Positions 1-32,014 of a stretch of DNA of 32,014 nt are shown here, piece by piece (the first letter of the stretch is position 1; every line of letters begins with the position of its first letter). Under the pieces are notes generated by a model, which was not told the DNA's origin, searched no databases, and was given only the letters and a program-made list of their open reading frames with translations. The stretch is from a virus, in IMG/VR virus record IMGVR_UViG_3300032294_000492, positions 1-32,014 of that record; one strand, given 5' to 3'. Both the position numbers and the translations under genes were made by a program.

Positions 1-123
1 AGCGACAGAACTTGCGCCCGAGTTATCAGATTTAACGATTATTGGCGACCCAACAACAGGTATAAGTAAGAAAATTACGCTTTCACAAATGGCGTCTTTA
101 TTTACGGGTACAGTTGAAGAATA
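1..123. repeat. Terminal direct repeat, left copy (123 bp; identical to 31892-32014)
   Basis: Bases 1-123 are identical to 31892-32014. The repeat lies inside the tail fibre coding sequence and preserves its frame when the ends are joined. This is the signature of a circularly closed assembly of a circular or terminally redundant genome. It could also be a physical short terminal repeat, but its position inside a gene and the exact match to the contig ends favour an assembly overlap. Confidence 0.97.
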
Positions 124-2311
124 TGCTTCATTGTCTGCATTCCCTTTGGTTGGTACGGCTGATACAATTTATATTGCCTTAGACACTAACGTTATTTATC
201 GTTGGAATACAGAGACAAGCGCTTATGTTGAATTGTCGCCAAACATTGTGACTTCATTAGTATTTAATGATTCAAACGGATTTGACGGAACGATTAGTTT
301 GGTTGGTTCAACTGCAACGCTTACAATTACGACTGCATTAACGCAAGGTTCAGTACCTTTTATTGGTTCTTCAGGCGCTTTAACGCAAGACAACGCAAAT
401 TTATTTTTTGACGATACAAACAACAGATTAGGAATTAACACTAATTCGCCAACAACTGCTTTGGACGTTTTCGGTTCAGGTATTATTGGAAGAATTAACG
501 GAACTTCAACTAATAACGCATTTTTAGGTTTTGCAAGTGCAGGTTCAAACAAATGGTCAATTGGTAATGTTCAGTCTGACCATAGATTTCGTATTTATAA
601 TGAAGCTACAACAAGCGAATTAGTTTCAGTTTTACAAACAGGGGAATTTGGTATTGGTATTGCAAACCCAACAACAAAACTTCATATTGACGGCGGCGCA
701 AGTGCTTTGATTGCTAACTTAGACGCAAACGTTTCTGTTGCAAAAAGTATTTCATTTCGTTCTGACAATAGCAATAGAATTAATATTGAGGTTTCAGGTA
801 CAGAATCAGGTTCAAATGCAGGTGCGGATTTTTTTATTAGACGTTATTCAGACGCAGGTTCTTTAATTGATACGCCTTTTAGTTTAACACGTTCAACAGG
901 TTATTCAAGATTTGCAAATAAATTATTTGTAAGTGCAGCCGGTAATGCACCAAGTTTAACTTGGTCAGGCATTAATGATTTAGCAATAACAAACAATGTT
1001 TTTGCTTCACAGGCTTTGATTACAAACAATAGTACACTTGGCAACTATTCAACACATAGTATTGGAAAAACACGTGGAACTTTGGCTTCACCAACTGCGG
1101 TTGCAAATGGTGAAATTGTAGGTAACGTTTTATTCTTTGGTCACGACGGAACTAATTATATTTCAGGAAATGAAATTGTTGCAACAGTTGACGGAACTGT
1201 TGCTTCAGGAATTGTACCATTATCAATGACATTTAGAACAAGAAACGCGTCAGGCACAATGGCTGACAGACTTGTTTTATCAGCCAATGGAAATTTTGGC
1301 GTTGGCGGTGCTGCAAATGAAAGATTTGGTGTTATAGGTACAGCCGGTGTATTAGGATTTTCAAGATTTACAGACGGCGCAACAGGTGCTTTATTTATAG
1401 GTGTAAATAGTGGTACACCATTTATTCATTCTAATAATAGCACTTTAGGATTAGGTGCAAGTGGAAGTAATAATTTTACTCCAACAATGACATTAAGTTC
1501 AGGTAGTGTTGGAATTGGAACAACAACTCCTGCTGCATTATTAGATGTAAATGGTAATTTAAATGTTTCCGCAAGTGGCAATATATTTACTGCTTCTACT
1601 TCAGGTATTTTCTTTAATGGTGTTGGCTCGTTTTCAACAGGAATTTATAATGATGGAAGCGCTAATTTAAGATTTTCAGCTAATGGCGCTGAAAGGGGAA
1701 GATATACTGCAACAGGATTTTTAAAAGCAAAAGGAAATGCATCAAATTATATTTCTTTAAATAATTCTTCACACGAAATTTCAACAAGTGTAGCATCTAA
1801 TTATAATACATTTTTAGTTTCACAAACCGCAACTGACCCGTATGGTTTATATATATGGTATTCAGGAAATTCTCCAAATAATAATTTAAATGAATTTTTA
1901 GCTTGCGCAGATAGTACACAAGCAAAAGCTTATATATATTCAAATGGTAATTTAGCTAATAGAAATGGAAGCTATGGCACAATTTCTTCAGATATTAGAT
2001 TAAAAGAAAACATTGCAAATGCAACTTCAAAATTACAGGATATATTAAAACTTAATGTTGTAAACTTTAATTTTAAAGACGATACAGATAAGAAAAAACA
2101 AATAGGTTTTATTGCACAGGAATTTCAACAAGTTTTTCCTTCTTTAGTTTCAATCAGAGATACAAGAAAATATGATGAAGAAGGAAATTTAATAAGTGGA
2201 TTAGAAGACGCTTTGGGTGTTAATGTAGGAATGGAATTTGCAATATTAGTAAAAGCAATTCAAGAACAACAAAAACAAATTGAAGAATTAAAAGCATTAA
2301 TAAATAAATAA
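1..2311 (+). CDS. Tail fibre/spike protein, S74 chaperone domain at C-terminus (3' part; gene starts at 31866)
   Basis: This is the main part of a 778-residue receptor-binding or fibre protein that starts at 31866 and reads in frame across the contig junction (codon 9 ends at base 1). ATG 89 is internal, since the frame is open to base 2 and the missing 38 N-terminal residues lie at the other end of the window. The N-terminal region contains a TIYIALDTNVIYRW stretch of the type seen in Bacteroidota phage fibres, probably a particle-attachment region. The middle has degenerate beta-rich repeats of the kind RLGINTNSPTTALDV, GIGIANPTTKLHI and GIGTTTPAALLDV. The last ~107 residues are a Peptidase_S74 intramolecular chaperone: SDIRLKENI supplies the Ser672/Lys677 dyad (same spacing as in K1F endosialidase), followed by IGFIAQEFQQVFP and a coiled-coil end. 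Such domains trimerise the fibre and then cut themselves off. The receptor is unknown. Confidence 0.9.
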   Translation, partial: ATELAPELSDLTIIGDPTTGISKKITLSQMASLFTGTVEEYASLSAFPLVGTADTIYIALDTNVIYRWNTETSAYVELSPNIVTSLVFNDSNGFDGTISLVGSTATLTITTALTQGSVPFIGSSGALTQDNANLFFDDTNNRLGINTNSPTTALDVFGSGIIGRINGTSTNNAFLGFASAGSNKWSIGNVQSDHRFRIYNEATTSELVSVLQTGEFGIGIANPTTKLHIDGGASALIANLDANVSVAKSISFRSDNSNRINIEVSGTESGSNAGADFFIRRYSDAGSLIDTPFSLTRSTGYSRFANKLFVSAAGNAPSLTWSGINDLAITNNVFASQALITNNSTLGNYSTHSIGKTRGTLASPTAVANGEIVGNVLFFGHDGTNYISGNEIVATVDGTVASGIVPLSMTFRTRNASGTMADRLVLSANGNFGVGGAANERFGVIGTAGVLGFSRFTDGATGALFIGVNSGTPFIHSNNSTLGLGASGSNNFTPTMTLSSGSVGIGTTTPAALLDVNGNLNVSASGNIFTASTSGIFFNGVGSFSTGIYNDGSANLRFSANGAERGRYTATGFLKAKGNASNYISLNNSSHEISTSVASNYNTFLVSQTATDPYGLYIWYSGNSPNNNLNEFLACADSTQAKAYIYSNGNLANRNGSYGTISSDIRLKENIANATSKLQDILKLNVVNFNFKDDTDKKKQIGFIAQEFQQVFPSLVSIRDTRKYDEEGNLISGLEDALGVNVGMEFAILVKAIQEQQKQIEELKALINK

Positions 2312-2718
2312 TGACAATATTTTTAACCATAGTATTTTTAGTTCACTTAATTAGTTGGGTTTTATATCAAAAGCACCAATTCAACGAACGCGACCTTTAT
2401 GCAACGCAACCGCAGGAAGCATACGAACAAAACAAAAAGTGGCATTTTTGGAAGGGTATAAACCATTTGTCAGTTTATGCCGTTTTATGGGGAACTTTTG
2501 GTTTTTATGCAATGTTTGTTTTCGCAACTTGCTTTTGGTTAGGATTTGACATTTTGATAAATGTTATTGTTTTAAAAAGACCTGCGTTTTATGTTGGAAA
2601 AACGGCTGACACGGACAAATTTTTACGCAAGGTTGCGGAACTTATAAAAATTAAACCTGAATATGCTTCGGCATTAATAAAAATAGTAATTTTACTAATA
2701 TTATTCATTCTAAAATAA
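2311..2718 (+). CDS. Hypothetical membrane protein, lysis region
   Basis: A 135-residue protein whose ATG overlaps the last base of the fibre stop codon (TAATG). It has an N-terminal hydrophobic segment (about residues 2-18), one or two central segments (about 52-88, rich in Phe, Trp and Tyr) and a very hydrophobic C-terminus ending in ILLILFILK. The soluble loop between the first two segments is charged (NERDLYATQ ... QNKKWH). It opens a run of small membrane proteins that ends with the endolysin, so a role in lysis or in altering the host envelope is plausible, but I recognise no family. Confidence 0.75.
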   Translation: MTIFLTIVFLVHLISWVLYQKHQFNERDLYATQPQEAYEQNKKWHFWKGINHLSVYAVLWGTFGFYAMFVFATCFWLGFDILINVIVLKRPAFYVGKTADTDKFLRKVAELIKIKPEYASALIKIVILLILFILK

Positions 2719-2722
2719 AACT

Positions 2723-2869
2723 ATGATTACTTTAAACGAACAACAAGTTGCTGAATTAAACAATTTTATTCAAGACCAATTGCCAACTAAATACGGTATT
2801 GTCTTATTACAATGGTTTAAGCAAATTCAAGACGAACAGAATCCCAAAAAAGAAGAAAAAGAAGATTAA
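2723..2869 (+). CDS. Small hypothetical protein (48 aa)
   Basis: ATG 2723 opens a 48-residue frame ending at TAA 2867-2869, whose last base is the first base of the next ATG. The protein starts MITLNEQQVAELNNFIQDQL, is probably alpha-helical and ends in a charged tail (NPKKEEKED). It fills an otherwise empty gap between two genes and is tightly coupled to the downstream gene, which is the main reason to accept it. Function unknown. Confidence 0.6.
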   Translation: MITLNEQQVAELNNFIQDQLPTKYGIVLLQWFKQIQDEQNPKKEEKED

Positions 2870-3048
2870 TGACACACCATAGCAGTCAAGCCGACATAGG
2901 CACAGGAATAAGCGTATTAAGCGCAATTGTTAGTATTTCAACAATTCAACCGATAGTTACATTAATTGCCGGTTTGATTGCTATTGTTTCAGGTATAATG
3001 GCAATACGCTATTATTACAACGCAACCAAAAAAGTAAAAAATGATTAA
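2869..3048 (+). CDS. Small membrane protein, holin candidate (59 aa)
   Basis: A 59-residue frame starting at ATG 2869 and ending at 3048, overlapping the next gene start at 3041. Residues about 11-48 are almost wholly hydrophobic (SVLSAIVSISTIQPIVTLIAGLIAIVSGIMAI), enough for one long or two short membrane segments split at the Gln-Pro pair, followed by a basic tail (RYYYNATKKVKND). Size, topology and its place just before a spanin-like gene and the endolysin make it a holin or antiholin candidate. The gene at 3585 is the other candidate. Confidence 0.6.
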   Translation: MTHHSSQADIGTGISVLSAIVSISTIQPIVTLIAGLIAIVSGIMAIRYYYNATKKVKND

Positions 3049-3583
3049 GAATTTAGTAATTACAATCTTATTGATTGTCGTTGCTTTATTTCTATTTTCA
3101 GATCCTTCATATAATGGCGGTTCTGTGACCATTGTGCGTGACACAGTTTACCAACAGAAAACTTTTACTAAATACAAAAAGGGAAATGATATACATTCAT
3201 ATACCATTTTAACCGATTCTGTATATATCCCAATTCACGATACGGTTGAAATATTAACCGATTATATGCGCAAATATGCGTATTCAGACACGATTCATTT
3301 AGATACGAATAAAGTCGTATTTATTCAAGACACAGTTACCCAAAATAAGATTGTCGGGCGTTCGGTTGGGTTAAATATCCAAGAAAAAACTATATATATT
3401 ACAAAGACAATAACACCAAAAGATAAAACTGCGGTTTATTTTGGCTTTTTAACCGATTTAAGGCAGGAAAACAAACAATTGGGTGTTGGTGTTGGTGTGG
3501 CAATTAAAACGCCTAAAAAGGGCGTTATAACGCTAAATGCTACGACTAACAGTTATTCTTTGGGATATTATTTAAAATTTTAA
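3041..3583 (+). CDS. Membrane-anchored periplasmic protein, spanin-like
   Basis: A 180-residue protein with an N-terminal signal anchor (residues 4-20, VITILLIVVALFLF) and a large exported part. The exported part carries repeated Asp-Thr/Ser-Val units (RDTVYQQ, DSVYIPIHDTVE, DTIHLDTNKV, QDTVTQ), which suggest regularly spaced beta-strands. The C-terminus ends in alternating hydrophobic strands and a final Phe (SYSLGYYLKF), resembling outer-membrane protein ends. There is no lipobox cysteine. Its place between two small membrane proteins and the endolysin suggests an outer-membrane disrupting (spanin) role, possibly as a single-molecule spanin. This is inferred from context and topology, not from a recognised family. 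Confidence 0.65.
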   Translation: MIKNLVITILLIVVALFLFSDPSYNGGSVTIVRDTVYQQKTFTKYKKGNDIHSYTILTDSVYIPIHDTVEILTDYMRKYAYSDTIHLDTNKVVFIQDTVTQNKIVGRSVGLNIQEKTIYITKTITPKDKTAVYFGFLTDLRQENKQLGVGVGVAIKTPKKGVITLNATTNSYSLGYYLKF

Positions 3584-3584
3584 T

Positions 3585-3794
3585 ATGCGTCAATTCTTTA
3601 CAGAAGATAACAACCGCCTAAGTATGAAAAGACTTTGCGGTTTTTTGTGTTCAATTTCCCTTTGTGCTAAATTGATTCATACACCAACGGACGCTTTGGT
3701 TTATACCGTTGGCGGTTTGGCAGGAATGGCTTTTGGTTACACAATGGCTGAAAAGATTTGGAAAAAAGATAAAACTGAAACAAATGAAGCTTAG
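3585..3794 (+). CDS. Small membrane protein, probable holin
   Basis: A 69-residue protein with two hydrophobic segments (about residues 16-31 and 38-57, the second Gly/Ala-rich: YTVGGLAGMAFGYTMA) joined by a short turn, and a charged C-terminal tail (KIWKKDKTETNEA). The two-TM hairpin, small size and an 11-bp overlap with the endolysin start fit a class II holin. The Bacteroidota phage pattern of an N-terminal SMKRL motif followed by a cysteine-containing helix is visible. Holin identity is not proven by sequence alone. Confidence 0.7.
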   Translation: MRQFFTEDNNRLSMKRLCGFLCSISLCAKLIHTPTDALVYTVGGLAGMAFGYTMAEKIWKKDKTETNEA

Positions 3795-4248
3795 TGAACA
3801 TTTGGATTTGTCCGAAATAATAAGAAGCGAAAGCGCAAAGCGCAATGGTATTTCAAATATGCCAACCGAAGCGCATATTGCTAATTTAAAATTATTGGCT
3901 GAAAAAGTATTTGAACCAATAAGAAATAATTTCCGTTGCCCTATTATTATTTCAAGTGGGTACAGGTCAAAAGAACTGAATACAAAAGTTGGCGGTGCAA
4001 CAACTTCGCAACACAGTTCAGGCGAAGCAATTGATTTAGATATGGACGGAACGCCAAACGGTGTAACAAACAAAATGATTTTTGACTATATTTACAAAAA
4101 CTTAGACTTTGACCAATTGATTTGGGAATTCGGGACAAACGAAAACCCCGATTGGGTTCACGTCAGTTACGAAAGTACAGGCAAACAAAGAAAACAAGTT
4201 TTAAAAGCATATAAAGAAAACGGAAAAACAAAATACAAACCATACTAA
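3784..4248 (+). CDS. Endolysin, peptidase M15 family (zinc D,D- or L,D-peptidase)
   Basis: A 154-residue peptidoglycan peptidase of the M15A/DUF882-like type. The zinc site is visible as SQHSSGEAIDLD (His77, Asp84) and WVHVS (His126), preceded by the typical SSGYRS segment (Arg61). The enzyme should cut peptide cross-bridges or stems of the host wall at the end of infection. I chose ATG 3784 (MKLSEHLDLSE) because family members begin near an SEHL/DEFV-type helix. The frame is open further upstream to ATG 3709, but that adds 25 residues that only shadow the preceding holin gene. There is no signal peptide, so release depends on a holin. Confidence 0.9.
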   Translation: MKLSEHLDLSEIIRSESAKRNGISNMPTEAHIANLKLLAEKVFEPIRNNFRCPIIISSGYRSKELNTKVGGATTSQHSSGEAIDLDMDGTPNGVTNKMIFDYIYKNLDFDQLIWEFGTNENPDWVHVSYESTGKQRKQVLKAYKENGKTKYKPY

Positions 4249-4989
4249 ATGACCAACCTAAAAACAAAACGCCGAAGACTATTTTTTGATATTGAAACTT
4301 CGCCTAACATTGGTTTATTTTGGGAAGCCGGATATAAAAAGAATATAGATTATTCAAATATAATTCAAGAACGTGCAATTATTTGTATCTGTTATAAATG
4401 GGAAGACGACAAAGAAGTTTATGCTTTACATTGGGACGCCAAACAAAATGACAAGAAAATGCTTCAACAGTTTATTGAAGTTGCAAATGTCGCTAACGAA
4501 TTGGTCGGTCACAATGGCGACAAATTTGACTTGGCTTGGATTCGAACAAGGTGTTTGTTTCACGGTATTGAAATGTTCCCAAAATATACAACTATTGACA
4601 CTTTAAAGGTTGCCCGTCAAAAATTTAGATTTAATTCTAATAGGTTGAATTACATTGCTGACTATTTAGGATTGGGTCAAAAGATTAAGACCGAATTCAA
4701 TCTTTGGAAGGACATTCTTTTACATAAGGATAAGGACGCAATGGAAGCAATGTTGAAATATTGCAAAAAGGACGTTGTTTTACTTGAAAAAGTTTTCAAA
4801 CATTTAAACACACATATTGAACCAAAAACGCATTATGGCGTTATATTTGGCGAAGACAGGGGTTCGTGTCCTGAATGTGGATCGGACGATTTAATTAAAA
4901 ATAATAAAGTCGTAACGGCAACAGGTTTGACGCGCATTCAATATAAGTGCAAAACTTGTAATAAATATCATTCTAAAACGGACAAATAA
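4249..4989 (+). CDS. DEDDy 3'-5' exonuclease (RNase H-like) with C-terminal zinc ribbon
   Basis: A 246-residue DnaQ-like exonuclease. Exo I is DIETSP (Asp14, Glu16), Exo II is the GHNGDKFD segment (Asp94), and Exo III is YCKKDVVLL (Tyr171, Asp175), placing it in the DEDDy branch of predicted 3'-5' exonucleases with an RNase H-like fold. The C-terminus has a four-cysteine zinc ribbon (CPEC at 207-210, CKTC at 234-237) that may bind nucleic acid. It begins one base after the endolysin stop and is followed directly by small genes. It may serve proofreading, DNA degradation or recombination. No phage DNA polymerase is encoded, so it would work with the host replisome. Confidence 0.85.
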   Translation: MTNLKTKRRRLFFDIETSPNIGLFWEAGYKKNIDYSNIIQERAIICICYKWEDDKEVYALHWDAKQNDKKMLQQFIEVANVANELVGHNGDKFDLAWIRTRCLFHGIEMFPKYTTIDTLKVARQKFRFNSNRLNYIADYLGLGQKIKTEFNLWKDILLHKDKDAMEAMLKYCKKDVVLLEKVFKHLNTHIEPKTHYGVIFGEDRGSCPECGSDDLIKNNKVVTATGLTRIQYKCKTCNKYHSKTDK

Positions 4990-4990
4990 A

Positions 4991-5194
4991 ATGAGTAAAA
5001 TTCTATATAATATTATTGACGATTTGTTGGCGCGTGAAGACAAAGGATTAAAGGAATACGGTACGACAATGGACAGAACCGATTTGACCGAAATTGATTG
5101 GTTGCAACACGCCTACGAAGAAGCTTTGGATTTAAGCATTTACTTGAAAAAACTTATAAATATTAAAAAAAATGAAAATGCCAAAAGGTTTTAA
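4991..5194 (+). CDS. Small MazG-like/nucleotide-metabolism-like protein
   Basis: A 67-residue helical protein with the pattern REDKGLKEYGTTMDRTDL then WLQHAYEEALDLSIYL. The EExxD-type motif (Tyr-Glu-Glu-Ala-Leu-Asp) and preceding KGxxxYG are shared with small phage proteins related to MazG or dATP/dGTP pyrophosphohydrolases. The protein is short for a complete enzyme, so catalysis is uncertain and it could work as a dimer or be a binding protein only. It overlaps the next gene by 23 bp. Confidence 0.6.
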   Translation: MSKILYNIIDDLLAREDKGLKEYGTTMDRTDLTEIDWLQHAYEEALDLSIYLKKLINIKKNENAKRF

Positions 5195-5360
5195 TAAATG
5201 GACACTTCAACAACAGGAAGATTTTTTTTCTAAAAAGCTTCAGGAATTATACGCCATTGAACAGGACATAAGAAGAACATTGGCAAAGATTCGCGGCGGT
5301 AATAGAATGGAATTTAAAGAAATTGAACGTCCGGACGAAGCCGAATTAAAGGGGTTATAA
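5172..5360 (+). CDS. Small hypothetical protein (62 aa)
   Basis: A charged, mainly helical 62-residue protein (MKMPKGFNKWTLQQQEDFFSKK). A second ATG two codons on (5178) could be the true start. It overlaps the previous gene and shares a TAATG junction with the next. No family recognised. The DEAELKGL tail is acidic. Confidence 0.6.
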   Translation: MKMPKGFNKWTLQQQEDFFSKKLQELYAIEQDIRRTLAKIRGGNRMEFKEIERPDEAELKGL

Positions 5361-5617
5361 TGGAAGATCAAAAACCAAATACCGAACCCGAAGTTTCGGA
5401 AGAAGCAATTGAATGGGAAGAAGCCGAAACAACAACGCGCAGCGACTTAATTAGTTGCGCGTATTACGCATATAGCGCAGTTGAAGATATTGATTTGACT
5501 TTGGTTTCAAAGATTGAAGCCAACAAAATACGTCGTATTAAAAGACAATCTATTGACATTATTGCCGAAGTTATTGGCGAAATGCACGCAGAAATATTTG
5601 ATTTGGGCGAAGAATAG
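5360..5617 (+). CDS. Small acidic hypothetical protein (85 aa)
   Basis: An 85-residue, strongly acidic protein with an N-terminal Glu-rich stretch (EVSEEAIEWEEAE) and a helical C-terminal half (SKIEANKIRRIKRQSIDIIAEVIGEMHAEIFDLGEE). It is the last gene before the first promoter region, so it probably ends the transcript that starts with the late genes. No family recognised. Highly acidic small phage proteins sometimes act as DNA mimics or inhibitors, but nothing here shows that. Confidence 0.65.
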   Translation: MEDQKPNTEPEVSEEAIEWEEAETTTRSDLISCAYYAYSAVEDIDLTLVSKIEANKIRRIKRQSIDIIAEVIGEMHAEIFDLGEE

Positions 5618-5655
5618 CCGTTTATCATTTTATTTTGCCGTTTATCCATATATTT
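5616..5655 (+). repeat. Two 20-bp direct repeats upstream of promoter 1, operator candidate
   Basis: Two adjacent 20-bp units (5616-5635 and 5636-5655) match at 16 of 20 positions and share the exact core GCCGTTTATC (5617-5626, 5637-5646). They lie directly upstream of the promoter at 5656-5694. A related pair with core ACCATTYATC and the same 20-bp spacing lies upstream of the second promoter (16044-16073). Two helical turns of spacing suggest a dimeric or tandem DNA-binding protein. The protein is unknown. Confidence 0.55.
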
Positions 5656-5694
5656 TTTGTTTTGTATTGTGTATATTCTGTATATTTGTGTTAA
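5656..5694 (+). promoter_or_regulatory. Bacteroidota-type promoter P1
   Basis: The -7 element TATATTTG (5681-5688) matches the Bacteroidota consensus TAnnTTTG. A TTTG lies at the expected distance upstream (5656-5659, 21 bp before the -7 box). The whole 39-bp segment is 36/39 identical to 16091-16129, with differences only in the spacer. The predicted start of transcription is near 5694-5697, leaving a leader of about 12-15 nt before ATG 5709. It would drive the replication block. Confidence 0.85.
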
Positions 5695-5708
5695 GAAAAA
5701 ACCAAATT

Positions 5709-5918
5709 ATGACTATAACAAACGAAACAATTGGCGAATTGTACTTAAAAAACGCAGTAAAAGCCGCAGATTACGCCGGCGCTTTGGGATTTAGTCGCGG
5801 AACTTTAAACCTTATTTTAAATTATGTAAGGGAAGGAAATTTAAACCGCATTGAAGAATTAACGCACGAAGCATTGGAAGAAATTGAAAACGTATTTATC
5901 AAACATCAAATAAATTAA
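5709..5918 (+). CDS. Small hypothetical protein, first gene after promoter P1
   Basis: A 69-residue protein (MTITNETIGELYLKNAVKAADYAGALGFSRG). I chose ATG 5709, 15 bp downstream of the promoter, over in-frame upstream starts that would run through the promoter itself. The sequence looks all-helical (ELYLKNAVKAADYAGALGFSRGTLNLILNYV) and might form a small DNA-binding or protein-binding fold, but I do not recognise it. Being first in the operon, it could act early in infection. Confidence 0.75.
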   Translation: MTITNETIGELYLKNAVKAADYAGALGFSRGTLNLILNYVREGNLNRIEELTHEALEEIENVFIKHQIN

Positions 5919-5919
5919 A

Positions 5920-6174
5920 ATGAATCAGTTAGCAAAATTAGAAAACTTGCGTGACAATGTTCGTTATTGGGAATGGCTTTTTGATATTAGCGACAAGTCA
6001 AACGCACGTCAAAGATTAGAAGGTTTAAAAATTGCACGTCAGCATTTAAAAAACCATAAAGCAAAATATTTCCCGCACCTATTGCAACAACCTAAAAACA
6101 ATTTCCCAAAAGTACCTTTTATTCCAATGTCAGATTGGACAGAAAGATTTGAAGAATATGGGGATATGTACTAA
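5920..6174 (+). CDS. Hypothetical protein (84 aa)
   Basis: An 84-residue basic, helical protein one base after the preceding stop. The N-terminal half is helical with Arg/Lys-rich faces (ARQRLEGLKIARQHLKNHKAKYF), and the C-terminus is Pro-rich then acidic (PFIPMSDWTERFEEYGDMY). It lies next to the ERF recombinase and may be an accessory factor. No family recognised. Confidence 0.7.
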   Translation: MNQLAKLENLRDNVRYWEWLFDISDKSNARQRLEGLKIARQHLKNHKAKYFPHLLQQPKNNFPKVPFIPMSDWTERFEEYGDMY

Positions 6175-6198
6175 ATTTATAAACCTAAAAAAACCTAT

Positions 6199-6819
6199 AT
6201 GAAATTAGTAAAAATTCAATCAGAATTAAAAGCGCCCAAAGGGCAAGTAAACAAATTCGGTAATTACAGATACCGAAGTGCAGAAGATATTATTGAAGCT
6301 GCGAAACCAATTCTTCACAAATACAATTGTGCTTTGCTTATTAGCGACGAAATCGTGCAAGTTTCTGATCGTGTTTATGTCAAAGCAACTGCAATGCTAA
6401 TTGACGAAGAAAACGAAGAATTGCCAATTCGTGTTCACGGTTGGGCGCGTGAAGAAGAAGTAAAGAAAGGAATGGACGCCGCACAAATTACGGGTTCAGC
6501 TTCTTCCTATGCCCGCAAATATGCTTTGAATGGTTTGTTTGCAATTGACGATACCAAAGACGCAGACGCAACAAACGAACACAAAGACGAAGTTGGAAAT
6601 GACAAACGTTTATATTTATTGACTTTGTTGGAATCCACAACCTACGACGAACAGGCAAAAGAAAAATTAGCAGTTCGTATTGAAGCAATAACAACGCAGG
6701 AATCATACGACAAAGCTTTGACAAACCTTCAGTCAAACCAAATTGAAGACAAAGACCGTATTGCAATGGGTTTGAATTACAATCAAAACGATATTAAGAA
6801 AACAACAAAAAGAAAATAA
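6199..6819 (+). CDS. erf: ERF-family single-strand annealing protein
   Basis: A 206-residue recombinase of the ERF superfamily. It has the family hallmarks KFGNYRYRSAEDI near the N-terminus (residues about 19-31), a central beta region, and GSASSYARKYALNGLFAIDDTKDAD (about 98-122), the conserved block ending in Asp. ERF proteins form rings on single-stranded DNA and anneal complementary strands, serving phage recombination, end repair and genome circularisation. The C-terminal ~80 residues are variable and end in a basic tail (KKTTKRK). It sits in the replication block with a nuclease (9840) and an SSB-tailed protein (7431), as expected for a phage recombination set. Confidence 0.9.
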   Translation: MKLVKIQSELKAPKGQVNKFGNYRYRSAEDIIEAAKPILHKYNCALLISDEIVQVSDRVYVKATAMLIDEENEELPIRVHGWAREEEVKKGMDAAQITGSASSYARKYALNGLFAIDDTKDADATNEHKDEVGNDKRLYLLTLLESTTYDEQAKEKLAVRIEAITTQESYDKALTNLQSNQIEDKDRIAMGLNYNQNDIKKTTKRK

Positions 6820-7214
6820 TGCGCGAATATACAATTGAAGAATTAACGAATAAAGCGGAACGAATGTTAGACTTTTTACAGAAACCGCTTCCAAAAAATG
6901 ACACGCCTGATTATCACGATTCATTGATTAAACGATTAGATACTTTAAACGTTGCAATGACACAATCAGGCGAATATAGAACCGCCGCAGAATATAAGAT
7001 TGAATGCGTAATTGACGGCGAAATAGGCGACAAAATCGGGGAAATTATGGACGGTAAACTTGCAACGTCAACTGTCAATATGTGGATTAAAAGCAAGGCG
7101 CGCGAATGGTCACGTTTACGCAATGCGTTTGATAGAATTAACGCTTCTTCGGTACACCAAATTGACGCCATTCGTTCAATTCTTAGTTGGGAAAAAGCCA
7201 AAATAAACCTATAA
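6819..7214 (+). CDS. Hypothetical protein, recombination block
   Basis: A 131-residue helical protein joined to the ERF gene by a TAATG overlap. It contains a helical stretch TVNMWIKSKAREWSRLRNAFDRINASSVHQIDAIRSIL at the C-terminal end and a central GEIGDKIGEIMDG segment. I recognise no catalytic motif. Its fixed position after the annealing protein suggests a recombination or replication accessory protein. Confidence 0.7.
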   Translation: MREYTIEELTNKAERMLDFLQKPLPKNDTPDYHDSLIKRLDTLNVAMTQSGEYRTAAEYKIECVIDGEIGDKIGEIMDGKLATSTVNMWIKSKAREWSRLRNAFDRINASSVHQIDAIRSILSWEKAKINL

Positions 7215-7215
7215 T

Positions 7216-7431
7216 ATGAAACAAGAAACCTACCAAGACTTAGAAAACGGAATGCAAAAATTGCTTCCAATGGAACGACAAATGTTATTAGCTGAAGTTT
7301 ACCATTATTGTTGGTATTCGCCCGAAGCTTACAACGAATTAAAGGCATTCCTTCAGAAATGGGAAGAAGGTTGTCAAGTAAAAGCAGTATTTTTTAAACC
7401 GGAATCAGACGATTCCACAAACCAAATATAA
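7216..7431 (+). CDS. Small hypothetical protein (71 aa)
   Basis: A 71-residue protein (MKQETYQDLENGMQKLLPMERQ) with an aromatic, helical core (LLAEVYHYCWYSPEAYNEL) and a polar tail. It lies between the 131-aa gene and the SSB-tailed protein, with a TAATG overlap at its 3' end. No family recognised. Confidence 0.65.
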   Translation: MKQETYQDLENGMQKLLPMERQMLLAEVYHYCWYSPEAYNELKAFLQKWEEGCQVKAVFFKPESDDSTNQI

Positions 7432-7664
7432 TGTCAGAAGTAAAAAAAGAATCAATTGGCGCTTGGAAGCGTACAACGCCAAAAGGCGAAGTAATCAATT
7501 TCACAATTAACGGTCAGCGTTACAATATGTGGGTTAACCAATATAAAGACAAACCTGCGCACCCTGACTTCAAAATTTATGAAGACAATTACGTTGCACC
7601 AACAGAACCAAAACCACAATCAAAACAAGAATTTAAACCATTGTCAGACGACGATTTATTTTAA
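7431..7664 (+). CDS. Small protein with SSB-like acidic C-terminal tail
   Basis: A 77-residue protein with a compact N-terminal beta domain (IGAWKRTTPKGEVINFTING then MWVNQYKDKPAHPDFKIYE, residues about 8-51), a Pro/Lys/Gln linker, and the terminal sequence LSDDDLF. An acidic tail ending in Phe is the partner-binding element of bacterial SSB (DDDIPF) and of several phage single-strand DNA-binding proteins. The domain's Trp-rich strands and PDFKIYE segment resemble short DUF736-type or OB-like proteins. I infer a phage ssDNA-binding or replisome-recruiting protein. The fold call is uncertain. Confidence 0.55.
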   Translation: MSEVKKESIGAWKRTTPKGEVINFTINGQRYNMWVNQYKDKPAHPDFKIYEDNYVAPTEPKPQSKQEFKPLSDDDLF

Positions 7665-7666
7665 TT

Positions 7667-8098
7667 ATGAACGAAGAACTAAGAAACGAATTAGTGCAAT
7701 GTTATAAGAATAATTTGCAAAATTTACGAATACTTCACAGGACGTTAGTAAATGCCAAAATTATAACAGAAGATTTTGCAGTTAGTTCAGGAATCACAGA
7801 CATAAAGCCAAACAGATTGGTTGAATTAGTACAGGACGTTTTTGAAACCGACATTGTCGCAAAGAACAGAAAACAGTCAACCATATTTGCCCGCAAAGCT
7901 GCGGCATACATTTTAAGAAAATACACTCAATTATCTTTAAATGAAATTGCACCTTTAATTGGGGTCGGCGACCATACAACAGTTATTTACAATATTCAAA
8001 CCGCTTCGGATTTAATGGACACCGAAGATTGGTACAGAGAAAAATTAATGCAAATTGAAGAAGATATTGAAAATTATAATAACTTTGTAAAGAAATAA
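7667..8098 (+). CDS. Stand-alone DnaA domain IV (DnaA-box-binding) protein
   Basis: A 143-residue protein whose residues about 46-117 match DnaA domain IV: FARKAAAYILRKYTQLSLNEIAPLIG followed by GVGDHTTVIYNIQTA, equivalent to the DnaA signature GGRDHTTVLHA. There is no AAA+ ATPase domain, so it could bind DnaA-box-like DNA without ATP-driven opening. It lies just before a structured RNA (8105-8190) and the replication initiator-like gene with iterons (8530-8571). It may recruit or compete with host DnaA, or act as a repressor at such sites. The N-terminal 45 residues are helical and unassigned. Confidence 0.85.
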   Translation: MNEELRNELVQCYKNNLQNLRILHRTLVNAKIITEDFAVSSGITDIKPNRLVELVQDVFETDIVAKNRKQSTIFARKAAAYILRKYTQLSLNEIAPLIGVGDHTTVIYNIQTASDLMDTEDWYREKLMQIEEDIENYNNFVKK

Positions 8099-8104
8099 AT
8101 AAAA

Positions 8105-8190
8105 GCGTTATGGTACAACGCAGTTGAAAATATATTGGGTCAACGGATTCACGGCAAGTACCATTTGCCGAAGTCCCGCGACCCTTTTTT
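8105..8190 (+). ncRNA. Structured RNA with two kissing hairpin loops and terminal U-tract
   Basis: This 86-nt stretch fills the gap between the DnaA-domain gene and the initiator-like gene. Hairpin 1 is GCGTT (8105-8109), loop ATGGTAC (8110-8116), AACGC (8117-8121). Hairpin 2 is CGGCAA (8152-8157), loop GTACCAT (8158-8164), TTGCCG (8165-8170), enclosed by an outer stem GGGTC (8137-8141)/GACCC (8180-8184) and followed by six T (8185-8190). The two 7-nt loops are exact reverse complements, so they can kiss. It may be a regulatory leader with a terminator, or a separate small RNA. The start at 8196 is 6 nt after the T-run. Base-pairing is seen in sequence; function is inferred. Confidence 0.7.
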
Positions 8191-8195
8191 AATTT

Positions 8196-8897
8196 ATGGC
8201 TATATTTAGGAAAATACACGTCAGTTTTTGGAAGGACGAATTTATTGAAAGTCTGACCCCTGAACAGAAGTTTTTTTATCTGTATTTAATGACTAACGAC
8301 CGTACAACACAATGCGGGATTTATGAAATTACAATAAAACAAATGTGCTATGACACAGGTTACAACGAAGACACAATCAAAAAACTAATTGAATTTTTTA
8401 CGAAATGCGGAAAAATTCGTTATTCTTTGGTAACTAAGGAAATGGCAATGAAGAATTGGGCGAAATACAATGATTCAACTTCGCCAAAGGTAAAATCGTG
8501 TATTACAAAGGAACTTTTAAAGGTAAAAGATACAGTATTGATACAGTATGCATACAGTATGGATACACATACGCAAGAAGAAGAAGAACAAGAAGAAGAA
8601 GAAGAAAAAGAAGAAGAACAAGAAAAAGAACAAATTGATTTTAAAATTTTGTTTTTAGATAAGATTGAACCATTTAAAAGTTTATTAGGGGATTCATACC
8701 AAGAATTTATTGATTATTGGTGCGAATCGTCAAAAAGTGGTAAATTACGTTATCAATCAGAAAAATTTTTTGAACCGAAGCGTCGCGTTAATACGTGGCT
8801 TCAAAACAAGGTAAAGTATGGAAATACAAAAAATACTGACGCAACCGCTGCAAGTCGCAAAAGAATGCAAGACTTACAAAATTGGGTTAATAGCTAA
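8196..8897 (+). CDS. Replication initiator/replisome organizer-like protein, contains iterons
   Basis: A 233-residue protein with the layout of phage replisome organizers. An N-terminal winged-helix region (MAIFRKIHVSFWKDEFIESL to about residue 110) contains the pattern LTPEQKFFYLYLMTNDRTTQCGIYEI typical of DnaD/RepA-like initiators. It is followed by a Glu/Gln-rich linker (about 127-147) and a C-terminal helical domain (FKSLLGDSYQEFIDYW ... WLQNKVKYGN). The DNA that encodes the junction to the linker carries iterons (8530-8571), as in lambda O, whose gene contains the origin. ATG 8196 follows the structured RNA directly. It overlaps the next gene by 80 bp. Likely role: origin binding and loading of the host helicase. 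Confidence 0.75.
   Translation: MAIFRKIHVSFWKDEFIESLTPEQKFFYLYLMTNDRTTQCGIYEITIKQMCYDTGYNEDTIKKLIEFFTKCGKIRYSLVTKEMAMKNWAKYNDSTSPKVKSCITKELLKVKDTVLIQYAYSMDTHTQEEEEQEEEEEKEEEQEKEQIDFKILFLDKIEPFKSLLGDSYQEFIDYWCESSKSGKLRYQSEKFFEPKRRVNTWLQNKVKYGNTKNTDATAASRKRMQDLQNWVNS
8530..8571 (+). repeat. Iteron array, candidate replication origin
   Basis: Three perfect copies of the palindrome ATACAGTAT (8530-8538, 8541-8549, 8552-8560) and a degenerate fourth, ATACACATA (8563-8571), recur at exactly 11 bp. Because 11 is not a multiple of 3, each copy is read in a different frame, so the repeat is not explained by a repeated peptide. It is followed by a purine-rich strand-biased tract (8573-8636) and an A+T-rich stretch (about 8637-8660). 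This order resembles the lambda origin within gene O. Confidence 0.7.
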
Positions 8898-9561
8898 CGA
8901 AGACCTGCCAATTGTCGAAGCGTTTAAAGGCGACAAATTAAACTTAGTTTCGCCCGTTACATTAAGGGAAAACTTAGCTTATATTTTTACTTTAATAGGT
9001 TTGACCCGTTTGCCGGACAAAATGGAATTGGAAGTAATTGAAGATTACATTCGTACAACTTACCCTTATTTTACAGTACAGGAAATGCGCATTGCTTTTA
9101 AAATGGCAATTCAGGGACGATTAGAATGCAATACAGACCATTATGAAAAGTTTTCGCCTAAATATATATCCCAAATTTTAAACGCCTACAAAGTGAAAGC
9201 AAACGAAATTCGCCGTAATTTACCCCCGCCGCCTGAACCGCCTGTAAAGCAATTGACAGACGACGAAATTGTTGAATTCACTAAAAATGATTGGTTGACA
9301 GGTAAACGTGAAGATTTTAACCGTGTTTTTAATGCTGACAAAGTATTTGCAATCCTTTTAAAACAAGGGAAATTAAAGTTTACAAAAGAACAAATATTAG
9401 AAACGATTAAAGTTGTACGTGAAGACAATTTATACAGACTTAACCGAATGAATCCTATTGAAGCCAAAGAATTCAGCAAAAGAATAAAAAATGAAGATTA
9501 TATTGAATCACAATGTAAAAAATTAGCGTTAGTTAAATATTTTGAAAATTTATCAAATTAA
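8818..9561 (+). CDS. Hypothetical replication-associated protein
   Basis: A 247-residue protein starting inside the end of the initiator-like gene (80-bp overlap). The first ~30 residues are encoded by the overlap. The core (residues about 45-125) is helical with an LAYIFTLIGLTRLPDK then FTVQEMRIAFKMAIQGRL pattern, a proline-rich linker (NLPPPPEPP, about 136-144) follows, and the C-terminal half is helical. Phage genes in this position often encode helicase loaders or primosomal partners, but there is no Walker A motif here, so it would not be a DnaC-type ATPase. Function unassigned. Confidence 0.7.
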   Translation: MEIQKILTQPLQVAKECKTYKIGLIANEDLPIVEAFKGDKLNLVSPVTLRENLAYIFTLIGLTRLPDKMELEVIEDYIRTTYPYFTVQEMRIAFKMAIQGRLECNTDHYEKFSPKYISQILNAYKVKANEIRRNLPPPPEPPVKQLTDDEIVEFTKNDWLTGKREDFNRVFNADKVFAILLKQGKLKFTKEQILETIKVVREDNLYRLNRMNPIEAKEFSKRIKNEDYIESQCKKLALVKYFENLSN

Positions 9562-9748
9562 ATACAGACATTTTGGAACTTTAAAATATTGCTATACAGA
9601 CAATTTTATTGACTTTTACGCAAATTATCCTGAAGTTGAAACCAAACAAAACAGACTTTTATTTAAAAAAGAATTTTATGAAAAAGTGCAACAGGTGCAA
9701 AAAGAACTTGGATTGGGACAAATTCAGGAAGGACAGGCGAAACGCTGA
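9542..9748 (+). CDS. Possible small protein overlapping neighbours (68 aa)
   Basis: A 68-residue frame (MKIYQIKYRHFGTLKYCYTDNF) that overlaps the preceding gene by 20 bp and the following zinc-ribbon gene by 71 bp. Without it, 9562-9677 would be an uncovered gap, unusual here. The N-terminal ~45 residues look protein-like (aromatic and charged), while the part overlapping the zinc-ribbon gene is Gln-rich and may be passive. No family recognised. Confidence 0.45.
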   Translation: MKIYQIKYRHFGTLKYCYTDNFIDFYANYPEVETKQNRLLFKKEFYEKVQQVQKELGLGQIQEGQAKR

Positions 9749-9839
9749 CGGATATTATGGTTATTGCAAAGTATGCAGCAAAGAAAAACAAGATCAATAT
9801 AAAAACAAAATTAAAGAAGGAACTATAAAAGCTTTTTAA
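9678..9839 (+). CDS. Small four-cysteine zinc-ribbon protein
   Basis: A 53-residue protein starting at ATG 9678 (MKKCNRCKKNLDWDKFRKD). The frame is open upstream, but the homologous part begins at this Met. The CNRC ... YCKVC pair of cysteine knuckles with the intervening NADGYYGYC segment is the short treble-clef-like ribbon often found near or fused to HNH endonucleases in phages, where it binds zinc and perhaps DNA. No HNH motif is present in it. The stop codon directly abuts ATG 9840 of the VRR-NUC gene. Confidence 0.7.
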   Translation: MKKCNRCKKNLDWDKFRKDRRNADGYYGYCKVCSKEKQDQYKNKIKEGTIKAF

Positions 9840-10154
9840 ATGGACATAACCGCAAACGAATTAACGAAATGGGCGAAAAAAAACCTTGAATTTGTGGGTT
9901 ACCGATTAAACAGGGTAAACAATATTCCATTTGGAAAACGCAAAGGTACAATTCAAAAAGGGTGGGCTGACTTACAAGGGTACACAGAAAACGGCGTTTA
10001 TGTGGCGGTTGAAATCAAAAAATTAGGCGACAAACTAAGCGAAGAACAAAAAGAAAGGTTAAAAGATATTTTTCAATGTGGGGGGATTGTTTATATTTGT
10101 ACAGAAGTGGAAAACAAACCTGCTTTAATTGAATGGTCAAAAATGAAATTTTAG
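9840..10154 (+). CDS. VRR-NUC domain nuclease
   Basis: A 104-residue PD-(D/E)XK nuclease of the VRR-NUC family. The catalytic pattern is GWADLQGY (Asp44) and VAVEIKKLGDKLSEEQ (Glu58, Lys60, with Gln70 in the following helix). Stand-alone phage VRR-NUC proteins are structure-specific nucleases, possibly acting on Holliday junctions or flaps, and fit with the ERF annealing protein upstream. Its length is typical of minimal phage versions. It overlaps the following sigma-like gene by 22 bp. Confidence 0.88.
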   Translation: MDITANELTKWAKKNLEFVGYRLNRVNNIPFGKRKGTIQKGWADLQGYTENGVYVAVEIKKLGDKLSEEQKERLKDIFQCGGIVYICTEVENKPALIEWSKMKF

Positions 10155-10633
10155 CTGAATTTTGGAACTTAAAAGAAGTTAACGAAGCATTTTCTAAAAT
10201 GCAGCCGGAAGAATTACAGTACGACCTAAAAGCAGAAGTTTTTTTAGTTCTTTGTGAAATGGACGAACAAAAGTTAATTGGATTGTATGAAAGGAATGAA
10301 TTAAAATTTTATATTGTGCGTACAATGCTAAATATGATTAAAAGCGACAGAAGTAACTTTTATAAGAATTATCGAAATCATATTGAGTTTGTGCCAACAG
10401 AATTAAATAAAGAAATTCAAAGACTGAACACAGAACCGACAGATTTGATTGACAAACTTGAACAAAACTTAGAAGGGTTACATTGGTATAATAAGGAAAT
10501 ATTGAAACTTTATGCAATTGATTTTAAAAAGAATGCAAAAGAATTAAGCCGTAAAACCGGTATTCCTTATATGTCAATTGTACGAACTATAAATAAAACC
10601 AAAAAACAAATGAAACAAAACATAAGAAAATGA
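10133..10633 (+). CDS. Sigma-70-like/ECF-like transcription factor
   Basis: A 166-residue protein resembling an RNA polymerase sigma-70 family member. Residues about 30-85 (DLKAEVFLVLCEMDEQKLIGLYERNELKFYIVRTMLNM) resemble region 2, with the common Bacteroidota phage pattern of a short helix bundle followed by FYKNYR. Residues about 118-160 (WYNKEILKLYAIDFKKNAKELSRKTGIPYMSIVRTINK) form the region 4 helix-turn-helix. It could redirect host polymerase to phage promoters or act as a DNA-binding regulator. Its target sites are unknown. The repeats near the two promoters are candidates to test. Confidence 0.7.
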   Translation: MVKNEILAEFWNLKEVNEAFSKMQPEELQYDLKAEVFLVLCEMDEQKLIGLYERNELKFYIVRTMLNMIKSDRSNFYKNYRNHIEFVPTELNKEIQRLNTEPTDLIDKLEQNLEGLHWYNKEILKLYAIDFKKNAKELSRKTGIPYMSIVRTINKTKKQMKQNIRK

Positions 10634-10869
10634 TTTTATCAATTTTAACCGCCGTTTGTGCATCACTATTTATTAACGATATACATAACCTTCCCTATAA
10701 ATGGAAAGCGAATTTCAAGCCATTTAATTGCGGAAGTTGCTTGGCTGCGTGGCTTGCACCAATACACTATTTCGCACCTGAATTGATCCAAAATATAACG
10801 TCAACAATGTTTATTGCAGGATTTGCAGCGCCAATTTTATCAAAATTAATTTGGAACTTATGGAAATAA
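10630..10869 (+). CDS. Small membrane protein with CxxC motif
   Basis: A 79-residue protein with an N-terminal hydrophobic segment (residues 1-15), a short basic loop (LPYKWKANFKPFNCGSCLAAWLA, with a Cys-Gly-Ser-Cys pair), and a second hydrophobic region (about 55-75). It overlaps both neighbours by a few bases. Similar small NCGxCLxxWL membrane proteins occur in Bacteroidota phages. The function is unknown and could be membrane attachment of a phage process or superinfection exclusion, for which there is no direct evidence. Confidence 0.7.
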   Translation: MILSILTAVCASLFINDIHNLPYKWKANFKPFNCGSCLAAWLAPIHYFAPELIQNITSTMFIAGFAAPILSKLIWNLWK

Positions 10870-11237
10870 AACAAGAACACAGGGAATACTTAGACGCCAA
10901 TATTGGCAACTATGAAACCGCAAAGAATGGTTTTATTAGAAACCTTGAATTGCCTGAACTACAAATGTACGAACACATATACCGTACATATTTAGACCCA
11001 AACTTTTTATTGTCTGTTTGGTGTGGCGCTTGCAAGTTTGAAATGATAATGCGTTTGTATAAATGGTACGAACAACAACCCAAAAGTTTACCAATAGAAA
11101 ACAATTTTTATGAAAATATTGACGTTTCTAAATTAAAAGATATTTCAGACAGGGTTGAATTAAAAGAAACACCTGAAGGAATTGAAGTTACTTTAAAACC
11201 TGAAATAAAGAAACGCGGACGTAAACCAAAAAAATAA
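10851..11237 (+). CDS. Hypothetical protein with AT-hook-like tail
   Basis: A 128-residue protein. ATG 10851 or ATG 10860 (MEIKQEHREYL) could be the start, and both overlap the upstream gene. The N-terminal ~80 residues are helical with many aromatic residues (YEHIYRTYLDPNF, FEMIMRLYKWYE). The C-terminus is basic and ends KKRGRKPKK, which resembles an AT-hook (RGRKP) able to bind A+T-rich DNA. A similar protein commonly precedes sugar or packaging genes in related phages. Function unassigned. Confidence 0.65.
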   Translation: MELMEIKQEHREYLDANIGNYETAKNGFIRNLELPELQMYEHIYRTYLDPNFLLSVWCGACKFEMIMRLYKWYEQQPKSLPIENNFYENIDVSKLKDISDRVELKETPEGIEVTLKPEIKKRGRKPKK

Positions 11238-11719
11238 TGGCTAATTTTATACACCCAACCGCCATAATTGGCGACAACGTTATTATGGGCGACAACAATT
11301 ACATTGGCGCTTATTGTATTATTGGCGACCCCGCAGAACATAAAAAATATTGGGGTCAACCAAAAGGCAAAGTTATAATTGGTAACGGCAATATGATAAC
11401 AGGGTTAGTTACTATTGACGCCGGAACGGAAGACCCAACCATTATTGAAGACAATTGTTTCATAATGAAGCACGCGCACATTGGTCACGATTGTAGAATT
11501 ATGAATGACGTTACGATTAGTTGCGGCGCAAAAATTGGCGGTCATTCTATTGTTGGCGAACGATCTAATATTGGATTGAATGCAGTATTACACCAATTCA
11601 GCATAATCAAAAAGGGTTGTATGATTGGTGCAAGCGCTTTTTTTAAAGGCGAATCAGAACAGGAAATGAAATATGCCGGCGTGCCTGCGCGCAAGCTTGG
11701 TTCAAATATAAGAAAATGA
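11237..11719 (+). CDS. LpxA-like left-handed beta-helix acyltransferase
   Basis: A 160-residue hexapeptide-repeat protein with close similarity to the catalytic part of UDP-N-acetylglucosamine O-acyltransferase LpxA. It has KHAHIGHDCRI (His81, His84, Asp85), IGGHSIVG (His103) and VLHQFSII (Gln120), which match E. coli LpxA His122, His125, His144 and Gln161 at a constant offset of 41. The YWGQPKG segment matches the LpxA KYAGEP loop. The C-terminal helical domain of LpxA is missing (160 against 262 residues). Two glycosyltransferase genes follow directly, with a 4-bp overlap. The substrate could be a nucleotide sugar with an acyl or acetyl donor. Lipid A synthesis itself is unproven. Confidence 0.85.
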   Translation: MANFIHPTAIIGDNVIMGDNNYIGAYCIIGDPAEHKKYWGQPKGKVIIGNGNMITGLVTIDAGTEDPTIIEDNCFIMKHAHIGHDCRIMNDVTISCGAKIGGHSIVGERSNIGLNAVLHQFSIIKKGCMIGASAFFKGESEQEMKYAGVPARKLGSNIRK

Positions 11720-12393
11720 ATATAGCCGTAATTTTACTAACCCTTAACAGAAACGATTTAACCAAACGCGTTATTGATCAAAATTTTAAAAATTCAGGTT
11801 ATAACGCTGACTGCTTTTTAATTGACAACGGAAGCGACGAAGTCCCGTACGAAATGTATAATTGGACAAACTGCAATGTATCTTCAAAACAAAGAGGAAT
11901 TGCAGCCGGTGTAAATGCCGGATTGAGAATGACCAAAGCATACGACGGCGTGTGTATTTTAGCAAACGATATATTGCTTCCTGAAAATTGGCTTTTAAAG
12001 TGGGTTAATTATTCAAACTTAATACCAAAGACCGGTATTATTGGAATTCATTGCGTTGAACATTTGCCGACATTAACGGACGGGGTGCATAAAGTACACA
12101 CACCTTTTGGCGACAATTATTTGACAAGGGAATTGATTGATACTATTGGCGGTTACAATGAAGAATACGATCCTTACGGAATGCAAGACCAAGACTTTGC
12201 TGAACGTGCAAATATTGCAGGATTTACAAACTATTATATTCCTGACCTACGTTCTGAACATATTGGACACGACGTTGGCAATGGCACAGAATACCGAAGA
12301 ATGAAGGACGAAAGTTTGGCACGTGCGCAGTCAATTTGGGAAAAATACCAATCTATTTACCATACAGATAAAAAAATTAAATGCGCATTTTAG
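11716..12393 (+). CDS. Glycosyltransferase family 2 (GT-A fold)
   Basis: A 225-residue GT2-type enzyme. The N-terminus is MNIAVILLTLNRNDL, followed by LIDNGSDE, GIAAGVNAGL, the acidic metal-site region ILANDILLPENWL (about residues 81-93, here Asn-Asp in place of a canonical DxD), and GGYNEEYDPYGMQDQDFAERA (the acceptor/catalytic ED-like segment, about 145-165). It should transfer a sugar from a nucleotide sugar in the host cytoplasm. Overlaps with the LpxA-like gene (4 bp) and the next glycosyltransferase (13 bp) indicate one transcript. Targets could be host surface glycan, virion protein or phage DNA. No hydroxymethyl-base enzyme is visible, so DNA is least likely. Confidence 0.85.
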   Translation: MNIAVILLTLNRNDLTKRVIDQNFKNSGYNADCFLIDNGSDEVPYEMYNWTNCNVSSKQRGIAAGVNAGLRMTKAYDGVCILANDILLPENWLLKWVNYSNLIPKTGIIGIHCVEHLPTLTDGVHKVHTPFGDNYLTRELIDTIGGYNEEYDPYGMQDQDFAERANIAGFTNYYIPDLRSEHIGHDVGNGTEYRRMKDESLARAQSIWEKYQSIYHTDKKIKCAF

Positions 12394-13388
12394 CAATTAC
12401 AAGTAAAACAAGCGGCGTCGGTTACCATAGAATCATTATGCCGATAGTCAATATGCAAAAAGACTATTGTTTAATGACTGACACGTTAAGCGAAGAAACA
12501 TTTGAAGGCAATTATGATATTGTTGTTATGAATCGTATGCTTGCAAATATAACGCCCGAACAAATGGACAATTGGCGCAAAAAATATGGTTTTAAATTAA
12601 TAGTTGACAACGACGACTTTTGGCATTTAGACCCTTCGCATTTATTGTACGAACGATATATTTTAAATAACATACCCGAACAAATATTGGCGTGGATTCG
12701 TATTGCTGACCTTTGCACAGTAACGCACGAACGATTGGCTGAAGAAGTTAAACCTTACAATTCAAATATTGAAATTGTGCCAAATGCCATTCCATACGGC
12801 GAAGAACAATTTAAAGATTTTAAAAAAGATTCAGACCTTATTCGTTTATTTTGGTCAGGTTCGGGAACGCACGGGAAGGATATGGAAATATTACGCAATC
12901 CATTAAAGCGAATTAATTTCCCTGTGCGAACTGTAATTGCAGGTTATAACGAAGGCGAAAAACCAATTTGGGACAGTATGATTGCCGCATTCACTAACGG
13001 CTTAAAATTAAACCCAACGATTTACAATTACAACGAAGTCACTTCATATATGGCGGCATACGCGGATTCAGATATTTCATTAATTCCTTTGGTCGATTCC
13101 AAGTTTAATTCAATGAAATCAAATTTAAAAGTATTAGAAACCGCAGCAAAAAAGAATCCCGCAATAGTTAGCAACGTACACCCGTACAGGGGTTTTTATC
13201 CTGCCTGTCACGTAAACAGTCAAAAAGATTGGTATTATTGGATCAAATTATTAGTAAATGACCCTGACGCCCGCAAACATTATGGGAACGCATTGTACGA
13301 ATACTGCAATAAGAATTTCAATTTACACGAAGTAAACAAACACCGATTCGCTATTTATAGTAAACTAATAGGAAATGCCGGTAATTAA
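12381..13388 (+). CDS. Glycosyltransferase, GT-B fold (GT4-like)
   Basis: A 335-residue glycosyltransferase with two Rossmann-like halves. The N-terminal half starts MRILAITSKTSGVGYHRIIMP and contains LIVDNDDFWHLDPSH (about residues 73-87), an acceptor-side motif seen in phage GT-B enzymes. The C-terminal half contains VPNAIPYGEEQF, RLFWSGSGTHGKDMEIL (about 153-169), and DISLIPLVDSKFNSMKSNLKVLETAA, which ends in the conserved Glu region for nucleotide-sugar binding. It overlaps the HAD fusion gene by 14 bp. It probably acts with the GT2 enzyme and the LpxA-like acyltransferase in a glycan-modifying step. Confidence 0.85.
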   Translation: MRILAITSKTSGVGYHRIIMPIVNMQKDYCLMTDTLSEETFEGNYDIVVMNRMLANITPEQMDNWRKKYGFKLIVDNDDFWHLDPSHLLYERYILNNIPEQILAWIRIADLCTVTHERLAEEVKPYNSNIEIVPNAIPYGEEQFKDFKKDSDLIRLFWSGSGTHGKDMEILRNPLKRINFPVRTVIAGYNEGEKPIWDSMIAAFTNGLKLNPTIYNYNEVTSYMAAYADSDISLIPLVDSKFNSMKSNLKVLETAAKKNPAIVSNVHPYRGFYPACHVNSQKDWYYWIKLLVNDPDARKHYGNALYEYCNKNFNLHEVNKHRFAIYSKLIGNAGN

Positions 13389-14124
13389 ATGTTCAAACGG
13401 GAAATACAGAATTGGTTCAGGTGCGTGCATATACGACACAGAAGAAAAAGCAACCAAAGTTTGGCAGGCAATATTAGCTTCAGGCGCTTATGCAGCCGAC
13501 GAAAATAAAGTTTCAATTGATTTTGACGATACATTGGACACAGAACGCGGTCGTGAATTAATGAAACGTTTGATTGCAGAAGGAAAAACGGTTTATATTG
13601 TAACAAGACGTCAAAAGTCAGGTCACAATGAAGATATTTTAAAATATGCAAATGCATTCAATATACCGGATAGCAGAATAATTTTTACAAACGGTTCTTA
13701 TAAGTGGGAAACAATTAAACACTACGGAATTGGCACACACTACGACAACAATTCCCGTGAAATAGAATTGATTAATTCTAAAACGACCGCAAAGGGGGTA
13801 AAATTCGCATTTCAGGATTCATACAACGATTATCCCGAAGCAGCGACAAACAACGCTAAAAAAGCTTTAAAATACGCAGAAACGAACGGTTGGGGGGAAT
13901 GTGGCACACCTGTTGGAAAAGCAAGGGCAAACCAATTGGCAAACAAAGAACCAATTTCACGCGACACAATTGCAAGAATGGCGTCCTTTAAAAGACACCA
14001 ACAGAATAAAAACGTACCTTACGAACAGGGTTGTGGCGGTTTAATGTGGGACGCTTGGGGTGGCGACGAAGGGATTGAATGGGCAATTCGTAAGCTTAAA
14101 CAAATTGATGAAGAAGCACGTTAA
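13375..14124 (+). CDS. HAD-like phosphatase domain fused to conserved phage C-terminal domain
   Basis: A 249-residue three-part protein. Residues 1-38 form a short domain (IKCSNGKYRIGSGACIYDTEEKATKVW) often found on Bacteroidota phage head proteins. Residues about 45-135 are a HAD-like domain with motif I DFDDT (Asp49, Asp51), motif II IVTRR (Thr77) and a later Asp in HYDNN (Asp124). The C-terminal part (about 145-249) has NDYPEAATNNAKKALK, GTPVGKARANQLANKEPIS and GGDEGIEWAIRKLKQ, a conserved phage domain of unknown function that elsewhere is fused to prohead proteases. The combination suggests a head-assembly or packaging link. Phosphatase substrates are unknown. Confidence 0.8.
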   Translation: MPVIKCSNGKYRIGSGACIYDTEEKATKVWQAILASGAYAADENKVSIDFDDTLDTERGRELMKRLIAEGKTVYIVTRRQKSGHNEDILKYANAFNIPDSRIIFTNGSYKWETIKHYGIGTHYDNNSREIELINSKTTAKGVKFAFQDSYNDYPEAATNNAKKALKYAETNGWGECGTPVGKARANQLANKEPISRDTIARMASFKRHQQNKNVPYEQGCGGLMWDAWGGDEGIEWAIRKLKQIDEEAR

Positions 14125-14365
14125 AATTTATCTTGATTACTTTGGCTACGGAATGGAAGACTTTATCCCGTGCGAAGTATGCGGAAAAAAGGCGGTTGAC
14201 ATACACCATATTGACGCGCGGGGAATGGGGGGAACGAAGAACGAAGATACAATTGACAATTTACAGGCATTATGCCGACAATGTCACGTTGTTATGGGCG
14301 ACACAAAAACACATTATCAATATTTAAAGGACATTCATAACAAAGTATTAAATGGCAAAAGTTAA
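14108..14365 (+). CDS. HNH endonuclease, packaging-associated
   Basis: An 85-residue HNH protein. I chose ATG 14108 (MKKHVKIYLDYFGYG), which overlaps the preceding stop by 17 bp; a longer in-frame start lies at 14060. It has CEVCGKKAVDIHHIDARGMGG (zinc Cys pair, the His-His core) and NLQALCRQCHVVMGD (Asn and second Cys pair). HNH proteins encoded just upstream of TerS/TerL work with the terminase in cos-type packaging of several phages. The order HNH, small basic protein, TerS-like, TerL supports that role. Confidence 0.88.
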   Translation: MKKHVKIYLDYFGYGMEDFIPCEVCGKKAVDIHHIDARGMGGTKNEDTIDNLQALCRQCHVVMGDTKTHYQYLKDIHNKVLNGKS

Positions 14366-14474
14366 GTCAGACAGTCGCAAAGTATCATTCGGAAAAAGAA
14401 AATGCGGACACGCAAAGAAATCATATAACAAACACAATCCAAGACCAAAAGCTTACAGGGGTCAGGGAAGATAA
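14352..14474 (+). CDS. Small basic protein (40 aa), terminase region
   Basis: A 40-residue, Lys/Arg-rich frame from ATG 14352 to TAA 14474, overlapping the HNH gene by 14 bp. The protein runs MAKVKSDSRKVSFGKRKCGH and ends PRPKAYRGQGR. Very similar short basic proteins ending in PRPKxYRGQG occur next to terminase genes of Bacteroidota phages, which supports it as a real gene. A nucleic-acid-binding role is likely from its charge. The Cys/His residues are too few for a full zinc finger. Confidence 0.75.
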   Translation: MAKVKSDSRKVSFGKRKCGHAKKSYNKHNPRPKAYRGQGR

Positions 14475-14497
14475 ACTGTGTTTAAACTGTGTAAACT

Positions 14498-14869
14498 ATG
14501 GCAAAAAATACTTCAGGTTTAAAACCATTTAAGGCGGGCGAAGATACAAGGCGTAACTTGGAAGGACGTCCGCGTAAATACGTTAGTCTGTTAAAAGAAC
14601 AGGGTTACAAATTAGCCGAAATAAACGATTCAATTCAGGCGCTTATGTCAATGACACCAAAAGAATTGGAAGCCGTGACAAAGAACCCTGACGCGACCGT
14701 ACTTGAAATGACAGTTGCAAAGGCAATCATTAAGTCAATGAATAACGGAAGTCTTTATTCAATGGACACTTTACTTTCACGCGTTTACGGCAAACCAAAA
14801 GAACAGGTTGACGTTCAACAGGACACGAAGATTGAAGTCGTATTTGTTGACGGCAAAACAATTTTGTAA
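14498..14869 (+). CDS. terS: Terminase small subunit-like protein (DUF5681-type N-terminus)
   Basis: A 123-residue protein directly before the large terminase. Its N-terminus GLKPFKAGEDTRRNLEGRPRK resembles DUF5681-type small-terminase starts (FxxGNxxxxGRP). A helical middle (LEMTVAKAIIKSMNNGSLYSMDTLLSRVYGKPKEQVDV) is typical of phage TerS-like proteins that end in a short beta segment (TKIEVVFVDGKTIL). TerS recognises phage DNA and regulates the TerL ATPase and nuclease. Confidence 0.8.
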   Translation: MAKNTSGLKPFKAGEDTRRNLEGRPRKYVSLLKEQGYKLAEINDSIQALMSMTPKELEAVTKNPDATVLEMTVAKAIIKSMNNGSLYSMDTLLSRVYGKPKEQVDVQQDTKIEVVFVDGKTIL

Positions 14870-14892
14870 TATAAACGGCGTATCTTTACATT

Positions 14893-16044
14893 ATGCGCAT
14901 TGAGTTACCAACCCCACATATTAACCAACAAAAGATATTGCAAGCGGATAGGCGCTTTATTGTCGTTATGTGCGGACGTCGTTTTGGTAAGTCCGAATTG
15001 TCGCAAATATTAATTATTAAAGAAGCTTTAAAAGGCGGTTCTGTTGCATACGTAACGCCGACATACGGATTGGCGCAAGTATTCTTTGAACGATTGGCGA
15101 AAGTGCTTCCATTTAAAAACAATATTTCAAAGCTTAAAATTTATTGTCCGAACGAAGGATCAATTGAATTCTTTACAGGGGAACGATTAGACAATTTACG
15201 CGGTCGCAAATTCCATTTGGTTATTATAGACGAAGCTGCATTTATTTCAGACTTAGAAGACGGTTGGAATAATAGCATTCGCCCAACGCTAACCGATTAC
15301 GAAGGACGTGCGGTTTTCCTTTCAACCCCACGCGGGAAGAACTTTTTTTATTCCCTATTTATGAAAATGGGCGAAAACGATTGGCAAAGTTTTAAATTTA
15401 GCACATACGATAACCCGCATATAAACCCGCGCGAAATTGACGAAGCACGAATACAATTGCCGGAAGTTGTATTTAATCAGGAATATTTAGCAGACCCCGC
15501 AGAAAATAGCGCCAACCCGTTTGGGAACGCATTTATTAAACGTTGCATAAAACCTATTTCAGCGCAACCGATCGTTTGTTATGGAATTGATCTTGCGAAG
15601 TCTGTTGACTTTACTGTTATAGTTGGTTTGGATAATAACGGAAATGTGGCTTATTTTGACCGCTTCCAATTAGATTGGCATAATACCAAAGAAACAATAA
15701 AAAGATTGCCGCCTGCGCCTATAATCGTGGATTCAACGGGTGTCGGCGACCCGATATTAGAAGACTTGCTTCGTGAAGGCGTAAATATAGAAGGTTTGAA
15801 ATTTACAAGTCAATCAAAGCAACAACTTATGGAAGGTTTGGCGTCAGCCATTCAACAGGCACGAATTGGATTCCCTGAAGGGGTTATTGTGGACGAATTA
15901 GACGTGTTTGAATATCAGTTCACGGCAAATGGCGTTAGGTATTCAGCGCCGTCCGGATTCCACGACGACTGCGTAATGGCATTGGCTTTGGCTTGGCAGA
16001 ATCACGCAATTAAGCGCGGGAATGGTCGTTATGCGTTTGCTTAA
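14893..16044 (+). CDS. terL: Terminase large subunit
   Basis: A 383-residue packaging motor. The ATPase has Walker A CGRRFGKSE (residues 27-35), Walker B HLVIIDEAAF (Asp113, Glu114) and a coupling motif FLSTPRGKNFF (142-152). The RNase H-like nuclease has GIDLAKSVDF (Asp233), IIVDSTGVGDP (Asp280) and HDDCVMALALA (Asp358/Asp359). The length is on the short side for TerL but all core motifs are present. It cuts and translocates phage DNA into the prohead. A clear gap and promoter follow it, so it is the last gene of its block. Confidence 0.95.
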   Translation: MRIELPTPHINQQKILQADRRFIVVMCGRRFGKSELSQILIIKEALKGGSVAYVTPTYGLAQVFFERLAKVLPFKNNISKLKIYCPNEGSIEFFTGERLDNLRGRKFHLVIIDEAAFISDLEDGWNNSIRPTLTDYEGRAVFLSTPRGKNFFYSLFMKMGENDWQSFKFSTYDNPHINPREIDEARIQLPEVVFNQEYLADPAENSANPFGNAFIKRCIKPISAQPIVCYGIDLAKSVDFTVIVGLDNNGNVAYFDRFQLDWHNTKETIKRLPPAPIIVDSTGVGDPILEDLLREGVNIEGLKFTSQSKQQLMEGLASAIQQARIGFPEGVIVDELDVFEYQFTANGVRYSAPSGFHDDCVMALALAWQNHAIKRGNGRYAFA

Positions 16045-16082
16045 CCATTTATCCTTAATATTTACCATTCATCACAATTTTA
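16043..16082 (+). repeat. Direct repeats upstream of promoter 2, operator candidate
   Basis: Cores ACCATTTATC (16044-16053) and ACCATTCATC (16064-16073) are spaced exactly 20 bp apart, as in the pair upstream of promoter 1 (5617, 5637). A joint consensus is RCCRTTYATC. The distance to the -7 box differs from the first site by 8 bp (52 against 44). Confidence 0.5.
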
Positions 16083-16090
16083 AAAAAAGA

Positions 16091-16129
16091 TTTGTTTTGT
16101 ATTGTGTACAATATGTATATTTGTGTTAA
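16091..16129 (+). promoter_or_regulatory. Bacteroidota-type promoter P2 (near-copy of P1)
   Basis: The -7 element TATATTTG (16116-16123) matches TAnnTTTG, with TTTG at 16091-16094, 21 bp upstream. The 39-bp segment shares 36 positions with 5656-5694, including tttgttttgtattgtgta before the spacer and TATATTTGTGTTAA at the end. Transcription should start near 16129-16132, leaving a leader of about 17-19 nt before ATG 16148. Confidence 0.85.
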
Positions 16130-16147
16130 CAATAAAAACTTATAACA

Positions 16148-16300
16148 ATGGCAAACAAATTAAAAACACCACAGGAAAAACATTTAGAATTATTAGCTGA
16201 ACGTCAAAAGCAATACGCCAAAGATTCTTTGGGTATGGGTTGGTTCTTCGCTATTATTACAATAGCTTTATTTTTAACCGCTTTAATTGAAAACTTATAA
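16148..16300 (+). CDS. Small single-TM protein (50 aa), first gene after promoter P2
   Basis: A 50-residue frame from ATG 16148 to TAA 16300. The N-terminal 25 residues are charged and helical (KTPQEKHLELLAERQKQY) and the rest is one membrane segment (GMGWFFAIITIALFLTALI). It is the first gene after promoter P2, 2 bp ahead of the methyltransferase gene. Small early membrane peptides of phages may affect host membrane functions or superinfection, but no function can be read from the sequence. Confidence 0.75.
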   Translation: MANKLKTPQEKHLELLAERQKQYAKDSLGMGWFFAIITIALFLTALIENL

Positions 16301-16302
16301 TT

Positions 16303-17205
16303 ATGAATCACGCAAGTTTATTTAGCGGGATTGGCGGTTTTGACCTTGCCGCAGAATGGGCAGGTTGGAATAACGTATTTCATTGCGAATGGAATTCATT
16401 CGGGCAAAAAGTATTAAAATATCATTTTCCTAATTCAATTTCTTATAATGACATTACTAAAACAGACTTTACTATTCACAAAGGATCAATTGACATTCTC
16501 ACAGGGGGATTCCCTTGCCAACCATACTCAACCGCAGGACTTAGAAAGGGCAAAGCCGACGAAAGACATTTATTTCCTGAAATGCTTAGAGCAATTAAAG
16601 AAATCAGACCGCGTTGGGTTATTGGCGAAAATGTTCGTGGACTTGTTAGTTGGGAAGGGGGATTGGTATTCGACGAGGTGTGCGCTGATTTGGAAAGCGA
16701 AGGCTATGAAGTACAACCGTTTCTTATTCCTGCTGCAAGTGTCAACGCGCCACACCAAAGACAAAGAATTTGGTTTGTTGCTTACTACAACGACAAGGGA
16801 AGAAGTACAGGATTTAAACAAATTCAAAGCGAGAATGGAGAAATATCCCAACGGAACAACAATGCCGAATTTAGCAACACAAATAGTTGGAATGCTTCCA
16901 ACGCCGAACAGTTTCGATTGGAATACTGCGAGAAGCAAAGAAACATTAATAAAAGCACAGGAAAAACACAAAAAGAAGGGAGTAGTTTTACAGAACAGTT
17001 TAAGACAAATGGCTGGTCAAGGTTTCCAATTGAACCCACGATTTGTGGCGGAAATGATGGGCTTCCCACCGAATTGGACAATATTACCTTTTCAAAATGG
17101 CGAAAAGAATCAATCAAAGCCTACGGGAACGCAATAGTTCCGCAAGTTGCTTTTGAAATATTTAAAACAATTAATACATTTGAAGAACAATTAAAAAACC
17201 TATAA
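16303..17205 (+). CDS. dcm: DNA C5-cytosine methyltransferase
   Basis: A 300-residue C5-cytosine methyltransferase. Motif I is FSGIGGFD (7-14), motif IV GGFPCQPYS (68-76) with catalytic Cys72, motif VI GENV (108-111), motif VIII QRQRIWFV (152-159) and motif X AYGNAIVPQ (273-281). The region between VIII and X (about 163-240) is unusually rich in Asn, Gln, Ser and Glu and lacks an obvious target-recognition domain; it coincides with a second protein-like frame (16448-17137). No cognate restriction enzyme is seen, so it probably protects phage DNA from host enzymes. The target sequence is unknown. Confidence 0.92.
   Translation: MNHASLFSGIGGFDLAAEWAGWNNVFHCEWNSFGQKVLKYHFPNSISYNDITKTDFTIHKGSIDILTGGFPCQPYSTAGLRKGKADERHLFPEMLRAIKEIRPRWVIGENVRGLVSWEGGLVFDEVCADLESEGYEVQPFLIPAASVNAPHQRQRIWFVAYYNDKGRSTGFKQIQSENGEISQRNNNAEFSNTNSWNASNAEQFRLEYCEKQRNINKSTGKTQKEGSSFTEQFKTNGWSRFPIEPTICGGNDGLPTELDNITFSKWRKESIKAYGNAIVPQVAFEIFKTINTFEEQLKNL
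16448..17137 (+). CDS. Overlapping +1-frame gene within methyltransferase (methyltransferase-associated family)
   Basis: A 229-codon frame in the +1 phase lies wholly inside the methyltransferase gene. From about residue 65 it looks like real protein: GDWYSTRCALIWKAKAMKYNRFLFLL, then TREEVQDLNKFKARMEKYPN, MLPTPNSFDWNTARS, and near the end LNPRFVAEMMGFPPNWT. These motifs (SxCxLxWK, LPTPxxxDW, LNPRFVxxMMGFPxxWT) are ones I recognise from phage proteins annotated as methyltransferase-related. ATG 16448 is the first possible start; a later start or frameshifting from the main frame is also possible. Expression is not proven. If real, most of these nucleotides encode two proteins. Confidence 0.6.
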   Translation: MTLLKQTLLFTKDQLTFSQGDSLANHTQPQDLERAKPTKDIYFLKCLEQLKKSDRVGLLAKMFVDLLVGKGDWYSTRCALIWKAKAMKYNRFLFLLQVSTRHTKDKEFGLLLTTTTREEVQDLNKFKARMEKYPNGTTMPNLATQIVGMLPTPNSFDWNTARSKETLIKAQEKHKKKGVVLQNSLRQMAGQGFQLNPRFVAEMMGFPPNWTILPFQNGEKNQSKPTGTQ

Positions 17206-17207
17206 TT

Positions 17208-17441
17208 ATGAATGTAACAACAATTCAAAAATTAATCAATCAAATTGAATCTGAATTAAAAAAAGTTAGTTTGGGCGGAATCAAATATTATGGCTTAATG
17301 AAAGCGCTTCAAATGGCTGAAGAATTAAAAGCAGAAGCAAGAACTGAAATTGTAAATGCTTATAATTCAGCTAAAAATTACCCTGATCCAAACTGTGACG
17401 GGGATAAATATTATTTTATGACTTATATAACAAACGATTAA
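17208..17441 (+). CDS. Small hypothetical protein (77 aa)
   Basis: A 77-residue protein starting 2 bp after the methyltransferase stop. It is helical at the N-terminus (NVTTIQKLINQIESELKKVSLGGIKYYGLMKALQMAEELKAEA), then has a short Asn/Pro-rich tail (NYPDPNCDGDKYYFMTYITND). No family recognised. It shares the P2 transcript with the methyltransferase. Confidence 0.65.
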   Translation: MNVTTIQKLINQIESELKKVSLGGIKYYGLMKALQMAEELKAEARTEIVNAYNSAKNYPDPNCDGDKYYFMTYITND

Positions 17442-17444
17442 ATT

Positions 17445-17606
17445 ATGCCATTTTCAACTTGCTGCGGTGCGCACACCAATTTTCCTGAAATAGACCTTTG
17501 CCCTGACTGCTTAGAACATTGCGATTGGGAAGACGAAGAAGAATTGGAAGACGACCAAGAAACAGAAAACCAAATTGATCAAGCCAAAATTGACAAAAAT
17601 GCCTAA
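17445..17606 (+). CDS. Small cysteine-rich, acidic protein (53 aa)
   Basis: A 53-residue frame from ATG 17445 to TAA 17606. The N-terminus carries CCGAH and LCPDCLEHC, enough cysteines and a histidine for a zinc knuckle, followed by a strongly acidic tail (WEDEEELEDDQETENQ). It overlaps the following coiled-coil gene by 8 bp. Similar short CCGA-H ... CPxC proteins are found in Bacteroidota phages. Function unknown. Confidence 0.7.
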   Translation: MPFSTCCGAHTNFPEIDLCPDCLEHCDWEDEEELEDDQETENQIDQAKIDKNA

Positions 17607-17844
17607 TTACTACGAACTTAAACAGACGACCTTAATGGAATTGGAAATTGCGGAATTAATCGAAAAGATTCAACGCCTTGAAAAAGAATTGGCAGTTAAA
17701 GAGAATGAGAATAAAGAATTAGCTGCTAAGTTAAAACCATTTTTAACCGAACAGGAAAAGCGCCAACAATTTTTAAAAAGACGTGACGAAATGGATTTGA
17801 AAATTTCACAAATGTTAGCTAACTTTCCTAATAATATTAAATAA
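17599..17844 (+). CDS. Small coiled-coil protein (81 aa)
   Basis: An 81-residue protein from ATG 17599 (MPNYYELKQTTLMELEIAEL); an in-frame start at 17575 would add 8 residues and deepen the overlap with the previous gene. Most of it (residues about 15-70) is a charged heptad-type coiled coil (LIEKIQRLEKELAVKENENKEL). No family recognised. Confidence 0.65.
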   Translation: MPNYYELKQTTLMELEIAELIEKIQRLEKELAVKENENKELAAKLKPFLTEQEKRQQFLKRRDEMDLKISQMLANFPNNIK

Positions 17845-17849
17845 TATTG

Positions 17850-17912
17850 TCCCCGTCCAAATTCAACAATCAATTTTAAACAGGGGTGTTTAGGTTATGT
17901 CGCGGGCGGGGA
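17850..17912 (+). ncRNA. Structured RNA/terminator-like stem upstream of wHTH gene
   Basis: A 9-bp stem TCCCCGTCC (17850-17858)/GGGCGGGGA (17904-17912, one G-U pair) encloses a second hairpin TAAACA (17877-17882), GGGG loop, TGTTTA (17887-17892). It is followed by the A+T-rich TATTTT (17913-17918) and the start of the next gene at 17932. This could be a weak intrinsic terminator or a leader structure controlling the wHTH gene. Pairing is seen directly; role is inferred. Confidence 0.5.
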
Positions 17913-17931
17913 TATTTTAAAGCTTTTAACA

Positions 17932-18291
17932 ATGATAACAAATTTTGAATTCCTGACAAGGGAAATGACCGAAGATGAAAAAAAATTAGTTCCGATCCTA
18001 ATAAAAGGATTCAACACTAAGACAAAAGACAACCCGATTAAAGCGCCTGAAATAGTACAGGCAATCAATAGCAAGCGCGAAAGCTTAGGTTTAAAGTCTA
18101 ATTTTTCAGAAGTTAGATTGCGTAAAATTGTTAACTTTATACGTGCAGAAGGGATTTTGCCGTTAATAGCTACGTCAAACGGTTACTATTGCAGCACAGA
18201 CAAAGAAGAAATTAAAAGTCAGATTGAAAGTTTAACGCAACGCGCAGACGCAATAATGTCAAGTGCAAACGGACTTAATAAATTTTTATAA
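17932..18291 (+). CDS. Winged-helix-like DNA-binding protein candidate
   Basis: A 119-residue protein with a winged-helix-like pattern: helices KKLVPILIKGFNTKTKDNPIKAPEIVQAINSKRESLGL (residues about 17-55), SEVRLRKIVNFIRAEGILPL as recognition helix, and a strand-turn-strand with NGYYCSTDKEEI. The C-terminal helix (IESLTQRADAIMSSANGL) may dimerise. Similar proteins occur in Bacteroidota phages. As a DNA-binding protein preceded by a structured leader, it is a candidate regulator, for example of the paired repeats at the two promoters. That link is untested. Confidence 0.6.
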   Translation: MITNFEFLTREMTEDEKKLVPILIKGFNTKTKDNPIKAPEIVQAINSKRESLGLKSNFSEVRLRKIVNFIRAEGILPLIATSNGYYCSTDKEEIKSQIESLTQRADAIMSSANGLNKFL

Positions 18292-18292
18292 T

Positions 18293-18451
18293 ATGAAAGA
18301 ACTGAACGAACTTCGCGAATGGGTTTGGTCACAATGTTTGACAGGTCAACCTTTTTCCTGTGCAGACGTTATAAATAAGATTGACCAAATGTTAGAATCT
18401 GACACAGATATTGAAGAACTTTTATTAACTTCGTTTTATGAAATGGAATAA
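18293..18451 (+). CDS. Small hypothetical protein (52 aa)
   Basis: A 52-residue protein from ATG 18293 (MKELNELREWVWSQCLTGQP), which starts 1 bp after the previous stop; a longer in-frame start at 18263 would sit inside the wHTH gene. It is helical and acidic (VINKIDQMLESDTDIEELLLTSFYEME) and overlaps the tail chaperone-like gene by 14 bp. No family recognised. Confidence 0.6.
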   Translation: MKELNELREWVWSQCLTGQPFSCADVINKIDQMLESDTDIEELLLTSFYEME

Positions 18452-19112
18452 TTTAACCCTTTGGCAGTACCAACAAATAATGCCAATAATTACCAACCCT
18501 GAAAAAGATTGGACAGAATTAGACAAAGAAGTTAAGCTATTATGTATCGTCACGGGCTTAACTGAATATCAGATTGACAGTTTAGCAATTGAAGATTTAA
18601 AAGAACTGCGCAAAGAATTAGCTTTTTTGGACGAACCAATTGAAGGGAAGCCGGTTGACTTTATTGTTGTAAATGGCAGGCGTTACCGAATGAATTATGA
18701 TATTAAAAATATGCCTGCGGCGCGTTACATTGAAAGCAAGGTTTTCAGCAAAGATACATTGGCAAACCTTCACAAAATAGCTGCGTCAATGATTATCCCA
18801 CAAAAGAAGATTTGGTTTGGCAAATGGGTTGACGACAAATACGACGCAAGTAAGCACGAAGAATATTCGCAGGATATGCAGGAAGCTAATTTCATTCACA
18901 TTTATCATTCGTTGGTTTTTTTTTATCAAGTTTACAGAAATTGGATCGAAGTTTCGCGGGATTATATGATAGCGGAAATGACGACGGCGGGAATGACGAC
19001 AGAACAGGCACAACAGGTGGTTCAGCTTTTATGCGAATCTATGGGTGGCATTATACCGCCAAACTTGTTGCCGAACACGAAAATATTAGAACTTCAGAAG
19101 CTTTTGAAATGA
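18438..19112 (+). CDS. Tail assembly chaperone-like protein (short product)
   Basis: A 224-residue protein starting MKWNNLTLWQYQQIMPII, matching the NLTLxQYQ start of Bacteroidota phage proteins that sit at the tail chaperone position. Features include DKEVKLLCIVTGLTEYQIDSL and a basic NGRRYRMNYDI strand. It precedes the tail genes by four positions, and a second frame (-1) extends beyond its stop, as in G/GT chaperone pairs. A run of nine T at 18916-18924, read as Phe161-Phe162, is a possible slippery site. The role is inferred from context and frame structure. Confidence 0.65.
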   Translation: MKWNNLTLWQYQQIMPIITNPEKDWTELDKEVKLLCIVTGLTEYQIDSLAIEDLKELRKELAFLDEPIEGKPVDFIVVNGRRYRMNYDIKNMPAARYIESKVFSKDTLANLHKIAASMIIPQKKIWFGKWVDDKYDASKHEEYSQDMQEANFIHIYHSLVFFYQVYRNWIEVSRDYMIAEMTTAGMTTEQAQQVVQLLCESMGGIIPPNLLPNTKILELQKLLK

Positions 19113-19198
19113 AGACAATTGAATTCTTGAATACAATGGCATATATGAAAGCCAAAAATTCATATGATCGTGAAGAATCAAAACGATTAAGGCAGTAG
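18923..19198 (+). CDS. Candidate -1 frameshift extension of the tail chaperone (or 29-aa ORF at 19109)
   Basis: The -1 frame relative to the 18438 gene is open from the T-run to TAA 19196-19198, giving about 91 residues after a slip. The last part is protein-like (GWHYTAKLVAEHENIRTSEAFEMKTIEFLNTMAYMKAK), while the first part is Gly/Asp-rich (DSGNDDGGNDDRTG) and may be a linker. A full frameshift product would be about 253 residues. As an alternative, ATG 19109 overlaps the short product's stop (ATGA) and could start a 29-residue gene by coupled translation. A later, non-canonical slip site is also possible. Confidence 0.5.
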   Translation, partial: LSSLQKLDRSFAGLYDSGNDDGGNDDRTGTTGGSAFMRIYGWHYTAKLVAEHENIRTSEAFEMKTIEFLNTMAYMKAKNSYDREESKRLRQ

Positions 19199-19231
19199 TT
19201 GGTTTTTTATTGTTATAAGCAAAGGAAGAAG

Positions 19232-19255
19232 ACCCCGTTTTTTAGCGGGGTTTTT
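19232..19255 (+). terminator. Rho-independent terminator
   Basis: Stem ACCCCG (19232-19237)/CGGGGT (19246-19251) with loop TTTTTTAG and a T-run (19251-19255). It ends the P2 block after the chaperone pair. A weak promoter-like TATTTTGG, one mismatch from TAnnTTTG, lies at about 19276-19283 before the next gene, so the tail genes may have their own start. Confidence 0.85.
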
Positions 19256-19295
19256 CTATTGGCGGTATTTAGGTTTATTTTGGCTATTTATTGGT

Positions 19296-20024
19296 ATGAG
19301 TGAAGCAAAAGCACAGGCGCTTTTTTTAAGAGAACAATATTTAAAAGAAATTGGGGATTATTATAATTTAATTGACCCGACGGAATATCCTATTGCTGAA
19401 CAAATGTTAATGTATTACGGAAAGGTTTTCAATGATACAGTTCAGGCAAATTTAGATAAAAGCGGTTCAATTGCTTCAGGTAAAATTGGGGATTTGGTTG
19501 TACCAAGAATTAACAAGTTTGGGAATAACTACGAAATGGAATTGGGATATGACCCCAATAACCCTGCTTCGGTTTATTATAGGTTCGTGAATAAAGGGGT
19601 TCGTGGCGCAGGCGGGGAAAATGCAAGACCAAAACGCGTTTCTTCAGATTCGCCTTATCAATACAAAACACCATTCCCAAATGAAAAAATGGCTAAGTCA
19701 ATTATGGAATGGTATAAATTAGGCAAAGCAAAAGCAAACACGGATTCACAAAAAAAAGGGTTAAGTGCTACGCAGACAAAGAATAAAAGATTAAAACAGG
19801 TAGCAAATAAGCCGTTAACATTAATGCAGGTTGCATACAGAACGGCGGCGGCAATTAAAAGGGACGGTTTAAAGACAACAAAGTTTTTTGATAATGCAAT
19901 TAAAACTGTATTTAACAAAGAATTTTTTGAAGTTATGGCTTCGGCTTTTGGTGGCGACGTTCAATTACAAATTAGACAAATTGGAAATAAAATAGAATCA
20001 AGTAATGGCAATAACAGTAAATAG
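19296..20024 (+). CDS. Virion/tail structural protein (HK97 gp10-like or tail component)
   Basis: A 242-residue protein beginning MSEAKAQALFLREQYLKEIGD, with SGKIGDLVVPRINKFGNNYEMELGYDPNNPASVYYRFVNKGVRG (residues about 55-100), a block I recognise from Bacteroidota phage structural genes. The middle is basic (PKRVSSDSPYQYKTPF, KKGLSATQTKNKRLKQ) and the C-terminus is helical. It is the first gene after the terminator and precedes two large tail-associated genes. A tail completion or minor tail role is inferred from position. Confidence 0.65.
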   Translation: MSEAKAQALFLREQYLKEIGDYYNLIDPTEYPIAEQMLMYYGKVFNDTVQANLDKSGSIASGKIGDLVVPRINKFGNNYEMELGYDPNNPASVYYRFVNKGVRGAGGENARPKRVSSDSPYQYKTPFPNEKMAKSIMEWYKLGKAKANTDSQKKGLSATQTKNKRLKQVANKPLTLMQVAYRTAAAIKRDGLKTTKFFDNAIKTVFNKEFFEVMASAFGGDVQLQIRQIGNKIESSNGNNSK

Positions 20025-21219
20025 TGTACCGGCAACATACCCAAGTATGCACGAAGACCTTTGGTTTGTGGCTTCTTCGACAAATGTCGGGGTAACAAAT
20101 TTTAAATTCGTTTACGACGTTTATATTAACGGCGCACAGGTAAGCAGAAACAAAGTATTCCCTGCGCCAAGTGCTGAAGGTAGTTATGGCGTATTTAACG
20201 CGTCCCCAATGGTGCGCGCATACGTTACGAACTATTTTGAACCTTCCGGTACGACGGTTTTAATGGCTTCTAACGATAAAATAAAAGTCGATTATCAGGT
20301 GCGTATTGGCGAAGAAGTAAGCGGAACGGTTACGCCTAATTTGGCTTCAGGTTCTTATTCGGCTTATAACTATTACGCGCCATTGTTCGGGGATATATTC
20401 ACAGAAAACGGCGAAGTGCCTTTGGTATTGTCAAATTACTATGATAATTTATTAATTGAAAATTACACGGACGATTGGTTAACAGATCGTGACAATTCAG
20501 ATATTACGATTGAATACGGCGACCAATTCTTTATTACATTTTTAAAGATTACAGGCGGTTCGTATAAACTTTGGGTTCAACCAACAAACGAAGACGGAAC
20601 TTTTGGAACTGCGGTTAGTGGCGCATTGACAATGTCAGGACAATTTAATTTATTTAATTTTCAGGCGGCTGCAATTAACGCGTGGGCGGGTTCTGAAATA
20701 ATCACACAAAATACATACGGTTACAATGTTTATATTACGCTTGGCGCAGCAACCACAAGGGTATTACGATTCAGGCACGTATGTAACCCTAAGTTTAGAC
20801 AATATAACCTTCACTTTCTCAACAGACTTGGTGGGTACGATTCAATGGCGTTCAGATTGGTCAATAAACGAAGAAGTGAATTTCAACGTTCTTCATATAG
20901 ACGAAATCCTTATCAATTATCAAATGGTCAAATGACCAATATTGACGCATACAATAAATACAATGAAACGACGTATAACTTCGCTATTCAACACACAGAT
21001 TATTATATGTTAACTTCAGATTGGGTTAATGATCAAGATTACGCTTGGCTTGCTCAATTAGTAGCGTCGCCAATTGTTTATATGGAAGTTCAAGGTGCTT
21101 TTTTCCCTGTGACGATTAGAAATACAAACTACCAATATAAATACAAGGTTTCAGATAGATTGTTCAATTTTGATTTAGAAGTTGAAGTTGGTAAATATTT
21201 AAACAGTCAGTATAGATAA
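20005..21219 (+). CDS. Minor tail/distal tail structural protein
   Basis: A 404-residue beta-rich protein overlapping the previous gene by 20 bp. It has many short strands with Gly/Ser/Thr and aromatic residues (LWFVASSTNVG, YQVRIGEEVSG) and a conserved YNLHFLNRLGGYDSMAFRLVNKRRSEFQR block (about residues 266-296), typical of Bacteroidota phage virion proteins located between the tail chaperone and the tape measure. A distal tail or adaptor role is likely. The exact function is unassigned. Confidence 0.7.
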   Translation: MAITVNSVPATYPSMHEDLWFVASSTNVGVTNFKFVYDVYINGAQVSRNKVFPAPSAEGSYGVFNASPMVRAYVTNYFEPSGTTVLMASNDKIKVDYQVRIGEEVSGTVTPNLASGSYSAYNYYAPLFGDIFTENGEVPLVLSNYYDNLLIENYTDDWLTDRDNSDITIEYGDQFFITFLKITGGSYKLWVQPTNEDGTFGTAVSGALTMSGQFNLFNFQAAAINAWAGSEIITQNTYGYNVYITLGAATTRVLRFRHVCNPKFRQYNLHFLNRLGGYDSMAFRLVNKRRSEFQRSSYRRNPYQLSNGQMTNIDAYNKYNETTYNFAIQHTDYYMLTSDWVNDQDYAWLAQLVASPIVYMEVQGAFFPVTIRNTNYQYKYKVSDRLFNFDLEVEVGKYLNSQYR

Positions 21220-23279
21220 TGATTAGAACCGAAATATACATTGAAGATCAATTAATTGATTTATTGAAGGATATTGGAACGGATTTCACGTACACAATTG
21301 ACGACGTGCGTGACTTCGGTGCTAAAAATACGTCCTTCAGTCGTACAATATCAATTCCTGCGACTGCCCGCAATAACAAAATTTTGGGTTTTGCTTTTGA
21401 ATTAGGAATGGCGCACGAACACAATATGGATTTGCCGAATGTAAATACAAACTTTACACCTTCACAGGCGGCGAAGTGCGAAGTATATATTGACAAAATA
21501 CAGATATTTAAGGGCGTTATTAGAATACTTGAAATTGTTACTAATAATGGTTCAACAGAATATCAATGCGCCGTATTTGGGGAATTAGGCGGCTTTATTA
21601 CGGAGTTAGGAAATAAGCGTTTGGAAGATTTAGATTTTAGCGAATATAACCATACTTGGAACGTTACGACAATCCAAAACAGTTGGAATACAATAAATGG
21701 TTCGGGTTATTATTATCCATTGGTTGACTATGGCGACGTTTCAACAAGTAAAGACGATTTCCACGTTAGTACATTCCGACCGGCTTTATATGTAAAAGAA
21801 TATATTGAAAAAATATTTGAAGGAACTTCTTATTCTTTGAATTGCGACTTTTTCAATACAGACTTTTTTAAAAAGCTTATAATTCCAAACAATAGTCAGG
21901 GAATTCAAGGTACGAACGACCGATTTATTCTTGCAACTATTGCAGCAACTAAAACAATTTTAAACAGTAACACACCAACGGCAAGAAATATAAATGTACC
22001 TTTTGATTCTACGACTTTACTTAATTTTACGGAAAATGGAAGTAAGAGCATATTTACTTATACTGACGGTACAAAGACTGTGCGCGCGTTGGCTTCCATA
22101 ACCGGAGTTTATCAAACTGACGCTGCTTCTTCAATTACTGCGACTTTATATGTTGCAGGTGTTGCGGTTCAAACATTGTCGCAAAATACATTTTCAGCAA
22201 ATAACCCTTATACATTCAACTTTGATTGGACAGGGAATATTTCAAATACAAACACAGTTTATATTAATATAAGCGTTCCGGCAACTGCTAACACTTATAT
22301 TGTGACCGTGTCAAGTGCTAACTTTACTTTTACGCAATTAGCAGCGCAATTGGCTTCTGTTGCTTATAATGGTACTGTTTCAATGAATAATAATTTGCCA
22401 AAAGGTATATTCCAAAAGGATTTCTTTTTGTCAGTTTGTAAAATGTTTAATTTATACGTTTATCAGGATAACATAAACGATAAACAAATTAATATTGCGC
22501 CATTTATTGACTTCTATTCTGACGCCGTGACAAATTCGTTGGATTGGTCGCAGAAATTAGATATGGAAGCGACAATGTCAATTAAACCAATGTCACAGTT
22601 GAACGCGCGTTATTATGCGTATAAATACACGCCCGATTCAGATTATTACAATGACAACTATTTGAAAAAATACGGTCAATCATACGCGGATTTTATTTAT
22701 GATTCTGAATTTGACTTTGTAAAAGACACGGCTTCAACGCAAATTATTTTTGCACCGTCAGTTTTAGTTTTGCATTCAGGTCAGGATAAATACCATACAA
22801 GTATTTATAAGTTATCAAATAATAACACGCAGGAAGACCCAATGGATTCTGTAATTCGTGTCTTAATGGCAAAGAAAATTACAGGGATTAGTTCTTGGAA
22901 AATACAGCAAGATGGCGGCGGTACATTGGCAACGATTACTTCGTATGGTTATGCGGGACACTTAGACGACCCTGCAAACCCAATAATTGATTTGAATTTT
23001 GGCGCACCAAAGGAATTGCAATTTCCTGCGTCAACTTACCCAACGAATAACTTATTTAACACATATCATAAACCCTACATTTTAGAAATTACGGATATGG
23101 AATCTAAGCTTTTGACCTGTCGCGTTTATTTGAATGCCCTTGACATTTACAATTTAGATTTCAGCAAATACATTTGGATAAATGGCGTATTATTTAGATT
23201 GAATAAAATTGAATCATACGATCCAACGACATTTAATACAACACAGGTTAATTTATTAAAAGTAATAAACACGAATTAA
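21219..23279 (+). CDS. Large tail/tip structural protein
   Basis: A 686-residue protein joined to the previous gene by a TAATG overlap. Its N-terminus MIRTEIYIEDQLIDLLKDIG followed by YTIDDVRDFGAKNTSFSRTISIPATARNNKILG is the recognisable start of a Bacteroidota phage minor structural family. A KGVIRILEI then beta-sandwich region follows, with a mid-region of Thr/Ser/Asn-rich strands and a C-terminal ICRVYLNALDIYNLDFSKYIW-like block (IWINGVLFRLNKIESY). Position before the tape measure and size fit a tail tip or baseplate-hub protein. Confidence 0.7.
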   Translation: MIRTEIYIEDQLIDLLKDIGTDFTYTIDDVRDFGAKNTSFSRTISIPATARNNKILGFAFELGMAHEHNMDLPNVNTNFTPSQAAKCEVYIDKIQIFKGVIRILEIVTNNGSTEYQCAVFGELGGFITELGNKRLEDLDFSEYNHTWNVTTIQNSWNTINGSGYYYPLVDYGDVSTSKDDFHVSTFRPALYVKEYIEKIFEGTSYSLNCDFFNTDFFKKLIIPNNSQGIQGTNDRFILATIAATKTILNSNTPTARNINVPFDSTTLLNFTENGSKSIFTYTDGTKTVRALASITGVYQTDAASSITATLYVAGVAVQTLSQNTFSANNPYTFNFDWTGNISNTNTVYINISVPATANTYIVTVSSANFTFTQLAAQLASVAYNGTVSMNNNLPKGIFQKDFFLSVCKMFNLYVYQDNINDKQINIAPFIDFYSDAVTNSLDWSQKLDMEATMSIKPMSQLNARYYAYKYTPDSDYYNDNYLKKYGQSYADFIYDSEFDFVKDTASTQIIFAPSVLVLHSGQDKYHTSIYKLSNNNTQEDPMDSVIRVLMAKKITGISSWKIQQDGGGTLATITSYGYAGHLDDPANPIIDLNFGAPKELQFPASTYPTNNLFNTYHKPYILEITDMESKLLTCRVYLNALDIYNLDFSKYIWINGVLFRLNKIESYDPTTFNTTQVNLLKVINTN

Positions 23280-25660
23280 TGGCAGACGAAATAATTGGTA
23301 TAAAAATAACCACAGACGCCGCGCAGGCAACACAGGACGTTCAGAAATTAGACCAAGCTTTTGAAAATACCGATAATTCGGTTAAAGGTTTACGAACACA
23401 ATTAAGGGAAGCGACTGCGAATGTTGCAATTATGGCTGACAAATTTGGCGCGACTTCAAAGGAAGCTATTAATGCGGCTAAACGTGCGGCTGAATTAAAA
23501 GATCGTATCGGGGACGCAAAAGCATTGACTGACGCATTTAACCCTGACGCAAAATTCAAAGCGGTTGCCGCTTCATTATCAGGTGTTGCCGGTGGATTTA
23601 GTGCGGTTCAAGGCGCAATGGCTTTGTTTGGCAAAGAGAATAAAAATGTTGAAGCTGCTTTATTAAAAGTAAATGCTGCAATGGCTTTGTCACAGGGTTT
23701 GCAATCAGTTGGCGAAAGCATTGATTCATTTAGACAATTAGGCGCGGTTATTAAAAGCACAACCGTATTTCAGGAAGCTAACAATGCAGCAACTAAAACG
23801 GCGGCTGCGGTTCAGCGTGCGTTTGGTATTGCAACAGTTGAAACAAGTACAGGATTTAAGGTTTTAAAAGGTGCTATTGTTGCTACCGGTATTGGTGCGC
23901 TTGTTATTGCATTAGGCGCGGTAATAAATAACTTTGACGCAATTTCAGAATGGATTAAAAACAGTCCATTAGGAAGTTTGGCGAAAGGCGTTGGAAATTT
24001 AGTTCAACAATTTACCGATTTTATTGGTGTTACAAGTGAAGCAGAACGTAATTTAAACAAATTGTCTGTTGCTAATAAAAGAGCAAATGAAGATATTGAA
24101 AACCGTATTAAAGTTTTAAAAGCGCAAGGTGGATCAGAAAAAGAAATTTACGAATTAAGCCAACAAAGAGTTAATAATGAATTAGCAACTTTACGCGAAA
24201 GTTTAAAAACAAAAGGCAAATTATCAGAAGAAGAAGCAAAACAATTCAGGGATTTAAAAACTGAACAATTAGTTTTAACGGCTGACTATAATAAAAAGAA
24301 CGCTGAAGCAACTAAAAAAGCAGCCGAAGACGCAAAAAAGAAACGTGACGAAACAGATAAAGAAGTAATTGCAGACACTAAAAAAGCAAATGATTTATTA
24401 TTAAAACTTAATAATGAAAAAGCAATTGCCGAATTAAAAACGCAAGCTGAAAAAGACCTTGCTTTATTAGAGCAACAAAAGACCCAACAAATTGCAGAAG
24501 TTGAAGCTTTAAAAGTTAATGAAGAAATAAAGGGTAAATTAAAGGCGGCAATCAATGCAGATTATGCAGCAAAAGAAACAGAATTAAAAAATAAACAAGC
24601 TGAAGAAAAAACAAAGAAGGACGAAGAAGCGGTTGAAGCTGAAAAGAACTTTGCAAATAAGGTTTCAGAAATAAAAGCCAATGCAATTGCAGACGACGTG
24701 GCACGTGCAGAAGCGCAAAGAAAGGCAAAACTTGAAAAGGATTTAGCGGATATGGAAGCTGACAAAGAATTTTTAAAATTGTCAGAAGAAGAAAAAGCTA
24801 AAATCAGAAAGGACATTGTTACTGCTTCAGAAAACGAATTAAATAAAGAAAAATTAGAAAGGGCGCAAGCTGCTTTTGACGCACAAAAAGAAATTGAATA
24901 TAATGCTTTACAATCTTTTGAAACTGCTTATGCTGAATATTGGCAGGTTGTACGTGCATTAGAAGAAGAACAATACAAAAAAGATATTGAGAATGCGCAA
25001 GGCAATGCGGACAAAATTGCTGCAATTGAAAAAAAGCATTCTAAGAATTTAATTGATATTCAAACCGCAGAATACCAAGCTAAAAAAGACCTTCAATTAA
25101 AATACGTTGGTGTTGTTGGTGCAGTAGGTGGGTTATTACAACAGATTGCAGGTAAAAACAAAGCTTTGGCAATTACAGGATTAGTCCTTGAAAAAGCGGC
25201 TGCAATTGCAACAGTAGTAATACAAACTGCGAAAGGTATTGCTTCGGCAACGGCTGCGGCTGCGCCTTTGTTAGCGAATCCATTTACGGCTATTCCTGCG
25301 GGTATTTTATTAGCAAAAACAATTGCTGCGCAAAAAATTGCTGCGGGTATTTCAATAGCCGGAATTGCGGTTGGTGCTGCGCAAGGTATTGCAGCAATTA
25401 ACCAAGCGTCTTCGGGTTCTTCCGGTGGTGGTGGTTCTTTGCCGGATTTAGGTGGTGGCGACACAGGTGGCGGCGGTGCTTTGCCTGACGTTGGTGGTGG
25501 TGGTGGCGCTGCGCCCGATTTAGGTGGCGGCGGCGGTGGCGGTACAACAGGCGGCGGCGGTGGCGGTGGTCAAACTGTTCGTGCTTACGTTGTTGAACGT
25601 GACATTTCAGATGCACAAAACCGTGACGCAGAAATTCAAAACCGCGCACGATTTGAATAA
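23279..25660 (+). CDS. Tape measure protein
   Basis: A 793-residue protein with the tape measure layout: an N-terminal Ala-rich helical region (DAAQATQDVQKLDQAFENTDNSV ... AALLKVNAAMALSQGLQS), a hydrophobic segment (about residues 195-220), a long charged coiled coil (about 255-600), a second hydrophobic Ala/Ile-rich region (about 615-710), a Gly-rich tract of GGGGSLPDLGGG-type repeats (about 718-768), and a conserved end VRAYVVERDISDAQ. At roughly 0.15 nm per residue, the length predicts a tail of about 120 nm, an estimate from the family rule only. The Gly-rich segment is a feature of Bacteroidota phage versions. Confidence 0.9.
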   Translation: MADEIIGIKITTDAAQATQDVQKLDQAFENTDNSVKGLRTQLREATANVAIMADKFGATSKEAINAAKRAAELKDRIGDAKALTDAFNPDAKFKAVAASLSGVAGGFSAVQGAMALFGKENKNVEAALLKVNAAMALSQGLQSVGESIDSFRQLGAVIKSTTVFQEANNAATKTAAAVQRAFGIATVETSTGFKVLKGAIVATGIGALVIALGAVINNFDAISEWIKNSPLGSLAKGVGNLVQQFTDFIGVTSEAERNLNKLSVANKRANEDIENRIKVLKAQGGSEKEIYELSQQRVNNELATLRESLKTKGKLSEEEAKQFRDLKTEQLVLTADYNKKNAEATKKAAEDAKKKRDETDKEVIADTKKANDLLLKLNNEKAIAELKTQAEKDLALLEQQKTQQIAEVEALKVNEEIKGKLKAAINADYAAKETELKNKQAEEKTKKDEEAVEAEKNFANKVSEIKANAIADDVARAEAQRKAKLEKDLADMEADKEFLKLSEEEKAKIRKDIVTASENELNKEKLERAQAAFDAQKEIEYNALQSFETAYAEYWQVVRALEEEQYKKDIENAQGNADKIAAIEKKHSKNLIDIQTAEYQAKKDLQLKYVGVVGAVGGLLQQIAGKNKALAITGLVLEKAAAIATVVIQTAKGIASATAAAAPLLANPFTAIPAGILLAKTIAAQKIAAGISIAGIAVGAAQGIAAINQASSGSSGGGGSLPDLGGGDTGGGGALPDVGGGGGAAPDLGGGGGGGTTGGGGGGGQTVRAYVVERDISDAQNRDAEIQNRARFE

Positions 25661-25688
25661 ATGATAAATATTAAAAATTAAACTATTT

Positions 25689-26288
25689 ATGGTTATGAAT
25701 ACTGAATTACCAATATATATGTTGGACATAACAGAAGACATTGAAGACGATTCGCAAGTTGACTTCATTGCATTAGTTGACCGTCCGGCAATCCAAAAGA
25801 ATTGGAACGCATTTAATAAAACACAAAAATTTGAAATTGTTAACGAAGACCGTCGCATTATTTCGGGCGCTATTATGTTGGCTGACACGCCTATTTTTAG
25901 GAGTGACAATACTTATGGCGACTATTATGTGGCTTTTAGTGCTGAAACTATTCTTAAAATTGTACAAAAATTCTTCAAAAAAGGATTCCAAAGCAATGTA
26001 AACTTAATGCACGATTCAAACGCACAATTTGACGGCGTGACATTATTTGAAAGTTTTATTTCAGACCCTTCACGCGGTATTATGCCAATGAAAGGATTTG
26101 AAGACGCGCCTGTTGGCAGTTGGTTTGGATCAATGATTGTTGACAATAACGAAGCGTGGTCAAAGGTTAAAAGTGGCGACATTGCAGGATTTAGTGTTGA
26201 AGGTTTATTTAATTACAAACCAAAAGAAGTAAATAAAGTTACTTCAATGGTTGACGAAATCAAAAAAATATTGTCACAGGTTAAGTGA
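25689..26288 (+). CDS. Prohead protease, XkdF-like
   Basis: A 199-residue protein with the XkdF-like serine protease pattern: YMLDITEDIEDDSQVDFIALVDRPAIQ at the N-terminus, ISGAIMLADTPIFR (about residues 58-71), FFKKGFQSNVNLMHD (His in the catalytic region), FESFISDPSRGI and GDIAGFSVEGLF (candidate catalytic Ser). It should cleave scaffold and capsid precursors during head maturation. ATG 25695 is an alternative start two codons on. The scaffold and major capsid genes follow directly, as expected. Confidence 0.88.
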   Translation: MVMNTELPIYMLDITEDIEDDSQVDFIALVDRPAIQKNWNAFNKTQKFEIVNEDRRIISGAIMLADTPIFRSDNTYGDYYVAFSAETILKIVQKFFKKGFQSNVNLMHDSNAQFDGVTLFESFISDPSRGIMPMKGFEDAPVGSWFGSMIVDNNEAWSKVKSGDIAGFSVEGLFNYKPKEVNKVTSMVDEIKKILSQVK

Positions 26289-26325
26289 TAAACATTTTAT
26301 TTTTTAACTATATAATAAAAAAAGT

Positions 26326-26934
26326 ATGAACGCACAGGAAGCGATTTTAAAGATCAAAGCGTTGTTTGAAGACAATGCTGCGCCTGTTGAAGAAGTGAAA
26401 GCTGAAGAAACTAAGGTTGAAGAAACTAAGGTTGAAATGGCTGAATATTCTTTAATGGACGGAACTAAGGTTGATATTACTGCCTTAGAAATTGGCGGTT
26501 CTGTAACTATGCCGGACGGTACACCTGCACCTGCGGGCGAACACCAATTAGCAGACGGAACTATGATTCAGTTAGACGAAAACGGTATTATCATTGAAAT
26601 TTCTTCAAAAGAAGAAGAAGTTGTGCCGGAAGTTGACACAGAAATTGAAGCTAAAAAAGAAGAAGACAAAAAGATTGCAGAAATGCAAGAACAATTTGAA
26701 GCACAGATTGCTGAATTAAAAGCGGCAAAAGAAGTTTCAGACGCAAAAGTATTGGAATTAGAAAATAAAGTTAAGCAAGGATTTGCACAAGTAGCTGAAT
26801 TAATCGAAGCACTTTCAAATGTACCAAGCGCAGACCCAATTCAAAAGCCAAGCAATTTTTCTGAATTTATATCTAATAATGATATAAAAGAAGAAAGATT
26901 AAATAAATATAGACAAGCATTATTAAACAATTAA
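26326..26934 (+). CDS. Capsid scaffold-like protein
   Basis: A 202-residue acidic protein between the protease and the capsid gene. The N-terminal region has a 15-bp tandem repeat encoding EETKV twice (26404-26433). A small beta domain (YSLMDGTKVDITALEIGGSVTMPDGTPAPAGEH, then GTMIQLDENGIIIEI; about residues 41-89) follows. The C-terminal half is a charged coiled coil (about 95-165). This arrangement is typical of Bacteroidota phage scaffold or head-assembly proteins. Cleavage by the upstream protease is expected but not shown. Confidence 0.8.
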   Translation: MNAQEAILKIKALFEDNAAPVEEVKAEETKVEETKVEMAEYSLMDGTKVDITALEIGGSVTMPDGTPAPAGEHQLADGTMIQLDENGIIIEISSKEEEVVPEVDTEIEAKKEEDKKIAEMQEQFEAQIAELKAAKEVSDAKVLELENKVKQGFAQVAELIEALSNVPSADPIQKPSNFSEFISNNDIKEERLNKYRQALLNN

Positions 26935-26946
26935 AATTAGATAACA

Positions 26947-27900
26947 ATGGGATTTAATGTATCAGCATTAGCAAACTATACAGAACAAAACGCAGCTTTA
27001 TTGGTTACGTCTTCTGTTTTAGGTGCAAAAACTGCTTCTTTAATTAAGAGTGCAGGTAACGTTATGGTAGGCGTGAAGTCTTCAGAAACGATTAACATTA
27101 TGGACACAGACGCAATCTTCCAATCAGGGGGTTCTTGCGGTTTTACTGCGTCAGGTTCAACTACATTCACACAAAGAACTGTGACTGTTGGTAAAATTAA
27201 AGTAAACGAAGCACTTTGTCCAAAAGACTTAGAAGCTAAGTATTTACAAAAAGCTTTACCTACCGGTTCAATGTATGATTCTATTCCTTTTGAGCAAGAA
27301 TTCGCAGACAAGAAAGCGAAAACTATTGCTGCTCAATTAGAAACTGCTTTATGGCAAGGCGACACAGATAGCGTAAACGTTAACTTAAACAAGTTTGACG
27401 GTTTAGTAAAATTAATCGGTGCTGCTTCAGGTGTTGTTGCTGCTAACGCTTCAACTTTTATTTCAGGTGCGCCTTTGAGTTCAATTACTGCTGCTAACGT
27501 AATCAGTATTTTTGACGGTGTATATGCTGCAATCCCTGCGAAAGTAGTTGCTGCTGACGATATGACTATTTTCTGCGGTCAAGATTTATTCAGAACTTAC
27601 ACAATTGCATTAAAGAACGCTAATAGCTTCCATTATTCAGTTGACGCTAAGGCTGACGGCGAATTCGTTTTACCGGGTACAATGATCAAAGTTATTGCAG
27701 TTGCAGGTTTGAACGGTACTAACAAAGTTTATGCTGCACGTTTAAGCAATTTATTTATCGGTACAGACTTATTGAACGAAGAAGAAAAATTTGAAATCTT
27801 CTACGCAAAAGAAGCTGACCAAGTTCGTTTCGTTTCTGAATTCAAAATGGGTGTGAATATTGCATTCCCTGACGAAGTTGTAAGATTCGTATTAGCTTAA
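26947..27900 (+). CDS. Major capsid protein
   Basis: A 317-residue protein with the style of HK97-fold major capsid proteins from Bacteroidota phages: MGFNVSALANYTEQNAALLV N-terminal arm, PFEQEFADKKAKTIAAQLETALWQGDT in the helix region (about 117-140), DDMTIFCGQDLFRTY and a C-terminal EEEKFEIFYAKEADQVRFVSEFKMGVNIAFPDEVVRF. It sits after protease and scaffold genes and before a strong terminator, which fits a highly expressed gene. The codon usage looks regular (many GCT, TTA and AAC codons), consistent with high expression. Confidence 0.9.
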   Translation: MGFNVSALANYTEQNAALLVTSSVLGAKTASLIKSAGNVMVGVKSSETINIMDTDAIFQSGGSCGFTASGSTTFTQRTVTVGKIKVNEALCPKDLEAKYLQKALPTGSMYDSIPFEQEFADKKAKTIAAQLETALWQGDTDSVNVNLNKFDGLVKLIGAASGVVAANASTFISGAPLSSITAANVISIFDGVYAAIPAKVVAADDMTIFCGQDLFRTYTIALKNANSFHYSVDAKADGEFVLPGTMIKVIAVAGLNGTNKVYAARLSNLFIGTDLLNEEEKFEIFYAKEADQVRFVSEFKMGVNIAFPDEVVRFVLA

Positions 27901-27906
27901 TTATTA

Positions 27907-27932
27907 GGGGGGTGAAATATCCCCCCATTTTT
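27907..27932 (+). terminator. Rho-independent terminator after major capsid gene
   Basis: GGGGGG (27907-27912), 8-nt loop, CCCCCC (27921-27926) and ATTTTT (27927-27932). It would end or attenuate the transcript after the capsid gene, giving capsid mRNA an excess over downstream genes. Confidence 0.85.
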
Positions 27933-27955
27933 GTAAAATTTAAAAATTTAAAAAT

Positions 27956-28474
27956 ATGCCGTGCGCACTAACACAAGGATACACTTTAGACTGTCGCGAT
28001 AGCTTAGGCGGAATCGTTGAGGTATATTTTACTGAAGCTGCAAACGTAACTTCAACAACCGAAGCAAGCGGTGTTATTACTGCTTTGACTAAGGCGACAG
28101 GAAAACGTTTTTGGAAATATGCTTTAGTGAAAGATACGTCAATGTTCAACCAAACTTTGAATGCTTCCGTTGCAAACGGGACTGTATTCTATGCACAGGA
28201 ATTGCAGATTATCCTTAACAAATTACAAACTAACACACGCAACGAATTGTTGTTGTTAGCACAAAATTCTTTAGTTGCAGTTGCAAAAGATAGCAATGGT
28301 AACTTTTGGTATTTAGGAAAAACACGTGGTATTGATATGACTGCAAACGCAGCAAGTACCGGTACTGCACAGGGCGACAGAAGCGGATTCACTTTAACTT
28401 TCACGGGTTCTGAACCTGCGTTAGCGCCAAGTGTTGCTTCAAACGTTGCTTCGGCTTTAGAAACCGCAGGATAG
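27956..28474 (+). CDS. Major tail tube-like protein
   Basis: A 172-residue protein starting MPCALTQGYTLDCRDSLGGIVEVYF. The pattern DCRDSxGGI..v and the C-terminal block TGTAQGDRSGFTLTFTGSEPALAPSV is a recognised Bacteroidota phage virion family thought to be the tail tube. A single gene flanked by two terminators suggests strong, separately controlled expression, in keeping with a major structural protein. Confidence 0.75.
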   Translation: MPCALTQGYTLDCRDSLGGIVEVYFTEAANVTSTTEASGVITALTKATGKRFWKYALVKDTSMFNQTLNASVANGTVFYAQELQIILNKLQTNTRNELLLLAQNSLVAVAKDSNGNFWYLGKTRGIDMTANAASTGTAQGDRSGFTLTFTGSEPALAPSVASNVASALETAG

Positions 28475-28503
28475 GTTTTGTTTTTCATAGGTTTATAGGT
28501 TTG

Positions 28504-28536
28504 CCGCCGTTCCTTAATTGGTTCGGCGGTTTTTTT
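28504..28536 (+). terminator. Rho-independent terminator after tail tube gene
   Basis: CCGCCG (28504-28509)/CGGCGG (28524-28529) stem with a 14-nt loop and seven T (28530-28536). It ends the tail tube transcript. The next gene starts at 28578 with no strong promoter visible, so read-through probably supplies portal genes. Confidence 0.85.
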
Positions 28537-28577
28537 GTCTAATATGCAACAAATTGCACTTTTAGCTATTTACTTAT

Positions 28578-28952
28578 ATGATTAGGTTAACCAAAGGTCA
28601 GACGCAAAATATTATTTTAACCTTAACTGAAAAACAGTTATTAACGAACCCAAATTATTTGTTTGTCTTCACAAATAGAAGCGCAAACACGGAAATAAAG
28701 TTCGTAAAGTTAAACGCAACTGACATAAGCCAATATAAAGACCGTTACAATGAATTTAGCATTGTTACGAATACTAATTTTGGGTCAGCGTTAAACGGTC
28801 AATATGATTATGAAATTTATGAGCAAACAAGTACGACCAACACAAATCCAACCGGTTTAAATATGGTTGAATCAGGGATAATGGAGTTAGTCGGAACGCC
28901 TTTTGAATTTACAGAATATCAAACAACAGACACTTACACAATTAGACAATAA
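28578..28952 (+). CDS. Minor structural protein near portal
   Basis: A 124-residue beta-rich protein (MIRLTKGQTQNIILTLTEKQ). It has LFVFTNRSANTEIKFVKLN (about residues 28-46), YEIYEQTSTTN, and ESGIMELVGTPFEFTEY, a pattern common in Bacteroidota phage genes next to the portal. A beta-sandwich accessory or decoration role is inferred. A TAATG overlap links it to the portal gene. Confidence 0.7.
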   Translation: MIRLTKGQTQNIILTLTEKQLLTNPNYLFVFTNRSANTEIKFVKLNATDISQYKDRYNEFSIVTNTNFGSALNGQYDYEIYEQTSTTNTNPTGLNMVESGIMELVGTPFEFTEYQTTDTYTIRQ

Positions 28953-30748
28953 TGGATTTACGCGTATTAACATTTGCAGAAGCACGCCAACCTGAATTTA
29001 AGGAAAAAAGAGGCGAAGGATATATTCAGTACGGCGACCGCAATGATTACCCAATTTATTTGGTTGACTTATTTAATAAGTCGGCAAAACATAACGCCAT
29101 TGTAAAAAGCAAGGTGCATTATATAACCGGTAACGGTTGGAAGGGCAGCGAAAGCGCTGAAACTTTCATTCAGAAAGTTAACCGAATGGAATCTTTGGAC
29201 GATTTAACGCGCAAAGTTTCTTTGGATACCGAATTATTCGGCGGTTATTATTTAGAAATCATTTGGTCAGTTACGGGTCAATTAGCTGAAGTTTGGCATT
29301 TAGATTATACGAAGATTCGTACAAATAAAGACAATACCCAATTTTGGTATAAAGAAGATTGGTCAGACAGAAACGAAAAACAAAAAGTTTATGCTGCATT
29401 CAATCCAAGTCACCCTGAAGGAAAACAAATTCTTTACGTTAAGGAATACCGCCCAAATATGGGGATTTATAGTTTGCCGGGTTATTTTGGTGCGTTAAAC
29501 TATATTGAATCAGATATTGAAATTTCAAAACACGTATTAGGTAACGCACAAACAGGATTCAGCGCAAGTAAATTAATAACTTTGCCTAACGGCGAACCTT
29601 CAGACGAAGAAAAACGCAATATTGAAAAACGTTTTTCAAATAGATTTAGCGGTTCAGACGGTAAAAAGTTTATTTTGGCTTTCGTAAATGATAGCGCACG
29701 TAAACCAATTATTGACGATTTAGGTGCTTCAGATATTACAAAAGAAGACTTTAACCGTGTGGATTCTTTGATCCAAACTAACATATTTTCAGGACACCAA
29801 ATTACAACACCTTCAATATTCGGTATTGCAGAAGCGGGAAAATTAGGTTCACGTTCTGAAATGCGTGACGGTTATGAAATATTTAAAAATACTTACGTAA
29901 ATAGTAAGCAAATGCACCTTGAAGGGGTGTTTAATATGTTAGCTAAATACAGGGGTATTGCTGAACCTGAATTAACTATTATTCCAACTGAACCGATCGG
30001 GTTTGAATTTACTGAAAACTTATTGAAGGAAATTGCGCCGAAGGAATGGTTATTAGAAAAAGCAGGAATTGATATGACTAAATACGAAGCACCTGAAGAC
30101 ACAGTCCCTGTTGTACAGTCAGCACAATTTAAAGACGATTTCAGCGCCTTTTATGAGTTCGGCGAAGCAAAGGACGGATTCAATGTTTGGAAGCAAAAAA
30201 CACGCTTTAACGACGATTCAGAATATCAAATGTTTGCAGACGTTACCCAATTACAAGCTAACGTATTAGATTTAATTGCAAAGGACAAAAGAATTACGCC
30301 TGAAGTATTGGCTGAAGCACTTGATCAAAATGTGGACACAATTTCTTTGGTTATTAGTGACTTAATTGACAAAGGATTTATTGAAGTTAACGAATACGCA
30401 ATAGGCGAAGGAATTGACGAAAACATAATTACAGAACACATACTTACTGCGCCTTTGGGCGACATATTAGTTAAAGTTAAGCCGACAACAAAGGAATTAT
30501 TGATTCGTTATTCTTACGAATGGAAATCAGGGTTTAACAATACAGACAAAAAAACAAGCCGTCCGTTCTGTGTGGCTTTATTAGACGCGGGCAAAATGTA
30601 TTCACGTTCTGAAATTGAACAAATAAGCGCAAGACTTGGTTATTCCGTTTGGGATCGTGCCGGCGGTTGGTACACCGTGCCGGGAACTAACGAACACGAA
30701 CCAAGTTGTCGTCATCAATGGGTTTCTAATATTGTAACAAGAAAATAA
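28952..30748 (+). CDS. Portal protein with internal winged-helix and C-terminal CRHxW domain
   Basis: A 598-residue portal. Residues about 20-380 form the portal core (YGDRNDYPIYLVDLFNKSAKHNAIVKSKVHYITGNGW, LDTELFGGYYLEIIW, SGHQITTPSIFGIAEAGKLGSRSEMRDGYEIF, the last being the conserved stem-region motif). Residues about 434-480 are a typical winged-helix pattern (LIAKDKRITPEVLAEALDQNVDTISLVISDLIDKGFIEV). Residues about 514-598 have SRPFC, MYSRSEIEQIS and SCRHQW (Cys586, His588, Trp590), as in minor head proteins (MuF-type C-termini). The fusion makes one gene carry portal and head-accessory parts. It lies 1 bp before the connector gene. Confidence 0.85.
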   Translation: MDLRVLTFAEARQPEFKEKRGEGYIQYGDRNDYPIYLVDLFNKSAKHNAIVKSKVHYITGNGWKGSESAETFIQKVNRMESLDDLTRKVSLDTELFGGYYLEIIWSVTGQLAEVWHLDYTKIRTNKDNTQFWYKEDWSDRNEKQKVYAAFNPSHPEGKQILYVKEYRPNMGIYSLPGYFGALNYIESDIEISKHVLGNAQTGFSASKLITLPNGEPSDEEKRNIEKRFSNRFSGSDGKKFILAFVNDSARKPIIDDLGASDITKEDFNRVDSLIQTNIFSGHQITTPSIFGIAEAGKLGSRSEMRDGYEIFKNTYVNSKQMHLEGVFNMLAKYRGIAEPELTIIPTEPIGFEFTENLLKEIAPKEWLLEKAGIDMTKYEAPEDTVPVVQSAQFKDDFSAFYEFGEAKDGFNVWKQKTRFNDDSEYQMFADVTQLQANVLDLIAKDKRITPEVLAEALDQNVDTISLVISDLIDKGFIEVNEYAIGEGIDENIITEHILTAPLGDILVKVKPTTKELLIRYSYEWKSGFNNTDKKTSRPFCVALLDAGKMYSRSEIEQISARLGYSVWDRAGGWYTVPGTNEHEPSCRHQWVSNIVTRK

Positions 30749-30749
30749 A

Positions 30750-31346
30750 ATGAGCAAAAACACATTATTCATATCAGTACAGTCAATTAAGGACAGAACC
30801 GGCTTACACGCAAACGTGGACGAAAAATTAGTTTTACCTGAAATTAAGACGGCGCAAGATATGTACATTTTACCGGCTTTGGGTTCAGCGCTTTATGCTG
30901 AATTGCAAACCGCAGTTGAAGCAAACAGTTTCACGGCTTTACAAACAACATTATTGGACGATTACATTGTGGATTGTTTGATTTATTATGTTATGTCTGA
31001 ATTGCCGCAAGGTTTATCATATCAGTTTTACAATAAGGGATTAATTAGAAAAACAGGCGAAAATCAAGAAAGTCCTTCAATGCAGGATATGATTGACGTT
31101 GCCAATAGATACCGCGCACGTGCGGAGTTTTACAAACAAAGACTTATTAAATATTTAAAACAAAATAATGCTTCATATCCAAACTATTTAAACTTTGGTT
31201 CGGGCATTGATTCAATCAAACCTGACAACGAAGGATATACTGTTTCAATGTGGTTGGGCGACAATGGTTGCTGCGGCGAAGATTTTGACGGGAAGCACAG
31301 AAAATCGTTTGAAGAACGTTATCAGGGTAATATCGGTTGTTGCTAA
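30750..31346 (+). CDS. Head-tail connector protein (DUF6712-like)
   Basis: A 198-residue helical protein (SVQSIKDRTGLHANVDEKLVLPEIKTAQDMYILPALGSALY), typical of Bacteroidota phage head-tail adaptors. The C-terminus includes MWLGDNGCCGEDFDGKHRKSFEERY and NIGCC, an unusually Cys-rich tail. It should form a ring under the portal. Confidence 0.8.
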   Translation: MSKNTLFISVQSIKDRTGLHANVDEKLVLPEIKTAQDMYILPALGSALYAELQTAVEANSFTALQTTLLDDYIVDCLIYYVMSELPQGLSYQFYNKGLIRKTGENQESPSMQDMIDVANRYRARAEFYKQRLIKYLKQNNASYPNYLNFGSGIDSIKPDNEGYTVSMWLGDNGCCGEDFDGKHRKSFEERYQGNIGCC

Positions 31347-31349
31347 AAT

Positions 31350-31478
31350 ATGAGTAAACAAGTAAACATTAAAAACCAAAATAAGCTGAAAGTTTATTTG
31401 GCAAAAGAAAAAAAGAATGACATTAAACCAAATAGTCAAAGAACTAACAACGATAGGCAACGCCCACGAACAAATTAA
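31350..31478 (+). CDS. Small basic protein (42 aa)
   Basis: A 42-residue frame from ATG 31350 to TAA 31478 encoding a Lys/Arg/Asn-rich peptide (MSKQVNIKNQNKLKVYLAKE ... RQRPRTN). It fills the gap after the connector gene and overlaps the tail completion gene by 62 bp. The C-terminal half shadows that gene. It is supported mainly by position. Confidence 0.45.
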   Translation: MSKQVNIKNQNKLKVYLAKEKKNDIKPNSQRTNNDRQRPRTN

Positions 31479-31866
31479 TTTTGTTTATTTCGGGGACGTT
31501 TGGGAACGTTTAAGTAACGGCGAAGTAACATATCCTGCAATGTTTTTTACTTTAAACAATGCAAATGTTGCGGCAAAGGAAATCGGATATTCTTTTAGTT
31601 TGTATTTTATGGATCGTATGCTTATGGAAGAAACAAACGAAACAGAAGTTTTATCAGATATGACACAGGTTGCTGCGGATATTGTGGCGCAATTAAGATA
31701 CCCAACAGACTATGCGAATGTGACTTGGTCATTGAACCAAAATTTGCCTATTACTTTTTATACTGAAAGCGACCCCGATTTATTGGCAGGTGTGAAATTA
31801 GACGTGACGTTGACAGTACCATTTATTAACAACAGGTGTGAAGTACCTTCAAATTATACTTATTAA
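31417..31866 (+). CDS. Tail completion/head-tail joining protein
   Basis: A 149-residue protein (MTLNQIVKELTTIGNAHEQINFVYFGDVWERLSNGEVTYPAMFF) with an alternating helix-strand layout. TEVLSDMTQVAADIVAQLRYP and DPDLLAGVKLDVTLTVPFINNRCEVP close it. The VKLDVTLTVPFxxxRC end is common in Bacteroidota phage tail terminators. Its stop overlaps the fibre start (TAATG at 31864-31868). Confidence 0.75.
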   Translation: MTLNQIVKELTTIGNAHEQINFVYFGDVWERLSNGEVTYPAMFFTLNNANVAAKEIGYSFSLYFMDRMLMEETNETEVLSDMTQVAADIVAQLRYPTDYANVTWSLNQNLPITFYTESDPDLLAGVKLDVTLTVPFINNRCEVPSNYTY

Positions 31867-32014
31867 TGGAATCAAAAAAAATTAACCAATTAGCGACAGA
31901 ACTTGCGCCCGAGTTATCAGATTTAACGATTATTGGCGACCCAACAACAGGTATAAGTAAGAAAATTACGCTTTCACAAATGGCGTCTTTATTTACGGGT
32001 ACAGTTGAAGAATA
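31866..32014 (+). CDS. Tail fibre protein, 5' part (continues at position 2)
   Basis: ATG 31866 starts the 778-residue fibre (MESKKINQLATELAPELSDL). It is cut by the window end and continues at base 1-2311 after the 123-bp overlap is collapsed. The ATELAPELSDLTIIGDPTTGISKKITLSQM segment is the typical N-terminus of Bacteroidota phage fibres. See the entry at 1-2311 for the domain description. Confidence 0.9.
   Translation, partial: MESKKINQLATELAPELSDLTIIGDPTTGISKKITLSQMASLFTGTVEE
31892..32014. repeat. Terminal direct repeat, right copy (123 bp)
   Basis: Identical to 1-123. Collapsing one copy gives a 31,891-bp circular map with an uninterrupted fibre gene. Confidence 0.97.

Follow-up and report, generated by a model that had tools for sequence, protein, structure and literature searches.

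A kissing-loop RNA between a promoter motif and the replication genes of apparent Bacteroidota phages

Between two replication genes of a phage lies a short sequence that can fold into two hairpins with complementary loops, which raises the question of whether it is a genuine RNA element and what it might control. The window analyzed here, the whole 32,014-nt stretch of a virus record, encodes siphovirus-type head, portal, terminase, and tail-fibre genes. On its plus strand, a gene with a DnaA C-terminal DNA-binding domain (7667–8098; Pfam Bac_DnaA_C, E = 7.6e-14) is followed by a replisome organizer/DnaD-like initiator (8196–8897; PHROG 6251, 'replisome organizer DnaA-like', E = 2.9e-48 for residues 1–120). 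The gap between them, given as 86 nt in the first-pass annotation, measures 97 nt (8099–8195), and the element occupies positions 8105–8190. Comparison with relatives indicates that it is a real, previously undescribed class of structured phage RNA, whose structure and position are established comparatively and for which a regulatory function can be proposed.

All features of the element lie on the plus strand. At its 5′ end is hairpin H1 (8105–8121; −4.7 kcal/mol), in which the stem (8105–8109 with 8117–8121) closes the 7-nt loop 1, ATGGTAC (8110–8116). An A/U-rich linker (8122–8136) leads from H1 to helix P2; its 3′ end is a recurrent (T)ATTG-type sequence directly before P2, and both its length and this 3′ sequence are alike in the aligned group-A relatives. 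P2 is formed by GGGTC (8137–8141) and GACCC (8180–8184). Nested within it are P3, for which folding predicts pairing of GGA (8145–8147) with TCC (8174–8176) within internal loops, and the P4 hairpin (8152–8170), in which CGGCAA (8152–8157) pairs with TTGCCG (8165–8170) around loop 2, GTACCAT (8158–8164). Loop 2 is the exact reverse complement of loop 1, the two providing the 3′ and 5′ strands, respectively, of a kissing helix. P2 is followed by a terminator-like U-tract of six T (8185–8190), 5 nt upstream of the initiator start codon. The first-pass annotation had placed both loops at exactly these positions, and the nesting that it described, with the second hairpin inside GGGTC/GACCC and six T thereafter, is borne out as well.

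That such an arrangement is unlikely to arise by chance, as had been surmised from the window, is supported by dinucleotide shuffles, in which about 0.017 pairs of hairpins with exactly complementary 7-nt loops are expected per 32-kb strand; a scan of the window for such pairs returned solely the site at 8105–8190 and its own reverse complement. A stricter scan, additionally demanding a promoter box, P2, and a U-tract, gave 9 matches, each at the replication locus, in 621 kb (both strands) from 10 phage contigs, and 7 matches in four genomes versus 2 in 1.58 Mb of shuffled sequence. Together, the shuffles and the counts in the four genomes rule out a chance origin. Folded alone, the second hairpin, H2, reaches −22.1 kcal/mol (z = −4.2), and the whole leader has a z of −2.3. 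Loop 1 of the window also opens a reading frame, ATG GTA CAA CGC AGT TGA, but since the other loop types do not contain this ATG...TGA frame, a leader peptide was rejected.

We collected about 350 IMG/VR loci, using as queries the protein of the upstream dnaA-domain gene together with the initiator and three of its relatives. Their gene-flanking stretches display the same layout in different letters. A structural scan yielded 97 distinct sense elements, whose loops fall into 20 types, including the pairs ATGCAAC/GTTGCAT, ATTGCAG/CTGCAAT, GTCGCAT/ATGCGAC, GTCGGAT/ATCCGAC, GTAGGAT/ATCCTAC, GTTGCAG/CTGCAAC, and GTGCGAG/CTCGCAC, and a T-tract lies 3′ of P2 in every element kept. A structural alignment was made of 46 distinct elements of the main group, its rows chosen for exact loop complementarity; P3, the register of which differs between relatives, was left out of the covariation count. 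Standard pairs occupy 99.9% of the 1,052 cells, which stem from mutually related phages and hence do not count as independent events. Changes on both sides occur in 22 of the 25 pairs, with all four helices (H1, P2, P4, and the kissing helix) covarying, and the covariation score of 0.805 compares with 0.06–0.12 when the partners are slid by 1–3 columns. Double changes were observed at all six aligned stem pairs of H1, at all seven of P4, and at four of the five of P2, whose outermost pair is G-C in 46/46 elements. In the kissing helix, five of the seven pairs vary, each time by a double change; U at position 2 and A at position 6 of loop 1 are invariant in the main group, and all 20 loop types have T at position 2. 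Covariation in both stems and both loops, which the first-pass annotation had suggested as a check, is thus found in the 46 aligned elements.

Because the alignment rows had been preselected for exact complementarity, the loops were retested using the downstream start codon alone as an anchor. Complementarity was 7/7 in 47 of 48 distinct upstream regions, partial loop matches did not occur, and the remaining region had no hairpin pair in the stretch tested. Loss of complementarity without compensation, the outcome that had been named as damaging to the idea, is therefore not what the relatives display; they keep the pairing by compensatory change. The alignment further contains 37 G-U cells over all helices, with 26 in P4, and no A-C cell in P4 or elsewhere. 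The presence of G-U pairs in the absence of A-C pairs indicates that the selected molecule is RNA of the plus strand and argues against a fold at the DNA level. In a subgroup (L139, L150, L154, L182, and loci like them), H1 sits directly on an additional stem that also covaries, TTAAC/GTTAA becoming TTAAG/CTTAA; this stem shortens the linker and may be a competitor structure.

A covariance model located the element, normally one copy per phage, in 42 of 49 sequence records, almost all of viral origin; the one Bacteroidota genome out of 396 that has it is a Chitinophagaceae MAG containing phage-like contigs. Unannotated copies are also present in the cultured Flavobacterium phages elemoC (one), tooticki6-1 (two, at 11590 and 12625 of L387), and hattifnatt9-1 (three, at 9358, 13299, and 14334 of L388, before a helicase gene, a NUMOD4 endonuclease gene, and the ORF preceding the initiator), which makes the element directly testable. 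The two tooticki6-1 copies have different loop pairs, and the loops of the three hattifnatt copies are GCTTCGAC, GTCGTCG, and GTGAGACG; a distinct loop pair for each copy is expected if each must pair with itself. The annotated phage collection contained no DNA-level similarity to the element. Among annotated phages with related initiators, a scan of the regions near the initiator found no convincing element in Tenacibaculum JQ, Porphyromonas phage005b, Geobacillus E2, Exiguobacterium 137, Cellulophaga phi19:3, Olleya Harreka, and Vibrio 1.074.O.

The window, L007, and L017 are identical from P2 to P4 (48/48), though dnaA in the latter two is 82–83% identical to that of the window, while L001 and L005 have a different RNA type (35/48) despite a dnaA that is 95–97% identical. 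Discrete RNA allele types (window 8105–8184, L001, L005, L007, and L017) are thus out of step with the divergence of the flanking genes. To judge from these sequences, the RNA behaves as a cassette, which could result from recombination, from strong constraint, or from selection acting on types. A separate observation among the relatives is a 117-nt match to the tRNA model (L091:3580–3696), some 45 nt beyond the length of a normal tRNA, possibly through an insertion.

The gene after the element is mostly a replication initiator and sometimes an HNH endonuclease (L017, L284, tooticki, hattifnatt) or a helicase; PDDEXK-like genes and small ORFs are found in this place in other relatives. In L017 (3438–3936; L318 derives from the same phage), an HNH endonuclease gene lies exactly between the U-tract and the initiator, occupying the initiator's place beside the leader, and the second copy in L284 has a NUMOD4-type HNH gene downstream. 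Occurrence before HNH endonucleases and a helicase means that the element is not bound to one gene, so that the control of initiator expression put forward in the first-pass annotation is plausible but not exclusive. The downstream initiators combine three unrelated N-termini with a common C-terminus (window 8196–8897; L018:692; L025:3511), and their N-terminal swap point coincides with the junction of RNA and start codon. Midway through the initiator gene, a Glu/Gln/Lys-rich low-complexity stretch (window 8566–8630) separates the variable N-terminal part from the conserved C-terminal one.

Upstream of H1, within the 3′ end of the dnaA-domain gene, the window contains the plus-strand sequence TAACTTTG (8080–8087), a match to TAnnTTTG. 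This motif serves as the −7 box for the primary sigma factor of Bacteroidota, as confirmed by RNA-seq in Flavobacterium johnsoniae (PMC7366714). It was found upstream of H1 in 91 of the 97 distinct elements, against a background of about 3.8% per 49 nt. The box of the window overlaps codons for a conserved Asn-Phe; because it overlaps conserved codons in dnaA-type loci, the window included, its conservation is weaker evidence there. Among the elements whose upstream gene is not a dnaA-domain gene, it is present in 58 of 60.

From the start of the T-tract to the ATG, the distance is 7–12 nt in 93 of the 97 elements, which leaves no room for a second promoter. Transcripts from the putative promoter would thus have to pass the U-tract to reach the initiator, favoring an attenuator-like leader, and a hairpin with a U-tract between promoter box and first gene is indeed the arrangement of leaders with an intrinsic-terminator attenuator. 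P2 measures only 4–5 bp in the main group and was not flagged by a terminator pattern scan because internal loops interrupt its stem. No conserved, mutually exclusive antiterminator or alternative stem was found in the main group. At L204:1430–1590, a phage locus possibly outside Bacteroidota, a similar layout is accompanied by sequences resembling a TATAAT box and a Shine-Dalgarno motif; the 3′ strand of H1 is also repeated directly there, and this repeat could pair in an alternative stem.

We propose, as a judgement that is evenly balanced, that the element is a promoter-proximal, cis-acting leader of the phage replication operon, in which kissing and the terminator-like hairpin gate transcription. 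Transcription would start just upstream of H1, which would fold first; its loop would then pair with loop 2 as the second hairpin emerges. P2 and the U-tract, which resemble an intrinsic terminator and almost abut the start codon of the first gene, may halt RNA polymerase, and the kissing helix, by influencing the closure of P2 in one direction or the other and perhaps in response to a trigger, would set whether or when they do so. Such transcription attenuation would time initiator expression, and the same module would serve HNH or helicase genes in some phages. A simple coaxial estimate, as opposed to a computed model, of about 32 bp or near 90 Å against a linker of 14–15 nt suggests that kissing and P2 can coexist with the linker taut. 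Given that the loops always match despite changes in their letters and that the element is situated before replication genes, many phages that appear to infect Bacteroidota probably use RNA folding to time the start of DNA copying. It is possible, and we say so tentatively, that the element represents a new class of portable RNA switch, in which loop–loop kissing of a 5′-terminal hairpin with a terminator hairpin gates an operon through swappable, distinct loop pairs. If so, a phage could have several independent copies, and the loop pairs may define compatibility types in co-infection.

The fold could instead act on translation or mRNA stability. Located 10 nt before the AUG, it would block or present the ribosome site or protect the 5′ end, a reading we consider rather unlikely, and the same holds for its version in which the U-tract is a ribosome-binding spacer and causes no termination. 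A hairpin where the mRNA probably begins would fit this reading, as would the maintenance of the 7–12-nt spacing in those 93 elements across different downstream genes, but the distance from U-tract to ATG widens to 26 nt in elemoC and 49 nt at tooticki gp35, and the element is farther from the ATG in L204 too. The 26- and 49-nt spacings favor a transcriptional role over one that purely masks the start codon.

There is a small probability that the transcript is a free, trans-acting RNA of about 85–95 nt, acting for example on the leaders of co-infecting phages in superinfection or copy control with a logic like that of P4 CI. Its own promoter box, its terminator-like end, and the discrete allele types (one shared by the window, L007, and L017 and another in L001 and L005) would be consistent with this, but these alleles could be merely recombining cassettes, no target was identified outside the element itself, and no lysogeny gene is present among the genes examined. 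It is quite improbable that the folded leader binds RNA polymerase and brings about read-through of downstream terminators, in the manner of HK022 put. Put likewise comprises two hairpins in about 70 nt after early promoters, similar to the two hairpins directly 3′ of the promoter box here, but its structure has no kissing loops (PMC9378689), and the second hairpin of the element is itself terminator-like. We regard as highly improbable that the transcript serves as a primer or that the fold forms part of an origin at the initiator gene: the element lies nearly always beside the replication initiator, but copies also precede HNH and helicase genes, and G-U without A-C indicates a one-strand RNA, not a DNA fold. 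An ordinary terminator of the dnaA-domain gene next to an accidental hairpin, as the order of features in the window might suggest, is to be dismissed, being refuted by the covariation of the kissing helix in 20 loop types and at odds with the many relatives that have a different upstream gene and an intervening promoter box.

Control of early gene expression in Bacteroidota-infecting phages is poorly known, and the element, a compact RNA module used again and again, is very strongly supported by comparison. If termination is gated by the kissing helix, as in the leader that we prefer, the element would constitute an RNA-only regulatory device with interchangeable specificity, inform the timing of phage replication, and offer a natural set of distinct RNA switches.

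The first-pass annotation knew of no RNA family with this layout, and Rfam 15 indeed gave no match in the window at gathering score, and in nine diverse relatives nothing matched the element even when E values up to 5 were allowed; no described RNA of this layout was found in the open-access literature, subscription literature and preprints being outside the scope of the search. Two analogies drawn from the window did not hold up. ColE1 RNA I and RNA II control replication through fully complementary 7-nt loops on two opposite-strand transcripts. The element resembles them in having 7-nt complementary loops beside replication control, but both of its loops are on one strand and one transcript, and nothing points to an antisense promoter: minus-strand TAnnTTTG, the one promoter type covered, occurs within 150 nt downstream in 3 of 97 elements versus 12% expected. 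With this motif not enriched, antisense control of the ColE1 type is not supported. The comparison with purine riboswitches does not hold: neither folding nor alignment shows a helix around the two hairpins, so that the three-way junction with a P1 enclosing kissing hairpins is absent, as is an Rfam match. The P4 CI and P1 C4 immunity RNAs are likewise short leader RNAs, of operons for replication or for an antirepressor; their changeable specificity of pairing in trans with separate leader targets results in immunity. The element shares with them the short leader of a replication operon and the changeable pairing specificity, but it pairs its own two loops with each other instead of binding a separate target.

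The prohead pRNA of phi29 is likewise a phage RNA with two complementary loops, which form 4-bp intermolecular pairings in the packaging ring (PMC7357161); the element, in contrast, pairs over 7–8 bp, has a terminator-like end, and precedes replication genes. HK022 put adopts a V-shaped two-hairpin fold with an A9–G35 pair and a triplex contacting RNA polymerase (PMC9378689). Compared by description only, it has in common with the element two hairpins within about 70–90 nt directly after a phage promoter, but it lacks a loop–loop helix, and the second hairpin of the element bears a U-tract. The nearest mechanistic parallel is the L5–L13 interaction of the cobalamin riboswitch, in which loops kiss in cis within an mRNA leader, linking one hairpin to another that controls expression (PMC10907184). 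The element shares the cis kissing loop in a leader but, without an aptamer or Rfam match, it kisses two otherwise isolated hairpins, and it does so at phage replication genes.
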